A stretch of 64,000 nt of DNA from Candidatus Brocadiaceae bacterium S225 (lineage in GTDB: Bacteria > Planctomycetota > Brocadiia > Brocadiales > Scalinduaceae). Position 1 is the first letter of the stretch. The number at the start of each line of letters is the position of its first letter. The notes below the pieces were generated by a model. It ran no database searches and was not told the origin of the DNA. It saw only the letters and a program-made list of their open reading frames with translations. Position numbers and translations under genes: made by a program. Shown one piece after another: positions 1 through 64,000 of this stretch. The DNA is taken from positions 1 through 64,000 of the forward strand of contig SMSL01000009.1 of the NCBI GenBank assembly GCA_007859995.1, written 5' to 3'.

Positions 1-346
1 TGTTTGGTGCGTCAAGATAGAATACAAAAACAATTATTTAAATTATTAAATTTATCACAATATACAAAAACAAAAGAAAATGCTTCAAAACCCACGTAAA
101 CAACTCCTTTATAGCCTAAAAATTAACCAAAAAGAGGGTAATACATTCACATTGTCATAAGCCCAGCAAACATAAGGAATTGTATCCGTTTTTTTATATA
201 ACTTGTAAACTGGGGCTAGTCAGATAGGGTTGTTACTGAGAAAACTTGAAAGCGAAAAATAAGGATTGTATAATACACAAACTTATACCACAATATACGA
301 GACTAGAGACAGTTATTTGGAAAATGAATTAGACGAGACGGATAGA

Positions 347-1981
347 ATGAACATTCTTATTGTAGATGACAAACCGGCAAATCTTATGGCGCTTCGAAGA
401 ATCCTGGCCAAGCCAGGATTGAATATTATGGAGGCATCAAGTGATAATGAAGCGTTGGCATTGGTGATGGAACATGATTTTGCACTCATTCTCCTTGATG
501 TTCAGATGCCGGATATGGATGGATTTGAGACTGCCAAAAAAATACGCGGAAACGGTGAGACAAATAATATTCCTATTATTTTTATGACCGCAATCAGCAA
601 AGAACAGAAATACATGTTTGAGGGGTATGATAAAGGCGCAGTTGATTATTTGTTTAAACCATTGGGTTCTGATATTTTACAGAGTAAAGTTAATGTATTC
701 CTTGAGTTGCATGGGCAGAAAGATGCCCTGAAGAAAACTAATACTGAGTTAAAGAAGGCAAATGAAAGAATTCTGGAACAACAGGAAGCGCTTATTGAAG
801 AAGAGCGTCTCAAGGTAATGCTTCAGATGGCTGGAGCAACGGCTCAAGAGCTGAAACAACCACTGGCGTCTCTGTTGGAAGATATAGAATTGATGGGAAA
901 AATTAGTGATAGCTCTGAGAAAACGGTTGAATGTGTAAATCGAATGAAAGTATCCGGACAGAAGATATCCGATATAATAAAAAAGATTAAAACTATGCAT
1001 CATTCTGAGCCCATACCGTCGAATTATGATAGCACTTCTATAGTTAGCTTTGACAGAGAGATAAATATACTTGTGGTGGATGATTCAGAGGGTGTCTTTG
1101 AATGGCTTAAGGGCTTATTAAAAGACCAGGATCTTCTCAAATTGTCCTGGGCCGGGCATTTTAAAGATTCATTTACCATGTTAGAACGGGAATCGTTTGA
1201 TTTGATTTTCCTGGACCATATCATAAATGAAGGAACAAGTATTGAATATCTCAGCAATATTGATAAAGAAGGTATAGACACTCCAGTAATAGTAGTTACA
1301 GGACATGGCGACGAGATGCTTGCGTCAAAGGTGATACAGATGGGAGCCTATGAATATTTGCCGAAGAGCAGAATCAACACGGAGTCACTTTGCAGAGTTA
1401 TAAATAATACCTTGGAAAGAGCCCGTCTAAGAGGTGATGTGAAGAAAGCTCAGGCAAAGATGGCAGAGATGTCTACGGTGGATGAATTAACAAAATTACA
1501 TAATCGTCGATATTTCGTAGAAGCATTGGAAGGAGAGTTTGAAAGGGCAGACCGATATGAAACAGAGTTGGCGCTTATCATGCTGGATCTGGATTATTTC
1601 AAGAAAATAAATGACACATACGGTCACCCCGCCGGTGACATGGTATTGTCAGGCGTAGGGAAGATACTCAATAAACATGTCAGGAGGAGTGACATTGCAT
1701 GTCGTTATGGTGGAGAAGAGTTTGCAGTGATTCTGCCTAATGTGAGCAGGGATAGTATTTATCAGGCGTACGAAAGATTCAGGGAGATAGTATCGAAACA
1801 GCGGTTTGGATATGAATCAAGACCGTTTCAAATAACGGTCAGTATTGGTATCGCATTTAGTAATGATGCGGAGTCAGCAATTAATTTATTGGCATATGCT
1901 GATCAGGCCCTTTACCAGGCAAAAAAATCAGGACGAAACAGGGTAGTAACTTATAAAGCCGGCAATCAGTCAGGTGATTAA
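347..1981 (+). CDS. Two-receiver diguanylate cyclase (REC - HisKA-like helix - REC - GGDEF)
   Basis: Response regulator predicted to make cyclic di-GMP in the cytoplasm. With the start used here (544 aa) the first receiver covers about residues 2-120 (phospho-acceptor D51, switch lysine K104 in LFKPL). A coiled coil follows, then a stretch resembling a histidine-kinase dimerisation helix (ATAQELKQPL) in which the phospho-histidine is Q167. A second receiver spans about 240-355 (D290) and a GGDEF domain about 375-540. The active site GGEEF (455-459) is intact, and an RxxD inhibitory site (RRSD, 446-449) lies exactly five residues before it, so product feedback is likely. ATG 347 is preferred because the receiver fold begins there. 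An in-frame TTG at 266 would add 27 residues, but its AAGGA sits too close to it. No operon partner is evident. Confidence 0.9.
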   Translation: MNILIVDDKPANLMALRRILAKPGLNIMEASSDNEALALVMEHDFALILLDVQMPDMDGFETAKKIRGNGETNNIPIIFMTAISKEQKYMFEGYDKGAVDYLFKPLGSDILQSKVNVFLELHGQKDALKKTNTELKKANERILEQQEALIEEERLKVMLQMAGATAQELKQPLASLLEDIELMGKISDSSEKTVECVNRMKVSGQKISDIIKKIKTMHHSEPIPSNYDSTSIVSFDREINILVVDDSEGVFEWLKGLLKDQDLLKLSWAGHFKDSFTMLERESFDLIFLDHIINEGTSIEYLSNIDKEGIDTPVIVVTGHGDEMLASKVIQMGAYEYLPKSRINTESLCRVINNTLERARLRGDVKKAQAKMAEMSTVDELTKLHNRRYFVEALEGEFERADRYETELALIMLDLDYFKKINDTYGHPAGDMVLSGVGKILNKHVRRSDIACRYGGEEFAVILPNVSRDSIYQAYERFREIVSKQRFGYESRPFQITVSIGIAFSNDAESAINLLAYADQALYQAKKSGRNRVVTYKAGNQSGD

Positions 1982-2038
1982 GCATTTTACATAACTTAAT
2001 TTTTTATTTCAATAAACACTTAATAATAGATAATTACA

Positions 2039-3508
2039 ATGACATTAAAAATTTATAACACATTAACAAGGCAGAGAGAAATATTTGTTCCTATTGAAGA
2101 AGGACGGGTTGGCATTTATGTGTGTGGGCCAACTGTTTACGATCACCCTCACATTGGGCATGCCAAGAGTTATGTCAGCTTTGATATTGTCGTCCGCTAC
2201 CTAAGACATCTTGGCTATAAGGTGAGATATGTGCAAAACATTACTGATGTAGGGCACTTAACGGATAACGCGGATGCCGGGGAAGATAAGATTGAAAAAA
2301 GGGCTAAGTTGGAAAAAGTCGAACCGATGGAATTAGTTGAAATGTATATGCGAAGCTATTATGAAGATATGGATGCATTAAATAACATTCGGGCTGATAT
2401 TTCACCTCGTGCAACGGGTCATATTCCGGAGCAGATAGACCTCGTAAGCACACTGATAGAGAAGGGATTTGCTTATGAGTCAAACCAGTCTGTCTATTTT
2501 AATGTGTCGAAATTGAAGGACTACGGTAAGCTTTCAGGGCGAAAACTTGATGAGCAGGAGTCGGGGGCGCGTATCGAGATAAATCCTGAGAAAAAACATC
2601 CGGCTGATTTTGCACTCTGGAAGAAGGCAGGCCCCGAGCATATTATGAAATGGAACAGCCCCTGGGGTGTAGGGTTTCCGGGATGGCATCTAGAGTGCTC
2701 AGTCATGTCTATGAAGTATCTGGGTGAGACGTTTGATATACATGGTGGAGGGATTGAAAATGTATTCCCACATCACGAGTGTGAGATCGCGCAAAGTGAG
2801 ACTGCTAATGAACGACCTTTTGCACGTTATTGGATGCATAACAACATGGTAACAGTCGATGGACAGAAGATGGGGAAATCTCTGGGTAATTTCGTTACCC
2901 TTAAGGATGCGTTTAAAAAATTCTCACCTTTGACAATACGTTTCTTCGTGCTCAATACACATTACAGCAGCCCAATCAACTATAGTGACGAGGCTTTAGA
3001 TGCAGCCGATACCGGGCTGGAGAGATTACACAATACAATACGTAGCTTAAGAGAACGAATGGAATCATCCAGCGGGGTTGAAGGGCAGGAAACATGGAAG
3101 ACAAAATTAGAAAGTTACAAAAATGACTTTGAAGACGCAATGAATGAGGATTTCAATACAGCAGAAGCGTTAGCCATTCTCTTTAATTTATCCAAGGAAG
3201 TCAATAGCCTCCTTAGCACGGATGAGGATGTTAGTGAGGGTGTGTTGTCAGAAATCGATTCATTCTATAGAACTTATGGTGGCAATGTTCTGGGTATCAT
3301 TACAGAAAAGACAGTTCAGCACGCTTCAGACGGCGCAGATGCTTATAAAATGGAGGATGATCTGATAAAGACTTTGATTGATACAAGGAATGATTTGCGG
3401 GTCTGCAAACAGTGGGAACTGGCGGATAAAGTAAGAGATAGGTTAGGTGAGCTTGGGATTATCATTGAAGATAAAAAAGACAAGGTCGCGTGGAGGAAGA
3501 AGAGATAG
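2039..3508 (+). CDS. cysS: Cysteine--tRNA ligase
   Basis: Charges tRNA-Cys with cysteine in the cytoplasm. The 489-residue length is normal for class I CysRS. The class I signature appears as HIGH at residues 38-41 (PHIGHAKSY), and the second signature as KMGKS near 277-281. Zinc-ligand candidates are C29 (VCGPTVYD), the Cys in GWHLECS and the His/Cys of FPHHECE, all in the expected order. The C-terminal anticodon-binding helical region is complete and ends in a basic tail. The ATG start gives the usual MTLKIYNTLTR opening; no clear ribosome-binding site precedes it. The gene stands alone between the GGDEF protein and a hairpin-rich spacer. Confidence 0.97.
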   Translation: MTLKIYNTLTRQREIFVPIEEGRVGIYVCGPTVYDHPHIGHAKSYVSFDIVVRYLRHLGYKVRYVQNITDVGHLTDNADAGEDKIEKRAKLEKVEPMELVEMYMRSYYEDMDALNNIRADISPRATGHIPEQIDLVSTLIEKGFAYESNQSVYFNVSKLKDYGKLSGRKLDEQESGARIEINPEKKHPADFALWKKAGPEHIMKWNSPWGVGFPGWHLECSVMSMKYLGETFDIHGGGIENVFPHHECEIAQSETANERPFARYWMHNNMVTVDGQKMGKSLGNFVTLKDAFKKFSPLTIRFFVLNTHYSSPINYSDEALDAADTGLERLHNTIRSLRERMESSSGVEGQETWKTKLESYKNDFEDAMNEDFNTAEALAILFNLSKEVNSLLSTDEDVSEGVLSEIDSFYRTYGGNVLGIITEKTVQHASDGADAYKMEDDLIKTLIDTRNDLRVCKQWELADKVRDRLGELGIIIEDKKDKVAWRKKR

Positions 3509-3547
3509 CAGTATCGGATTTTACACCGGAATATAACTGTTCTTTAC

Positions 3548-3640
3548 CGGTTCAATTTTGCAGATTGAACCGAAACGTTCAGGTTCAGGCGACAAACCTG
3601 AACCGGCAGTGAATTTCAAAGTTGTCGGGTAAGAAACCCG
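3548..3640. repeat. Cluster of three hairpins with alternative pairings downstream of cysS
   Basis: Perfect inverted repeats occur in series: CGGTTCAAT (3548-3556) with ATTGAACCG (3564-3572); GGTTCAGG (3582-3589) with CCTGAACC (3597-3604); CGGGT (3626-3630) with ACCCG (3636-3640). CGGTTCA of the first arm can also pair with TGAACCG at 3599-3605, so two mutually exclusive folds exist. No long T-run follows, so a simple intrinsic terminator is not obvious. It lies between cysS and the rhodanese gene on the same strand. Confidence 0.6.
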
Positions 3641-3741
3641 TCATACACAGAAATATTATATTTTTATACGTAGGGTTGGTTTCTTGCCTGCCATTTCTTA
3701 TGGAACTAATTTTATGGACAATCACATTTTATGAGGGATAG

Positions 3742-4164
3742 ATGAGAATGCTTTTAAATAGAAATTTTGTATTATCAGTTATTTCATGCCTGGTAGTTTT
3801 ATTGTCAGGCTCTTTTGTATCTGAATCATTCGCGCGGGAAATCTTTAATAATGTTTCCGTATCTGAAGCGAAATATATGATGAGTAAACAGAATAATAAC
3901 AAGGTGGATCTTGTTCTTGATGTAAGAACAGGTGATGAATATGCAAGGTCTCATATCAAAGATGCTGTTCTCATCCCGATTATGATCCTGACAGAAAAAA
4001 TGCACGAGATCAAAACCGGGCAAAGTATTTTGGTCTATTGCCATAATGGCAAAAGAAGTAAGATTGCTTGTAAATTGCTTACATCAAGGGGGCATAAGCA
4101 TGTTTTTAATATGCTGGGAGGAATTGAATCGTGGATAGAAAAAAACTATGAAGTTGTAGAGTGA
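3742..4164 (+). CDS. Periplasmic single-domain rhodanese-like protein
   Basis: A 140-residue protein with an N-terminal signal peptide (basic MRMLLNRN, hydrophobic 9-25, likely cleavage after SFA near 31), then one rhodanese domain (about 38-138). The LDVRTGDEYARSHI motif and the active-site loop CHNGKRS with C100 are present, so sulfur transfer or a related thiol reaction in the periplasm is plausible. The substrate cannot be told from sequence. A GAGGGA ribosome-binding site lies just before the ATG. The next gene, an acyl ligase, starts 25 nt after the stop and may be co-transcribed. Stand-alone exported rhodaneses are common and diverse, so only the fold and export are firm. Confidence 0.85.
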   Translation: MRMLLNRNFVLSVISCLVVLLSGSFVSESFAREIFNNVSVSEAKYMMSKQNNNKVDLVLDVRTGDEYARSHIKDAVLIPIMILTEKMHEIKTGQSILVYCHNGKRSKIACKLLTSRGHKHVFNMLGGIESWIEKNYEVVE

Positions 4165-4189
4165 ACATTTACTAAAGTTAGAGGACTAT

Positions 4190-5728
4190 ATGATTATAGA
4201 AAGCTTCATCAGGACTGCAAAAAAGAATTTCAATAAAATCGTTCAGGAGGACTCTACCGGGATGTCACTGACATTTGGACAGACGCTTACAGCCGGTATC
4301 CTTCTGTCCAAACATATTCGCAGCTTTGAAGGTGAAAACATCGCCCTTGTTTTTCCGGCATCAGTGGGAGGCGCTTTGGCATTTATTGCCACGACATTGT
4401 CAGGCAAAACCCCTGTCGGGCTGAATTTCATCGCAGGTAGAGATGAGCAGGAGTGGGCAATGAAAACTTGTGATATAAAAACAATTTTTACGTCACGGGT
4501 GTTTATTCAAAAGGCGGGAATTGCTGAAGATCCGAGGATGGTTTTTATTGAAGATATAAAGGAAAAAGCATCAAAACTGGAAAAACTGTTTACTTACTTT
4601 TCCTGTAAGTTTAAGTCGAGCCGGTCTTTGATTCAGAGATTTAAAGAGTGTGATGCGCCTGATAAGACAGCCATAATTCTTTTCACTTCGGGTTCAGAAT
4701 CACATCCAAAGGGTGTTCCTCTGACAAACAAGAATATTTACATGAGTATCCAGGCCTTCAGTACTGTTTTTCAACCGAATCCGGAAGACAAGGTGTTAGG
4801 CACCTTACCGTTTTTTCATGTCTTTGGTTTTATTGCATGTCTCTGGTTACCATTGATAATGGGGATGGGAGCTGTCTTTCATCCAAATCCTACTGATTAT
4901 GAAAGACTTGGTAAAATTGTTCACAGGTATCGTGTTACAATGCTTTTGGCGACCAGCACACTTTATAGAGGATTTATGAAAAGGTGGAAGAGGGAACAGG
5001 TTTCGAGTGTTCGTCTGGCATTTGCAGGAGCGGAAAAGTTAAATGAAAGCGTCAGGAAAAAATTCAATGAGAAACTGGGTATAACCATTTTTGAGGCCTA
5101 TGGGGTGACAGAGAGCTGTTCTTGTATTACGGTGAATTGCCCGAATGACTTTTGCCATGGAAGCGTGGGAAGGCTCATGCCTGATGTTCAGTGTAAAATA
5201 GTGAATACTGAAACTTATGAAGAGCTTCAACCGGGCGAGGAGGGTTTAATAGTAATCAAAGGTCCCAACGTTATGAATGGATATTATAAGGCACCTGAAT
5301 TAACCAGCCAGGCATTTCATGGCGGGTTTTATATTACCGGTGATATAGGGAAATTTGAAAATGGATTTTTATATATTACTGATCGTCTTAAAAGATTTGC
5401 CAAGATAGGGGGTGAGATGATCCCCTTGACACCGATTGAAGATAAATTATCACATGTATTAGACCAGCATGCTGAAAATGAAAAAAGAAGCTGTGCTGTC
5501 ACGAATATTCCTCACGCACAAAAAGGTGAACAACTGGTTGCTTTTGTTGTTGGTGCAAATCCGGATAAAATTTTACTTAATAGGGGGCTTGATCAAGCCG
5601 GTTTGCCAAAGTTGTCTCAACCCGATCATTACATGTCAATAGACTCCATTCCCATGCTTCCATCAGGTAAAGTTGATTACAAAAGTATTAAAAAAATTGC
5701 TATAGAGAAATTTGTACAGGTTGGCTGA
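4190..5728 (+). CDS. AMP-forming acyl-CoA/acyl-ACP ligase family protein (Aas-like)
   Basis: A 512-residue member of the acyl-adenylate superfamily, which activates a carboxylic acid with ATP and passes it to CoA or acyl carrier protein. Visible signatures are the phosphate-binding loop LFTSGSESHPKGVPLT (about 166-181), the YGVTE-type motif (EAYGVTES), the ITGDIGKFENGFLYITDR hinge region and the C-terminal catalytic lysine in PSGKVDYKSIKK. The compact size and the GGEMIPLTPIEDKL segment resemble the ligase half of Aas (2-acylglycerophosphoethanolamine acyltransferase/acyl-ACP synthetase) more than long-chain FadD. No acyltransferase domain is fused. An AGAGGA ribosome-binding site precedes the ATG. 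A strong hairpin ends the unit. The acyl substrate is unknown. Confidence 0.82.
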   Translation: MIIESFIRTAKKNFNKIVQEDSTGMSLTFGQTLTAGILLSKHIRSFEGENIALVFPASVGGALAFIATTLSGKTPVGLNFIAGRDEQEWAMKTCDIKTIFTSRVFIQKAGIAEDPRMVFIEDIKEKASKLEKLFTYFSCKFKSSRSLIQRFKECDAPDKTAIILFTSGSESHPKGVPLTNKNIYMSIQAFSTVFQPNPEDKVLGTLPFFHVFGFIACLWLPLIMGMGAVFHPNPTDYERLGKIVHRYRVTMLLATSTLYRGFMKRWKREQVSSVRLAFAGAEKLNESVRKKFNEKLGITIFEAYGVTESCSCITVNCPNDFCHGSVGRLMPDVQCKIVNTETYEELQPGEEGLIVIKGPNVMNGYYKAPELTSQAFHGGFYITGDIGKFENGFLYITDRLKRFAKIGGEMIPLTPIEDKLSHVLDQHAENEKRSCAVTNIPHAQKGEQLVAFVVGANPDKILLNRGLDQAGLPKLSQPDHYMSIDSIPMLPSGKVDYKSIKKIAIEKFVQVG

Positions 5729-5762
5729 TTTGTTTGACAAAAATACCGGTTATTAGATATGG

Positions 5763-5797
5763 CCTCCTCCCATAACTTTTCTTGTTATGGGAGGAGG
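5763..5797. terminator. Strong hairpin between convergent genes
   Basis: A perfect 14-bp stem, CCTCCTCCCATAAC (5763-5776) with GTTATGGGAGGAGG (5784-5797), around a 7-nt loop. It sits between the ends of the acyl-ligase gene (+) and the ompH-like gene (-), the expected place for a bidirectional terminator. The T-tract on either side is weak (TGGGTTTC), so termination is inferred mainly from stem strength and position. Confidence 0.8.
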
Positions 5798-5829
5798 TGG
5801 GTTTCACTTGTAATATGTTTACTGCTTTG

Positions 5830-6456
5830 TTACTTAGCGCCAGCGTTTTTCGACTTTTCCTGCTGGTAACGAGCGTTCATACGATCTGTTACGGCTTGTG
5901 TGATATCAATAGCACTTGAATTGTACAAGACAGTTCTGATCCCTATCTTAAACTGAAGATCAGAAAGCTGGTCACTTTGCAGGTTCGGTTTTTCTTTCTT
6001 TATGATAACACTGTAGTTTCCTTCTTTGCCAAAAGAATCAACTTCTTCAATTATCTCTTCATAAATCACTTCAAAGGCATTTTTATATTTCTTCGTGAGT
6101 TGGCCTTCCGCGAATTTAGCATATCCTTCAAGTTCTACGTTTTTTTTCTCCAGTATTACCATATTTGAACTTCTACTTTCACTTCCTAAATCAAGCAACT
6201 GCGTTTCTTCATTTAGGTCAATCATCACCTTCTTTTTGTCCTCTATTTCTTTTTTAAATTCTGCTTCGGTGTTCTTTAATTGTTGATCGATATCAACTCT
6301 CCTGTTATATTTGTCAAATACTTCATTTATGTCAACAACACCGATTTTGAGCCCTTTCGCGTCAACATCTTGTTGCATACTATTAAAGGCTGCAATGCTT
6401 ACAATAGAGCAGATAAAAATTGTTAAAATCCGATATTTAATAGATATTTTGTTCAT
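5830..6456 (-). CDS. OmpH/Skp family periplasmic chaperone
   Basis: A 208-residue exported protein: basic N-terminus, hydrophobic segment at about 10-26 and a likely cleavage near VDA (32). The mature part opens with KIGVVDINEVFDKY, the start typical of OmpH/Skp proteins, which hold unfolded outer-membrane proteins in the periplasm. It continues with a long charged coiled coil (about 55-140), then returns to a beta-like segment (NYSVIIKKEKPN) and the closing IDITQAVTDRMNARY. The ATG is preceded by a strong AAAGGTGA site. It follows the YIP1 gene by 33 nt on the same strand, so the two probably form one operon. A Skp-like role fits family knowledge; the client proteins are inferred. Confidence 0.85.
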   Translation of the reverse strand: MNKISIKYRILTIFICSIVSIAAFNSMQQDVDAKGLKIGVVDINEVFDKYNRRVDIDQQLKNTEAEFKKEIEDKKKVMIDLNEETQLLDLGSESRSSNMVILEKKNVELEGYAKFAEGQLTKKYKNAFEVIYEEIIEEVDSFGKEGNYSVIIKKEKPNLQSDQLSDLQFKIGIRTVLYNSSAIDITQAVTDRMNARYQQEKSKNAGAK

Positions 6457-6489
6457 GATTTTTCATCACCTTTCATAAAAATAATAAAT

Positions 6490-7026
6490 TTAAGCTGTTT
6501 TTGGTAAGATTTTAAAGAAGGAGAAAATTGTCAAAAGAATTGCAATCTGGACAAACAACCCAATTAAACAAACGATAACAGCACGCACCATTCCTTTATA
6601 ATCAAGCGCTTGCCTTACGGCAATAACCATTGCAACTAACATCCAGACGGTAGCAACCGGGAAAACAAGTTTCTCTACTCCAGGGAAGACACCAAATACT
6701 CGAATCAAGCCAGGCGCACTCGCAAATCCGATAGTTCTCAATAATTCGCCAACATTAGATTCGGTTTGGGGTTCCGGTAAGAATTTAGTGCCTATGAAAT
6801 ATATAATAAACGCCCAAATGTACCAGCCTACCAATCCCATGACAGTGCCCATCGCAACCCCTAACGCTCCTCCCTGTGATATGCTTCCAACTCCAGCTGC
6901 GATACCAGAGAGTATTACAACCAGCATAGCCTGACGCATTGCGCTTTTATCAGCCTCAACTTCTTCATAAAGGTGAACATCCAGCTTTGCTGCTCGAAAG
7001 ATTCGATTTATCAAACTGCCACTCAT
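6490..7026 (-). CDS. YIP1 family membrane protein
   Basis: A 178-residue inner-membrane protein with a soluble N-terminus (MSGSLINRIFRAAKLDVHLYEEVEAD) and about five hydrophobic segments: near 31-50, 55-76, 101-115, 120-138 and 148-172. The pattern, with Tyr-Glu-Glu-Val and Asp before the first helix, matches bacterial YIP1-domain proteins, whose function is not settled. AGGAG lies 5-6 nt before the ATG. It is the first gene of a probable two-gene operon with the ompH-like gene and is divergent from clpX, with a 236-nt shared upstream region. Confidence 0.75.
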   Translation of the reverse strand: MSGSLINRIFRAAKLDVHLYEEVEADKSAMRQAMLVVILSGIAAGVGSISQGGALGVAMGTVMGLVGWYIWAFIIYFIGTKFLPEPQTESNVGELLRTIGFASAPGLIRVFGVFPGVEKLVFPVATVWMLVAMVIAVRQALDYKGMVRAVIVCLIGLFVQIAILLTIFSFFKILPKTA

Positions 7027-7262
7027 TTTTTCTCCTATTTAACCCAAGTAAAGTATGTAATTAATCTCTTATGCGAAAGCAATTATACAACAAAATGCCG
7101 AATAATTTATATCAAAACATTGGCGTTATTACCAATGAATAATGAGCAAATCAAATTTAGAAAACCCAAAAAAGCTGGATTTGTAAGTGGGTTCTTGTTA
7201 ACATACATCCCAATCTATTTTATTTACATAACACAAGCGATATATAAAAAGGAGAAAGAGGG

Positions 7263-8513
7263 ATGGACAAAAAAGCCAAGGATAAAAAAGGTAAGGCTAT
7301 GTCATGCTCCTTTTGCGGTAGAAATTACAATGTTGTCAAAAGATTAATACAGGGTGACCGCAATGTATACATTTGTAACGAATGCATAGAGGCTTGCTTC
7401 ACTCTTATACAAAAAGATAAAGAAAGAGCTTCGACTAATATAACAAGAGAAATACCGACTCCGTTATACCTCAAAGAACATTTAGATGAATATATTGTTG
7501 GACAGGAAAGGGCAAAAAGAGTATTAGCGGTAGCGGTTCATAATCACTATAAAAGATTAGCTTCAGAAATTACTGATGATGGAGTGGAACTGGAAAAAAG
7601 CAATGTCCTTCTTGTTGGGCCTACAGGTTCAGGAAAAACATTGTTGGTCAAAATACTTGCAGGAATTCTTGATGTGCCGTTCGCTATTACTGACGCGACT
7701 ACTTTTACTGAAGCCGGTTACGTTGGTGAGGATGTTGAAAATGTACTTTTAAGATTGCTGAGGGATGCTGATTTTGATGTGGACCGAGCGCAGCAGGGGA
7801 TTGTCTATATAGATGAGATAGACAAGATTGCAAGGAAGGATCAGAGCGCGTCTATCACGCGAGATGTTTCCGGTGAAGGCGTACAGCAATCACTACTTAA
7901 AATGTTTGAGCAGTCTATCATCAATGTTCCTCCGCAGGGCGGAAGGAAGCATCCGGAGCAGAAATACATACAAATGGACACGAAAGATATTCTGTTTATT
8001 TGTGGCGGAACCTTTAGTGGCGTAGAGGAAATAATAGGAAAAAGGATCGGCAAAAAGGCAATAGGATTTGGTGCTACTATGGATCAGGCAGCGAATAAAT
8101 CTACCGGCGAGATTCTTTCTGAAATTAAAATGACCGACTTAATCGAATATGGTATGATCCGCGAGTTTATTGGCAGACTTCATGTCCTCACAACACTGAT
8201 GCCGCATAGCCAGGATGACTTGATCAGGATTATGCTGGAGCCTAAAAATGCCATCGTCAAGCAGTATCAAAAAATATTTGATATGGAAAATGCAGTTTTG
8301 GAATTTCCAAAAAACGCTCTGGAGGAAATAAGCAAAATGGCTCTGGAACGAAAGACCGGAGCCAGGGCATTACGTTCTATTTTTGAGGGTTTTATGCTGG
8401 ACGCTATGTTCGATTTACCTACAGAAGGGAAAGGGGCGACATATGTAGTGACACCCGAAGTTGTAACAGGAGAAGCTTCTCTTGCACCGAAAATGCTTCG
8501 CAAAAGTGCATAA
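7263..8513 (+). CDS. clpX: ATP-dependent Clp protease ATP-binding subunit ClpX
   Basis: AAA+ unfoldase that feeds substrates to ClpP. The N-terminal C4 zinc-binding domain has C15/C18 and C38/C41. The Walker A motif is GPTGSGKT (about 119-126), Walker B is IVYIDEIDK, the pore loop is GYVGED, and sensor 2 lies in TGARALRSI. The ClpP-docking IGF loop is present as IGFGATM. The 416-residue length is normal and all motifs are intact. An AGGAG-type site lies upstream of the ATG. Neither clpP nor tig is adjacent; clpX stands alone, which is unusual compared with the common tig-clpP-clpX order. Confidence 0.97.
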
Positions 8514-8918
8514 CGCAGCCTGGCCGCCTGCCTGAATGGCAAAATCCGGCAGGCGATCATGTTAAAAGTGCCAAAACTGGCCGAACCGGAACCAAACAGT
8601 AGTTATCGTATGTTTCTACAAAGGGTTCGTTATTACAATATTACTCTTCCTACCCACCCACCAACCCAAACCAATTCACTAACGTTTCCGCTCTTATTTG
8701 ATATTGAATTGAGAAGACAGTATGTTAAAATTTCATTTAGTCTGGTTCAATCCTGAAACTGTCTGTTTTATTCAAATTTTTGGATTTTCAGGATTTCTAT
8801 TGGGGAGCAGTTTATCTGCATACAGTGATTGTTAGATCCCGGTAAATGCATCCTTTCCCTGGTGGAATACGGAGACATGCATTTTAAAAAGACTTAAAAC
8901 CTTTTAAGGTAGTGAACT
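8514..8918. other. Intergenic stretch with one inverted repeat
   Basis: No gene is supported in these 405 bases. Shortly after clpX there is an 8-bp inverted repeat, CGCCTGCC (8525-8532) with GGCAGGCG (8548-8555), around a 15-nt loop. It has no T-run, so it is only a possible transcription end. The remainder is AT-rich leader to the efflux adaptor gene. A 65-codon open frame at 8559-8756 has no ribosome-binding site or recognisable sequence and is not called. Confidence 0.5.
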
Positions 8919-10403
8919 ATGAAACCAAATTTCTTCATCAGGATAGGCTTTATCTGCGTATGTGTTGTGGCAGTAGCTTTTCTGGTGTTGGAACTAACTG
9001 TCTGGAAGGGTGCATCTGACGCATATCTTAAAAATTCGAAGAAGGATACAAAAATCTACTATGGTTCACAGGTAAATAATTTACAAAGAAAAGGTAGGAA
9101 TATTGAAAATAAACATAAGGCATATCCCGGAAATTACAGGAAGGATTATGAGGCTGTCCCCGTTGAAACAATACGGGTTAAAAGGGGCAATATTGAGATT
9201 TTTTTAATTAATAATTGTACTCTTGAACCGGAGAAACAGGTTGATGTCGTAGCAAAGACTTCCGGCATTGTATTAAATATCCTGGTAGAGGAAGGTGACT
9301 ATGTGAAGTCCGGTATGCCACTTGTGAAACTTGATGATAATGAAGCCCTGTTGGCACTCAAAGAAGCAAAGCTAAAGAAAGAGAATGCTGAAAGGGTTTA
9401 CAAAAGTGCTTCGGACAATTTCAAAGAAAATATTATCAGCAAAGAAGAATTTGATGAGAAGGGGTTTCAACTTGAGATTACGACTGTAGAGCTTGAGAGG
9501 AAACAGTTGGAATATGGATATACTACAATTGAGTCTCCCATTGATGGCGTTGTTGTTGAAAGGAATATCGAAGAAGGCTATAACATTGAGAATGACCAGA
9601 TGGTGTTTAAGATCGCGAATTTTGATCCAATACTGGCAAGGATTTACATTCCTGAGAAGGACATTAACAAGGTGGTAGAAGGGCAAATGGCAAGAGTTGT
9701 CTCTGAATTTTTGTCCGACATAGAATTTATGGGAAAGGTAAAGATGGTAAGCCCTGTTGTTGACCCTGAAAGTGGTACGGTAAAGGTAACAATAGAGATG
9801 GACGGCTTGTCAGGTGGCGCGTTGAGGCCAGGGATGTTTGCCTCGGTTTTTACTATAGTAGATCAACATCAGGATGCCTTGTTAATACCTAAGAAAGCGC
9901 TGATCCTGGAGGCAGAAGCCGATGAGGTATTTGTTGTGAAAGACCTTGTTGTGTTGAGTGTCAATCCTGACGTGATTAAAGGTTTGACTTTGGGTGACAG
10001 TGCTATCTGTGAACAAAAAAGAGGTAGTTTGCCACTGCGTGGATATATCGTGGATATCTCCGGAAGTCATGAAGGTGAATCTATATTCAATATTACAATT
10101 GAAGCGACAGAAACTTTAAATGGAAATATGAGTAAAGAATTTGAAAAGGTCTCTTTCTATAATAATCATGACGTTCTGATATTAGAGATAAAAAATGTTG
10201 GCTTTGATATGGAAACCAGGGCATTTAAGACAAAAATAACACTTGGCTTTAAAGAAGGTAATTATGTCGAAGTACTAACTGGCCTCAGAGAAGGTGACAG
10301 GGTTATTACTGTAGGACAAGATGACGTTGGACACGGTGCAGATGTTGCAATTATTAACGAAGAAACAGAGGATGGCGAAACAGCGGTATTGGGGCCATCA
10401 TAG
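8919..10403 (+). CDS. RND efflux periplasmic adaptor (membrane fusion protein) with an extra C-terminal segment
   Basis: A 494-residue inner-membrane-anchored adaptor that should link the downstream RND pump to an outer-membrane channel. Residues 7-27 are a membrane anchor. The lipoyl-like halves are at about 105-141 (VDVVAKTSGIVLNILVEEGD) and 201-232 (TIESPIDGVVVERNIEEGY), flanking a helical hairpin. A beta-barrel follows (about 235-312). The usual closing domain is split: it starts at VFVVKD (about 337-342) and resumes at RAFKTKITLGFKEGNYVEVL, with about 85-90 unfamiliar residues between. The pump gene follows after 197 nt; no outer-membrane channel gene is near. The exported substrate cannot be predicted. 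Confidence 0.88.
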   Translation: MKPNFFIRIGFICVCVVAVAFLVLELTVWKGASDAYLKNSKKDTKIYYGSQVNNLQRKGRNIENKHKAYPGNYRKDYEAVPVETIRVKRGNIEIFLINNCTLEPEKQVDVVAKTSGIVLNILVEEGDYVKSGMPLVKLDDNEALLALKEAKLKKENAERVYKSASDNFKENIISKEEFDEKGFQLEITTVELERKQLEYGYTTIESPIDGVVVERNIEEGYNIENDQMVFKIANFDPILARIYIPEKDINKVVEGQMARVVSEFLSDIEFMGKVKMVSPVVDPESGTVKVTIEMDGLSGGALRPGMFASVFTIVDQHQDALLIPKKALILEAEADEVFVVKDLVVLSVNPDVIKGLTLGDSAICEQKRGSLPLRGYIVDISGSHEGESIFNITIEATETLNGNMSKEFEKVSFYNNHDVLILEIKNVGFDMETRAFKTKITLGFKEGNYVEVLTGLREGDRVITVGQDDVGHGADVAIINEETEDGETAVLGPS

Positions 10404-10600
10404 GAAACGGATAAATTTTCACATCAATTATTCCTCATAATAAAATATGATTCAAGGTTTTAGCATTGCGATTTAAAAAACCTGGAGACGAAGCATTGGC
10501 AAAGCCCGAGGCAAAATCTTAAAATCGTAAATCTAAAATCATTCTTTTCTGCTTTCATCACAGATTAAAATTTATGCTTAAAAAAATAGGAGTATAAATA

Positions 10601-13600
10601 TTGAAAATAGTTGAATTTTCAACAAGACGGCGGGTTACTGTCGTAATGTTGATGGCCACTCTTGTTATCTTCGGATTAATATCCTATAAGCGACTGCCTA
10701 TAAACCTCCTGCCGGATATTTCGTACCCGACACTGACAGTGAGGACCGAATATCCCGGTGCAGCACCCAGCGAAATCGAGAATCTTATTTCAAAGCCGAT
10801 TGAAGACGCGGTGAGTGTGATCTCGGACGTTATACGTGTAAGTTCCAGGTCAAGATCTGATGTCTCTGAAGTGGTAATTGAGTTTGCGTGGAAAACCAAT
10901 ATGGACTTTGCCTCGATGGATGTGCGTGAGAAGTTGGACCTGGTAGACCTGCCGGATGACGCAAAGAGGCCGGTCCTGATGCGCTTCGATCCATCTCTTG
11001 ACCCTATTATGAGGCTGTCTCTATATGGGGATGAAAACCTTATTACACTTCGTATCCTGGCAGAAGATGAACTTAAGCCCGTTCTTGAGGGTTTATCTGT
11101 AGAGAGTGGAATAACAGGCGCAGAGACTGTCAGCGGCGTTGCTGCCGTAAGAGTAAGTGGGGGGCTGGAGGAGGAAATACATGTTGATTTAGAGGAGGCC
11201 AGGATGGCAAATCTGGGGATACCAATTTCCCTGGTGATCGAACGTCTCAATGAAGAGAATATCAATCTTACAGCCGGGAACATTAAGGAGGGAGAGGTTG
11301 AATATATTGTAAGGACTTTTAATGAGTTCCGGCATGTAGAAGAGATAAATGATATCGTCATAGATTTTAAGAATAAAGTTGCTATTAAGGTAAAAGACAT
11401 TGGACGTGTAAGTAAAAGTCATAAGGAGCGTGATGTAATAACCCGAGTAAACGGAAAAGAGAGTGTAGAAGTTGCTATATTTAAGGAAGCCGATGCAAAT
11501 ACGGTCACGGTTGCAAGATTAGTTAAGGAACGGTTGGGTGGAATAGAAGAAAAGCTGAGAAAGTTTTCTGGCTCTATTCGATTGGGCATAACCTTTGACC
11601 AATCCAGATTCATTGAAAGTTCAATAAAAGAGGTAATCTCCACTGCTCTCTGGGGTGGTATTTTAGCGGTAATAGTTCTTTTCTTATTTCTAAGAAGTAT
11701 TAAGAGTACGCTGATTATCGGACTGGCAATTCCCATTTCCATTATATCAACATTTTTCTTCATGTATATATCCGGAGTTTCGCTGAATATAATGTCATTA
11801 GGTGGTCTGGCACTTGGTATTGGTATGCTTGTGGATAACGCGATAGTTGTACTCGAAAGCATCGACAGGTATCACAAAAGCGGGCATAGTGCTATTGATT
11901 CTGCTATTAAGGGTGCAAGTGAAGTTGGCGGGGCGGTAATTGCTTCTACTCTTACAACCATATGTGTCTTTATACCCATAATTTTTGTTAAAGGTATAGC
12001 CGGTCAATTATTTAATGATCAGGCACTCACAGTAACCTTCTCACTTCTGATATCACTTCTTGTCGCTATTACGTTGATACCGATGTTGTCATCAGTGAGT
12101 ATCAGGCAAAGGATAACTATGGATGTCAAAAAAGAGGAGCAAAATGCTGCCGCAAGTGATGAACCTCTGCCATCGAGGATTCTTTATATATTGCTCTACC
12201 CATTGTTCTTTGTGTTTAACGCGGTTTTCTCTACGATTACGAAGGCCTATCCAGCGGTTCTTGGCATCGCCTTATCAAATAAATTATTAGTTTTCATTAC
12301 TGCATTTTCAATACTTGGGGGTTCATGGTGTCTGTTTATAGGTCTGGGCAAGGAGCTTATACCGGAACTGAGTCAGGGTGAATTTTCTATCAATGTCAGG
12401 AAGCCTACCGGGACACCGCTTTCCGGCACACTGGAGACCGTTAAGCAAATTGAAAACATAATAAGCAATAATCCTGAGATCGAGACAATTTACACCATAG
12501 CCGGTTCAACCAGTCAGGCAGGTGGGACAATAGCAGAAGAGAGGGAGAATATAGGAGAAATTAATGTAAGTTTAAGAGAGAAATCTAATCGCAGGCTGGA
12601 GGAGGCCGTAATGGCCGATTTAAGAGAAAGGTTTAAACCGCTTCCGGCAGTTGAGTGTAAATTTTCCAGACCGGCTTATTTCAGTTATGCAACACCTGTT
12701 GAGGTAGAGATAAAGGGTTATAACCTTAACGTAATCGAAAGATTATCAGAAGTGGTTGTGGCTAAAATGGAGGAGGTTGAAGGTCTTACTGATATTAAGT
12801 CTACGGTAGAGGAGGGAATACCGGAAGTTCAAATTGTTTTTGACAGGCAAAAAATGTCACAACTTGGATTGGATCTAAACACTATTGCCAATAACGTCCG
12901 TGATAATGTCCTGGGTAATGTCAGCACAGAATTTTCTAAAAGAGACAGGAAGGTTGATATCCGTGTACGTGCAAGAAAGAAAGATATCGGCAGTGTGAAG
13001 GATTTGGGGAATTTTGCGGTAAACCCTGATGGAAAACGACCCATTCCACTGGCTGCAGTTGCAAAAATAAATATAAAAGAAAGCCCCGGTGAAATAAGAC
13101 GCCTGAATCAGGAACGTGTAGCCGTAGTCTCCGCAAATTTAGTTGGTAGGGATTTGCGCAGCGTAGTCATGAATATAGAGGAGGAGATTTCAAATATCAG
13201 GATGCCCGATGGTTATGAGGTATCCGTAAGCGGACAGAGCCGTGAAATGCTTGTGGCGTTTTCCAGTATGTCCTTTGCCATACTTCTGGCGGTTTTTCTG
13301 GTTTATATCGTAATGGCGTCACAATTCGAATCACTTATTCATCCTTTTGTGATAATGTTTACCATACCATTTGCCCTGGTCGGTGTAGCGGTGGCTTTGT
13401 TTATAACATCAAAGCCGGTAAGCGTTATAGTATTAATAGGTGTTGTCATGCTGGCGGGTATTGTCGTAAACAATGCGATTATTCTCGTTGATTGCATAAA
13501 CTCTCGCATAAAGGAAGGAATGTCAAGGCGGGAAGCTATTATCGAGGGGGGCAAGATACGACTGCGTCCGATAATGATGACTACCACCACTACCATACTT

Positions 13601-13777
13601 GGATTGCTTCCATTGGCATTGGGTTTTGGTGAAGGTGCAGAACTCAGAATGCCTATGGGAATTACCGTAATCGGCGGATTACTTTTTTCTACACTTCTCA
13701 CCCTCATACTTGTGCCAATAGTCTATGACGTAGTTGAAAAGATAAAAGAATCGGTTTGGAAAAGAAATAATATTTAA
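10601..13777 (+). CDS. RND family efflux pump permease (AcrB/HAE1 type)
   Basis: A 1058-residue inner-membrane proton-driven exporter of the AcrB-like superfamily, full length with two repeats, each having one leading helix, a large periplasmic loop and five further helices. The opening IVEFSTRRRVTVVMLM, the pore-domain PGAAPSEIE motif and the transmembrane-4 motif GIGMLVDNAIVV (proton-relay Asp followed by Asn rather than a second Asp) are clear, as is the second-half GIVVNNAIILVD. The start is TTG 10601, supported by AGGAG eight nt upstream; the next Met is in the first helix. Together with the adaptor gene it forms an efflux unit lacking a local TolC partner. The stop overlaps the end of an opposing methyltransferase fragment. 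Confidence 0.93.
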   Translation: MKIVEFSTRRRVTVVMLMATLVIFGLISYKRLPINLLPDISYPTLTVRTEYPGAAPSEIENLISKPIEDAVSVISDVIRVSSRSRSDVSEVVIEFAWKTNMDFASMDVREKLDLVDLPDDAKRPVLMRFDPSLDPIMRLSLYGDENLITLRILAEDELKPVLEGLSVESGITGAETVSGVAAVRVSGGLEEEIHVDLEEARMANLGIPISLVIERLNEENINLTAGNIKEGEVEYIVRTFNEFRHVEEINDIVIDFKNKVAIKVKDIGRVSKSHKERDVITRVNGKESVEVAIFKEADANTVTVARLVKERLGGIEEKLRKFSGSIRLGITFDQSRFIESSIKEVISTALWGGILAVIVLFLFLRSIKSTLIIGLAIPISIISTFFFMYISGVSLNIMSLGGLALGIGMLVDNAIVVLESIDRYHKSGHSAIDSAIKGASEVGGAVIASTLTTICVFIPIIFVKGIAGQLFNDQALTVTFSLLISLLVAITLIPMLSSVSIRQRITMDVKKEEQNAAASDEPLPSRILYILLYPLFFVFNAVFSTITKAYPAVLGIALSNKLLVFITAFSILGGSWCLFIGLGKELIPELSQGEFSINVRKPTGTPLSGTLETVKQIENIISNNPEIETIYTIAGSTSQAGGTIAEERENIGEINVSLREKSNRRLEEAVMADLRERFKPLPAVECKFSRPAYFSYATPVEVEIKGYNLNVIERLSEVVVAKMEEVEGLTDIKSTVEEGIPEVQIVFDRQKMSQLGLDLNTIANNVRDNVLGNVSTEFSKRDRKVDIRVRARKKDIGSVKDLGNFAVNPDGKRPIPLAAVAKINIKESPGEIRRLNQERVAVVSANLVGRDLRSVVMNIEEEISNIRMPDGYEVSVSGQSREMLVAFSSMSFAILLAVFLVYIVMASQFESLIHPFVIMFTIPFALVGVAVALFITSKPVSVIVLIGVVMLAGIVVNNAIILVDCINSRIKEGMSRREAIIEGGKIRLRPIMMTTTTTILGLLPLALGFGEGAELRMPMGITVIGGLLFSTLLTLILVPIVYDVVEKIKESVWKRNNI

Positions 13778-14115
13778 AGAGCTTGTTTTGCCAGGTTACC
13801 GTGTATCGTAGGTTCGTAAGGTGTAGTGTCTATACCTCTGCTTAGGAATTCATCTGCCAGGCTACCAGATCCAGATCCAAAATCAAGGATTCTGAAAGGT
13901 TTTCTGTATTTATTAATGATAGTGAGCAGATTGTCCGCCAATGCTATAACATACTCTTTGTGGCAGTTTCCCCACTGTCCCTTATAGTGATTATCCTGTC
14001 CTTCTCTCTCCAAAGTTTGATCTGTAAATATTAATGAACATTGTGGACATTTATAAAAGACACGACTGTCTTTATAGTATTGGTTAGATGATGTGTTGCA
14101 TATCCTACAAAACAT
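13774..14115 (-). pseudogene. Truncated class I SAM-dependent methyltransferase
   Basis: Only 113 codons. The N-terminus has a zinc-ribbon-like pair (CRIC at 3-6 and CPQC at 23-26), and the start of a Rossmann methyltransferase follows with SAM-binding motif I ILDFGSGSGSLADEF (about 76-90) and YEP after it. Family members need another hundred or so residues for motifs II-VI, which are absent. The frame stops at 13774, overlapping the RND pump stop codon by four bases. No ribosome-binding site is seen. It is most simply a 3'-truncated remnant, perhaps cut by the rearrangement that placed the pump gene here. A short functional binding protein is less likely. Confidence 0.7.
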
Positions 14116-14656
14116 TTTGATTATATTTGTTATTACCGCACATATACTAAGTGACGCTTTTTAGAGTCTGTCCCCTCTTTTATTGGAGTTTCCGTATAGC
14201 AACGGATTTTATCGTATATCCGAATTGTTTCAAGTGTATTCTCAATAGTCAACTGGCGAAACCGTACACTTCATGTAATATTGTCCTGATCTGTTAATTA
14301 TAGGTGTGTGGTGAGAGTATCTGAATGGTCTTCCTTGACAGATTAGTTAGTAATAGAACTTTTCTATTTCACTGGCACAATGGAATATTACTATTGACAC
14401 AATAATTTAAATAACATAGAATCGCCTCTAGTATTTTTATGCGCATAAGTGCAGTAAGAACTTTTTTTCACCTGAATTTCATTTGGATGCGGGGAGTTTT
14501 CTCCACTTGAACATTTTTTTCATGTCTATCAGATTAAGTGATTTATTTAAAAGACATATCACTATCCTCTGCTTTCTGTATGCATAGCACACTGTACTCC
14601 ATTAAGTAACCAATTTTAGTAAATACCAGGAATAATATTGTTGTGTTTGTAATACC
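14116..14656. other. Long non-coding upstream region of the SulP gene
   Basis: 541 bases without a credible gene. It contains one good promoter (14394-14422, listed separately), which implies an untranslated leader of about 225 nt before the transporter. I see no clear hairpin, riboswitch signature or RNA gene in the leader. The part before 14390 shows nothing recognisable. Confidence 0.5.
14394..14422 (+). promoter_or_regulatory. Sigma-70-type promoter with a long leader
   Basis: TTGACA (14394-14399) and TAGAAT (14417-14422) are separated by 17 nt. It faces the SulP transporter gene, whose ATG is 235 nt further on. Confidence 0.65.
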
Positions 14657-16216
14657 ATGTTTAATTTTTATATTCAAAGACGTGTAAATATTAAGGACGA
14701 TGTGCTGTCCGGCCTGACTGTTGCCCTGGCACTGATACCGGAGGCTGTTGCATTTTCCTTTGTTGCCGGCGTAGAACCGCTTGTCGGATTATATGCAGCG
14801 TTTATTGTAGGGCTTATCACGGCAGTAGGAGGGGGCAGGCCTGGAATGATATCAGGTGCTACTGGTGCCCTGGCGGTGGTAATGATTGAACTTGTCGCAA
14901 AGAACGGTGTTGAGTATCTGTTTGCTGCAGTTGTATTGATGGGTATTATTCAGATTGCTGCAGGGCTTTTGCGTCTGGGCAAGTATATCAGCCTGGTACC
15001 TCATCCGGTAATGCTGGGATTTGTCAACGGCCTTGCGATTGTTATCTTTCTCTCTCAGTTGAGACATTTTAAGCTGCCGGGTGACATGGGAATATTGACG
15101 TGGATGCAGGGAACAACGTTATGGATTATGGTAGGGCTGGTTGTATCTACAATGGTTATCATTCATTTTCTGCCACGTTTGACACGTGCAGTTCCCGCTC
15201 CGCTAATCGCTATCTTAGTGATTTCTGCGATTGTAATTGGATTCAATGTAAATACACTACAGGTGAGTGACATGGCCTCTGTAGCCGGAGGATTACCACA
15301 ATTTCACATTCCCATGGTCCCACTGAACTGGCACACACTCGACATCATCTGGCCGTATTCTATTATACTTGCAGCCATCGGTCTTCTGGAATCTCTGATG
15401 ACATTGTCACTGGTGGATGAAATAACAGAGACGCGTGGCCAGAGCAACAGAGAATGTCTTGGACAGGGTATAGCAAATGTAGTGTCAGGTTTCTTCGGTA
15501 CAATGGGAGGGTGTGCGATGATAGGACAAAGCATGATAAACGTAAATTCCGGTGGACGCGGCAGACTGTCCGGTATTTCAGCCGCAATATTTCTCCTTCT
15601 GTGTATTTTATTTGGATCGAAGTACATAGAAATGATACCACTTGCCGCATTGGTAGGGGTCATGTTTATGGTTGTATTGAGTACCTTTGAATGGTCATGC
15701 ATCCGTATCGTTCACAAAATGCCGCGTGCCGATGCATTTGTATTATTCCTTGTGTCCGGTGTAACGGTGTTTACTGATCTTGCGATTGCAGTAGCTGCTG
15801 GTGTAATAGTATCCGCACTGGTTTTTGCGTGGAAAAGCGGTAAAAACATTCAGCTGGACTCACTCGTAAGCACACCAAGATTATGTGTCTACGGCCTGTC
15901 AGGTCCACTGTTTTTCGGGTCAGTGCGAAAGTTTCTTGATTCTTTTGACCCGTATAAGGACCCGGATAATGTAGTCATAGACTTCAGACATTCTAAGGTA
16001 TGCGACCAGTCTGGTCTTGAAGCGATCAAATCACTCTCCGACCGATATTTTAATATGGGTAAACGGCTGCACCTGAAACATCTCAGCGAGGAGTGCCGTA
16101 TCTTCCTGAAAAGCATGGAGGTGTTTGTCGGTGTAAACGTTATCAGAAAACCACAATTCCGCATGATACCAACTCACGAACGGCTGGGGTTGGCGCTACC
16201 GGAAACTGAGCCTTAA
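14657..16216 (+). CDS. SulP family inorganic anion transporter with STAS domain
   Basis: A 519-residue inner-membrane permease of the SLC26/SulP family, which carries sulfate, bicarbonate or related anions. The N-terminal membrane domain opens with DDVLSGLTVALALIPEAVAFS, the family signature region, and has about ten to twelve hydrophobic segments up to residue 395. A cytoplasmic STAS domain follows (about 405-510), with VIDFRHSKVCDQSGLEAI holding the conserved Asp-x-Ser-Gly turn. Size and domain order are normal. No carbonic anhydrase or sulfur-assimilation gene is adjacent, so the substrate is open. The promoter upstream gives it its own transcript. Confidence 0.93.
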   Translation: MFNFYIQRRVNIKDDVLSGLTVALALIPEAVAFSFVAGVEPLVGLYAAFIVGLITAVGGGRPGMISGATGALAVVMIELVAKNGVEYLFAAVVLMGIIQIAAGLLRLGKYISLVPHPVMLGFVNGLAIVIFLSQLRHFKLPGDMGILTWMQGTTLWIMVGLVVSTMVIIHFLPRLTRAVPAPLIAILVISAIVIGFNVNTLQVSDMASVAGGLPQFHIPMVPLNWHTLDIIWPYSIILAAIGLLESLMTLSLVDEITETRGQSNRECLGQGIANVVSGFFGTMGGCAMIGQSMINVNSGGRGRLSGISAAIFLLLCILFGSKYIEMIPLAALVGVMFMVVLSTFEWSCIRIVHKMPRADAFVLFLVSGVTVFTDLAIAVAAGVIVSALVFAWKSGKNIQLDSLVSTPRLCVYGLSGPLFFGSVRKFLDSFDPYKDPDNVVIDFRHSKVCDQSGLEAIKSLSDRYFNMGKRLHLKHLSEECRIFLKSMEVFVGVNVIRKPQFRMIPTHERLGLALPETEP

Positions 16217-16258
16217 ACCGCTAACTGGGAAAAGTATTAATTAGAGTCGTATACTCTC

Positions 16259-16678
16259 TTATTCACCAATAATTTTCACCAGAACCCTCTTTTTCCGTCT
16301 GCCGTCAAACTCTCCGTAGAATATCTGTTCCCATGGTCCAAAGTCCAATTCACCATTGGTGATTGCAACAACGACTTCACGGCCCATTACCTGTCGCTTA
16401 AGGTGCGCGTCTCCATTGTCCTCACCGGTATTGTTATGGAGATACAGTGATAACGGTTCATGTGGTGCCAGTTTTTCCAGCCACTCCTCATAATCGTGAT
16501 GGAGACCGGACTCATCATCATTTATAAAGACAGAAGCGGTAATATGCATGGCGTTGACCAGGATGAGGCCTTCCTGAACATTGCTTTCTTTGAGACAGGA
16601 ATTGACTTGAGGAGTAATATTTATAAACTCTCTTCTTTTTGTCACATTAAACCATAGCTCTTTTCGATAACTCTTCAT
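16259..16678 (-). CDS. YjbQ/UPF0047 family protein (secondary thiamine-phosphate synthase type)
   Basis: A 139-residue single-domain protein matching the YjbQ (UPF0047) family. Members can weakly form thiamine phosphate in vivo, but their main role is unknown. Signatures seen are [17 protein letters not shown] near the middle, the [18 protein letters not shown] run with conserved His and Asp that likely bind metal or phosphate, and the ending [26 protein letters not shown]. Length is typical. It converges with the SulP gene with only 42 nt between stops. No thiamine gene is nearby. Confidence 0.88.
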
Positions 16679-16981
16679 TTCAATACACTCCTTTATATAA
16701 TTACAAATACATGCATGAGAATTTCAATATTGTTAACACTTCGACTCCGCTCAGGATGGTGCTAACAGCTACCTGACTTGACCATCAATTATAACGGTTG
16801 ACAACTCATTTCACCATATTATAGAATGTTTACAAGAAGATAAAAGTGTCTAAAGTTTTAAGTGATCTAAAGTTATAGGAGTATGTTTTTTTAACTTTAC
16901 TTACTTTCCCTGCTTACCAGACCTTGTTATTCTTGCGGGTGGTTATGCTGCGTCATAATATCTAATTTAGGCTTTAACCAT
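16679..16981. other. Intergenic region with a YihY promoter
   Basis: 303 bases with no gene. A promoter-like pair at 16798-16825 faces the YihY-family gene. Nothing else is recognised. Confidence 0.5.
16798..16825 (+). promoter_or_regulatory. Sigma-70-type promoter upstream of the YihY-family gene
   Basis: TTGACA (16798-16803) and TATAGA (16820-16825) with a 16-nt spacer, 157 nt before the ATG at 16982. Confidence 0.55.
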
Positions 16982-18310
16982 ATGAAAACAATGTTATCAG
17001 GAATTATTAATTATGTAACAACTGACATATGGCGAATCCGTCTCAAAGACCATCCACGTAGAAAAATATTTTTCATTACGCCACTTAGAGTTTTGATACT
17101 GGCATTTCGCGGATTTTATGAAGACAAATGTAGTTTAAGGGCGTCCGCTCTGACCTTCTACTCTCTGCTCTCAATAGTTCCTGTTATTGCTCTGATATTT
17201 GGTATAGCAAAGGGGTTTGGTTCAGATAAGGCTCTGGAAAATCAACTCCTTAAAAAATTTCCCGGTCAGGAAGAGGTGCTCATGCAGGTCATGACGTTTG
17301 CACGCACGCTTCTAGATCAAACCAAGGGAGGGATGGTGGCAGGTATTGGCCTGGCAGTACTTTTCTGGATAGTGATTAAGCTCTTAACTAATATTGAGCA
17401 TTCTTTCAATGATATCTGGGGAATAAAGAAATCGCGGAGCACGGTAAGGAAAATAACAGATTATATTTCTATAATGCTTATTTGTCCTGTTCTTATAATT
17501 GTGTCAAGTGGTCTTACCGTGTTCATAATTACTCAGGTAACTCACATAACCGAACGGTTTGCATTTTTAGGGTTTTTCAGTCCCCTCATATTTTTTACGT
17601 TTAAACTTTTGCCTTATTGCGTAATCTGTGGAGCCTTTACTTTTATTTATATCTTTATGCCTAACACGAAGGTTAGATTTTTGTACGGCCTTATCGCCGG
17701 TGCAATTGCAGGTCTAACTTATCAAGTCGCACAGTGGGCCTATATTCATTCTCAGGTCGGTGTTGCGCAGTATAATGCTATTTATGGAAGTTTTGCCGCA
17801 TTACCTCTATTTTTAATATGGTTACAGATTAGCTGGTTGATCGTCCTTTTTGGAGCAGAAATTTCTTTTGCTCTTCAGAATATAGATACATATGAATTCG
17901 AGCCGGATTGTTCGCATGTAAGTCTCTCATATAAGAGATTGCTTGCTTTACAGATAACTCACTTAATAACAAAGAATTTCTTAAACGAAGTTAAGCCCTT
18001 AACAGCAAACCAGATTTCTCATACCCTGGAAATACCTCTCCGGCTGGTAAATCAAATTCTTTATGAGTTAGTTGGGTGTAGAATTGCAGTGGAAACGAAG
18101 ACAGAAGAGGATCTGGAGTTCGCATTTCAACCTGCATGTACTATTAATCATCTCACCATAAAGTACGTGATTGATGCCCTGGACAAAAGGGGGACTGACG
18201 ATATCCCTGTCGCGCAAAACAGAGAATTAAAAATATTGTCAAATTCTCTGGAAATTTTTAATGACACAATTGAGAACTCTTCTGCCAACAAGCTTTTAAA
18301 AGACATATAA
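16982..18310 (+). CDS. YihY/UPF0761 family inner-membrane protein
   Basis: A 442-residue protein whose first 310 residues form the YihY (formerly BrkB/RNase BN) membrane domain with about six helices. The family motifs LRASALTFYSLLSIVPVIALIFG (about 53-75), the WGIKKSRS loop and LFLIWLQISWLIVLFGAEISFALQN (about 279-303) are all there. The tail (about 320-440) reads like a winged-helix segment (LLALQITHLITKNFL, ANQISHTLEIPLRLVNQILYEL), an extension found in some family members. The biochemical function is unknown; older RNase BN labels are wrong for this family. It is monocistronic as far as can be seen. Confidence 0.88.
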   Translation: MKTMLSGIINYVTTDIWRIRLKDHPRRKIFFITPLRVLILAFRGFYEDKCSLRASALTFYSLLSIVPVIALIFGIAKGFGSDKALENQLLKKFPGQEEVLMQVMTFARTLLDQTKGGMVAGIGLAVLFWIVIKLLTNIEHSFNDIWGIKKSRSTVRKITDYISIMLICPVLIIVSSGLTVFIITQVTHITERFAFLGFFSPLIFFTFKLLPYCVICGAFTFIYIFMPNTKVRFLYGLIAGAIAGLTYQVAQWAYIHSQVGVAQYNAIYGSFAALPLFLIWLQISWLIVLFGAEISFALQNIDTYEFEPDCSHVSLSYKRLLALQITHLITKNFLNEVKPLTANQISHTLEIPLRLVNQILYELVGCRIAVETKTEEDLEFAFQPACTINHLTIKYVIDALDKRGTDDIPVAQNRELKILSNSLEIFNDTIENSSANKLLKDI

Positions 18311-18415
18311 AAGTTGTCCGTCACAAATCGCATCTGTACATGATAAATATTTAATCTGCTGAAACCATAAGCGGTAGATTGTTGCTGAAATTAAGACTGA
18401 GGTTACTCATGGAAG

Positions 18416-18445
18416 TTGACATAACTTGCTTGTGTAGTATATAAT
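18416..18445 (+). promoter_or_regulatory. Near-consensus sigma-70 promoter
   Basis: TTGACA (18416-18421) and TATAAT (18440-18445), both consensus, with an 18-nt spacer. Transcription should start near 18452, about 33 nt before the ATG of the secreted LecA-like gene. Confidence 0.8.
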
Positions 18446-18484
18446 GATCTCTTTAAACTACTCTATACTCAAACATAAATAAAA

Positions 18485-18976
18485 ATGAACAAGCTGCTCC
18501 AGTTTATCACCTTTACTATTCTGATAACCTCAATATTTATAACAAATAACCCAAAAGAGGCTTCTGCGGAAATTGTTGTAGTCCATGCTAACCAGGCATG
18601 GCAACTAACAGACATAATCCTGAAGAAAAATCATGTGATCAAGTGGGAAGTAAGAGTGAATGATTACTGGAGTTTTAATACAACAATATTTCCTGATGGA
18701 CATAATGCAGATGGAATTCCTGTACCTGCTTTAGAAAGTTATACGTTACCTGGAGAGAATATTGGCATGCTCCTTGGCAAAACGGGTGAAGATAGAATTA
18801 TATCAATGGGTTTGTCAGGATCCTCTGATGTTTTGTATGGAGAGGAAGGCTGTTATTTATATCTGTCCATAAATGATGACTTAATTGGTAAGTTTGGAGA
18901 AGGATTCAAGGACAATAACGATACAATAATGGTTACGATAACGCAAACTCTAAGGAATGTCGCCATGTCGGAGTAA
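18485..18976 (+). CDS. Exported LecA (PA-IL)-like domain protein
   Basis: A 163-residue protein with a signal peptide (hydrophobic 8-21, cleavage near ASA at 28). The mature part resembles the PA-IL/LecA beta-sandwich often found in planctomycete exported proteins: VVHANQAWQLTDIILKKNHVIKW near the start, PGENIGMLLGKTGED in the middle and GCYLYLSINDDLIGKFGEGFKDNNDTIMVTI at the end, including the Asn-Asp-Asp and Asp-Asn positions that carry calcium and sugar in LecA. Carbohydrate binding is inferred. A near-consensus promoter sits immediately upstream. The stop overlaps the next start (TAATG), so both genes are probably translated together. A divergent galactose-binding-like fold is the main alternative. 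Confidence 0.65.
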   Translation: MNKLLQFITFTILITSIFITNNPKEASAEIVVVHANQAWQLTDIILKKNHVIKWEVRVNDYWSFNTTIFPDGHNADGIPVPALESYTLPGENIGMLLGKTGEDRIISMGLSGSSDVLYGEEGCYLYLSINDDLIGKFGEGFKDNNDTIMVTITQTLRNVAMSE

Positions 18977-19275
18977 TGTTTATTGAGGGCTGTCCAGGTG
19001 TATCATCTATCGCAGATAATAATATTAAAGAGGTTATTGCTGAGAAGGCTGTTGATGCAGAGATTAGTTTGGTTTTAATTGATACACCAGAAGATGCGAG
19101 ACGATTACAGTTTACAGGTTCTCCCGCAGTGAGAATCAATGGAATGGATATAGAGCCTAATATGCAAGACATTAAAGATTATGGCCTGAGAAGTCGTAAT
19201 TATTATATAGATGGGGAAAAATCAGATTACCCTGCTAAAAGTATGACTAGAGACGCAATCAAAAAGGTAAAATAA
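18976..19275 (+). CDS. Thioredoxin-fold small protein
   Basis: 99 residues without a signal peptide. Features of a thioredoxin-like alpha/beta fold are visible: GCPGVSS near the N-terminus (single Cys in the position of the CxxC motif), a central ISLVLIDTPEDARRLQFTGSP with the cis-proline loop SPAVRINGMDIEP, then YGLRSRNYYIDG. This resembles the short thioredoxin-family proteins sometimes annotated near alkylmercury lyase. With only one N-terminal Cys it cannot work as a classical dithiol reductase. It starts at the overlapping TAATG of the secreted LecA-like gene, implying translational coupling, although one product is exported and this one appears cytoplasmic. Confidence 0.65.
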   Translation: MFIEGCPGVSSIADNNIKEVIAEKAVDAEISLVLIDTPEDARRLQFTGSPAVRINGMDIEPNMQDIKDYGLRSRNYYIDGEKSDYPAKSMTRDAIKKVK

Positions 19276-19670
19276 TATCAATAGTTTTTATCTTACAGAG
19301 CCTCAATTTCCTCAATTCATATTCTATTCAAGCTTCCTCAACATCCTCAATGCAGAAAAAATTACCCATAAAATGTTGACATAATCAACAGCATAGTAGA
19401 GGAAGAAAAAAAAGAAATAATTTTACAATGAAAGCCAGAATATACCTGTTTCAAATAAGGCGTTATGATACAAGTGTTTAGCGTAAGATAACTTTATAAT
19501 ATCATATGGTTTTGATATATATTACTCATTTAGGCACGACTTTAGCTAACTACAACTCCCTCTGAGTATGCATAGATACTGAAACCGTTTGCATAAAATA
19601 TGTAACAACAGGGAGTTAATGCTTTTTCTTATGAGAATTTAATAAAAACTTATTAATTACCATTGTAAAA
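19276..19670. other. Intergenic region with a structured leader before the HD-GYP gene
   Basis: 395 bases with no gene. A nested inverted repeat at 19554-19617 (listed separately) precedes the HD-GYP gene. TTGACA at 19376-19381 has no good -10 partner and is not called. Confidence 0.5.
19554..19617 (+). repeat. Nested inverted repeat in the HD-GYP gene leader
   Basis: Outer arms AACTCCCT (19554-19561) and AGGGAGTT (19610-19617) enclose inner arms TATGCA (19567-19572) and TGCATA (19590-19595). Both pairs are perfect and nested, giving an RNA fold 54 nt before the start codon. It does not match the c-di-GMP riboswitch classes that I can recognise. Confidence 0.45.
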
Positions 19671-20666
19671 ATGACAACACTTTCATCTACGATTGAATAT
19701 ACAGCCATATCAAAAGACGCTTTAGTTGAAGACACAAAGATAGATTTTGATGTGTTTTTGAAAAACGATCTTAGCGGACGCTCCAGATATATCTTATTCT
19801 GTCGTGGAAATCAGGAATTCAGTGCTGATAGGAAAGGAGAATTATTAAACAGGAATACCCATAAGCTTTATATTTCTACAAAAGACACCGGCAAATACCT
19901 AAAGTATCAGGAAAAAAACCTCAGGCAAATTGTAGAAGACTACAGTAAAAGTTCTTTGCAGAAATCAGGAGCACTTTATCAGGTTGCTAAAAATTTAACA
20001 CAGGACGTTATGGATGACCCAAAGTCCGGCGAGAATATCGAACGGGCTTCTGTATGGGTAGATAATGCAATTACTCACATTCTTCAAAATGAAAATACAT
20101 TCTCCAGTTTGTTTGAAGTTGCTTCCCATGATTATCGCACGACTACACATTCTATTAACGTATCAGTAATCGGATTACTCTTTGGCAAATATCTTTCCTT
20201 GAAGCCAAATGAGTTGGAAAGTCTTGGCACAGGCCTATTGATGCATGATATCGGTAAGTCAACACTCCCTCAAGATATCCTGAACAAACAAGGGGATCTC
20301 ACGAGCGAAGAGTTTCATGAAATAAAAAAACACCCTAAAGCAGGACTGGATATTCTAGAACACAATGGTCGCATTGATGGACTCTCTTTGAAAGTAGTTA
20401 TTCAGCATCATGAAAACAATGATGGTACAGGATACCCTTATGGAATCGGAGGCAGCGACATCCATTTATTTGGGCATATTTCTCGGATAGTTGATGCATA
20501 TGATGCAATGACGTCCGACAGGCCATATGCTGCTGCAATGAGGCCTTTTGCGACACTGGCAGAAATAAAAAAAGAAAATAAGATTTGTTTTAACGAGGAG
20601 TTGTTAAAAGAGTTTATCTGCTTTCTTGGGCTTAAAAATCAGCGCAGTAAATCCATGCCCACTTAA
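19671..20666 (+). CDS. HD-GYP domain cyclic-di-GMP phosphodiesterase
   Basis: A 331-residue cytoplasmic protein. The N-terminal part (about 1-90) is an uncharacterised beta-rich region with DLSGRSRYILFCRGNQEF, similar in style to domains preceding HD-GYP in other proteins. The HD-GYP domain covers about 140-315, with metal ligands in H192-D193 (LLMHDIGK), H247 (HHENNDGTGYP) and the GYP tripeptide at 254-256. The later RIVDAYDAMTSDRPY motif is also present. All catalytic motifs are intact, so hydrolysis of c-di-GMP is likely. It could oppose the GGDEF protein at 0.3-2 kb. No receiver domain is present. No clear ribosome-binding site is seen. Confidence 0.9.
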   Translation: MTTLSSTIEYTAISKDALVEDTKIDFDVFLKNDLSGRSRYILFCRGNQEFSADRKGELLNRNTHKLYISTKDTGKYLKYQEKNLRQIVEDYSKSSLQKSGALYQVAKNLTQDVMDDPKSGENIERASVWVDNAITHILQNENTFSSLFEVASHDYRTTTHSINVSVIGLLFGKYLSLKPNELESLGTGLLMHDIGKSTLPQDILNKQGDLTSEEFHEIKKHPKAGLDILEHNGRIDGLSLKVVIQHHENNDGTGYPYGIGGSDIHLFGHISRIVDAYDAMTSDRPYAAAMRPFATLAEIKKENKICFNEELLKEFICFLGLKNQRSKSMPT

Positions 20667-20861
20667 CCTCTTCAGAAGTTTTAAGGCATAAGCATTTGTC
20701 CGTAATAGGCACTTAAATAGATAAATCAACAATTGCCAATATATAAATGAAGACTACAGCCGTAATTTGAAAAGCAAAAAGCAAAAAACTGAAAAAATTA
20801 TACTGTTTTCAGAAATGAAGACACCTGCCAATGCCTCTCAGTATTTAGGGAGTTTGATATA

Positions 20862-23800
20862 CTACAATATGCATATGTATGCGAATGCAAAGGCCGCAAA
20901 AACAGATAAATAACAGGCAATAGTCGATTTTGTTAAGAGGTGTTTTGTTTTTTTCGATAGAAGATAAAAAATATAGATACTTCCTGAAACTCCAGCAAGA
21001 ATAAATAATAATTCAATCGCTGACATAACCCCTATTTTATCAGCAGTCAAAACTTCATTTTCAGCTCTTACCGGGTGATAAACTCCTGTTATCTCTATCA
21101 ACGTCCAGAAATCTGCTTTAAGTTTATTCCAATAAAAAGCAAGATGTCCCATAAGCGCGAGTGGTATCGCCGCATATCCGAAATCCGTAATTCTTGTTTT
21201 TACATTGTGAAACGAAAACCCATTGCATACATAATCAAGAAAAATGATAGAACCAGATGGAAGAAAAGATACAAAGGTAAATATTAATGTATAAAGTACC
21301 GTTTGGTTGATTCCGATAAAACTGTATAGAGATTGAAACCACTGAGAATCCATGCTAAGAAGACTTTCATGCTCTACTAACAATATTCCCAATAGTGATA
21401 AACACAGTAACGACTCAGACAATGACCTATTGGACATGTTGCCTATGTCGCTTCCCGGTACCTGAAGATTGACCTTTATGGAACTGTGACCGCAATTTTT
21501 GTAACAGTTCATACATAAAACGCAATCTCTACCATTTTCCAATCCATAAGGATGTAAATACATTGGACAACCTTCTGTTAATTGCGTTCCCAGGTAGCAA
21601 TCGTGAGTTTCACATTGGTTCAGGCAGACGCTTCTGTTTGCTTTCAAAGAAGTTATTGATGCAAGCGAATAAACACCAAACAAGCCGCCCAGCGGGCAAA
21701 CATATCTGCACCATACTCTTCTTTCAAAGATCAAGCCTGAAATAACGGCTCCTGAAAGAATAAGGATAATCAAATATGCTGTTAATGTCGAAGAGCGTTG
21801 AATTGCCGTGACACCTTCAAACCAGAAGACTAATATTATTAGTCCAATGGTGATATACTTTCCGTATGAAACCAGTATCTTCGGTATTTGCAGATTAAAA
21901 TTTTTAAATCTCTTCACCGAATCACCGGCAGCAGCGAAAGGGCATATCCCACATAAAAATCTTCCGGAAACAAAAGTTATTAAATACATGCCAAATATGC
22001 CTGCCGACCAGAATAATGTATTTATAAAATTTAACTGCCCATCTTTATGCCCCAAAAAAAGCATTAAAAGTGTAATTACAAGCAATATAGAACTTAGAAG
22101 TTGAAGACCCGATGGGTAAAATTTGCTCTTTAAAAATCTTTGAACCACATCAAATGAAAGAAAGTCAAAAGACCATTTTTTTTCTCCCATTGGTATGCCA
22201 AAAAAGATTTGTTCTGACGTAATTACATCACCTTTTGCCAGGATAACTGCACGTCTCAGCACATTCTCAAGCTCTTTAACGTTTCCTGGCCAATCATAAC
22301 TCATCAACCTTCCCATAGCATTGTCAGATACATTTTTCACGTCTTTGTGCAATTCGCGACTGATCTTCTCAAGAAAGTCTTTTGTTAGCATTGGGATACT
22401 GCGTTTCTGATCTCTAATCGCTTTTAATTGATAGTGGTTCTTGCTTAATATTTTATATAAACTTTTATCAAACTTTCCTTCCTCTATAGATGAAGGAATA
22501 TCTTCAGATACAGATGAAATAATTCTCGCGTTTGAAAAGATGGTGCCATTTCCATTGACACGGTTAAATTTCCCATCCTGTAGATAATTCAGCAATTTGA
22601 TTTGGTTCGCTTGATTCAACTTATCGATATGGTCTAAGAAAATTGTTCCCGAGTCAGCAAGTTCTATATATCCCAGATGAGTTGCTATATTTCCTGTTTC
22701 AATAGATTTCCGAGGAGACAAATTGTCATGTAAATCATTCCCATTTGAGTCATCCGTGCTTATTACTTGAGAACTTTGTTCATAACCAAAAAGCTCGTTC
22801 CCCCATGATTCACTGTCAATATCCCTGCAATCAATCACTATAAAAGGGCCTTTATAACGTTTGCTCCTGTAATGAATGGTTTTTGACATGGGAATCTTTC
22901 CTGTCCCATCTTCACCTCTTATTAGCACAGGTTCATTAATCGAAGCCATCGAATCAACGAAAGCATTTATTTTGTCAATATACTTACCTTTACCTACAAA
23001 ACCAGGGTCGTCTGAAACTTTCCTGCTACTTACTCCCTCTGCAATCTGTATCCTTCTTTTGAGTCGAGCATGGGAAATAGCAAGGGCAATGTGGTTGGCC
23101 ATAATCGTCAATCCCCTGATATCGTCGTATGTGTACTTTCTCTTATCAACAGTCTGAATGTTAATTGCGCCTATAACGTCATTCTTCTCACCTAATGGCA
23201 AAGACAAGAGTGAGGATAAACGTTCCTCATGGATTTCCGTAATAAGCTTTACCCTTGGGTCGGTATGAACATCTTCAAGTGCAACGGGCTCACCATTTTT
23301 AACTACCCATCCGGTAACTCCCTCGCCTTCAGCTAATCGCATTCTCACATTCTTCATTACTTTATCATTAAAGCCAACTGCTGCCTCCAACACCAGATCC
23401 TGGGTAACCCTGTCAACTAAATAGATAGAACACGCATCCGCCTGCATCTCCTTGTTAACGGCTTTAACGACTGATAAGAGTGTTTTATTAATATCTTCCG
23501 ATGTCTGGAAAAGCCTGGTTACTCTATTTATTACGTCTAACTTTCTCTCCTTTTCAAACTTATCTTCAATTACTCCAACTATCTTTATTTTCTCCTTTTC
23601 AAAAAAATCAAAGAAGACTTTTATTCTCATTGAAACAACTCTGGCTAAATACATACTCAAAAGAGGATTCTTTTGAAATAGCTCCTGGATATCATCATTG
23701 TAAATTACAAAGAGTTCAACATCTTCCTTCGCCTTTTTGGTTGCAAGGTACGGTTCATCAGTAAGGATAGAAATAGCGCCAAAACAATCTCCTTTGCTGA

Positions 23801-24059
23801 GCACTGCTACGGTAATCTCTTCCCCGCTACTATCAACTAAGGTTTCTGCTACGGATCCCGCGTGAATGATAAACAGGCAATTGCCCTTCTGTCCTCTTTC
23901 ACATATAGTCTTGCCTACCCCATAATGTTGGATCTGGATCCTGGATACAATCTTCTTTAAAAGAGTGTTAGACAATAAGGAAAACGGTTCATAATTCCGG
24001 AGAAAGTCTCTTTTTTGCTTAAAAAAACTCTTCTCTTCTGTCATTTTAATTTTCTTCAT
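20862..24059 (-). CDS. Multidomain sensor: cyclic-nucleotide-binding + GAF + degenerate sigma-54 AAA+ + NosR/NapH-like membrane ferredoxin
   Basis: A 1065-residue fusion. Residues 25-150 are a Crp-type cyclic-nucleotide-binding domain (EITVAVLSKGDCFGAISILTD). About 180-335 is GAF. About 352-620 is a sigma-54-activator AAA+ domain: Walker A GEDGTGK (382-388), Walker B FLDHID (catalytic Glu replaced by His) and WPGNVKELENVLRRA (590-604). The GAFTGA loop that contacts sigma-54 is missing after ELFGYEQ, the arginine-finger region reads FDKSLYKIL, and no DNA-binding Fis helix follows. Instead there are about ten membrane segments with CGICP (703-707), CRYVCP (784-789), a four-Cys run (812-831) and CVLCMNC-x3-C (847-856), as in NosR/NapH/CcoG electron-transfer proteins. 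A membrane redox sensor or redox-controlled electron carrier is inferred. The gene is monocistronic. Confidence 0.85.
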   Translation of the reverse strand: MKKIKMTEEKSFFKQKRDFLRNYEPFSLLSNTLLKKIVSRIQIQHYGVGKTICERGQKGNCLFIIHAGSVAETLVDSSGEEITVAVLSKGDCFGAISILTDEPYLATKKAKEDVELFVIYNDDIQELFQKNPLLSMYLARVVSMRIKVFFDFFEKEKIKIVGVIEDKFEKERKLDVINRVTRLFQTSEDINKTLLSVVKAVNKEMQADACSIYLVDRVTQDLVLEAAVGFNDKVMKNVRMRLAEGEGVTGWVVKNGEPVALEDVHTDPRVKLITEIHEERLSSLLSLPLGEKNDVIGAINIQTVDKRKYTYDDIRGLTIMANHIALAISHARLKRRIQIAEGVSSRKVSDDPGFVGKGKYIDKINAFVDSMASINEPVLIRGEDGTGKIPMSKTIHYRSKRYKGPFIVIDCRDIDSESWGNELFGYEQSSQVISTDDSNGNDLHDNLSPRKSIETGNIATHLGYIELADSGTIFLDHIDKLNQANQIKLLNYLQDGKFNRVNGNGTIFSNARIISSVSEDIPSSIEEGKFDKSLYKILSKNHYQLKAIRDQKRSIPMLTKDFLEKISRELHKDVKNVSDNAMGRLMSYDWPGNVKELENVLRRAVILAKGDVITSEQIFFGIPMGEKKWSFDFLSFDVVQRFLKSKFYPSGLQLLSSILLVITLLMLFLGHKDGQLNFINTLFWSAGIFGMYLITFVSGRFLCGICPFAAAGDSVKRFKNFNLQIPKILVSYGKYITIGLIILVFWFEGVTAIQRSSTLTAYLIILILSGAVISGLIFERRVWCRYVCPLGGLFGVYSLASITSLKANRSVCLNQCETHDCYLGTQLTEGCPMYLHPYGLENGRDCVLCMNCYKNCGHSSIKVNLQVPGSDIGNMSNRSLSESLLCLSLLGILLVEHESLLSMDSQWFQSLYSFIGINQTVLYTLIFTFVSFLPSGSIIFLDYVCNGFSFHNVKTRITDFGYAAIPLALMGHLAFYWNKLKADFWTLIEITGVYHPVRAENEVLTADKIGVMSAIELLFILAGVSGSIYIFYLLSKKTKHLLTKSTIACYLSVFAAFAFAYICIL

Positions 24060-24216
24060 AACAAAATTAATAGATTTTTGATAGGTAATATAGCATAAGT
24101 TGTTTTGTGTAAAGAGATTACAGGCGTATCTATTTTGTAGGTTCTATACTACATGATTAAATTGTGAAAAAATATAATAATATTCATAATTTTTCATAAA
24201 TGACAGGTAAAATCAC

Positions 24217-24244
24217 TTGACGAAAATAAGTTTTAATGTATAAT
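24217..24244 (+). promoter_or_regulatory. Sigma-70-type promoter of the small secreted-protein gene
   Basis: TTGACG (24217-24222) and TATAAT (24239-24244), spacer 16 nt. The start would be near 24251, leaving a 136-nt leader. Confidence 0.7.
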
Positions 24245-24266
24245 CCCTGAACTATTTTGTATTACG

Positions 24267-24319
24267 GGCTAAGAAAACATTTCAAGACGAAAAGAGGATA
24301 TGTTTTCAGCCGATTTTTT
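24267..24319 (+). terminator. Leader hairpin followed by a T-run (possible attenuator)
   Basis: GGCT-AA-GAAAACAT (24267-24280) pairs with ATGTTTTCAGCC (24300-24311), a 12-bp stem with a two-base bulge. It is followed by GATTTTTTA (T-run 24314-24319). It lies wholly inside the leader of the next gene, downstream of its promoter, the position of an attenuator or riboswitch expression platform. Confidence 0.5.
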
Positions 24320-24386
24320 ATGTAACAAGAGAAGAATTACCGCATTGTAGATTGTTTTTTATTTTTAATTTTGAAAGGAGAAGGGA

Positions 24387-24749
24387 ATGCTTAGTAAACT
24401 AAAGATTGCATCTATATCGCTGATGGTCGTGGGATTACTTTTCTGTGTAAGTCAGGCCACTTATGCCACAAATACTTGGAGGCCTACTGACGGAGGGTCA
24501 ATTCTCGTTCAGGTTATAGCGCTTGGGTATGCAGTTGAAGATGCAGAAGTAAGTGTTGGAGATAGTTCTGATACTACCGGCCATAACGGAAACAGAATGT
24601 TTTCTGTTGAGCCTGGATTCTACACAGTTTCAGCTACAGGCCCACATGGCGGTTCCGCTACCAAAGAAGTTAGAATTAGACCAGGTGAGTTCGTACAGTG
24701 TACACTTGAATTAGGTGCTGAAGCCCTTCACGTTGGCGAAGGTCATTGA
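24387..24749 (+). CDS. Small exported protein with a carboxypeptidase-regulatory-like beta-sandwich
   Basis: 120 residues with a clear signal peptide (MLSKLKIASISLMVVGLLFC, cleavage near TYA at 27). The mature part of about 90 residues has the spacing of a carboxypeptidase regulatory-like/Cna-B-type fold: ILVQVIALGYAVEDAEVSV, a turn with TTGHNGNRMFSVEPGFYTVSA, and closing EVRIRPGEFVQCTLELG. Such domains usually bind or stabilise partners at the cell surface. As a stand-alone domain its role is unknown. GGAGAAGGG precedes the ATG. The gene has its own promoter, a structured leader and a very strong terminator, so it is probably well expressed and tightly bounded. Confidence 0.75.
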   Translation: MLSKLKIASISLMVVGLLFCVSQATYATNTWRPTDGGSILVQVIALGYAVEDAEVSVGDSSDTTGHNGNRMFSVEPGFYTVSATGPHGGSATKEVRIRPGEFVQCTLELGAEALHVGEGH

Positions 24750-24782
24750 TTTACACTTGCATTAGTAAGAACTAACAACTAC

Positions 24783-24822
24783 AGGCTTCAGGGTTAAATA
24801 TTTAACCCTGAAGCCTTTTTTT
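24783..24822 (+). terminator. Rho-independent terminator
   Basis: A perfect 34-nt palindrome, 17-nt arms AGGCTTCAGGGTTAAAT and ATTTAACCCTGAAGCCT (24783-24816), runs straight into seven Ts (24816-24822). It lies 33 nt after the secreted-protein stop codon. It is the clearest terminator in the window. Confidence 0.95.
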
Positions 24823-25012
24823 ATTTAACATCTCATTAAGTTGGTTTCTACCAAAGATTTCTTACTCCTGTCAAGCGCATTTGATAAATCGTATGTTGTT
24901 TCCATTCTCAAAAATAGCCATTTAAAAGATGACTCTTGGATATTTATCTGATTAGTTGGTATGTTACATATCAGAGTTGATTTATATTTAAGCATTAGTA
25001 TAATAAACTTCA

Positions 25013-25585
25013 ATGAAGGATAAATCGGATGTAGAAGTAATACTAAATCATATACGCAACCTTGAAGATGTTACATTAAAACCCATAATGGATATTGTGG
25101 CGCTAAAAATATCCGAGGGTCCTTATGACATGGGACCGGAAAATAATATTACTAAAGCTGAGGAAATAACGGCAGAATATATTTCAGAAAATTACAGTAC
25201 CATTGATGAATTTCACGAAAAATTAAGAATATTAGATGGCGGTATTAAAGGTATAGAAACGATTGCGAATAAGATCTATAAACATTATAAAACCAGTGAC
25301 CACCTCGATTTTGAAACAGTCAAACACAACATAAGCAGTAAGAAAGATATCACATTAAAGACAATTACTGATCTGGTCGCATATAAAATTTCGCAAAGTG
25401 CTCATGATCAAGGATCTGAATTAAATTTTGTTTCTGCTGAGACTTTCGTAGCCGAATACGTTTCGAAAAACTATAGAAACAAGGAAGAAATGGAAAAGAA
25501 GATATCAAAATTGGATAAAGGTTCGAAAGGGCTAAGTGCTTTCGCTGATATCGTATACAACCATTTTGTCAGTAAAAACAAATGA
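25013..25585 (+). CDS. Protein of two tandem ~90-residue helical repeats, function unknown
   Basis: 190 residues that align to themselves without gaps: residues 5-94 and 95-184 share the pattern (I/V)TLK-I-D-VA-KIS, a Glu-Asn/Leu-Asn turn, AE-(I/V)AEY(I/V)S-NY, and a final LD-G-KG-x4-A-x-VY-H. The repeats are predicted mostly helical and charged, with no signal peptide and no membrane segment. I do not recognise the family. Its stop overlaps the start of the FHA-trypsin gene (ATGA), so it is almost certainly translationally coupled to it and may act as its cytoplasmic partner. Other explanations cannot be excluded. No strong ribosome-binding site precedes the ATG. Confidence 0.75.
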   Translation: MKDKSDVEVILNHIRNLEDVTLKPIMDIVALKISEGPYDMGPENNITKAEEITAEYISENYSTIDEFHEKLRILDGGIKGIETIANKIYKHYKTSDHLDFETVKHNISSKKDITLKTITDLVAYKISQSAHDQGSELNFVSAETFVAEYVSKNYRNKEEMEKKISKLDKGSKGLSAFADIVYNHFVSKNK

Positions 25586-26928
25586 AGGCTATCTTCGTTC
25601 ATCTGTCAGGAAGTAAGAGGGGTAAGACCGAGTTCTTTACTGATTCAAAAATCAGCGTTGGAACGGATCGTTCATGCAATCTTCGTTTTGACCAGTCTAT
25701 AGATAAAAGTACCTCACCTTTTCATGCAGAAATAAACTTACAGGAATGTGATTATGTCCTGAAGGATTTGAACAGTGCTAAAGGCACGTTTGTAAATAAC
25801 AGACAAATACAGGAGGTTGTTATTCATGATGGTGATCTTATTGAATATGGTGACAACGGACCAAGAGCACGTTTCAGGATAAAGACTGAGGAGGGAGATG
25901 TATGTAAGCCATTCAGGGAAATACTGGCAGATTCTATGGATATTGCCAGAGAGCCTCATAAAGGACGGAAGCTGGCCACTGCAACAGTTTTTTTTAAAAG
26001 TTTATTAACTGAGGCATTCACACAATCTTCAGCGAAATTTAAGCTTGTTACTCTCTCTATCTTCCTGCTTTCCTTTATAGGTATTATTACCTTAGTCTAT
26101 AACACATTCTCCGTTCTGACAGAAACAACAAAAAGAGTCGAACTCCTTGAATTTGAAAGCGCTATCGGTGAAAAAATAATAAAAGATTTCGGCAGAGGTG
26201 TCTGTTTTATTCAGTGTTCTTTTTCGTTAGTTGATGAAGTTTCTGGTAAGCCGTTAACATCATGGAGGGATGGAAGTTTATTGACTAATAACCTCACAGG
26301 GACCGGATTTATCATTGGCAATGGTAAGATTTTTACAAATCGTCATATTGCGGAACCCTGGTGGCAGCAAACAGAATATGCCATTCCTTTGGGGCCAGGC
26401 TTAACTCCCAGGTTTGAGGTGTTCAGGGCTTTTTTCCCTGGTGTGGCAGACCCGGTCGCACTCAGAGTAGAAAAAGTTTCTGACATCGCCGATGTTGCTC
26501 TTTTAAGTTTTGATACTGAGGGCATTGATATACCGATACTTGAATTGGATTTAAGTGGTAAGGATGCAATAGAGGGAGAACCTGTTGTCCTGTTAGGTTA
26601 TCCGGCCGGTATGAATGCGCTTTACGCAAAAAGCGATCCGGAGATTGCACAGGAAATATCTAAATTATCATTTCTGGACGCGGCTCAGGAGCTTTCTAAC
26701 CATCGCCTTATAAAACCGATAGCAACCCAGGGACATATTAGCGATGTTTTAAACAAAAGAATTATATATGATGCGCAAACAACTGTTGGTGGTAGCGGTG
26801 GTCCGCTTTTCAATAATAAAGGCGAAGTAATTGCTATAAATTATGGAATCTTCCGCGGTTTCAGGGGAGCAAACTTTGGTGTCCCTATAAAGTATGCCAT
26901 AGAATTACTAGAAGATGAAAAACATTAA
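25582..26928 (+). CDS. Membrane-anchored FHA domain - trypsin-like serine protease
   Basis: 448 residues. An N-terminal FHA domain (about 1-100; SVGTDRSCNL, the SPFHAEI strand, LKDLNSAKGTFVNNR) would bind phosphothreonine in the cytoplasm. One transmembrane segment (about 154-174) follows, then a chymotrypsin-fold protease outside the inner membrane. The catalytic triad reads as H255 (TNRHIAEP), D304 (DIADVALLSF) and S405 (VGGSGGPLF), all intact. There is no PDZ domain, unlike DegP/HtrA. The inferred role is transmembrane signalling from a phosphorylated partner to periplasmic proteolysis, or the reverse. It is coupled upstream to the tandem-repeat protein and overlaps the downstream HAD gene by 14 nt. 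Confidence 0.88.
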   Translation: MKAIFVHLSGSKRGKTEFFTDSKISVGTDRSCNLRFDQSIDKSTSPFHAEINLQECDYVLKDLNSAKGTFVNNRQIQEVVIHDGDLIEYGDNGPRARFRIKTEEGDVCKPFREILADSMDIAREPHKGRKLATATVFFKSLLTEAFTQSSAKFKLVTLSIFLLSFIGIITLVYNTFSVLTETTKRVELLEFESAIGEKIIKDFGRGVCFIQCSFSLVDEVSGKPLTSWRDGSLLTNNLTGTGFIIGNGKIFTNRHIAEPWWQQTEYAIPLGPGLTPRFEVFRAFFPGVADPVALRVEKVSDIADVALLSFDTEGIDIPILELDLSGKDAIEGEPVVLLGYPAGMNALYAKSDPEIAQEISKLSFLDAAQELSNHRLIKPIATQGHISDVLNKRIIYDAQTTVGGSGGPLFNNKGEVIAINYGIFRGFRGANFGVPIKYAIELLEDEKH

Positions 26929-27565
26929 TACGGTTATTTTTGATATGGATGGTGTGATTGTCGATGGAATGCCATATCATATCAAATCATGGAAAGAAGC
27001 ATTGTCGACCATAGATATGTCTGTTTCTGATCTGGATATTTACCTGATGGAAGGTATGACAGGCAGAGAAACAATGGAAATATTTGTCAAAAAAAGCAAC
27101 ATATCAATTTCAGACGAAACTGCTGACAAGATAATAAAACTTAAACGTAAGATATTTAATGATATTTTTACCGTAACACTGATAAAAGGTATTAAGGACT
27201 TTTTATTAGAATTAAAGGATCGCAAGTACAATCTCGCCCTGGTGACCGGTACCCGTTTAGAGGTTGTTAAGAAGGTTTTACAGGTGGGGTTGGAAAATAT
27301 TTTTGAAGTTATTGTTACCGGAGAAATGGTAAATAAAGGGAAACCAAACCCTGAACCATACCTGAAAGCCGTAGATGAACTTAAGGCAACAAAAGGAGAT
27401 TGCGTCGTAATAGAAAATGCGCCGGCAGGTATAACTTCAGCTAAGGGTGCAGGTTTAATGTGTTTTGCAGTACAAACTTCTCTTTCGGATGAGTACCTGC
27501 AAGATGCAGACAGGATATTTAAAGATATAGATGGTGTCTCAAAATATTTATTAAATTCTTCTTAA
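26915..27565 (+). CDS. HAD superfamily hydrolase, beta-phosphoglucomutase/phosphatase subfamily
   Basis: A 216-residue HAD-IA protein. Motif I is FDMDGVIVD (9-17; nucleophile D10 and general acid D12), an alpha-helical cap follows (about 18-85), motif II is VTGTR, motif III is the lysine in KGKPNPEPY, and motif IV is VVIENAPAG. The Asp-x-Asp and IDS/ENA-like motifs fit sugar-phosphate phosphatases or beta-phosphoglucomutase; the choice cannot be made by eye. It overlaps the protease gene by 14 nt and ends the three-gene operon. The glycogen locus further on is a possible source of substrate, but this is only proximity. Confidence 0.85.
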   Translation: MKNINTVIFDMDGVIVDGMPYHIKSWKEALSTIDMSVSDLDIYLMEGMTGRETMEIFVKKSNISISDETADKIIKLKRKIFNDIFTVTLIKGIKDFLLELKDRKYNLALVTGTRLEVVKKVLQVGLENIFEVIVTGEMVNKGKPNPEPYLKAVDELKATKGDCVVIENAPAGITSAKGAGLMCFAVQTSLSDEYLQDADRIFKDIDGVSKYLLNSS

Positions 27566-27637
27566 TAAATAAAAGCTGTCGTGTTGAACCCGTAGTATGA
27601 TCGTATTTGTTCAATATAAAATTACAGGAGTCTATTG

Positions 27638-28228
27638 ATGAAAAAGTTAAAGTATTTGTGTCTGTTTTTGTTCCTTAATTTTGCTATCTCTTTTCCCGTA
27701 ACATCTGAGGCATCACAAGTGGATTTTGGCTGGAGCGCTCCTGAATATTTTTTGAACAATGAGGGCTCGGAAGACGAAAGGAAATATTTAATCTGGGTAT
27801 TCTCAATAAAAAATACGATAGACACGGAGATTACGATACCTGTAGCAACCATGTTGTCGACTGACACAGACAACTATTATGCGGCAAAATACATTCCGGA
27901 AATTGCAGAAAAAGTCTCTGAAAATGGGGAAAAATATTTAAGTTCAGACAAAATGAAAGGTGAATATGGTCCTGGAGTTACCAGAAAGGGAATTGCAATA
28001 TTTGAAGACATCGATCCCTATGCACAGAAATTAAATATATTTATGACAGGATTGTCACATTTCTTCTTTTGGAGATGGAGATTGTCAGATTATTCTTATA
28101 AAATTACATATAAAAGATCAGGGAGTAAATGGATACTGGAAGAACATGGTTTCTCAAAAGATAATTCGCACAGAAACCATGTTGACAAGTTTAAGGGGGC
28201 TCAGCCGGATATTAATTACTGGCCCTGA
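27638..28228 (+). CDS. Exported protein of unknown function
   Basis: 196 residues with a signal peptide (MKKLKYLCLFLFLNFAISFP, cleavage near SEA at about 25). The mature part has WVFSIKNTIDTEITIPVATML, a polar centre, and an aromatic run TGLSHFFFWRWRLSDYSYKI near 147-166 that looks like a beta-strand pair. I do not recognise the family. AGGAG seven nt upstream supports ATG 27638 over the TTG directly before it. The 3' end overlaps the HU-family gene on the other strand by 13 nt, so the two transcripts converge and overlap. Confidence 0.7.
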   Translation: MKKLKYLCLFLFLNFAISFPVTSEASQVDFGWSAPEYFLNNEGSEDERKYLIWVFSIKNTIDTEITIPVATMLSTDTDNYYAAKYIPEIAEKVSENGEKYLSSDKMKGEYGPGVTRKGIAIFEDIDPYAQKLNIFMTGLSHFFFWRWRLSDYSYKITYKRSGSKWILEEHGFSKDNSHRNHVDKFKGAQPDINYWP

Positions 28229-28557
28229 GTAGAAATGTTGCTATTGGCGTCTGTTGATGCATCTTGAGAGGGATCATTTTGAACCTTTTCTTTTAGAAGC
28301 CTTCCTGATTTGAATCTTACAACTCTTTTTGGGGGTACATCTACAGTTGTACCGGTTTTAGGATTTCTTCCAATCCGTGGCCCTCTCTCCACTGTAGTTA
28401 GAATACCAAAATCTCTGAATTCTAATCGATTGCCTTTTACAAGTTCTTCAGTGCACAATTCAAGGAAAAGCTGAATTGTTTGTTTGGTGATTATTTGCGG
28501 GCTTCCCAATTTTTGAGATATAGCCTCAGCTAGTTCTCTTTTTGTTATTGTGGCCAT
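28216..28557 (-). CDS. HU/IHF family DNA-binding protein
   Basis: A 113-residue histone-like protein. The opening TKRELAEAISQKLG, the helix-to-strand segment LEFRDFGILTTVERGPRIGRNPKTGTTVDVPPKR and the closing VVRFKSGRLLKEKV are diagnostic. The DNA-intercalating proline sits in RNPKTG. Compared with HU (90 aa) it has an extra acidic, Ser/Thr/Asn-rich tail of about 18 residues (SQDASTDANSNISTQGQ). The sequence is closer to IHF than HU in its ERGPRIGRNP arm. GGAG precedes the ATG and a good promoter lies 75-102 nt upstream. It bends or packages DNA in the nucleoid. Confidence 0.93.
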   Translation of the reverse strand: MATITKRELAEAISQKLGSPQIITKQTIQLFLELCTEELVKGNRLEFRDFGILTTVERGPRIGRNPKTGTTVDVPPKRVVRFKSGRLLKEKVQNDPSQDASTDANSNISTQGQ

Positions 28558-28631
28558 AATCGATTACTCCAAAAACATTATAATTCTTCAATCAGTAATT
28601 TACAATAAGTATGGGCATCAAATTGCAGCTG

Positions 28632-28659
28632 ATTATACACATAAGTTTAATTATGTCAA
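28632..28659 (-). promoter_or_regulatory. Consensus promoter of the HU/IHF gene
   Basis: Reading the minus strand, TTGACA (28659-28654) and TATAAT (28637-28632) are separated by 16 nt. The start codon is 75 nt downstream of the -10. Confidence 0.8.
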
Positions 28660-28752
28660 CATCTTTGAGAAAAAAAGCTGGTTTTTTTATTCAATATTTA
28701 AAAAGTAAATTTACTTTATCTTTACATAGCTTAAATTGTGTAGGATGTTGAC

Positions 28753-29898
28753 ATGAAATTTACCGATTTTATACGCAAGCATAGTAAAACAAACAACTTA
28801 CCTGTTTACATAATGGGTGGTAACGAGTATTTTCTAAAAAAGCAGGCATTAACCGTGATAAAGGAACAATTTTTTCTTGAAGGGGGAGTCAAAGAAGGTT
28901 TAATCGAGTTTAATGGTAAAGAGACGGGAAGTAATTCTATCGTTAACCACGCTGAAGGTAATACTGGGCAAAATGTAAAAGTTTCTAATTTATTTAATGG
29001 TATTATTGATGAAGCAAAAACTGCTCCTATGTTTGGAAAGCATAAGCTGATAATAGTTGAGAATGCTGACGGCCTCCTGGTTAAATATCAGGAGAGAATT
29101 TTAGAATACATTAAAAATCCTTTTAGCATTAACTGCATGATATTAGAAGTTTTATCCATAGACAAAAGGACTAAATTAGCAAAAGCAATGAACGGCGAAC
29201 AGGGCATCCTTATTGAATGCGATAAGCTCTATGATAGTCCTGCGCCCTGGGAAACAAAGAAACCGGAATATGACAGTGAATTAACAAAATGGATTGTTAT
29301 TCATGCCAGGAATTATGGAAAAAAAATGAATCTTAAATCTGCATTTTGTCTTCTGGAAAGGACCGGAAACAGTCTGGCGATTATTGACAGGCAACTGGAT
29401 GCATTATCCATTTTTTCCGGTGACAGGAATGAAATTTCCATAGAAGATATTCAAATGTTTTCAGGGGTAAGTCATAGAGAGAAGCTCTTCAATCTGCTCG
29501 ATGCAATTGGTATGAAAAATACAATTTCTGCTGTAAAAATTGCAGAAAATATTTTCAATATTGGTATGGAAAACGAGCGCAAAGCTATTACTTTTGATCC
29601 AGGGTCAATTGCCATAGCTATTGTGATTTCATCACATAAAAGAATGAAGGATTTATGGAAGATTCTCAGGGTTCTGGATAAGGGTGGAAATAAAGACGAT
29701 ATACTGAAAAAAACTTCGGTAAAAAGACCATTTGTTGACAAAATGATAGAGCAGGCTCAGAATTTTAAAGAAGAGGAGATGTCTGAAAAATGGAAATATA
29801 TGCTTGAGGCCGACTTGTTATGTAAAACCAGTCGTCTATCACCAACCCTCATAATAGAACAACTGATAACTAAGTTATGTCTGTGGCCGAGGAATTAA
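28753..29898 (+). CDS. holA: DNA polymerase III subunit delta
   Basis: A 381-residue clamp-loader subunit that opens the beta sliding clamp. The N-terminal VYIMGGNEYFLKKQALTVIKEQF is the family opening. An AAA+-like fold without a functional Walker A follows, with APMFGKHKLIIVENADGLL (the delta SLFxxxRLV motif), YDSPAPWETKK and the helical IVIHARNYGKKMN region. The last domain holds SHREKLFNLLDAIG. It is a little longer than E. coli HolA because of a spacer at about 50-75. No ribosome-binding site is obvious. It stands alone between the HU gene and the DksA-type gene. Confidence 0.85.
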   Translation: MKFTDFIRKHSKTNNLPVYIMGGNEYFLKKQALTVIKEQFFLEGGVKEGLIEFNGKETGSNSIVNHAEGNTGQNVKVSNLFNGIIDEAKTAPMFGKHKLIIVENADGLLVKYQERILEYIKNPFSINCMILEVLSIDKRTKLAKAMNGEQGILIECDKLYDSPAPWETKKPEYDSELTKWIVIHARNYGKKMNLKSAFCLLERTGNSLAIIDRQLDALSIFSGDRNEISIEDIQMFSGVSHREKLFNLLDAIGMKNTISAVKIAENIFNIGMENERKAITFDPGSIAIAIVISSHKRMKDLWKILRVLDKGGNKDDILKKTSVKRPFVDKMIEQAQNFKEEEMSEKWKYMLEADLLCKTSRLSPTLIIEQLITKLCLWPRN

Positions 29899-30170
29899 TT
29901 AAATAATACAACATTTTAAGTATTGTCTGTTGGCAGGGTTGCTCTATTAAAGAGTTTTCAGGTAAGTGTCAAATTTTTTTCCATTTTAATGAGGCTTGAT
30001 TTAGTCAATATAAAGACTCATTAATGGGTAACAATTAATACAGATTTTTGATATAATACAAACGATAAATAAAACTGGAGTTAAGTGGGAATTGATATCA
30101 TGAACATGTATTTTCAATATTTAACTGCAGGGCATATTATGAGAAGAAATGTAGAGGCTTGGAGGTTACC

Positions 30171-30518
30171 ATGAAGAAATATGATCAAATTCGCAGAAAA
30201 CTCATTGATAGACGAGATGAGATAGAGGGTCGTTTAGACAAGGTTGATCAGGATATACTCCACACCAATGGCGCTCCAAGTCCTGATTCCGGAGAACAGG
30301 CAGTAGAGCGCGAGAATGATGATGTGCTTGAGGCATTGGGTGGGCTTGCTCGTTCAGAATTAGAGAAAATAAACACAGCGCTTGAGCGCATTGAACGGAA
30401 TGAATATGGAAACTGTGCGTTATGTAAAAAGGCTATAGCGGCAGAAAGGCTCAAAGCAATTCCTTTTGCTGATCGGTGTATTGATTGTGCGGATAAGGAT
30501 ATAGACGATATAGATTGA
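30171..30518 (+). CDS. TraR/DksA family zinc-finger protein
   Basis: 115 residues. A coiled-coil N-terminus (about 1-75) is followed by a C4 zinc finger, C82/C85 (CALC) and C103/C106 (CIDC), with the standard spacing. DksA relatives enter the RNA-polymerase secondary channel and modulate transcription, often with ppGpp. The coiled-coil tip here reads PSPDSGEQAVEREND, so the acidic tip used by DksA is only partly conserved. The start at ATG 30171 is supported by GGAGG five nt upstream; a TTG 12 nt earlier lies inside that site. The C-terminus is very acidic (ADKDIDDID). Confidence 0.9.
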   Translation: MKKYDQIRRKLIDRRDEIEGRLDKVDQDILHTNGAPSPDSGEQAVERENDDVLEALGGLARSELEKINTALERIERNEYGNCALCKKAIAAERLKAIPFADRCIDCADKDIDDID

Positions 30519-30626
30519 CAACTCTGGCTTGTCTAGATCCGATCTCTTTCTAGTATAAGTTCAGATACCTTACCCTGGAAATCCCTGCAGTTTTATTCTT
30601 TGAGAGACTCTTAATGAAAGGTTACT

Positions 30627-32279
30627 ATGGAAGTGCATAGACTTGCCGGTAAAAGGGCCCCACGTGAGCTTCTCACAAATATACCGCGACTCATTTCCGC
30701 TTACTATACACACAAACCCGATATCGAAAATCCGCATAATCTGGTCTCATTCGGTACCTCAGGGCATAGGGGATCTTCGTTTAAAAACTCTTTTAATGAG
30801 GACCATGTCCTGGCCATTTGCCAGTCTATATGCGAACTGAGAAAATCCAGGGATATTACCGGACCGCTTTATGTTGGTAAAGATACCCACGCACTGTCCG
30901 AGGCCGCATTTTCTACGGCTATCGAAGTTTTTGCTGCCAATAACATAGATATTATGATACAGGCAGGTTCCGGCTATACTCCTACACCTGTCGTTTCCCA
31001 CGCTATTTTAACATATAATCAAAACAGGACCTCAGGGCTTGCTGACGGAGTTATCATTACTCCGTCACACAACCCGCCTGATGACGGAGGTTTCAAATAC
31101 AATCCTCCAACAGGAGGGCCTGCTGACACTGAAACTACCAATGTTATACAGGACCGTGCCAATGAAATACTTATGCAAGGCTTGAAGGGTGTAAAGCGCA
31201 TGCCCGTTGAACGTGCACTTAAGGTCAATACAACACACGAATATGATTATGTCTTGCCATACATAACGGATCTGGAAAATATTATCGACATGAAGGCTAT
31301 CGCATCAGCCGGGCTCAAGATTGGGGTTGATCCTATGGGAGGTGCCGGTGTGGACTACTGGAACCCTATCTCCGAGAAGTACAGACTGGATATAGAAGTA
31401 GTAAACAAATATGTCGACCCCACATTTTCGTTTATGTCGGTTGACAGGGACGGAAAGATCCGTATGGATTGTTCGTCTCCCTATGCTATGGCCGGACTCA
31501 TAGAACTCAAGGATAAATTCGACATTGCTTTTGGCAATGATCCTGATTATGACCGTCACGGTATTGTTACCAAAAGTAGCGGTCTCATGAACCCGAACCA
31601 TTACCTTGCAGTGGCAGTCTGGTACCTTTTTCAAAATCGTCCCGATTGGTCAAAAGACGTTGCTATTGGCAAAACACTTGTTTCAAGCTCCATGATCGAT
31701 CGTGTAGCCGCATACATGGGGTGTAGGCTCCGCGAGGTGCCGGTGGGCTTTAAGTGGTTTGTAGATGGCCTTATTGACGGTTCTTACGGCTTTTGTGGAG
31801 AGGAGAGCGCTGGAGCATCGTTTTTACGAAAGCAGGGAACGGTATGGACAACGGACAAGGACGGAATTATCCTCGATCTTCTGGCTGCTGAGATCACGGC
31901 GACTACTCAACGCGACCCTGGAGAGCACTATAAGGAATTACAAAATCAGTTCGGTAGCCCTGTTTACGAGCGCATTGACGCACCCGCAAGTCGTGAACAA
32001 AAGGTCGTATTGGGAAAACTCACACCAGATATGGTTGAAGCAGAAGAGCTAGCTGGAGAAAATATAACCGCCAAACTCACCCATGCTCCCGGTAACAACG
32101 CGGCGATAGGAGGATTGAAGGTGGTCACGGAAAACGGCTGGTTTGCTGCCAGGCCATCAGGCACTGAAGACATTTACAAAGTTTATGCTGAGAGTTTTGT
32201 TGGTATGGAACACCTCAGGCAGATTCAGGACGAGGCCCAGGCTATCGTAACTGCCGCGCTTAAGACAGCAGGTTTGTAA
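30627..32279 (+). CDS. pgm: Alpha-D-glucose phosphate-specific phosphoglucomutase
   Basis: A 550-residue cytoplasmic enzyme interconverting glucose-6-P and glucose-1-P, close in length to E. coli Pgm. The catalytic phosphoserine is S147 in [11 protein letters not shown]. The metal loop is DPDYDRHG, the sugar loop [12 protein letters not shown], and the phosphate-binding loop [16 protein letters not shown] near the end. The opening [22 protein letters not shown] is typical of this subgroup. It lies upstream of the glycogen locus (glgA ends about 690 nt away on the other strand) and would supply glucose-1-P to glgC, or take it from glgP. No ribosome-binding site stronger than AAAGG is seen. Confidence 0.95.
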
Positions 32280-32968
32280 AATACATTCTTATTTCTGGGA
32301 AGGTAAACTCTGTATTTTCAAATGGATAACATGACCAGCCCTCAGGGCATCCCCTGTCTTCATTCCTTAGCGTCCTTCATAATGGTAATTGGATATTTCC
32401 AGCAACAACACCCGGAACGGTAATATCTTCATCCAGAGATTCCCATCATAAAGCATAACCATCTAAACGAAGAGTTACCTCTCTTAGCCCGACTTTCGCA
32501 ATTCATCCCTGATTTTAGAAAATTTTCAAGTTTTCAAAAATGTAAGTGTTTGTAAATAAAGGACTCCTTTTTTCAAAAAGACCCAAAACACGCCAAAGCC
32601 CCTTGTAGTGTAGATCTACCCTCTTTTTTTCTTGAGCACACATTTCCATCACCGATTTTCATGGAAACAAGACACCCTAAACAATTCTAGGTTGAAATAT
32701 TTAATGTTGTAGTAACCCATGTAGTATTAATGCGTTATGAGTGTTGTATATTAAGCAACACAAAAGTAATTAGGACCAGTATTGAAGAAAGCTGAGGTTG
32801 CTCTTTAGCCTCCTATATAATATGGAGAAAAAAGATCGTGTTATTCCTGGCATCGGGATGTGATTTACACAATAAGTATTCCGTAATCTTCTTTTGCTCC
32901 ACTTGTGCGTTATTTGCATTAGGCAAATTCATTAATTTCTTTCGTCCAAATAGTTACCATTTTTTCAC
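32280..32968. other. Longest non-coding stretch, between pgm and glgA
   Basis: 689 bases between the convergent ends of pgm and glgA. No gene or RNA is supported. Minor inverted repeats are TTTCCAT (32643-32649) with ATGGAAA (32661-32667), and GTGTTG (32741-32746) with CAACAC (32756-32761); neither has a T-run. It could be decayed sequence. Confidence 0.45.
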
Positions 32969-34432
32969 TTATTCTTCTCCCAGTACAGATCTAAACAATT
33001 CTACATATTTAGTCGCGCTCTTTTCCCAAGACCAATCCTGCCTCATGGCATTTTCTCTGAGGGCATTCCATAACGCCTTTGATTTATACAATTCCAACGC
33101 CCTGTCTATGGTAAATAGGAGTTCTGCTGCGAAATAGCCCTTCATAGTGAATCCGGTAGCAGTTCGGTTTTTGAGGTTTTCATCATTTGCGTCTATTATC
33201 GTATCTGCAAGACCTCCGGTTTCGCGTACTACAGGAATGGTTCCGTATTTTAAACTGTACATCTGATTTAAGCCGCAAGGTTCATATTTTGACGGCATAA
33301 GGAAAATATCAGCGCCCGCTTCGATTTCATGGGCCAGTTTGTTGTCAAACATTATGTTTACTGAAAGCTTGCTGTTATATTTGGGTACAACCTCTTGAAG
33401 TATTTGATGATATTTTTCATTACCTATGCCCAGTATTACGAGTTGGAGCTCTCTCTTCATCAGATTCTCAATAATTGCGATCAGAAGGTCAACGCCCTTT
33501 TGCTCCACAAGGCGGCTGATCATACCAAGGAGCGGCGCTTCAGTTTGTGGGAGATTGAGCTTCTTTTGTAAGTGTTTTTTATTTAATGCTTTTCCGCTTA
33601 TATCTTCAACACTGTATTGGTGAGATATAAGATTGTCATTTTCCGGTGACCATTCAGTGTAATCAACTCCATTGATTATTCCGCTAAGCTTGCTTTTGTA
33701 TTTTATGATGACGTCTTCCAGCCCGCAACCAAACTCAACAGTCATTATTTCTTCGGCATACCTTTTAGAGACAGTTGTCAAAATATCCGCAAAAACTATT
33801 CCACCTTTTAGAAAGTTTACCTGTCCCCAGTGTTCCAGATTTTTCCAGTTAAACAGTGACATATCTAAACCTGTAAGTCTCATCTCTTCCTGTGGGAACA
33901 GTCCCTGATATGCGAGATTATGAATGGTCAGTACTGTTTTTATAGAGGATAGTTTTTGATTGTCTGCAAACAATGTCTTCAGGTAAACTGGAATTAATGC
34001 CGTCTGCCAGTCATGGCAATGAATAATGTCTATTGACAATCCCAGTCTTCTAATAGCCTCTATTACAGATCTGGAGAATAAAATAAAACGTGCTGAGTTG
34101 TCCTGGTAATCACCGAATTCTGTTCCGTAAAGTGCATCCCTGTCATAATATTCATCGTGTTGTATGAAATAGATCGTGATGTTTTCTGAGCCATGGTGAA
34201 TGCTTTTCCAGAGAGTTACGGTGTGATCAATATCACCAATAGGAATATCAAAAGTGATATCCAAGAGCTTGATATCTATACCGGATTTTTTTACAGACTT
34301 ATAAAGAGGTATGAACATTGATACTTCGTGACCGGCTTTCTCAAGGTATAATGGCAATGTTCCCACAACGTCAGCAAGACCGCCTGTTTTAGCGTATGGA
34401 ATTATCTCCGAAGATACTTCTGCAATTTTCAT
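32969..34432 (-). CDS. glgA: Glycogen synthase (ADP-glucose type)
   Basis: A 487-residue GT5 glycosyltransferase adding glucose from ADP-glucose to the growing alpha-1,4 chain. The ADP-glucose-binding KTGGLADV motif is at residues 15-22. The catalytic His region IIHCHDWQTALIP, the LTIHNLAYQG motif, and the C-terminal PSKYEPCGLNQMYSLKYGTIPVVRETGGLADT are all intact. Length is normal. It is the last gene of the minus-strand operon, starting three nt after glgP, which makes co-translation with the phosphorylase likely. Use of ADP-glucose fits the presence of glgC in the same locus. Confidence 0.96.
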   Translation of the reverse strand: MKIAEVSSEIIPYAKTGGLADVVGTLPLYLEKAGHEVSMFIPLYKSVKKSGIDIKLLDITFDIPIGDIDHTVTLWKSIHHGSENITIYFIQHDEYYDRDALYGTEFGDYQDNSARFILFSRSVIEAIRRLGLSIDIIHCHDWQTALIPVYLKTLFADNQKLSSIKTVLTIHNLAYQGLFPQEEMRLTGLDMSLFNWKNLEHWGQVNFLKGGIVFADILTTVSKRYAEEIMTVEFGCGLEDVIIKYKSKLSGIINGVDYTEWSPENDNLISHQYSVEDISGKALNKKHLQKKLNLPQTEAPLLGMISRLVEQKGVDLLIAIIENLMKRELQLVILGIGNEKYHQILQEVVPKYNSKLSVNIMFDNKLAHEIEAGADIFLMPSKYEPCGLNQMYSLKYGTIPVVRETGGLADTIIDANDENLKNRTATGFTMKGYFAAELLFTIDRALELYKSKALWNALRENAMRQDWSWEKSATKYVELFRSVLGEE

Positions 34433-34435
34433 TTT

Positions 34436-36148
34436 TTATTTTATATACGCCTCAGTGACGTATCTCAGCATCATTCTATGGGTGTTAAAGTAGTATGCAT
34501 TTTTACCAATCGCACTCTTCATCATATTAATCCATTTGTCTCTGTCTTGATAAAAGGTTGGGATAATAATTTTTTCGAGTTTGTTATATAGGTCGTTTGT
34601 GTCTATCTCATTTGCATTATCATCAGGAGCAATCTCTGTTGATTCAGGGCCTATAGACCAACCGGTATCTCCTTCTATGTGACCTTCAATCCACCATCCG
34701 TCAAGAACACTGAAATTCAAAACCCCATTATGTGCAGCTTTCATGCCGCTGGTTCCTGACGCCTCAAGAGGTCTGATCGGGTTGTTCAGCCAGACATCCA
34801 CACCAGAAACTATCTTCAAAGCGGTTTCCATATTATAGTTATTTATGAAGACGATATTTATTTTCCCTTTCAGTTTATCTGAATATGAGAATATGTCTTC
34901 AATAAGTTTTTTGCCCCCTTCATCTTTTGGATGAGCTTTTCCGGCAAAAATCAGCTGGATCTTGCCAGATGCAATTCTCTCAAGTCTTTCCAGGTCATTA
35001 AATATCAGGGACGCTCTCTTGTATGTTGCGAATCTTCTTGCAAACCCTATTGTCAGTGTCTCATAGTCCATATTTACGGCCTGCAGAGAGTTTACATAAT
35101 TAATGAGGATTTTCTTCGCTTCTGAATGTGCATTCCAGAGTTCATTATGTGGAATCATATCAGTTCTTACAAATAACTCAGGTTCATTTGCCCAGCCAGG
35201 TATATATTTATCAAACAGTTTTTTAAAGCTGTCACACGTCCACGTATAAGAATGTACGCCATTTGTTATTGAATTTATTTTATAACCAGGAAACATATTC
35301 TGTGATACCTCTCCGTGCTTTTTGGCAACGCCATTGACATCATTGCTCAGATTTAAAGCAAGAAGTGTCATATTAAGATTCTCTTCCCCGGCAAGTTCAC
35401 GCAGAATATTCTCCGGGAAATATTCGCCTATTACGCTCCTGTAGAGATCATAAGAGAACCTATCATGTCCCGCATCAACCGGTGTGTGTGTCGTAAACAC
35501 GCACAATTCTTTAACGGTTTCAAAGTCCCACATGGATGTTTCGTCACTGGCGTCCTCTAAATCATTTTTTAATTGATGCAAAAGTTCAAGTGTCAGGAAT
35601 GCCGCATGTCCTTCATTCATATGATATTTCTTTATTTGAAACCCAAGCATCTTTAACATCTTGACGCCGCCGATCCCGAGGATTACTTCTTGCTTGATTC
35701 TGTAATTATCATCTCTGCCATAGAGATGATAAGTTAGTTCCCTGTCTTCTTCACTATTCTCCGGCAAATTAGTATCAAGAAATATCACGGGAACTTCACC
35801 ACCTTTGGGGCTTTTGACAAAATAAACCCATGCCTGAATATATACATTCCTGCCTTCAATTGTAACATTCACCTTTTCCGGTGCCATTTTCATCAATTCG
35901 GAAGGGTCCCATATTGCGGGTGATTCGATCTGACGTCCCCGGTCGTCTATATCCTGTTTAAAGTACCCTTTGTGGTATATTAATGTTACTGCAACAAGAG
36001 GGAGATTTAAATCAGCGCCTGATTTAATAGTGTCTCCGGCAAGTATGCCCAATCCTCCACTGAATGTTGGTATATCATCCTTAAGTCCAATTTCCATAGA
36101 GAAGTAGGCAATCTTAGATCCATTTGTCTGTTTTTCTGTTATTGACAT
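34436..36148 (-). CDS. glgP: Alpha-glucan phosphorylase (short GT35 type)
   Basis: A 570-residue GT35 enzyme releasing glucose-1-P from alpha-glucans. The N-terminus KIAYFSMEIGLKDDIPTFSGGLGILAGD is the standard catalytic-core start of the compact bacterial/archaeal type, which lacks the long regulatory N-terminus of the 800-residue phosphorylases. The pyridoxal-phosphate lysine lies in EASGTSGMKAAHNG, and HMNEGHAAF and FARRFATYKRA are conserved. The gene lies between malQ (94-nt gap) and glgA (3-nt gap). Synthase and phosphorylase in one transcript suggests that flux direction is set by enzyme control rather than by separate expression. Confidence 0.93.
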   Translation of the reverse strand: MSITEKQTNGSKIAYFSMEIGLKDDIPTFSGGLGILAGDTIKSGADLNLPLVAVTLIYHKGYFKQDIDDRGRQIESPAIWDPSELMKMAPEKVNVTIEGRNVYIQAWVYFVKSPKGGEVPVIFLDTNLPENSEEDRELTYHLYGRDDNYRIKQEVILGIGGVKMLKMLGFQIKKYHMNEGHAAFLTLELLHQLKNDLEDASDETSMWDFETVKELCVFTTHTPVDAGHDRFSYDLYRSVIGEYFPENILRELAGEENLNMTLLALNLSNDVNGVAKKHGEVSQNMFPGYKINSITNGVHSYTWTCDSFKKLFDKYIPGWANEPELFVRTDMIPHNELWNAHSEAKKILINYVNSLQAVNMDYETLTIGFARRFATYKRASLIFNDLERLERIASGKIQLIFAGKAHPKDEGGKKLIEDIFSYSDKLKGKINIVFINNYNMETALKIVSGVDVWLNNPIRPLEASGTSGMKAAHNGVLNFSVLDGWWIEGHIEGDTGWSIGPESTEIAPDDNANEIDTNDLYNKLEKIIIPTFYQDRDKWINMMKSAIGKNAYYFNTHRMMLRYVTEAYIK

Positions 36149-36242
36149 GTAAATTATCCTTTCGTTGTGTGTTCATCTGTATGCAGCAACTGCGCTGTTT
36201 ACTCCTAACCTGCATTTGTTAGTTAAAATCTGTATATAAAAT

Positions 36243-37742
36243 TTATCCTCTTCCGTAAATCCTTGTCATTTCTGAAAGTTTTTTTGTTATTAAGGGAGTT
36301 AGCTTTTCTGTGAGAAGCCTCCATCCCCAGTTTCCTTCAGAACTTGCAGGAATATTTGTTCTTGAATTTTCTTCCAGACCAAGAACGTCCTGCATGGGTA
36401 TTATAACCATATCTGCAACAGAACTCATAACAAGTTTTATAAGTTCCCAGTGTATTTGATCTTCTGAAACCTCGTGTCCAATATAATCAAAAATCCTTTT
36501 TCTGTCTTCAGCGCTGGTTTCATTATTAAACCAACCCCTGGCAGTATTGTTATCGTGTGTTCCGGTGTAGGCAACACAGTTTTTTATATAATTGTGTGGT
36601 GCATAAGGGTTTGAGGGCAGGTCTTCTCCAAAGGCAAAAAGCAACACCCTCATTCCGGGAAATCCAAATTGATCCATAACCGCTCTGACATCCGGCGTAA
36701 TAATTCCAAGATCTTCAGCAATAATAGGAAGACGATCAAAATAATTTGCAAGAGTATTAAAAAAATCTCTGGCAGGTGCTTTCACCCATCGTCCGTTAGT
36801 TGCAAACTTTTCATCTGCATGAATTTCCCAGTAATCTATAAATCCTCTAAAGTGATCAAGCCGGAACATATGGAAGAACTTAAGGTTGTGTTCTATACGT
36901 TTTATCCACCATATGTACCCGGTTTCTTTGAGAACAGTCCAATCATAAACAGGATGTCCCCACAATTGACCTGTAGAGCTGAAATAATCCGGTGGAACAC
37001 CGGCAACAAAAACAGGTTTTTTTTCGTCATTTAACTTGAAGATTTCCGGGTTTGCCCATACATCAGCACTGTCACAATTCACGTAGATAGGTAAATCTCC
37101 AATTATGAGTATCCCCTTACTTTCGCAATAATCTTTAAGAGAGTACCACTGTTTAAAGAACAAATATTGAAGAAAGTTTTCTCTCAATATATTTTCCCGC
37201 AATCTTTCTTTCCACTCTTTAAGATCTTCATCTCTTCTATCCCTGATGTGTTCCGGCCAGTTGTTCCATTCAACATTATTAAAATGGTTTTTTATGGAGA
37301 CAAACAGGCTATAATCGTCCAGCCAATAGGAATTTTCATCACAAAATTTATTAAATTCATGATGTTCCGCGAGATTGCCTTTGTTTTTTTCAAATGCAAT
37401 TCTAAAAATTTCTTTTTTATACTTTGTAACCGCTTCATAATCAACGCTTTCCCGGGAAAATGAAGGATGGTCTTCTATGTCTGATTTCAAGAGAATCCCG
37501 TCTTCCACCATTAGATCCGGACTTATCAAGAGTGTATTACCGGCATATGCCGAAAAACTGCTATAAGGAGAGTTACCATAGGCGGCACATGTCTGGTTTA
37601 ATGGAAGTATCTGCCAGAAGCTTTGGCTGGTCTCTGCAAGGAAATTTACAAATTTATAAGCCTCTGACCCAATATCCCCAATACCATAAGACGATGGCAG
37701 TGATGTAATATGCAGGAGTAAACCGTTTCCTCTTTTGTCCAT
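36243..37742 (-). CDS. malQ: 4-alpha-glucanotransferase (amylomaltase)
   Basis: A 499-residue GH77 enzyme that transfers alpha-1,4-glucan segments and trims short maltodextrins. Signatures: GLLLHITSLPSSYGIGDIG at the start, WQILPLNQTCAAYGNSPYSSFSAYAGN, nucleophile region FRLDHFRGF (Asp), acid/base IIAEDLG (Glu) and the third acid TGTHDNNTARGW (Asp). Length and motifs are normal. It follows the GH57 gene by 13 nt and precedes glgP. Together with the phosphorylase it can degrade linear chains completely. Confidence 0.96.
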   Translation of the reverse strand: MDKRGNGLLLHITSLPSSYGIGDIGSEAYKFVNFLAETSQSFWQILPLNQTCAAYGNSPYSSFSAYAGNTLLISPDLMVEDGILLKSDIEDHPSFSRESVDYEAVTKYKKEIFRIAFEKNKGNLAEHHEFNKFCDENSYWLDDYSLFVSIKNHFNNVEWNNWPEHIRDRRDEDLKEWKERLRENILRENFLQYLFFKQWYSLKDYCESKGILIIGDLPIYVNCDSADVWANPEIFKLNDEKKPVFVAGVPPDYFSSTGQLWGHPVYDWTVLKETGYIWWIKRIEHNLKFFHMFRLDHFRGFIDYWEIHADEKFATNGRWVKAPARDFFNTLANYFDRLPIIAEDLGIITPDVRAVMDQFGFPGMRVLLFAFGEDLPSNPYAPHNYIKNCVAYTGTHDNNTARGWFNNETSAEDRKRIFDYIGHEVSEDQIHWELIKLVMSSVADMVIIPMQDVLGLEENSRTNIPASSEGNWGWRLLTEKLTPLITKKLSEMTRIYGRG

Positions 37743-37755
37743 GTTTTTTTCCTGA

Positions 37756-40179
37756 TTATATCTTTACTTTAAGGTCACCGCCAAGTTTGAGAAAGTCCTC
37801 TATCCATTCTTCCGCCCGCTTGTTACCCTTTGACGCGTTCAATTTCATTGTGTTGTATAAATCCATTCCGACCGAGTAATAGGTATTCTGGGCCAGCCAG
37901 AAATCGAGAGTCAAGGATAACGGTTTTATTATCTGAAGTGTCGTATAAATTTTTTTAAAAAGCATTGTATTTTCCGGTTTCCTCTTAAGCATTTCCATTT
38001 GGTTATTAATCCATGTGCTTATAGAAAACTCCAGGGTTGTTTTATCAATCGTAACAGACCATTTCTCAGTCTCGTCTATTAATTTCTCAAGCCTTTTTAC
38101 ATTTAAATCTTCATGGTCAAATATGTCTTTCAAATCTGTGTTGAGTATATACTCAGTCGCGGCAAAAAACGGTCTTGGGATCTTCATATTCAAGCCATGG
38201 AAGATATTCATTATAGCGTAGTTATTATCATATATTTGCCGGTAAGAGGCTTCGGCTTCCAGATACGTTAATTGAAGTATCCGGTGCATCAGCTTTCTCT
38301 GTTCATCTTTAAAGAGGTGCCAGATGGAATATATGTTATTACTAAAATGCTTATCCATAAGCCTTATTACTTCGTGAACACTGCCTTTCTCAAAGGCATC
38401 CATTATCTCACTCTGCATGACGGAGAAATCCTCATCCCCTTTAAAATTTCTTGCGCCGCCGCTTATATTGTGGTCTCCTAAATGCAGCACAGCAAAGTCG
38501 ATTATTTTCGTGTCCCATGTAATATCAGAGGTGATGTCTGCTTTTCCTATAGAGAGTATGAGTTTCCCCACTTCTGTCCTGTTACACACCTTACTATTTA
38601 CCGTATAATGAAACGTTTTCATTTTTTCTTCAGGACAATCTTCAAATATGGATGAGATGCTGTAATGAGCCCCTACTCTCAAGAGATCACTCCTGGCAGG
38701 CGTTACAAACTTTTCGTAGATTATGGCTGCATTTTCATACATATTACACGGTATTTTCTTTAAATATTTCAGATATTCCGATTCAAGAGAGAGACCGGTC
38801 AACACCTCCGCATATTGAATGGCCTTAGACGCGTATTGCATTATCTGAACCGTTTCAATACCAGAGGCATTATCAAAGAACCAACCGCAACTGGTGTACA
38901 TCAGCATGGTATTTCTCTGCATCTCCAATAATTCCAATACCATCACCTTTTCTTTCCTTGTAAGTTTTCTGGACGCGTGCCTGTTCAGGAAAGCCTTCAT
39001 ATTCTTTGTTGATCTGTCGAGTATTACCTCAATATAGTCATTCCTTACACTCCATGGATCCTTAAAGCAGCGGGATGCCTCATCACTGAAAATAGTAATA
39101 AGTGTATCTCTCAACCAGTCCATAGCCTCTCTTAATGGTTTTCTCCATGCTTGATTCCACTTTGATTGATTTCCGGAGTTGCATCCACAATTATCTCTCC
39201 ACCTTTCTACTCCGTGTATACAACTCCAGGATGAGTTTTCAACAATTTCAACTATGTGGGTTGGAGAATGTTTGTCAAGATACTCACCATAGTTAGTGAT
39301 CTTTGCGTGATTGCCGGATTCAATATAATTCAGGCAATAGGAGAGCGCCATATCACCAAAATGGTGATGATGTCCAAATGTCTCCCCGTCAGTTGCTATA
39401 TGGACGATTTGAGGATGGTAACTCTCGTCACTGAATGCAGAAAGCAGTTTTTCCGCAAACTCCTCTCCATTATTAAGTAGCTTTCCAAAGGATACTTCCT
39501 GTGAGATATGGCCGTCATAGAAGAAGATGTTTATAGGCTGCCCGGATGGAAGGATACAGAGATAAGGCATTTTAGGATCAATTTTTTCTCCGGTTGCATC
39601 AACCCAACTTTCTGTTTTACCTGTCCTCTTTACTCTTGCTGCCTGTCTCTGAGCAATGACGGTAAACTTAATCCCCAGGCTTACCAGCACTTCAAGGGTC
39701 TCTATATCAACGGCAGTTTCCGGAAGCCACATTCCCTCAGGGTATCTGTTAAATCTTTTTTTAAAATCCTTTATCCCCCATATTGCCTGGGTATACTTGT
39801 CCCTTTTATTTGCAAGGGGCATTATCATATGGTTATATGCCTGGGCTATTGCAGAACCGTGTCCGGAGAAGGTTTCCATACTTAGTTTGTCCGCATCAAG
39901 GATTGCCTGGTAAACTTCCGGTTTCTGTCTTTCCATCCATGATAATAGCGTGGGGCCAAAATCAAAACTGATTTTAGCGTACGTATTCGTTATTTCTATT
40001 ATTCTGTCCTCTGCGTCAAGAATACGTGAGGCTGTATTCGGGGCGTAACACTCATCTGTAATCCTTTCGTTCCAGTCATGATAGGGATATGCCGACTCCT
40101 GGAATTCAATCTCCTCAAGCCATGGATTTTCTCTCGGTGGTTGATAAAAGTGCCCATGTATGCAGATATATTTATTCAT
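37756..40179 (-). CDS. Glycoside hydrolase family 57 protein with DUF3536
   Basis: An 807-residue GH57-type enzyme of the DUF3536 group. The opening YICIHGHFYQPPRENPWLEEIE is characteristic. The nucleophile is the Glu in MWLPETAVD, and the acid is the Asp in HIATDGETFGHHHHFGD. Long helical C-terminal regions (about 400-800) fill the DUF3536 part. GH57 members include alpha-amylases, branching enzymes and 4-alpha-glucanotransferases, so the exact reaction is open, but an alpha-glucan substrate is supported by position within the glycogen operon. ATG 40179 begins two nt after the glgB stop (TGAACATG), preferred over a TTG nine nt earlier. Confidence 0.9.
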   Translation of the reverse strand: MNKYICIHGHFYQPPRENPWLEEIEFQESAYPYHDWNERITDECYAPNTASRILDAEDRIIEITNTYAKISFDFGPTLLSWMERQKPEVYQAILDADKLSMETFSGHGSAIAQAYNHMIMPLANKRDKYTQAIWGIKDFKKRFNRYPEGMWLPETAVDIETLEVLVSLGIKFTVIAQRQAARVKRTGKTESWVDATGEKIDPKMPYLCILPSGQPINIFFYDGHISQEVSFGKLLNNGEEFAEKLLSAFSDESYHPQIVHIATDGETFGHHHHFGDMALSYCLNYIESGNHAKITNYGEYLDKHSPTHIVEIVENSSWSCIHGVERWRDNCGCNSGNQSKWNQAWRKPLREAMDWLRDTLITIFSDEASRCFKDPWSVRNDYIEVILDRSTKNMKAFLNRHASRKLTRKEKVMVLELLEMQRNTMLMYTSCGWFFDNASGIETVQIMQYASKAIQYAEVLTGLSLESEYLKYLKKIPCNMYENAAIIYEKFVTPARSDLLRVGAHYSISSIFEDCPEEKMKTFHYTVNSKVCNRTEVGKLILSIGKADITSDITWDTKIIDFAVLHLGDHNISGGARNFKGDEDFSVMQSEIMDAFEKGSVHEVIRLMDKHFSNNIYSIWHLFKDEQRKLMHRILQLTYLEAEASYRQIYDNNYAIMNIFHGLNMKIPRPFFAATEYILNTDLKDIFDHEDLNVKRLEKLIDETEKWSVTIDKTTLEFSISTWINNQMEMLKRKPENTMLFKKIYTTLQIIKPLSLTLDFWLAQNTYYSVGMDLYNTMKLNASKGNKRAEEWIEDFLKLGGDLKVKI

Positions 40180-40181
40180 GT

Positions 40182-42119
40182 TCAGCAAGAATTTTTGAAA
40201 AACAAAATACTCAAAGGTGGTAATGTCAGGCTAAGCGAATGCGTTCTTCCATGAGCAGGTACCGCTACGGCGGTAACCCCTCCTGAATTACCACAACCGC
40301 TTCCGCCGTACATTTCCGCATCGCTGTTTAAGACTTCACTCCAAAAGCCTCCCCCGGGGACTCCCACATTATAGCTGTGTCTTGGTACAGGAGTACAATT
40401 ACATACCATAAGAACTATTTTTCCTGTGTCCTTACCCTTTCTGATAAAGCTTATTATGCTTTGTTTCCAATCATGAACGTCTACCCATTCAAAACAGTCT
40501 GCTGAAAAATCTGACTCGTACAGTACCGGTTCTTTCCGGTAAAAATGATTCAGGTCTTTGACCCAATTCTGTATGCCCTTATGAAAAGGGTATTGTAAAA
40601 CGAACCATTCTAAACCTTCGTCATGATTCCATTCCTTCCATTGCGCAAATTCACATCCCATGAATAGAAGTTTTTTCCCCGGATGGCCATACATATACCC
40701 AAATATAATTCTGAGATTAGCATATCTCTGCCATTCATCACCCGGCATTTTCCCTATAAGAGAACCTTTGCCATGGACTACTTCATCATGGGATATGGGA
40801 AGAAGGAAATTTTCTGAGAAACCATAACATATGCTGAAAGTAATTTCATTATGATGCGATTTTCTATAAACAGGATCCTTTGAAAAGTATTTAAGTGTAT
40901 CATGCATCCATCCCATATTCCATTTCATGCCAAATCCAAGACCTCCAATATATGTTGGTCTTGATACCATAGGCCACGCTGTTGATTCTTCTGCTATGGT
41001 CTGAACGTCAGGGTAAGAGACATAAACAGCCGCATTTAATTCTTTGATAAAGTTTACGGCATCCAGATCCTCATTGCCTCCGTATTTATTTGGTATCCAC
41101 TCTCCATCATCCCTTGCATAGTCAAGGTAAAGCATGGAAGCCACTGCGTCCACCCTTATAGCATCGATATGGTATTTTTCAAGCCAGAAGATTGCACTGC
41201 TTATAAGAAAGGCGCGCACCTCATTTCTGCTGTAGTTAAAAATATAACTTTTCCATTCAGGATGAAATCCCTTCTTCGGATCAGCGTGTTCATAGAGATA
41301 TGTCCCATCAAAATAGGCAAGACCATGTTCGTCAGATGGAAAGTGTGAAGGTACCCAATCCAGGATAACTCCAATCTCGTTTTGGTGAAGATGATCAATC
41401 AGGTACATAAAATCCTGAGGGGTTCCGTACCTGCTTGTAGGGGCAAAGTATCCCACCGTCTGGTAACCCCATGAACCATAAAATGGATGTTCAGTAACCG
41501 GCATTAATTCGACATGGGTAAATCCCATCTCCTTTACATATTCTGTAAGTTCATGTGCCATTTCTCTATAGGTAAGAAACTCGTTCCATCTACCAATTTC
41601 ACGTTTCCAGGAACCAATATGGACTTCATATACAGAAATCGGGGCACTGAGGGCATTGTGTTTATGCCTGCTTGTCATCCACTCACTATCGTTCCATCTA
41701 TAATCCAGGTCCCAAACTATCGAAGCAGTTTTAGGAGGCTGTTCCCAATAAGTTGCAAATGGATCACCTTTATCAACTTTATAGTTGTTGTGTCTGGAAT
41801 GTATGCGGTATTTATAAATGTCTCCATTTTTAATACCGGGTATGAACCCTTCCCATACACCGGAGCCATCGTCTCTTACCTTCAGTGGATGAGATTTTCG
41901 GTTCCATCCATTAAAATCTCCCGTTACGGAGACACTTTCTGCATTGGGCGCCCATAAAGCAAAAACAGCTCCGCTCTTTTCATCATTGGTTATGATATGC
42001 GCGCCAAGCTTGTCATATAGCCTGTGGTGGTTTCCCTCCTTGAAAAGATATATGTCATGATCCGTAATAAAGTTAACTTTATGGATTACGCTTTCTGTAC
42101 GGTTTTCTCTATCTTTCAT
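40182..42119 (-). CDS. glgB: 1,4-alpha-glucan branching enzyme
   Basis: A 645-residue GH13 enzyme forming alpha-1,6 branches in glycogen. An N-terminal CBM48 domain (about 30-130; GAVFALWAPNAESVSVTGDFNGW) precedes the catalytic barrel: motif YEVHIGSWKR, region HVELMPVTEHPFYGSWGYQ, nucleophile in IRVDAVASMLYLDY (D324), acid in QTIAEESTAWP and ISHDEVVHGKGS. The C-terminal beta domain has PVPRHSYNVGVPGGGFW. Normal length for the shorter single-CBM48 type. It is the first gene of the operon glgB-GH57-malQ-glgP-glgA, with the promoter expected in the 398-nt divergent spacer. Confidence 0.96.
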   Translation of the reverse strand: MKDRENRTESVIHKVNFITDHDIYLFKEGNHHRLYDKLGAHIITNDEKSGAVFALWAPNAESVSVTGDFNGWNRKSHPLKVRDDGSGVWEGFIPGIKNGDIYKYRIHSRHNNYKVDKGDPFATYWEQPPKTASIVWDLDYRWNDSEWMTSRHKHNALSAPISVYEVHIGSWKREIGRWNEFLTYREMAHELTEYVKEMGFTHVELMPVTEHPFYGSWGYQTVGYFAPTSRYGTPQDFMYLIDHLHQNEIGVILDWVPSHFPSDEHGLAYFDGTYLYEHADPKKGFHPEWKSYIFNYSRNEVRAFLISSAIFWLEKYHIDAIRVDAVASMLYLDYARDDGEWIPNKYGGNEDLDAVNFIKELNAAVYVSYPDVQTIAEESTAWPMVSRPTYIGGLGFGMKWNMGWMHDTLKYFSKDPVYRKSHHNEITFSICYGFSENFLLPISHDEVVHGKGSLIGKMPGDEWQRYANLRIIFGYMYGHPGKKLLFMGCEFAQWKEWNHDEGLEWFVLQYPFHKGIQNWVKDLNHFYRKEPVLYESDFSADCFEWVDVHDWKQSIISFIRKGKDTGKIVLMVCNCTPVPRHSYNVGVPGGGFWSEVLNSDAEMYGGSGCGNSGGVTAVAVPAHGRTHSLSLTLPPLSILFFKNSC

Positions 42120-42517
42120 TACTTAATGATATAACTCAGATTCAACTAACAAGTGTAAAAAGTTAGATCTTAATAAAACTATTTTTTAATAAATATCAGT
42201 GCATAATTCAGCAATGTGCACATTATACATAAATCCTGAGATTTTTGGATATTAAAATCTGTGAAATCTACTGAGAAGATATTACTACTATGCCATTATA
42301 ATATAAAGTAATAAGTTAAAAGATAATATCGTATAGGGTTACTTGACCCGGGTATCTTAATTCCGGTATCATCGCTTGCCATCTTAATACAGAATTGGCC
42401 TTTCATAAACATTTGTTTCTTTGCAATCCGCTTGGAATTTATTATACTGGAGCTCTGATACGTTGTGGCCTTTTTAGGGATAATAAATTAGGATTTTCCG
42501 GCGAAATGAGGGGTAAT
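42120..42517. other. Divergent spacer of the glycogen locus
   Basis: 398 bases between glgB (minus) and the CBM48 gene (plus); promoters for both arms should lie here. I see only weak candidates, such as TTTACA with a TTATAT at 19 nt on the minus strand. An 8-bp palindrome ACCCGGGT occurs at about 42345-42352. An upstream in-frame ATG at 42395 would extend the CBM48 protein, but its reading looks non-coding. Confidence 0.45.
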
Positions 42518-42952
42518 ATGATTAACAAAAAAACTAATACAAGATTCCAAAATTTTCTTGAGACAATGAAAACTTTCGCGGAGAGTATAACGAGGTTAAC
42601 AGAGTACGGATCAACATCAAAAAAACTGATAAAAACTTCCATTGGGATAAAAAAAGAGTATCTTAAAGAAATGCATGTATGTCGGGTAACATTCACATTG
42701 CCTGAAGCCGCCGCGCCGGACGTGGAGAGCGTGTATATCGTTGGTGATTTTAATAATTGGAATACTAGCGCAAATCCGATGAAAAGGTTTGAAAACGGAG
42801 ACTACTCTACCACGTTAGATCTTGAGACAGGGAAGGAATACCAGTTTCTTTATCTCATAGATGGATCAAAATGGAAAAATGACTGGAATGCCGATAAATA
42901 TGTGAAAAATCCTTATGGCGATAATGATAATTCCGTTGTCATGACATATTAA
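42518..42952 (+). CDS. Stand-alone glycogen-binding (CBM48/AMPK-beta-like) protein
   Basis: 144 residues. An N-terminal helical, basic region (about 1-50) is followed by one CBM48 domain (about 55-144): VCRVTFTLPEA, VESVYIVGDFNNWNTSANPMKR with the polysaccharide-contacting Trp, then EYQFLYLIDGSKWKNDWNADKYVKNPYGDNDNSVV. It has no catalytic domain. Such proteins can tether enzymes or regulators to glycogen granules. Start 42518 has GAGGGG just upstream; longer versions starting at 42395 or 42506 are possible. It opens the plus-strand arm of the locus (galT, kinase, regulator, glgC follow), so a scaffold or sensing role is attractive but inferred. Confidence 0.85.
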   Translation: MINKKTNTRFQNFLETMKTFAESITRLTEYGSTSKKLIKTSIGIKKEYLKEMHVCRVTFTLPEAAAPDVESVYIVGDFNNWNTSANPMKRFENGDYSTTLDLETGKEYQFLYLIDGSKWKNDWNADKYVKNPYGDNDNSVVMTY

Positions 42953-43016
42953 TAAAATCAATCTAAGTACTTCCGGTTTCGTGAAGGATGAATATCGTTA
43001 AGTTTACGAGGAATAA

Positions 43017-44015
43017 ATGTCTGAATTAAGAAGGGAACCTGTTTCCGGCCGTTGGGTAATTATCGCGGCGGAAAGAGCGGCGAGGCCTACAGATTTCAAG
43101 ACTAACCCACAAATAATCAAAAGTAGTTTCTGTCCTTTCTGTGAAGGCAATGAAGACAAGACACCACCGGAAATTCTGGCGTATAGAGATAATGGAGCAG
43201 CGCCAAACACCGGCGGTTGGAGGGTAAGGGTTGTCCCAAATAAGTTTCCTGCGTTGCAAATTGAAGGTGTGCAAAATAAACGTGGAGAAGGTATATATGA
43301 TATGATGAATGGTATTGGTGCTCATGAAGTCATAATAGAAAACCCCAGGCATGTTCAATCTTTAACGTCACTAGATAATGGAAATGTTGAAGAGGTTTTA
43401 TTATGCTACAGGGATCGTCTGGTTGATTTAAAGAATGACAATAGATTCGTTTATGGACTGTTATTCAAAAATGTCGGATTTTCAGCGGGCGCGTCACTCG
43501 AACACACTCATTCACAGTTGATTGTGACGCCGATTGTTCCACAACTGATCGAAAATGAGATGGTAAATGCCGAAACATTTTATCAAGACAGAAAAAAATG
43601 TCTCTTTTGTCACATGATACAACAGGAGCTTGACATGAACAGGAGAGTAGTCATTTCAACAGATAACTTTGTTGCCTTTGCTCCTTTTGCATCCAGATTT
43701 CCTTATGAAATATGGATTCTTCCTAAAAAACACGAAAGCCATTTTGAGAACCTGCAGGAATTTGAGTTAAGTGAACTGGCTATTGTATTAAAGGGTGCAC
43801 TTACCAGGTTAGAAGCCGCTTTAGAGCTTCCACCATATAATTATATCATTCATAGCGCTCCATTTAATGTGGAGGAATCAGAGAGTTTTCATTGGTATAT
43901 AGAAATAATACCAAGACTTACAAACATAGCAGGATTTGAATGGGGAACAGGGTTTTACATCAATACAACGTCTCCTGAAGAAGCTGCTGAAACCTTAAGA
44001 AATGCAATTCCGTGA
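43017..44015 (+). CDS. galT: Galactose-1-phosphate uridylyltransferase family (GalT-like)
   Basis: A 332-residue HIT-superfamily nucleotidyltransferase. The opening SELRREPVSGRWVIIAAERA, the zinc-binding CPFCEGNE, the VVPNKFPAL motif and the active site SLEHTHSQLIVTP (HTHSQ, His nucleophile) are all present, as is the second-half HWYIEIIPRLTNIAGFEWGTG. Standard GalT exchanges UMP between UDP-glucose and galactose-1-P. Relatives with similar motifs act as ADP-glucose:phosphate adenylyltransferases, which would fit a glycogen locus, and sequence alone does not decide. GAGGAA precedes the ATG. The next gene starts at the stop codon, so coupling with the histidine kinase is likely. Confidence 0.85.
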   Translation: MSELRREPVSGRWVIIAAERAARPTDFKTNPQIIKSSFCPFCEGNEDKTPPEILAYRDNGAAPNTGGWRVRVVPNKFPALQIEGVQNKRGEGIYDMMNGIGAHEVIIENPRHVQSLTSLDNGNVEEVLLCYRDRLVDLKNDNRFVYGLLFKNVGFSAGASLEHTHSQLIVTPIVPQLIENEMVNAETFYQDRKKCLFCHMIQQELDMNRRVVISTDNFVAFAPFASRFPYEIWILPKKHESHFENLQEFELSELAIVLKGALTRLEAALELPPYNYIIHSAPFNVEESESFHWYIEIIPRLTNIAGFEWGTGFYINTTSPEEAAETLRNAIP

Positions 44016-44017
44016 CC

Positions 44018-45901
44018 ATGAATAACGATCTTTCAAAAACTAATTCAGAGACAACAATAAACAGGATAGGAAACCTTCTCAATGAATACCGGGGAGTGCC
44101 TCTTGATGAAAACTTTTTAAAAAAGATTGAGGAGATATGTCTGGATTTAAGAGCAGATTCCACTCAGAAAGATACTGAATACTCTGAAGTGTCAAAAGAT
44201 TTAAAGGAACGGAGGAAATCAGAGAGAAGAAGTAAGGATAAAATAATTGATGTTATTGGAGTAGGCTTATGTTTGCTTGATCGCGAGTTGAAAATTACAT
44301 GGGTCAACCAGACCTTATGCGATTGGTTGCATCTGAAGGAATCGCCCTTAGGTAAACATTGCCACGATGTATATAATTGTGATGAGATTGGGACTGGTAG
44401 TTGCCCGGCGGCAAGTGTCTTCAGTGGAAAGGCCGGTAGCATAATTGAGACCTGGATCGAATCTGAAAATCGGGATAAAATGTGTGTGCAACATGTGGCC
44501 ATACCTATCCGCAATGGAGAGGAAAATATTAATAGTGTTTTAATACTAACCATAAATTCTACCGAGAGTGAAAAGACCGTACATAAGCTTTTATTATTGC
44601 AGAAGTTAGGTGAAGCAATGCAGGGAACTCTTCATCTTGACAAACTACTTCACTTGATTCTGACATGCGTGACTTCCGGTTACGCATTTGGGTTTAATCG
44701 CGCTATGCTCTTTTTGGTTAATAAAGAACACAATGTCTTGAATGGCAAGTTGGCGGTAGGGCCATCTTCTCATGAAGAGGCAAATCAAATCTGGAAGGAG
44801 TTATCAGATAAATATAGTTCTCTGAAAGATATATTTGAGGAATTAGATTTCAGTCATAATATAGACACTTCCTTTAATACAATGGTAAAACTTATGGTGT
44901 ATTCATTATCAGATACAAGGGAAGTTGTCATATTCTGCGCAAAAGAAAAAACCCCCATAATCATAAAAGATGCAGTTAATGATCCACGGGTAACACCGGA
45001 ATTCAGAAAAGCCCTGGGAGTGAATGAATTTGTTTGTGTGCCTTTGATAGCAAAGAATGAAACTATTGGTGTTATTGTTGCAGATAACATCTATACCGCA
45101 GAACCAATATCTAGCGATCACGTCAGCATGTTAACAATGTTTGTAAATCAGGCTGCGATGGCAATTGAAAATGCTGAAACCTATAAAAGGCTTGAAGACA
45201 AAATTAATCAACTTACAGAAACACAGCAGAGACTTATAAGTTCGGAAAGACTGGCCGCTATAGGTTCTATGTCATCATACGTAGCACATGAAATAAGAAA
45301 CCCGCTGGTAACTATCGGCGGGTTTGCCAAAACACTCTCACGTTTTACCTTTACAGACTCGAAAATCAAGACTAATATTGACATAATTATAGAAGAAGTA
45401 AAACGTTTAGAAACGATACTCAAAAATATTACCGATTTTGGCAAACCATCCACACCGGAAAAGATTGATACACAAATAAGTGAAATAATGGAAAGCACAT
45501 GCATGTTGATGGAAAACTATTTCCAGGAAAAAAATATAAATGTACATAAAGAATTTGAAACAGACGAGCCTGAAATCGCTGTTGATCCAATCCAAATAAA
45601 ACAAGTCTTTCTTAATATTCTGATGAATGCGGTAGAGGCAATGCCTGATGGCGGCAATCTTGATATAAAAATAAGATCAGGGATTGAGTCAATTGAAATA
45701 GAAATAGTCGATAACGGTGAGGGTATATCAAAGGAAGTATTAAAAAATATTTTTAATCCATTCTTTACTACGAAGCCTAACGGCACAGGAGCTGGTCTGG
45801 CTATAAGTCTGAAAATTATTGAAGACCATGGCGGCAACGTAGATGTCAAAAGCATGCCGGGTAAGGGAACGACTATGTTGCTGACACTACCGGTAACATA
45901 A
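44018..45901 (+). CDS. Sensor histidine kinase (PAS - GAF - HisKA - HATPase)
   Basis: 627 residues, cytoplasmic, with no membrane segment. A PAS-like domain (about 68-165) begins IIDVIGVGLCLLDRELKITWVN and has three cysteines in NCDEIGTGSCPAA and DKMCVQ. A GAF domain follows (about 190-385). The dimerisation helix has the phospho-histidine H424 in YVAHEIRNPLVTIGGFAK, and the ATPase domain shows the N box (NILMNAVEAMPDGG), G1 (DNGEGIS) and G2 (GTGAGLAISL). All kinase motifs are intact. A GTG at 44012 overlapping the galT stop is an alternative start. The receiver partner follows 19 nt after the stop. Its place between galT and glgC suggests control of storage metabolism. Confidence 0.92.
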   Translation: MNNDLSKTNSETTINRIGNLLNEYRGVPLDENFLKKIEEICLDLRADSTQKDTEYSEVSKDLKERRKSERRSKDKIIDVIGVGLCLLDRELKITWVNQTLCDWLHLKESPLGKHCHDVYNCDEIGTGSCPAASVFSGKAGSIIETWIESENRDKMCVQHVAIPIRNGEENINSVLILTINSTESEKTVHKLLLLQKLGEAMQGTLHLDKLLHLILTCVTSGYAFGFNRAMLFLVNKEHNVLNGKLAVGPSSHEEANQIWKELSDKYSSLKDIFEELDFSHNIDTSFNTMVKLMVYSLSDTREVVIFCAKEKTPIIIKDAVNDPRVTPEFRKALGVNEFVCVPLIAKNETIGVIVADNIYTAEPISSDHVSMLTMFVNQAAMAIENAETYKRLEDKINQLTETQQRLISSERLAAIGSMSSYVAHEIRNPLVTIGGFAKTLSRFTFTDSKIKTNIDIIIEEVKRLETILKNITDFGKPSTPEKIDTQISEIMESTCMLMENYFQEKNINVHKEFETDEPEIAVDPIQIKQVFLNILMNAVEAMPDGGNLDIKIRSGIESIEIEIVDNGEGISKEVLKNIFNPFFTTKPNGTGAGLAISLKIIEDHGGNVDVKSMPGKGTTMLLTLPVT

Positions 45902-45920
45902 AGGAAAGGAGCTTGTAGCA

Positions 45921-46289
45921 ATGAAAACTATCCTTCTTGTAGAAGATGACAAGAACCAACGCTTACTCTATGAACAAGAATTAAAACGTGTCGGCTATAA
46001 AGTTGTAACCGCATCTGATGGTAAGGAAGCTCTCGAAAAAATTCAGGAACAACTGCCGGATGTTGTCGTAATGGACATAAACATGCCTAAGATGGATGGT
46101 ATTGAGGCGATGGGCAGGATTTTAAGTAAAAACAAGGCAGTTCCTGTTATCATTAACACAGCTTACAGCAATTATAAAGACAGTTTTATGTCATGGATGG
46201 CAGACGCCTACGTAGTAAAATCCTCAGACCTGTCAGAATTAAAGGATAAAATCAAAGAAGTATTGGCAAATAAAGCGAAGGATTTCTGA
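45921..46289 (+). CDS. Single-domain response regulator (CheY-like)
   Basis: 122 residues forming one receiver domain. The acidic pair is in LLVEDDKNQRL, the phospho-acceptor is D52 (VVMDINMPKMDG), the Thr/Ser switch is in INTAYS and the lysine is K105 in YVVKSSD. There is no output domain, so it must act by protein contact or in a phosphorelay. AAAGGAG lies upstream of the ATG. It follows the histidine kinase by 19 nt and precedes glgC by 83 nt, so the three are probably co-transcribed. Confidence 0.92.
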   Translation: MKTILLVEDDKNQRLLYEQELKRVGYKVVTASDGKEALEKIQEQLPDVVVMDINMPKMDGIEAMGRILSKNKAVPVIINTAYSNYKDSFMSWMADAYVVKSSDLSELKDKIKEVLANKAKDF

Positions 46290-46372
46290 ATTAACGCAGG
46301 TAAGCAGGAGTTTTCGGCGTATCAGACATTAATACCAGGTTATTTAGGTTAATCAATATTGAGGATAAAAAT

Positions 46373-47584
46373 ATGTCTCTAGACAATGTACTTACCATCA
46401 TTCTGGCAGGAGGACAGGGAGAAAGACTTTATCCCCTGACAAAAGATAGAGCAAAACCGGCTGTACCTTTTGGGGGCATATACAGAATAATAGACTTTAC
46501 GTTAAGTAATTGTCTGAATTCCGGATTACGTAAAATAGTAGTTCTGACACAATACAAATCCTATTCTTTAGATAGACATTTGAGGCTTGGATGGAATATT
46601 TTTAATAATGAATTAGGTGAATATATAGAACAGATCCCTCCCCAGCAAAGGATCAGTGATCAATGGTATCAGGGGACTGCAGATGCTGTTTACCAGAACA
46701 TATACACACTTGAAAAAGAACACCCTGAAATGGTTGTAATACTTTCCGGAGACCATATTTACAAAATGGATTACAGAAGTATGATCCGCTTTCATCAGGA
46801 AAAGAAAGCCGATCTTACGATAGCAAGTATGGATGTACCACTAGATGAAGGGAAAAGATTTGGTGTAATAGAAGCAAACGAAGACAATCGAATTATTGGA
46901 TTTCATGAGAAACCTTCTGTACCAATCCCTTCTCCAAATAATCCGGATGCGGCATTTGCTTCCATGGGTATATATTTGTTTAATACCAAAACTCTGGTTA
47001 AGGTGATAATTGATGACACTAAAAAGAATACAAACCATGATTTTGGGAAGAACATAATACCTGAAATGATACACTCAAAGAGAGTATATGCATACCCATT
47101 TGGAGATAAAAACAACTACTGGCGCGATATCGGCACTCTGGACGCTTACTGGGAAGCTAATAGGGATCTCGTACAGGTGTCACCAGAATTTAATCTTTAT
47201 GACAAAGATTGGCCAATCCGTACTCATAAAAAACAATATCCACCGGCAAAAACCATTTTTAATAAAGATTTACCAGGTGAACGGACAGATATGATTTTAA
47301 ATTCTATTGTTTCCGGAGGATGCATAATCAGCGGAGCAAAAGTGGAAGGATGTGTTTTATCACCAGATGTCAGAATAGACTCTCACTCAGAAATTTACGA
47401 TTCAGTAATAATGGAAAGTGTCAGGATAGGCAGAAATGTAAAGATACGAAAGGCTATAATTGATAAATATGTAAATATCCCAGACAGCATGAATATTGGT
47501 TACGACCGGGAAGAAGATTCTAAACATTTTACAGTAACCGATAGCGGCATAGTGGTTGTGCGCAAAGGAATGCATTTAATATAA
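46373..47584 (+). CDS. glgC: Glucose-1-phosphate adenylyltransferase (ADP-glucose pyrophosphorylase)
   Basis: A 403-residue enzyme making ADP-glucose, the committed donor for glycogen synthase. The N-terminal nucleotidyltransferase has ILAGGQGERLYPLTKDRAKPAVPFGG (about 9-34), the GTADAVYQN motif, the catalytic-Asp loop VILSGDHIYKMDY and FHEKPSVP. A left-handed beta-helix follows from about 300 (GGCIISGAKVEGCVLSPDVRI). Normal length. GAGGAT precedes the ATG. It closes the plus-strand arm of the glycogen locus and converges with the DUF502 gene. Confidence 0.96.
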   Translation: MSLDNVLTIILAGGQGERLYPLTKDRAKPAVPFGGIYRIIDFTLSNCLNSGLRKIVVLTQYKSYSLDRHLRLGWNIFNNELGEYIEQIPPQQRISDQWYQGTADAVYQNIYTLEKEHPEMVVILSGDHIYKMDYRSMIRFHQEKKADLTIASMDVPLDEGKRFGVIEANEDNRIIGFHEKPSVPIPSPNNPDAAFASMGIYLFNTKTLVKVIIDDTKKNTNHDFGKNIIPEMIHSKRVYAYPFGDKNNYWRDIGTLDAYWEANRDLVQVSPEFNLYDKDWPIRTHKKQYPPAKTIFNKDLPGERTDMILNSIVSGGCIISGAKVEGCVLSPDVRIDSHSEIYDSVIMESVRIGRNVKIRKAIIDKYVNIPDSMNIGYDREEDSKHFTVTDSGIVVVRKGMHLI

Positions 47585-47673
47585 AAAGGCTCAGTCCTAT
47601 GAGTTTCCCAGAGTGAAGCTTGCTATTTTGCTGCATCTAAGGCATCTTTGTCGCATTCAAATGTATGGCATTT

Positions 47674-48366
47674 TTATTCATCCTCATCGATTGGTTCGTT
47701 TGTGTAAACTTCCATCCTATCCGGTACTAATATCCCACCTGAAACAATTAATTTCATTCCCTCTTCAATATTTAGATTAGTTTCAGATATGTCTTCTTCA
47801 GGAAGATATATTAGAAAGCCGGAGGTGGGATTTGGTGTAGTTGGAATGAATAAACTGGTTAATTTTGTTCCATCATCTGTCTTTATACTCCCTGTGACAA
47901 ACGCGAATGCCTTCATACCTACTCTTGGATAATCAACTATAACTACGCGTTTAAAAGATTGTGTACTTGGGAGGCTTATAATTTCAATCAGTTTTTTTGA
48001 TGAGGTATAAATATTCTTAATAATGGGGACATTGTGCAATATCGATTCAAAGAAATTTATGATAAATTTTCCCAAAAAATTTGTTGCTATCACACCAATA
48101 GAATAGATGGCTACAAATGTGAGTACAAATGCTACTGACGTGACGATAAACTCATCAATTTTGCTTTTTGGAGAAAATCCGAAAAAACCGATGGCTCTTA
48201 TTACTACTGGAGATAGTATTCCACCTATCATAGTAAACAAAAATTTTATTACAAAAAATGTAATAAAAACAGGAAAAACGACAAGAAGACCTGCAATCAA
48301 TTTCCTTCTGATGCTTTTTTCAAAACCAACATTGTAAAGCGTTCCTGACTTCATTTTCTGTTTCAT
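47674..48366 (-). CDS. DUF502 family membrane protein
   Basis: A 230-residue protein with two transmembrane segments (about 23-50 and 75-100) and a C-terminal soluble beta-rich domain. The family pattern RKLIAGLLVVFPVFITFFVIKF, VPIIKNIYTSSKKLIEII, and the later VVIVDYPRVGMKAFAFVTG and FIPTTPNPTSGFLIYLPEEDI is clear. The function of DUF502 is unknown. It is monocistronic and converges with glgC. Confidence 0.88.
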   Translation of the reverse strand: MKQKMKSGTLYNVGFEKSIRRKLIAGLLVVFPVFITFFVIKFLFTMIGGILSPVVIRAIGFFGFSPKSKIDEFIVTSVAFVLTFVAIYSIGVIATNFLGKFIINFFESILHNVPIIKNIYTSSKKLIEIISLPSTQSFKRVVIVDYPRVGMKAFAFVTGSIKTDDGTKLTSLFIPTTPNPTSGFLIYLPEEDISETNLNIEEGMKLIVSGGILVPDRMEVYTNEPIDEDE

Positions 48367-48486
48367 AAATAGATAACCTTAAAATTGTTTAACAAAAAAA
48401 TTCAAAGATAGCATTCTTCCTCGTCTACCGACCGGGAATATCATTATGAATATAACGAAGCAGAACGAAGAATCTAACTTGATAAA

Positions 48487-50232
48487 TCAAATTACAAAAA
48501 AATGCCAGATTGCTACCATTATGCCAGCTAGGATAAAATTAAAATCGGTAATACTTTCACAGGCTAGATCGCTAGGTATAAGGCGCTTGTGATAGAGATA
48601 CAAATACCCGCATGCATACGCAGCACATGGAAGGAGATAATAGGAAAATCCGGAAGTCCAGCCATTTATAGGGCTGATAATTAATAGTATTGTCAGTAAT
48701 ATAGACATTACGACTAGAATTGCCTTGGTATTGTTTTTTCCTATTGCTATTGGTATCGTTTCTTTGCCAATTATTCTGTCGCCTTGAACATCCCTTACAT
48801 CAAGCAACACTGTTCTCATGAAAACCATACTGAAGGTAAATGCCAGTACAACAGGAAGCGATGACAAAGAGGATTCCGGCGCTCCCAGAAAGGGAATTAG
48901 ACCTGTACTTACAGCCCAGGCTATACTTATAAACATCTCTTTCGAACCCGGAATTTGTGCTAAACTTCGATACCTGACAATGCTGGCGAACTTCTTTGGA
49001 ACTATAGAAACCCGGTACGCTATTCCAAACAGAGATGCAAAAAAAATGCAGAAAAATGCATCTATGTTAATTGTAAACGCCAAAACTGAAGACAAGATAG
49101 CTGCTACAATACCGAGAACCATGAAGACTCCTTGATGTTTCTCGTATAGCTTTGCCCTGGATGGCTCACTCAAGGCAGCAGCTTCTTTATTAGTAAAATA
49201 GTTCAAAACATACATTGAGAACAGAAACAGTGTTGCAATTGCACAGAATTTAATCCTGGGATTTATACCAAGCAGGACGGAACTTGCGTAACTGAAACTT
49301 GCTGCTCCAATTCCAATATACATGAAACTGCCTATTAGGATTGTAATCACTTTTTCAGTAAACGATTGCATCTTTTTGTTTTTTTTACCTTGATAATTCT
49401 GCACTTTGTCAACAACCCTTTCGAGTAGCCAGTTAGGTGTTGACGCGCCGGCTGTTACACCAATGACACCATAATCTGCAAGTTTCTTTAAGTTCAATTC
49501 ATGTTCCGTTTCAACCAGGAATGCAGGTACGCCTTTCTTTTCAGAGATTTGAACCAATCTATTTGTGTTCGCACTGCCTCTTCCACCAACTACAATCATT
49601 GCATCAACATCCTCGCTCAGCCTGATCACCTCTTCCTGTCGTCTTGATGTAGAACTGCATATTGTGTCAAATACCTTGTGATTTTTATATCTGTGTTTTA
49701 GCTCCTCTGCTATTAATGCAAAAGTATTCATATCTTGAGTAGTCTGGGCAACAATACAAATTTTTTCCATTTCAGGCAATTCTAATACTTCCTCAGGAGA
49801 AGAAATCACATAACCGTTGCCTTCTGTATAACCTAGTAATCCTATTACTTCAGCATGTCCTTCATCGCCCACTATTACGGTAGAATATCCGTTCTTCGCG
49901 TTTTCTTCAATAATTGATTGTACCCGTTTCACGCGCGGACAAGTTGCATCACAGATCTCAGCGCCTGATGCTTCTAGCTCTTGTCTTCTCTTGGGTGTAA
50001 TACCATGAGCTCTGATAACTACAGTGCTTTTTGACAAATCCGTCTCTTCATTGAGAGCCATGATTCCTTGCTTCTCCAGCTTTTCAAGTACCTGAGGATT
50101 ATGTATCAACGGTCCTTCTGTATAGACAGTGCCGTCATTACTACCAACCTTATGAGCGGCATCCAACGCGTTGTCCATTGCCTTCCGTACACCCATACAA
50201 AAGCCAGCTTTTTTTGCTACTATAACTCTCAT
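48487..50232 (-). CDS. ispH: IspH - UbiA-type prenyltransferase fusion
   Basis: 581 residues. The first 280 are a complete 4-hydroxy-3-methylbut-2-enyl diphosphate reductase, last step of the MEP isoprenoid pathway: [4Fe-4S] ligands C12 (KKAGFCMGVRKA), C98 (CDATCPR) and C192 (FDTICSSTSRR). After a basic linker (GKKNKKM, about 282-288), residues 293-581 form a membrane domain of about eight helices related to UbiA prenyltransferases. The second aspartate motif is intact as DVRDVQGD (478-485). The first motif position reads NYFTNKEAAALSEPSRA, lacking the usual paired Asp. The fusion would link isoprenoid precursor supply to prenylation of an acceptor in the membrane; the acceptor is unknown. 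Confidence 0.92.
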   Translation of the reverse strand: MRVIVAKKAGFCMGVRKAMDNALDAAHKVGSNDGTVYTEGPLIHNPQVLEKLEKQGIMALNEETDLSKSTVVIRAHGITPKRRQELEASGAEICDATCPRVKRVQSIIEENAKNGYSTVIVGDEGHAEVIGLLGYTEGNGYVISSPEEVLELPEMEKICIVAQTTQDMNTFALIAEELKHRYKNHKVFDTICSSTSRRQEEVIRLSEDVDAMIVVGGRGSANTNRLVQISEKKGVPAFLVETEHELNLKKLADYGVIGVTAGASTPNWLLERVVDKVQNYQGKKNKKMQSFTEKVITILIGSFMYIGIGAASFSYASSVLLGINPRIKFCAIATLFLFSMYVLNYFTNKEAAALSEPSRAKLYEKHQGVFMVLGIVAAILSSVLAFTINIDAFFCIFFASLFGIAYRVSIVPKKFASIVRYRSLAQIPGSKEMFISIAWAVSTGLIPFLGAPESSLSSLPVVLAFTFSMVFMRTVLLDVRDVQGDRIIGKETIPIAIGKNNTKAILVVMSILLTILLIISPINGWTSGFSYYLLPCAAYACGYLYLYHKRLIPSDLACESITDFNFILAGIMVAIWHFFVI

Positions 50233-50397
50233 TCTATATATATATTTTTGGTTAAATAATTTGTGTGATTCTATGCCAATACGTGCCAGATTTCATGTTC
50301 CGGCACACTTTCTCACTCAAGCCATTACTATAAATACAATGAAAGCGATTTTATCAACATGCAATTTTCTTGTCAAAGAAATTAAGATTTGATAGAA

Positions 50398-50457
50398 TCG
50401 CCTCGACATCAATTGATTAGCAGGGTAGATGGGTTTTCGCCTATCTGATTGAGGCGA
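50398..50457. repeat. Two-stem inverted repeat between divergent ispH and nitroreductase genes
   Basis: Outer arms TCGCCTC (50398-50404) and GAGGCGA (50451-50457) enclose an inner hairpin AGATGGG (50427-50433) with CCTATCT (50440-50446) and loop TTTTCG. If transcribed on the plus strand it is a leader element 70 nt before the nitroreductase start. It matches no RNA class that I recognise. Confidence 0.45.
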
Positions 50458-50526
50458 CCATGCATACAATAACTGCAAAGCTGATATTTCAAGGGATTAA
50501 CAAAAGAATATAAGGAGTCTCTAAAA

Positions 50527-51033
50527 ATGGACTTATATGAAACTATTAAAATAAGAAGAAGCGTAAGGGCGTATAAAAAGGACCCGGTGGAAGACGATAA
50601 ACTGGATAGAATTATTAATGCTGCACTACTTGCACCGACTGCTGCCAATAGACAGCCATTTTCGCTTATCATAATTAAAAATGAACAGGTTAAACACAAA
50701 TTAAAAGATGCTTATTCACAGGAATGGTTTTATACAGCGCCTGTAATTATATGTGCATGTGCATTACCTGACGCTGCATGGAAGCGAAATGATGGGAAGT
50801 GTTACGTTGATGTTGATGTGGCAATAGCAATGGATCATTTGATACTTGCCGCTTCTGCTGAAGGACTTGGAACCTGTTGGATAGCAGCTTTCAAACCAAA
50901 GGTAGTAAAAAATGTGTTAAACATCCCTGATAATTTAGAACCCTTGATTTTAACACCCCTGGGTTACCCTGAGATTATTCCGGAACCAACTTTTCGAAAA
51001 CCACTTGGAGAAATGGTAAGAGAAATAAAGTGA
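50527..51033 (+). CDS. Nitroreductase family flavoprotein
   Basis: A 168-residue FMN-dependent oxidoreductase of the short nitroreductase type. The FMN-binding RRSVRAYKKDPVEDDKL at the N-terminus, AALLAPTAANRQPF, and the C-terminal EGLGTCWIAAF and LTPLGYPE with the RKPLGEMV tail are all diagnostic. Family members reduce nitro compounds, quinones or other acceptors with NAD(P)H; the substrate cannot be given. AAGGAG precedes the ATG. An inverted repeat lies in its upstream region. Confidence 0.92.
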   Translation: MDLYETIKIRRSVRAYKKDPVEDDKLDRIINAALLAPTAANRQPFSLIIIKNEQVKHKLKDAYSQEWFYTAPVIICACALPDAAWKRNDGKCYVDVDVAIAMDHLILAASAEGLGTCWIAAFKPKVVKNVLNIPDNLEPLILTPLGYPEIIPEPTFRKPLGEMVREIK

Positions 51034-51210
51034 ATGTGTTGCAATTATCCATGCCAGATGCCGCTCTGCGCTTCAGTGGGAAATTTTTAAATTTCCATAC
51101 ATCAGTGGTGCCTCGTTTAAGTAGTTTTATAGAATCAAAGATAAAAGAGACCACCAAGTCTCTTGTTTTAACATATAATAAAATATTATTAGTTTCTTAA
51201 GGTATTAAAG

Positions 51211-52401
51211 ATGACAACAGTCGCAATTTCACGTTGTGATAATTATGAATTAGAAAAAGTCAGCACGGCTGTAAAAAAATGTTTAAGCTTGATAGGTAAT
51301 ATTGAAACCATTGTAAGGCCGGGAATGAAGGTATTGCTTAAACTGAACCTTCTTTCAGCCTCATTAGGGCCGGAGAGGGCGGTTAATACACATCCTGCAG
51401 TCATCAGGACACTTGTTGACATATTTAAGAATGATTATGGGTGCGAGGTTTATATTGGAGATTCCTGCGGTAGCTTAAGGACCGGTTCTACAGATAAAGC
51501 TTTTAGAGTTACACAAATAGACAAGATAGTAGAAGACACAGGTGCCGTTATCGTAAATTTTGATAAGGATGACGCCCTTGATATAACAAATGAAAATGCT
51601 GTAATCTTAAAAAATTTCAAGATCGCAAAGACTGTTAAGTCGGTAGATGTTGTGGTGAATGTTCCGAAACTGAAAACACACGGTCTAACAAGATACACAG
51701 GTGCAATTAAGAATATGTTTGGTTCCATACCTGCCAATGGAAAGAAGAATGTGCATCTGCTGGCACCCAAGAACAGATTAATGGCTCAGGCATTGGTTGA
51801 CGTTTTTGAGATGGTACAGCCACATATAACAGTAATGGATGCTGTTATTGGGATGGAAGGTAACGGTCCTAACGCTGGAGACCCTAGAAAGGTGGGGTTA
51901 ATAATTGCCGGTTATGATGGAGTCGCGTTGGATGCTGTGGCCAGTACCATCATTGGCTTTGATCCCATGAAAGTGCCTATAATCAAGTATGCGCATGACA
52001 GAAAGCTTGGTATCGCAGATATGAATGAGATCGATATTTCAGGTGAGGAAATCAGCAAAGTTACAGTTGCTGATTTTAAAAAACCATCCAGCTCTGCACA
52101 GGATTTTGCGTCTAACTATATTCCAAACTTTCTGCTTGCAAAAATGTTTGATAATAGCTGCTCATGTGTTTCTACGGTGTATGAACCAAATTGTACAAGA
52201 TGTTATGAGTGTATCAGAAATTGTCCAGCTAAAGCAATGTCGGCGCCGGATGGTAAAGTGGTAGTCGATGAGGATAAATGCATTGGCTGCTTTTGCTGTG
52301 ACGAGGTTTGCAATTACAAGGCGATAGAGATGAAGCGCTCGTTCCTTGGCAGGGCTTTCTTAAAAATGGCTGTGTTTTTAGGTGTAGAAAGACTGCAGTA
52401 G
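51211..52401 (+). CDS. DUF362 protein with C-terminal 2x[4Fe-4S] ferredoxin domain
   Basis: 396 residues. A DUF362 domain (about 1-310) carries KVLLKLNLLSASLGPERAVNTHPAVIR, VNVPKLKTHGLTRYTGAIKNMFGSIP and ALDAVASTIIGFDP. The tail is a two-cluster ferredoxin: CTRCYECIRNCP (about 327-338) and CIGCFCCDEVC (about 355-365). Proteins of this type are widespread in anaerobes; their role in electron transfer or cluster handling is unproven. It is monocistronic, convergent with csrA. Confidence 0.93.
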   Translation: MTTVAISRCDNYELEKVSTAVKKCLSLIGNIETIVRPGMKVLLKLNLLSASLGPERAVNTHPAVIRTLVDIFKNDYGCEVYIGDSCGSLRTGSTDKAFRVTQIDKIVEDTGAVIVNFDKDDALDITNENAVILKNFKIAKTVKSVDVVVNVPKLKTHGLTRYTGAIKNMFGSIPANGKKNVHLLAPKNRLMAQALVDVFEMVQPHITVMDAVIGMEGNGPNAGDPRKVGLIIAGYDGVALDAVASTIIGFDPMKVPIIKYAHDRKLGIADMNEIDISGEEISKVTVADFKKPSSSAQDFASNYIPNFLLAKMFDNSCSCVSTVYEPNCTRCYECIRNCPAKAMSAPDGKVVVDEDKCIGCFCCDEVCNYKAIEMKRSFLGRAFLKMAVFLGVERLQ

Positions 52402-52500
52402 TAGATGTATTATCGATGTAGAAAACATAAAAAAGAGATGTAGTTCTAGAAAATAACAGATCCGGTTTTCCGTACCAAGGACGATTAACATGAAATAAGA

Positions 52501-52710
52501 TTATTTTTTTGCAATATTAATTGTCGTTGAGGCAGACGATAATTGGTTTTCATCTTTAACTTTTTTAGCGACTTCTTCTCTGTTAATAGTGATGTGCTTT
52601 GGCGCATCAATCCCTAATTTGATTTGCTGTTTGTTAATATCTATAACAGTTATCTTGATATTATCTTCGATTATGATGCTTTCGCCTAACCTTCTTGTTA
52701 GTATAAGCAT
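52501..52710 (-). CDS. csrA: Carbon storage regulator CsrA
   Basis: A 69-residue RNA-binding regulator. The opening MLILTRRLGESIIIEDNIKI, the middle VIDINKQQIKLGIDAPKHI and the RNA-contacting INREEVAKK (second basic surface) match the family closely. It binds GGA motifs in mRNA leaders and controls translation, often of glycogen and motility genes. AAGGA lies before the ATG. With a glycogen locus 5 kb away, targets there are plausible but unproven; no fliW gene is seen beside it, as would be usual in some phyla. Confidence 0.96.
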   Translation of the reverse strand: MLILTRRLGESIIIEDNIKITVIDINKQQIKLGIDAPKHITINREEVAKKVKDENQLSSASTTINIAKK

Positions 52711-52820
52711 TTTTCACATCCTTGGTTTTATATTAAAAATTTATCAAACAAGCCTAAAGTATTTTTTTTGCTAAACATTTTTTAATACTTTAGTTTATAA
52801 GTTTTATGTATTAAGTCAAG

Positions 52821-52909
52821 ATGATTTACATCGAATGATTTACATCGGATTTTATGGCATAATGCCGATAGTTTTTTGTTAAGCAAGTAGAACATTCAAG
52901 TAGAACATT
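52821..52909. repeat. Two adjacent short tandem duplications
   Basis: ATGATTTACATCGA (52821-52834) is followed at once by ATGATTTACATCGG (52835-52848). After 35 nt, CAAGTAGAACATT occurs twice in a row (52884-52896 and 52897-52909). Both are exact or one-mismatch duplications of 13-14 nt. Confidence 0.8.
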
Positions 52910-53045
52910 TTTTCACTTCAACATCGATTTTCCCATACTTTGCAACTACAATAAGCTCCTCTTTATAATTTTGATTTAATTTCTATATATTTTATTGGAG
53001 TACATTATAAATGATATTTCAAATGTTTAACCGGCTAATTAGTAA

Positions 53046-53074
53046 TTGACAGGTTTTATTCCTTTTTGTTATAA
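53046..53074 (+). promoter_or_regulatory. Sigma-70-type promoter of eno
   Basis: TTGACA (53046-53051) and TTATAA (53069-53074), spacer 17 nt; a start near 53081 leaves a 35-nt leader before the enolase ATG. Confidence 0.75.
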
Positions 53075-53112
53075 GACACGATTAAACATGCGTGTTAATT
53101 TACTGGAGGTAA

Positions 53113-54396
<1,284 letters not shown>

Positions 54397-54465
54397 CTTA
54401 CTTATCTTGTGGTTTGAACAATTGTTAGATATTTGATTCCAACTATCTCTTGAAACAAAAGAATT

Positions 54466-54891
54466 ATGCTAAGGCGTTTCCTTTTTACCTTTTCTATAGT
54501 AACCTCGATAATAATTATTTTTTCTGTTACCATTACTCAAAAAAGGGAGGAGAGAAGGGCTCTCGAAACAACGCAAAAGCTGCTTGCAGAAAAAGTTGAT
54601 TTCTTAAGAATAGAAAACAAAAGACTCAAAGAAGAGAACAACGCACTCGTAAATGATCCGATACAAGTCGAGAGAGAAGCCAGGGATAATTACGGATATA
54701 CTAAAGAAGGAGAAACTACTTACAAGAAATACAAATTTAATATTTCAGAACCAGAGAATGAAAAGGCCGGGGGATCAACTAAATCTAATGGCCTGGAAGC
54801 GTTCTTATTCGAAGGTCCCTTTCCGTGGCAGGTGCCATTATGCCTGATAGTGATAGCTTCTCTGTTTTTATTGGTTTCTTATAAATTATGA
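54466..54891 (+). CDS. FtsB/DivIC-like septum protein with an extra C-terminal membrane helix
   Basis: 141 residues. An N-terminal membrane helix (about 6-24) is followed by a coiled coil (about 25-66; RALETTQKLLAEKVDFLRIENKRLKEENNALVND) and the FtsB/DivIC signature VEREARDNYGYTKEGETTYK. A polar linker then leads to a second hydrophobic segment (about 120-139), which ordinary FtsB lacks. FtsB works with FtsL and FtsQ in division. The position directly after eno is the classical site of ftsB in many bacteria, supporting the call. The stop overlaps the proA start (ATGA). Confidence 0.82.
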   Translation: MLRRFLFTFSIVTSIIIIFSVTITQKREERRALETTQKLLAEKVDFLRIENKRLKEENNALVNDPIQVEREARDNYGYTKEGETTYKKYKFNISEPENEKAGGSTKSNGLEAFLFEGPFPWQVPLCLIVIASLFLLVSYKL

Positions 54892-56141
54892 ACATTAAAG
54901 CTTATATAGATAAAATTGTAAGAGATGCTAAAAAAGCATCACGTCTGATGGCCATTGCCGATACGTCAGTAAAAAATGCTGCACTGGAGCAAATGGCGCT
55001 CAATTTCACGAACAGTAAAGAGATGCTGATAGTGGAAAACGCGAAAGACCTAAAGTCAGCAGAAGAAAATGGGTTGTCCTCTGCCATGATAGACAGATTA
55101 CAGCTGACTGAGCCACGTATCGATGCTATGGCGGAAGGTATAAGAGAGGTTATAAATCTTACTGACCCTGTTGGTGAAATAATGGAAGACATTGTGCGTC
55201 CGAACGGTCTTAATATTCAAAAGATCAGAGTTCCCATAGGTGTTATAATCATTATTTATGAATCCAGGCCAAATGTTACGGCTGACGCTGCGTCGCTTTG
55301 TTTGAAAACCGGTAACGCGACAATACTTCGTGGCGGTAAGGAGTCAATACATTCTAATATTGCCATCTACAGGCAAATAAGCTTAGCACTTGAGAAGGTT
55401 GGTCTCGATAAAAATGCTATTCAGATCATTGAAACTGTGGATCGTGAAGCCGTTGGGCACCTTCTCAAGGCAGACGAATATGCAGATCTGGTCATTCCCA
55501 GAGGTGGGGAGAGTTTGATAAGAAACGTTGTTGAAAACTCTACCATTCCAGTCATAAAACATTATAAGGGTGTTTGCCATGTTTATGTGGATGAATTTGC
55601 CGACACGGATATGGCCAGAGAAGTATGCCTGAATTCAAAGCTCCAGAGGCCGGGCACATGCAATGCTATGGAGACCATGCTGGTACACGAGAAAATATCC
55701 GGTACATTTCTTCCTGATGTTTACAAGGGGATGTCAGGTGCTGGCGTAGAATTGCGTGGGTGCGAAAAAAGCCGTAAGATTATTCCTGAAATAAAACAGG
55801 CTGTCGAAGGAGACTGGTCAGCAGAGTATTTAGAAAAGATACTTTCCGTAAAAGTTGTTTCTTCCATAGATGACGCTATTGAACATATTTCAGTCTACGG
55901 TTCTGCGCATTCTGATGCCATAATAACTGAAGACAAATCTAATGCGAAGAAATTTACCGATCAGATTGACTCCGCTGCGGTATACGTTAATGCGTCCACA
56001 CGCTTTACTGACGGCTTTGAGTTTGGGATGGGCGCCGAGATAGGTATCAGCACAGACAAACTTCATGCTCGAGGCCCAATGGGCCTTAAAGAGCTTACGT
56101 CATACAAATACATCATCCACGGCACAGGGCAAATCCGTTAG
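54888..56141 (+). CDS. proA: Glutamate-5-semialdehyde dehydrogenase (gamma-glutamyl phosphate reductase)
   Basis: A 417-residue NADPH enzyme reducing gamma-glutamyl phosphate in proline synthesis. The family core [30 protein letters not shown] (about 117-145), the catalytic C258 in [11 protein letters not shown] and the closing [32 protein letters not shown] are intact. Normal length. It overlaps the FtsB-like gene by four nt. proB is not in the window. Confidence 0.97.
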   Translation: [417 protein letters not shown]

Positions 56142-56298
56142 TTAAGACCTGCTAAACAGATGGTATAGGTGCGTCGCAAGGAACATCTGCTGTTTTAACT
56201 TGATTTTTAATGCTTCTTGAGATATCTTCACGTTTTAAACATTTTGGTTGTTTTCTCTGATCTGAAAAGATACAGGAACTATTTTTTAGGGGTTTACT

Positions 56299-57759
56299 AT
56301 GAAAAGAAAATGTTTACCAGCCTTTTCTTTAATGATTATACTTTTTCTAATAACAGGTTGTTTGCAACTTCAATCCATGGTAATTCCACACCGTGTGACT
56401 TTGGAAGAAGAGTTTCAAATGGGAAAATATGTGCCAAAGATTAAAAACTTTTTTATTATACTGGATGCTTCATCATCTATGAGTGTGTCATACGCAGGTA
56501 AGGGTGATGGGACAGATTCCAAACTTACGGTTGCTAAAGATTTTATAAGACATATGAACGATACTATGCCTGCGATGGAAGTTAGCGGTGTCCTTAGAAC
56601 ATTTGGTCGCGGAATTGAGGTACCTATGAAACAGACAGAGACCGTTTATGGAAGAACTACTTATTCCAGGTCCGGTCTGGAACAAAGCATAAATAGTATA
56701 AACTTTATTGCTGAAGGTAACAGTCCGGCCGGGCTGGCTATTAAAGCAGTCAGTGATACTATCGGGTCTATAAAAGGTGCGAATGTCGTGATTTTTATAA
56801 GTGATGGTGAACATCTGGAAGGGAATCCGCTTGCGAAAGTCAGGGACATGGCAAACAGTTATGGCGACTGGACTTGCTTTTATACGGTCTGGATAGGAAA
56901 TAATCCTGAAGGCGAATTATTTATGGAAAAACTTGCCGGAGAAATGGATTGCGGTTTCTCAAAATCGGTTGATGACATTGCATCTGACGAAGACATGATA
57001 GATTTTGTAAAGCAAGTATTTCTTACAACGGATATCGACAGCGACAGAGATGGTGTTCCGGAGAGTCTTGATAGATGCCCTGATACTCCGATTGGAGTTG
57101 ATGTAGATGAATCTGGGTGTCCTAAGATTGTTCAGACGGATAGTGACGGCGATGGGGTTTTTGATGATGTTGATAGATGCCCTGATACTCCGATTGGAGT
57201 TGATGTAGATGAATCTGGGTGTTCTAAGGTTGTTCAGGCGGATAGTGACGGTGACGGGGTTTTTGATGATGTTGATAGATGCCCTGATACGCCGATTGGA
57301 GTTGACGTAGATGAATCTGGATGTCCTAAGGTTGTTCAGGCGGATAGTGACGGTGATGGGGTTTTTGATGATGTCGATGAGTGTTCGGATACTCCGATAG
57401 GTGCTATTGTTGATGATAGAGGGTGCTGGGTTGTCAAAGGTGTGCAGTTTGATTATAAAAAATGGAATGTCAAGCCACAGTTCAATTCCAACCTGGATAA
57501 TATAGAAAATATTTTGATAAATAACCCTGGATTGCAGATAAGAATAGATGGTCATACTGACGATATCGGGTCAATGAAATACAATATAGACCTTTCCGGT
57601 AAAAGGGCTCAGGCAATTAAAGATTACCTGGTTGACAAAGGTATTGATTCGTCACGAATCACTACAAAAGGGCTCGGATATGCACAGCCGATTGCAGATA
57701 ATGATACACCTAATGGACGTGCCTTGAACCGAAGGGCTGAAATAATACCTGTAAAATAG
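56299..57759 (+). CDS. Outer-membrane lipoprotein: VWA - thrombospondin type 3 repeats - OmpA C-terminal domain
   Basis: 486 residues. The lipobox LITGC puts the lipidated Cys at 21. A von Willebrand A domain (about 50-215) holds the metal motif D56-A-S-S-S. Four 34-residue calcium-binding thrombospondin type 3 units (247-382) follow, each with DSDGDGVFDDVDRCPDTPIG or a variant and a paired Cys. An OmpA-like peptidoglycan-binding domain ends it (about 384-486; RIDGHTDDIGSMKYN, LSGKRAQAIKDYLV, GRALNRRAEI). It should bridge outer membrane and peptidoglycan and bind a ligand through the VWA. AGGGG precedes the ATG. The repeats are also nearly identical in DNA. Confidence 0.92.
   Translation: MKRKCLPAFSLMIILFLITGCLQLQSMVIPHRVTLEEEFQMGKYVPKIKNFFIILDASSSMSVSYAGKGDGTDSKLTVAKDFIRHMNDTMPAMEVSGVLRTFGRGIEVPMKQTETVYGRTTYSRSGLEQSINSINFIAEGNSPAGLAIKAVSDTIGSIKGANVVIFISDGEHLEGNPLAKVRDMANSYGDWTCFYTVWIGNNPEGELFMEKLAGEMDCGFSKSVDDIASDEDMIDFVKQVFLTTDIDSDRDGVPESLDRCPDTPIGVDVDESGCPKIVQTDSDGDGVFDDVDRCPDTPIGVDVDESGCSKVVQADSDGDGVFDDVDRCPDTPIGVDVDESGCPKVVQADSDGDGVFDDVDECSDTPIGAIVDDRGCWVVKGVQFDYKKWNVKPQFNSNLDNIENILINNPGLQIRIDGHTDDIGSMKYNIDLSGKRAQAIKDYLVDKGIDSSRITTKGLGYAQPIADNDTPNGRALNRRAEIIPVK
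57037..57444 (+). repeat. Four 102-nt tandem repeats inside the VWA/OmpA gene
   Basis: Units begin at 57037, 57139, 57241 and 57343. Units 2 and 3 differ at only a few bases over 102 nt; units 1 and 4 are more diverged. Synonymous sites are conserved as well, pointing to recent duplication or gene conversion. The period is an exact multiple of three, so copy-number change would keep the reading frame. Confidence 0.9.
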
Positions 57760-57832
57760 TTGAATTGGGCGTTGAACCAGAATCAACATTTGTCTAAAAA
57801 GGTTAAGTGTGGGCACAGAAGCTTGAGCGTTT

Positions 57833-59446
57833 TTAAAGTTTTGATTTCTCTTCATTGCCATACACGTAAAAATGTATGGCAATGAACAATATGGCAAATG
57901 AACAATAACCTATAGTGAAATCACTTGCTGCCCCACCACATCCGTATACACTAACAACACCGTTGGGTGTTAGCTCATACGCGTGTATAATACCTACAAA
58001 AGAAAACAATGCCGCTCCCAGTGACCAGATACTCGCCATTAAAAATTTCTTTTCAATTAAAAAGACGGAAATGGAAGCCAGTATCATAGACGTAAAGATA
58101 AAACCTCTTTCAAGTGATATCATTCCATGAATTGCGAGATTATTGTCAAACGCATCCTTGCCGATTATGAATAGAGTTGTACCCGCTGATCTTAGAGCGC
58201 TCTCAACCATTAACAATCCCCATGCCGCAATAGCAGGAAAGAGTCCCATGGCAACTGCCATGGCATGGTGCTTTGGTGTCTCTTGAAATGCTTGAGCTAC
58301 TATTACTATTCCGATCCACAGCAGTATTCCTATTCCTGCTTCAAGAGGAACCACTTTCAGGATAACGGTTATAAATCCGCTCAAGCAGATGATGGTGATG
58401 AAGACACCGTTAAGGATAGAATATCCGGTCCTGGCGCCAATAGCCTTCCAGCCCGGATGACCTATATATATAGTCGTAGGAAAACAACTGCCAAATAACG
58501 AAGCCATAACAGAGCCAATTCCGTTAGTTAACAGCGATGGGAATGTATCGTACTTGTCACCAGCTGCCTCAGCACTTTCAAGATTTTGTAATGAACCTAC
58601 GACATTAAACACTCCCATCGGAATAATGATAGAAATATATTGAAGCACATATTTACTTTGAATCAAGTCAATCATGCTTCCGCCACAAAAAAGAGGTGGT
58701 GAAAAGTGGAATAATCCATCTTTATTCACAATACTTCCGCTATCCATATAACCCATTATCCACGCCAGCCCGGTACCAACCCCAACGGCAATCAAACCTC
58801 CCGGGAGCCCCAGTGGGAATCTCACTTTCGAAAAATACTGGACAAGTATAAACGCAAGAGGAAAAAAGGCTATGATTGGTTTTTCAAAAACCTTAAATGC
58901 AAAATCCATTGAGATAAATGTAATAGCAATCCCTGCAAGTGTAGAGAGCAGGGCTGCTCTTGGAGTGATACGCCTCAGCCAACTCCCGACTAGTGCGCCT
59001 AACATCTCTATTATTCCACTCAGGAAACAGGCAATCATGCCAATCTGCCACACCAGGTTCGGATCATTTGTTTCATTATAAACCGGAGCCATTATAAAGA
59101 AGATAAAGGCAAAAAGGCTAACCGTATTGATTCCGTAAGGTAATGCAGTTATATCATCTCTTTGTGTCTTGATTGCAAGCCTTCTGGCCTGCCATGAATA
59201 AAAAAGATTTCCTAGCAGTATAGAAATTGCCGCACCGGGGAGTATCACTCCAAAAATAAGTTCATCAGGCATGCCACATAACATCTTGCAGAGACTTACT
59301 ATGAGTATCAGTTGTACGAGATTATCAATGGCAAGGCCAAAGAATCCGTCTATATCTTTTTTGGAAAATAATGGATAATTCATAGTTTTTAAAGCAAAGC
59401 CTATACTATCGAAACTTGGGAATGATACACAAAAACATACAAACAT
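57833..59446 (-). CDS. NCS2-like permease (xanthine/uracil permease superfamily)
   Basis: 537 residues with about 12-14 hydrophobic segments. The region TQRDDITALPYGINTVSLFAF, ITPRAALLSTLAGIAITFISMDFAFKV and the two halves with FGLAIDNLVQLILIVSL and TGYSILNGVFITIICLSGF fit the NCS2/SulP fold; purine or pyrimidine transport is the best guess, unproven. A later ATG at 59383 (MNYPLFSKKDIDGFFGL) is the more usual start; no ribosome-binding site decides between them. The 3' end of the coding frame holds a perfect 14-bp hairpin (57851-57886). Confidence 0.7.
   Translation of the reverse strand: MFVCFCVSFPSFDSIGFALKTMNYPLFSKKDIDGFFGLAIDNLVQLILIVSLCKMLCGMPDELIFGVILPGAAISILLGNLFYSWQARRLAIKTQRDDITALPYGINTVSLFAFIFFIMAPVYNETNDPNLVWQIGMIACFLSGIIEMLGALVGSWLRRITPRAALLSTLAGIAITFISMDFAFKVFEKPIIAFFPLAFILVQYFSKVRFPLGLPGGLIAVGVGTGLAWIMGYMDSGSIVNKDGLFHFSPPLFCGGSMIDLIQSKYVLQYISIIIPMGVFNVVGSLQNLESAEAAGDKYDTFPSLLTNGIGSVMASLFGSCFPTTIYIGHPGWKAIGARTGYSILNGVFITIICLSGFITVILKVVPLEAGIGILLWIGIVIVAQAFQETPKHHAMAVAMGLFPAIAAWGLLMVESALRSAGTTLFIIGKDAFDNNLAIHGMISLERGFIFTSMILASISVFLIEKKFLMASIWSLGAALFSFVGIIHAYELTPNGVVSVYGCGGAASDFTIGYCSFAILFIAIHFYVYGNEEKSKL
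57851..57886 (-). repeat. Perfect 14-bp hairpin inside the 3' end of the permease coding frame
   Basis: TTCATTGCCATACA (57851-57864) and TGTATGGCAATGAA (57873-57886), loop 8 nt. It encodes the last residues of the permease and ends 18 nt before the last base of its stop codon (57833). No long T-run follows on the minus strand. Confidence 0.75.
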
Positions 59447-59625
59447 GATAGGTAATCTAATAAATCAAATAAAAGAGAGCAATAAAAAAGTATTCTAGAG
59501 GATTACTTTCTAATATTTTTATAATTTAGTCATGAAAAAGATGATAATAGCCTCTAACAAATGACTGGTGATGGATCGTTTTTACACTTGCTTTTTACTG
59601 CTATTATTTGTAGGATCATTACCCT

Positions 59626-59868
59626 ATGCTCAAGAAAAAAGAACTTACAAAAATACTATATAAAGCTCTGGATTGTGAGGAAGAGGCAAATACTGAATTC
59701 TATGCTTATACAATCAAGTCTCTTAAATATTACAAGTGGTTGAGTGGTGACAAAAGAGAAAGGGTAGAGGGCATAATAAAGAAATTAGGGGGTGATTCTC
59801 TGAGGCATAAGGGCATGATAGAGGATTTAATACAAAAGGTGGAAGAGAGTGAGAAAAATGTATTCTAG
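59626..59868 (+). CDS. Small ferritin-like helical protein (first of a pair)
   Basis: 80 residues, two predicted helices. The first helix (about 5-34) carries the acidic-aromatic pattern ALDCEEEANTEFYAYTIKSL seen in rubrerythrin helix A. The second carries DSLRHKGMIEDLIQKV, in which the ExxH metal motif is altered to DSLRH. It looks like half of a ferritin-like four-helix bundle. AGGA lies about ten nt before the ATG. It overlaps the next gene, of the same type, by 20 nt. Function unknown; iron binding is inferred only. Confidence 0.65.
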   Translation: MLKKKELTKILYKALDCEEEANTEFYAYTIKSLKYYKWLSGDKRERVEGIIKKLGGDSLRHKGMIEDLIQKVEESEKNVF

Positions 59869-60052
59869 AGAAGCCCTTACTGACATTTTCCAAAAAGTTT
59901 TACAATTTGAAGAAGACGTTAAAGTATTATATGATGGCTGTATTGATAAACTTGCGGATGAGGATATCATCAATGTATTAAGCTCTATAAGTAAGGAAGA
60001 GAAAGGGCATATAGAGCTCGCAAAACAACTTATAGAATTAATACAGGATTAA
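59849..60052 (+). CDS. Small ferritin/rubrerythrin-like half-domain protein (second of a pair)
   Basis: 67 residues, two predicted helices with a rubrerythrin-like layout: LTDIFQKVLQFEEDVKVLYDGCI then LSSISKEEKGHIELAKQLIEL, including the ExxH motif (EKGH). Two such chains could assemble a four-helix di-iron site, as in two-helix ferritins of encapsulins. The start is GTG 59849 or ATG 59858, both behind GGAAGAGAG. It overlaps the preceding paralog, and ends three nt before the convergent DUF1844 gene. Confidence 0.68.
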   Translation: MRKMYSREALTDIFQKVLQFEEDVKVLYDGCIDKLADEDIINVLSSISKEEKGHIELAKQLIELIQD

Positions 60053-60055
60053 CGT

Positions 60056-60394
60056 TTACTTGGTTTTTTCAACATACCCCATTCTTAAATCATAGAGAGC
60101 TGTCTCCAATAGTTTCGTTTCATCATCAGTAAGGTTTCCACTGGTCTTGTCTTTAATTATCTGTAACGTGTCAATCATAAACTTTGCCTGATCAAGATTC
60201 TGTTCTTTTGTTTTGAGAAAAGGGTTTTCCACTTCTCCTAAACTAATTAATGCCTGAGTGACAAGGCTTGATGCAAATAGGGAAAAACTTGCTTCAGGGA
60301 TTTTCGAGATTTTTTTTTGTGTAAATTTATCTGTACCATTATGCTCTTTATCTAAATCGGAACCAGACTGTTTCAATTTTCCTTCACCATCCAT
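60056..60394 (-). CDS. DUF1844 family protein
   Basis: 112 residues. The conserved core FSLFASSLVTQALISLGEVENPFL, AKFMIDTLQIIKDKTSGNLTDDETKLLETALYDLRMGYVE is typical of DUF1844, a small cytoplasmic family of unknown function that is common in planctomycetes and deltaproteobacteria. The N-terminal 35 residues are charged and low-complexity. It starts 23 nt after pyrG on the same strand, likely the third gene of the kdsB-pyrG operon. Confidence 0.88.
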   Translation of the reverse strand: MDGEGKLKQSGSDLDKEHNGTDKFTQKKISKIPEASFSLFASSLVTQALISLGEVENPFLKTKEQNLDQAKFMIDTLQIIKDKTSGNLTDDETKLLETALYDLRMGYVEKTK

Positions 60395-60417
60395 TATTAG
60401 CCCTCCATTAAATTCTT

Positions 60418-62028
60418 TTACGAAATATTATTGCCAATCTCCATTGAAGCTTTAATGAATTCACTAAAGAGAGGATGTGGACTTGTTGGTTTAGATTTAA
60501 ACTCAGGGTGAAATTGTACTGCGACAAACCATGGATGATCTCTCAGTTCTATTATCTCTACCAATTCATTATCTATAGTCAGGCCACTGCAAATCATTCC
60601 TTCTCTTGCAAAAATATCTCTATATTTATTATTAAATTCGTACCTATGCCTGTGCCTTTCTGAAATAATTTCCTGACCATAACATTTCCTGGCCATAGTA
60701 TTTGGTTCAAGTTTGCACGGTTGCGCGCCCAATCTCATGGTACCACCAATTTTATCAATATTTTTCTGTTCTTCTAATAGACATATAACCGGTTCTGGTG
60801 TGTTAGAGTCAAACTCTGTGCTGTTTGCATCTTTCAGGTTACATACGTTACGTGCGAACTCTATAGAGGCACAATGCATTCCTAAGCATATCCCAAGATA
60901 TGGGATCTTATTTTCTCTTGCATATTTTGTCGCTTCTACTTTTCCTTCTATTCCTCTCTCTCCAAATCCTCCAGGTATTAATATTCCACTACACCCTTGA
61001 AGGTGCTTTTCCGCACCGTCCTTCTCAATGTCCCCGGATTCAATTCTTCTCACTTTTACCCTTGCCGCGTTACTGATACCTCCATGTGTTAATGCCTCAT
61101 AAATAGATTCGTAAGCCGATTGGTGTTCGATATATTTACCGACGAGAGCAATTTCAATTGTAGTTTTTGTGCTTTTAAGTATTTCCAGCATATTGAGCCA
61201 TCTGTCAAGGTTGCCCCCGTTTGATTGTAGATGAAGCTTTTTTAAGATTATTTTATCGAGCCCTTCTCTAACTAGTAGTAAAGGAATTTCATAGATATAT
61301 GGTTTTACATCTTGTTCCTCGATGATTGATTCTTTATCTACGTTACAGAAAAGAGAAATTTTCTCTTTTATTTCATCAGATATCGTTTTTTCCGTTCTGC
61401 ATATTAGAATGTCTGGCTCAATTCCAGCTTGCCTTAACATACCAACACTATGCTGTGTTGGTTTCGTCTTTATCTCATCTGCCGCACGGAGATAAGGTAT
61501 CAGTGTTAGATGTATATACAGAACGTTTTCTCTGCCTATTTCACGACCAAATTGCCTAATTGCCTCTACAAACGGTTGGCTCTCAATATCTCCTACAATA
61601 CCGCCTATCTCAGAGATCACTATGTCTGTGTCAGCGGTGGCCACCTTGCGTATACAATCTTTTATCTCATTTGTTATGTGCGGAATTACCTGTATGGTTT
61701 TCCCCAGATATTTTCCCTGACGTTCCTTTGTTATCACGGAGTAATAAATTGAGCCGGTAGTACAATTACAATCCCTATTCGTAACGACATTTGTAAATCT
61801 TTCATAATGACCCAAATCAAGATCTGTTTCAGCACCGTCTTCAGTAACGTAAATCTCTCCATGCTCAAAAGGCCCCATGGTGCCAGGGTCGACATTGACG
61901 TAAGGGTCAAATTTCTGTAAGCTTATTTTGTAGCCATGACTCTCTAAAAGCATGCCAATCGACGCGGCATTTAAACCTTTTCCGAGAGAAGAAACAACAC
62001 CACCTGTAACAAATATATGCTTTGTCAT
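60418..62028 (-). CDS. pyrG: CTP synthase (glutamine-hydrolysing)
   Basis: A 536-residue enzyme aminating UTP to CTP. The N-terminal synthase domain starts [23 protein letters not shown] (P-loop) and contains [38 protein letters not shown]. The class I glutaminase domain (about 285-530) has the catalytic Cys in LGICLGMH and His/Glu in [10 protein letters not shown]. Complete. Its ATG overlaps the kdsB stop by four nt, so the two are coupled: CTP from PyrG feeds KdsB. Confidence 0.98.
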
Positions 62029-62825
62029 ATACGATATTTCTCCAAGAATCGTTCAAAATCTTCTGGTGTGTCTACGCCTTCACAAGTGTAGGGCGTGACA
62101 ACTACTTTAATTTTGTATCCATTTGAAAGAACTCTAAGTTGCTCCAGCTTTTCTAACTCTTCTACTTTTGGTACTGGTAAGCTGGAAAATGAGAGTAAAA
62201 AGTCCTTTCGATATATATATATACCAAGATGTTTCAAAAAATGAAATGATGTATTGTTACCGGTATTATCCTCATCTAATGTTTTTTTTGCCGTGGAAAA
62301 GTTTGCATGAATATTCCTGTCCCTGATAAACGGAATTGATGCTCTGGAAAAATACATTGCATAACTATTTTTGTCTACAACGACTTTTACCGCATTAGGG
62401 TCGATGAATTCTTCTACTTTTCTTATCTTATTTGCAAATGTACAAGCTACCGCTTCCTGTTCAGCATACATAGCATCAATCAAATCGTCTATCATACTTC
62501 CTTTTATGTCTGGTTCATCTCCCTGGACATTCACTACAAAATCGACATTGAGGCCGGATGCTATTTCTGCGGCTCTGTCTGTTCCAGATGTGTGGTTCAT
62601 AGACGTCATCATAACACACCCGCCAAAATTTTTTACCACTTCGGCTATACGTTCATCATCTGTAGCGATAATGACCTTATGAACATTCTTGGCCTCCATT
62701 ACTTTCTTATATACATGTTCTATCAGGTACTTACCTGTATGTTCCCTGGCTTCATTTTTAATTAATTTACCTGGAAGTCTGGTAGATGCATATCTTGCAG
62801 GAATAATGGCAACCGTTTTTGGCAT
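62025..62825 (-). CDS. kdsB: 3-deoxy-manno-octulosonate cytidylyltransferase
   Basis: 266 residues. Activates Kdo as CMP-Kdo for lipopolysaccharide. Conserved [16 protein letters not shown] at the start, [41 protein letters not shown] and the later [31 protein letters not shown] are present. Typical length. First gene of the kdsB-pyrG-DUF1844 operon, with a good promoter 69-96 nt upstream of the ATG. Evidence for a Kdo-containing outer membrane. Confidence 0.97.
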
Positions 62826-62893
62826 ATTTATTGTGATTGGGCTGTTATTGTTAAAAATATTTTTTCCTTAACGATATGATTGCTTTAGAGCAC

Positions 62894-62921
62894 ATTATAT
62901 CCACACAGGGTATACAGTCAA
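62894..62921 (-). promoter_or_regulatory. Promoter of the kdsB-pyrG operon
   Basis: On the minus strand, TTGACT (62921-62916) and TATAAT (62899-62894) with a 16-nt spacer; the kdsB ATG lies 69 nt downstream. Confidence 0.75.
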
Positions 62922-63188
62922 CTAAAATAACAGGCTAAATCCTTAATTTTAAAAGACTTAAAATAAAATGTAATATTTTACAAGCTTAACATCAAAAACA
63001 GCTTCTTATTTATTTATATAATAAGCATAAGGTATTAATGTGTTTGTCATAGATAGAACAATATAGAAGTAAAAGGAGTATAGATTTTATACAAAAATCG
63101 CAAAAAGATTTTTTCTTATATCAATGTTAGATTTTCTTATTAATTTCTAAGTTACACGGATTCCAGAACTTATAAATGCCGCAATACA

Positions 63189-63259
63189 ATAAGATTATTT
63201 GGTACGCAATAGGCACATAAATTGCCATACTATAGTGTGAGAAAATAAAATAATCTTAT
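63189..63259 (+). repeat. Long inverted repeat directly before a small orphan gene
   Basis: Perfect 12-bp arms ATAAGATTATTT (63189-63200) and AAATAATCTTAT (63248-63259) are 47 nt apart, with a smaller GGCA/TGCC hairpin between them. The second arm ends just before the AAGGGA ribosome-binding site of the 84-residue protein. Confidence 0.6.
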
Positions 63260-63276
63260 ATGAAGGGAACAAAGCT

Positions 63277-63531
63277 ATGCTAGAAAAATTATACTACGAC
63301 TTGAGTAACGATACAGATGTAGACATAAATACAAATTCGGTTGGAGTAAACAGGCTAAAAACGGATTTAGAAGATTTTCACAACACGCATTTTACGATAA
63401 TGGATTTGGTTAGTGTTTTTGCGGATGAAGCAGATAAGGTTTGTTCGAACAAATGCATGGCAAATTTAATTGCTTTAGAAGCTATACATGATTACGTAAA
63501 AGTACATGTAAACAATGTACAGATTTCTTAG
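63277..63531 (+). CDS. Small protein of unknown function
   Basis: 84 residues, acidic N-terminus (YYDLSNDTDVDINTN), then predicted helices (RLKTDLEDFHNTHFTIMDLVSVFADEAD and NLIALEAIHDYVKVHV) with two Cys in VCSNKC. No signal peptide. I do not recognise it. An AAGGGA site spaced eight nt before the ATG supports translation. It stands alone, convergent with the parvulin gene. Confidence 0.6.
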   Translation: MLEKLYYDLSNDTDVDINTNSVGVNRLKTDLEDFHNTHFTIMDLVSVFADEADKVCSNKCMANLIALEAIHDYVKVHVNNVQIS

Positions 63532-63583
63532 TTAGTAGTATTTAATAGTGTTTGAACATAACCGTAAATAAGGAGACTAATTC

Positions 63584-64000
63584 TTAATCAGGTAAATTCC
63601 TTTTAATATCTGCACTTTCTGCAAGGTTTAGAAGCCATGGATTCAACCTGGCTTGTACTTTTTGTACCGTGAGAAACTTTACGAGATCGTCTTTTACCTC
63701 ACTAAACTTTTTAGTACTTCTAGGTATCCGCTTCTCGAGCTTAATGATATGGTACCCGTTATCAGTCTTTGTTATTTCACTGATTTCTCCATTTTTTAAA
63801 TTTGCTACTGCTTTTCCCATAACCCCTTCAGGTCCAAACGGGCGCATTTTACCCCCGCGTGAAGCGGAATTTCTATCAATAGATTCCTTCTTCGCCAGTG
63901 CCTCGAAATCAGCTCCGGATTTAAGTCTTCCCAGGTTTCTTTCTGCATCCCTGATAGTGCGAAATACTATCTGCCTGGCAAGGATTTTTTCTCCGAGTTG
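63584..64000 (-). CDS. Parvulin-type peptidyl-prolyl isomerase (PpiC/SurA type), N-terminus beyond window
   Basis: The open frame runs to the window edge, giving 138 residues of the C-terminal part. The rotamase domain begins at the edge (ILARQIVFRTIRDAERNL), continues through LKSGADFEALAKKESID and SASRGGKMRPFGPEGVMG, and ends with ISEITKTDNGYHIIKLEKR. After it, a charged helix (KVQARLNPWLLNLAESADIKRNL) ends the protein. The Met at 63847 is internal, not a start. Such proteins fold exported proteins in the periplasm, which fits the OmpH-like chaperone elsewhere in the window, but signal and N-terminal domain are unseen. Confidence 0.88.
   Translation of the reverse strand, partial: QLGEKILARQIVFRTIRDAERNLGRLKSGADFEALAKKESIDRNSASRGGKMRPFGPEGVMGKAVANLKNGEISEITKTDNGYHIIKLEKRIPRSTKKFSEVKDDLVKFLTVQKVQARLNPWLLNLAESADIKRNLPD

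Follow-up and report, generated by a model that had tools for sequence, protein, structure and literature searches.

A frame of 1065 codons in Candidatus Brocadiaceae bacterium S225 opens with the parts of a transcription regulator and closes with a membrane iron-sulfur module. Is this a single genuine protein, and what could a regulator do once it is joined to an electron-transfer module? We addressed this question for the gene in the window (the whole 64,000-nt stretch of DNA analysed) and for its relatives in other genomes.

Gene and domain order

Positions 20862-24059 of the minus strand form one frame from ATG to stop (Table 1). Pfam places in it, in this order, a CRP-like domain, a GAF domain, a σ54-activator AAA+ core, its lid and Fer4_5. 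This confirmed the original prediction, made from the letters alone, of one 1065-codon frame joining Crp-like, GAF, AAA+ and membrane Fe-S parts, and assigned it to the minus strand. The AAA+ match (Sigma54_activat, PF00158; 6.4e-32, 111 bits) falls in two stretches, the best at residues 455-539, and with the lid present (PF25601, 75.8 bits) it establishes homology to the activator core. The Fer4_5 match is modest (1.9e-6, 28.2 bits against a gathering score of 22) and also falls in two stretches, the best at residues 761-797. No characterised protein had been known with this layout. None of the papers listed in searches of the open-licence literature describes it, judging by titles, abstract starts and passages, and it was absent from the best 60 of 165 matches in a full-length PDB sequence search. 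Structure prediction reached a mean pLDDT of 31 for the full protein and 35 for residues 625-1065. Across the whole window, a σ54-like promoter pattern matched 23 times (25.8 expected), and none of the matches fell in the intergenic stretch upstream of the fused gene.

Table 1. Features of the fused gene and its product, with positions in the window
Feature	Position	Strand	Evidence
Whole fused gene, 1065 aa	20862..24059	-	ORF and Pfam; kept as single frame in relatives
CRP-like (cNMP_binding) domain, residues 44-131; lacks the Glu and Arg for phosphate binding	23667..23930	-	Pfam 1.3e-19; alignment
GAF domain, residues 188-328	23076..23498	-	Pfam GAF_2 3.5e-17
Degenerate sigma54-activator AAA+ core, residues about 353-545	22425..23003	-	Pfam and alignment
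P-loop GEDGTGK, residues 382-388; Lys present in 20/21 family rows	22896..22916	-	Alignment
Variable stretch at GAFTGA loop position, residues 428-460	22680..22778	-	Alignment, dN/dS
Degenerate Walker B FLDHID, residues 474-479	22623..22640	-	Alignment
AAA+ lid (AAA_lid_14) with GNVKELE, residues 549-619	22203..22415	-	Pfam 2.3e-21, 75.8 bits
Membrane segments 1-4, residues 651-777	21729..22109	-	Hydropathy
CxxCP motif CGICP, residues 703-707	21939..21953	-	Alignment
CxxxCP motif CRYVCP, residues 784-789	21693..21710	-	Alignment
Ferredoxin-like loop, 8 Cys: Cx3Cx4Cx9CP and CxxCxxCx3C, residues 812-856	21492..21626	-	Alignment
C-terminal membrane segments, residues 883-1065	20865..21413	-	Hydropathy

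A recurring fusion

We rejected an assembly or frameshift artefact at the junction of the AAA+ and membrane parts, since fused frames recur in independent genomes. The frame is 70-96% identical in other Scalindua/Brocadiaceae records (matches in L021-L031, which are Scalindua, Brocadiaceae or planctomycete records), reaching 96% in Candidatus Scalindua L021 and L029, both of which encode one same protein; this conservation rules out a chance open frame. We surveyed 17 genomes of the bacterial family, taking as a hit a single frame that spans the lid and the membrane module. This frame was unbroken in 13 of the 17, which goes against an assembly join, a finding that would have refuted the original prediction; 11 of these 13 carried long forms (979 aa or more, one of them cut by a contig end). 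Two genomes held pieces only, split over contig ends in G390 and with broken frames in G400, and G374 and G392 had no fused match. The Scalindua rubra copy lies in four pieces and several frames, with residues 797-955 unmatched, and may be a pseudogene or reflect draft errors. The own genome of the window encodes a second, shorter copy (cNMP, AAA+ and Fer4_5; 867 aa).

At the phylum level, at least 10 of 392 genomes, from five families of the sample, had a one-frame match to lid and module. In total, 63 genomes matched: G390 was split over contigs and 52 matched the module alone or the lid alone. All these counts are lower bounds, since matches were taken at E 1e-25 and scoring stopped at five candidates in any one genome. 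Outside Planctomycetota, the search covered plasmids and one contig scan with short peptide patterns. The single match of that scan beyond the phylum was a weak one in Cloacimonadota, to residues 247-360, and the plasmids of Aulosira laxa NIES-50 and Pseudanabaena galeata encode relatives of 904 and 897 aa. Both have cNMP, AAA+, lid and Fer4_5, with GAF unmatched in Pfam, and both genes are directly followed downstream by a cysteine synthase gene. Homologues are therefore not always encoded as two genes, the other finding that would have refuted the prediction. We rejected the idea that a stand-alone module in Deinococcus ficus is one half of a split fusion gene; the frame upstream of it is a His-rich one of 308 residues without Pfam matches. 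Judged by sequence, the protein is no isolated oddity but belongs to a family: the Scalindua family alone has three types or more, and other relatives occur outside it.

In a tree of the AAA+ core and lid, with bootstrap not fully settled, some long-branched rows and uneven composition, a branch (100/99) separated 14 fused rows from 41 activators (all 14 own-genome and all 27 planctomycete loci fetched). A smaller tree without 12 of those activators (11 planctomycete ones, by a GAFTGA filter, and one own-genome control) gave the same separation. Ten of these 11 planctomycete sequences carry GAFT[DN]A and one (L037) is loop-less; none falls among the fused rows. The membrane-module tree also set the 14 fused rows apart (93/93) from 21 others, namely 19 phylum-survey loci, one family-survey locus and the stand-alone Deinococcus protein, which was nearest. 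With the fused rows separated in both, the two trees are consistent with one old fusion, although long branches and uneven composition in some rows weaken the case for a single origin.

The disabled AAA+ core

Enhancer-binding proteins normally run from sensor to AAA+ motor to DNA-binding domain. We compared the AAA+ residues of 21 family rows, several of them mutually close relatives, with those of 14 activators of the own genome (places 3-16 of its match list, all used; a motif filter chose the ORF within each locus, without loss of any locus). All 14 controls contain G[AS][FY]T[GD]A, 13 of them in the strict form, whereas no family row has GAFTGA. The Walker-B Glu, in the alignment, and the Arg finger FRxDL(Y/F)xR follow the same division (each 0/21 vs 14/14), and the Walker-B Asp is kept in five of the 21 rows vs all controls. 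The window Walker B, with D476 and H477, retains the Asp and lacks the Glu. P-loop Lys is present in 20 of the 21 rows and 14/14 controls, the remaining row having N. GAFTGA and Walker-B Glu are likewise missing from an extra row outside the 21 (L115). Where GAFTGA would be, the window type has about 33 variable residues. The first membrane segment follows the lid after some 30 residues, and Pfam matched the window protein to no HTH family.

The predicted loss of GAFTGA, Walker-B Glu and DNA-binding helix was thus borne out, and the claim that this part is unfit as an ordinary σ54 activator gained a further argument from the missing Arg finger. We therefore rejected an ordinary σ54 activator. 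Because GAFTGA, Walker-B Glu and Arg finger are absent from every family row, ATP hydrolysis and σ54 contact are very unlikely for the members compared here. The core may still bind a nucleotide, although such binding may also be non-essential, as one row has lost the P-loop Lys.

The family resembles σ54 enhancer-binding proteins of the NtrC/NifA kind in having sensor, AAA+ core and lid in equal order, but differs in lacking GAFTGA, Walker-B Glu, Arg finger and HTH. The best NCBIfam match is NifA (235.8 bits), and none of the best 25 of the 39 NCBIfam families matched reached its curated cut-off. TyrR, HupR, DhaR and VpsR are transcription regulators with DNA-binding domains. These σ54-activator homologues are described as having no proper σ54 contact loop (PMC3162934). 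The window family is likewise a GAFTGA-less homologue, but with an Fe-S membrane module in place of the DNA-binding domain.

The membrane module

Cysteines 703/706, 784/788, 812/816/821/831 and 846/849/852/856 are invariant in the alignments, and all 12, together with the CxxCP and CxxxCP motifs, are kept in 21/21 family rows. The Cys motifs for electron transfer are thus as complete as first read (CGICP, CRYVCP and two further clusters). By hydropathy, the module consists of four segments, the ferredoxin-like loop and at least four further segments, with CxxCP closing the second segment and CxxxCP coming after the fourth. Given a cytoplasmic N-terminus, this topology would have all clusters facing the cytoplasm.

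The module had been called NosR/NapH-type. It proved nearer to NapH than to NosR, with both scores far below their cut-offs: napH (TIGR02163) ranks first among NCBIfam families on the module, at 38.2 bits vs a cut-off of 213.05, NosR scores 17.0 bits vs a curated cut-off of 1000, and FMN_bind had no Pfam match in the window protein. The module shares Fer4_5 with CxxCP/CxxxCP with proteins of the NapH/MauN type (NapH, NosR, PceC/RdhC), and ferredoxin-like clusters with NapH and NosR. It departs from these proteins by its additional C-terminal membrane segments, the Cx3Cx4Cx9CP set and a regulator-derived cytoplasmic front end in place of an FMN domain. A PDB sequence search returned no solved relative of the membrane module; its matches were to the AAA+ lid, and the rest had E values of 0.6 or more. 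NapH-like modules and their supposed role in quinol oxidation and electron transfer have been described (PMC8238504, PMC5928378), and neither 'sigma' nor 'cyclic nucleotide' is used in the main text of the first of these. For the present module, quinol oxidation or electron transfer is a putative activity.

Variable input domains

In CRP, the phosphate-binding cassette has a Glu and an Arg that bind the cyclic nucleotide. Both are absent from the window cassette, FGAISILTDEPYLAT, when compared with a single own-genome control, FGEMGLVDDQPRSAT. The label of cyclic-nucleotide sensor given at first is therefore doubtful: the CRP-like domain is there, but without these residues the binding of a cyclic nucleotide by the window protein is unlikely, and a simple cyclic-nucleotide sensor is a doubtful reading. 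In type 2 the Glu is present and the Arg replaced by Cys, in L066 and L067 the Glu is present and the Arg replaced by Ala, and in type 3 (L070, L071, L115) both are present. Cyclic-nucleotide binding has probably been lost in types 1 and 2 and seems possible in type 3.

In G253, Pfam finds HisKA and a receiver domain as the front end instead, in a frame left open at the locus edge. Across lineages the input set is thus cNMP with GAF, cNMP alone, or HisKA with receiver, with AAA+, lid and module constant.

Proposed role and alternatives

Our best reading, with roughly an even chance of being right, is a NapH-kind membrane Fe-S electron-transfer protein whose output depends on signals received by its front end in the cytoplasm. 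The Fe-S module would take the place of the DNA-binding domain behind a disabled motor, and the pseudo-AAA+ core would act as a nucleotide-binding or oligomerising hub, relaying the state of the GAF/CRP-like domains to the module, whose clusters would by hydropathy face the cytoplasm, next to the hub. The module would then exchange electrons with a partner in the cytoplasm on one side and with the quinone pool or a further membrane complex on the other. Variable input domains in front of a constant AAA+, lid and module are what is expected if the front end is the input and the Fe-S part the output. Also in favour of this reading are the lost σ54-activator residues, the invariant cysteines, purifying selection, trees that fit one fusion and, in two of the types, the neighbouring genes (a redox row for type 3, a CHASE2-cyclase gene for type 2). 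Against it stand the isolated position of the window gene, a redox link of type 3 that is not general, the probable loss of cyclic-nucleotide binding in types 1 and 2, the one row with N for the P-loop Lys and the broken S. rubra copy. The role suggested at first, redox-linked signalling or gated electron transfer, thus remains an inference. More broadly, a dead σ54-type AAA+ core may have been recruited once and fused to a NapH-like module, giving an interchangeable hub that lets inputs from a ligand, GAF or a phosphorelay gate membrane electron flow, whether or not the bacterium has σ54; we advance this tentatively and lean somewhat against it. The family consists of NapH-like proteins with a new layout and may represent a new class of regulated electron-transfer protein.

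Signals could also run the other way, the Fe-S module sensing the quinone or ferredoxin state and the pseudo-AAA+ hub binding a partner such as a signalling enzyme or another enhancer-binding protein. Classical signalling domains make up the N-terminal parts, and the dead AAA+ could form mixed rings with the many normal σ54 activators of the own genome, which also encodes RpoN. However, the protein has no output domain left, and σ54 with its activators is reported absent from all 29 cyanobacterial strains examined in one study (PMC3162934), so such a partner is unlikely to be general. We hold this reverse sensor to be unlikely. The cyanobacterial relatives would fit a σ54-free function, as far as those 29 strains of another study stand for the phylum.

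Equally improbable, in our judgement, is a constitutive electron-transfer subunit whose front end is a mere dimerisation or docking scaffold with no sensing. It would account for the degraded CRP-like ligand residues and AAA+ catalytic residues, P-loop excepted, and for the fast evolution of the stretch that replaces GAFTGA (dN/dS 0.12-1.4 over seven pairs, a short and noisy estimate). Against it, the same seven pairs gave dN/dS of 0.05-0.12 for GAF and 0-0.26 for the lid, and the P-loop Lys is nearly always kept. Values were 0.08-0.19 for the AAA+ core and 0.03-0.11 for the ferredoxin-like loop; every domain but the fast-evolving insert is under purifying selection. Moreover, the inputs vary by lineage, a variation that a mere scaffold would hardly call for.

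Gene neighbourhoods bear on a third alternative, a maturation or assembly factor acting on a respiratory enzyme through its thiol/Fe-S motifs, as partly proposed for NosR. NosR is likely involved in both NosZ activation and electron transfer to NosZ (PMC5928378), and in L112 and L115, the two type-3 loci with the 5' flank read, the gene is divergent to a row of Rieske, FAD/NAD(P)-Fe-S, cytochrome b, multihaem and HAO-like genes (Pfam run on L112). But the window type, between a divergent upstream and a convergent downstream neighbour, stands alone in a block common to Scalindua with no obvious partner or client-like gene, and the window protein lacks the FMN domain of NosR. We consider such a factor very improbable.

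The coordinates of the G390 type-3 copy suggest a similar divergent redox row; in L113 the contig stops about 0.9 kb past the gene start, too short a flank to show whether the row is there. The link is not general, because G393 and G400 have close NAD(P)-oxidoreductase homologues (78 and 81%) with no full-length type-3 match. A repeated in-frame TAG in these oxidoreductase genes was an artefact; four re-read loci have no internal stop. A similar complex, Kuste4569-4574, has been described as a proposed NAD(P)H generator (PMC12954380).

Type 2 directly follows a CHASE2-cyclase gene in all five loci examined (of seven type-2 matches in the family survey), and a SLAC1-type channel gene lies nearby in four of the five; Pfam was run on the own-genome pair, and the other loci were assigned by sequence family. 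This type adjoins a cyclase although its own CRP-like domain has probably lost cyclic-nucleotide binding.

Membrane electron-transfer modules of the NapH/NosR kind are widespread, and we know of none under the direct control of signalling domains in its own protein. If the gated electron-transfer reading is true, it would give anammox bacteria a direct tie between signalling and the electron flow of respiration; in these bacteria, the complexes proposed to generate NAD(P)H are an open problem (PMC12954380).

Annotation calls for caution. Members appear in databases as 'nitrogen assimilation regulatory protein' or 'cyclic nucleotide-binding domain-containing protein', and one of the two cyanobacterial relatives is named a nitrogen assimilation regulator, yet lacks the features required for acting on σ54.

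Gene neighbourhoods of the fusion family

At the level of genomic context, the shorter paralog of the S225 genome (cNMP, AAA+, and Fer4_5) is directly preceded by a CHASE2 and class III cyclase gene; read from its TTG start, the paralog overlaps the cyclase gene by 34 bases. The same order, cyclase and then shorter paralog, was found in all five loci examined. The CRP-like domain of this cyclase-adjoining paralog lacks the Arg. Divergent from the third paralog type in L112 and L115 runs a gene row of the anammox kind (Rieske, cytochrome b, NAD(P)-oxidoreductase, multihaem, and HAO-like).

For the cyanobacterial plasmid members, a cysteine synthase gene lies at most 20 bases 3′ of the fusion gene, and rhodanese-like, DsrE, and glutaredoxin genes are in the vicinity of the Pseudanabaena member. 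These neighbours hint at a link to sulfur metabolism.

Coordinates of the paralogs, relatives, and neighbouring genes
Feature	Sequence	Positions
Shorter paralog and CHASE2/class III cyclase gene pair	L120 (S225 genome, G000:C12)	8496-11099 and 11066-13480
Third paralog type and divergent redox gene row	L112	1-6851
Third paralog type and divergent redox gene row	L115	1-6797
Cyanobacterial plasmid member and cysteine synthase	L105	5903-9594
Cyanobacterial plasmid member and cysteine synthase	L106	5921-9558
Two short frames (163 and 99 aa)	window	18485-19275
FHA domain and trypsin-like protease fusion	window	25582-26928
Relative with HisKA and receiver ahead of the dead AAA+/Fe-S unit	L069	1006-4083
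Broken S. rubra copy of the fused gene	L031	55-3115
Broken S. rubra copy of the fused gene	L099	
Planctomycete NapH-like module locus	L073	967-2961
Planctomycete NapH-like module locus	L078	308-2890

Within the window, the FHA/trypsin-like protease gene belongs to a conserved block that adjoins the fused gene in several Scalindua loci. The two short frames share a sequence family with single genes of 262-268 aa (L116 and L121), short versions of which likewise occur in L022, L023, and L117; the pair is possibly one gene split by a frameshift.

The S. rubra copy is in pieces spread over several frames, and some of its Fe-S module has no match.

Among other planctomycete loci, a YHS-like stretch is also present in the L073 frame with the NapH-like module, and a long frame in L078 matches NapG-type ferredoxins. 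Separately from the fused gene, GAFTDA or GAFTNA replaces GAFTGA in ten planctomycete activators with an intact Arg finger (L041, L042, L044, L046, L047, L050, L051, L054, L056, and L057).
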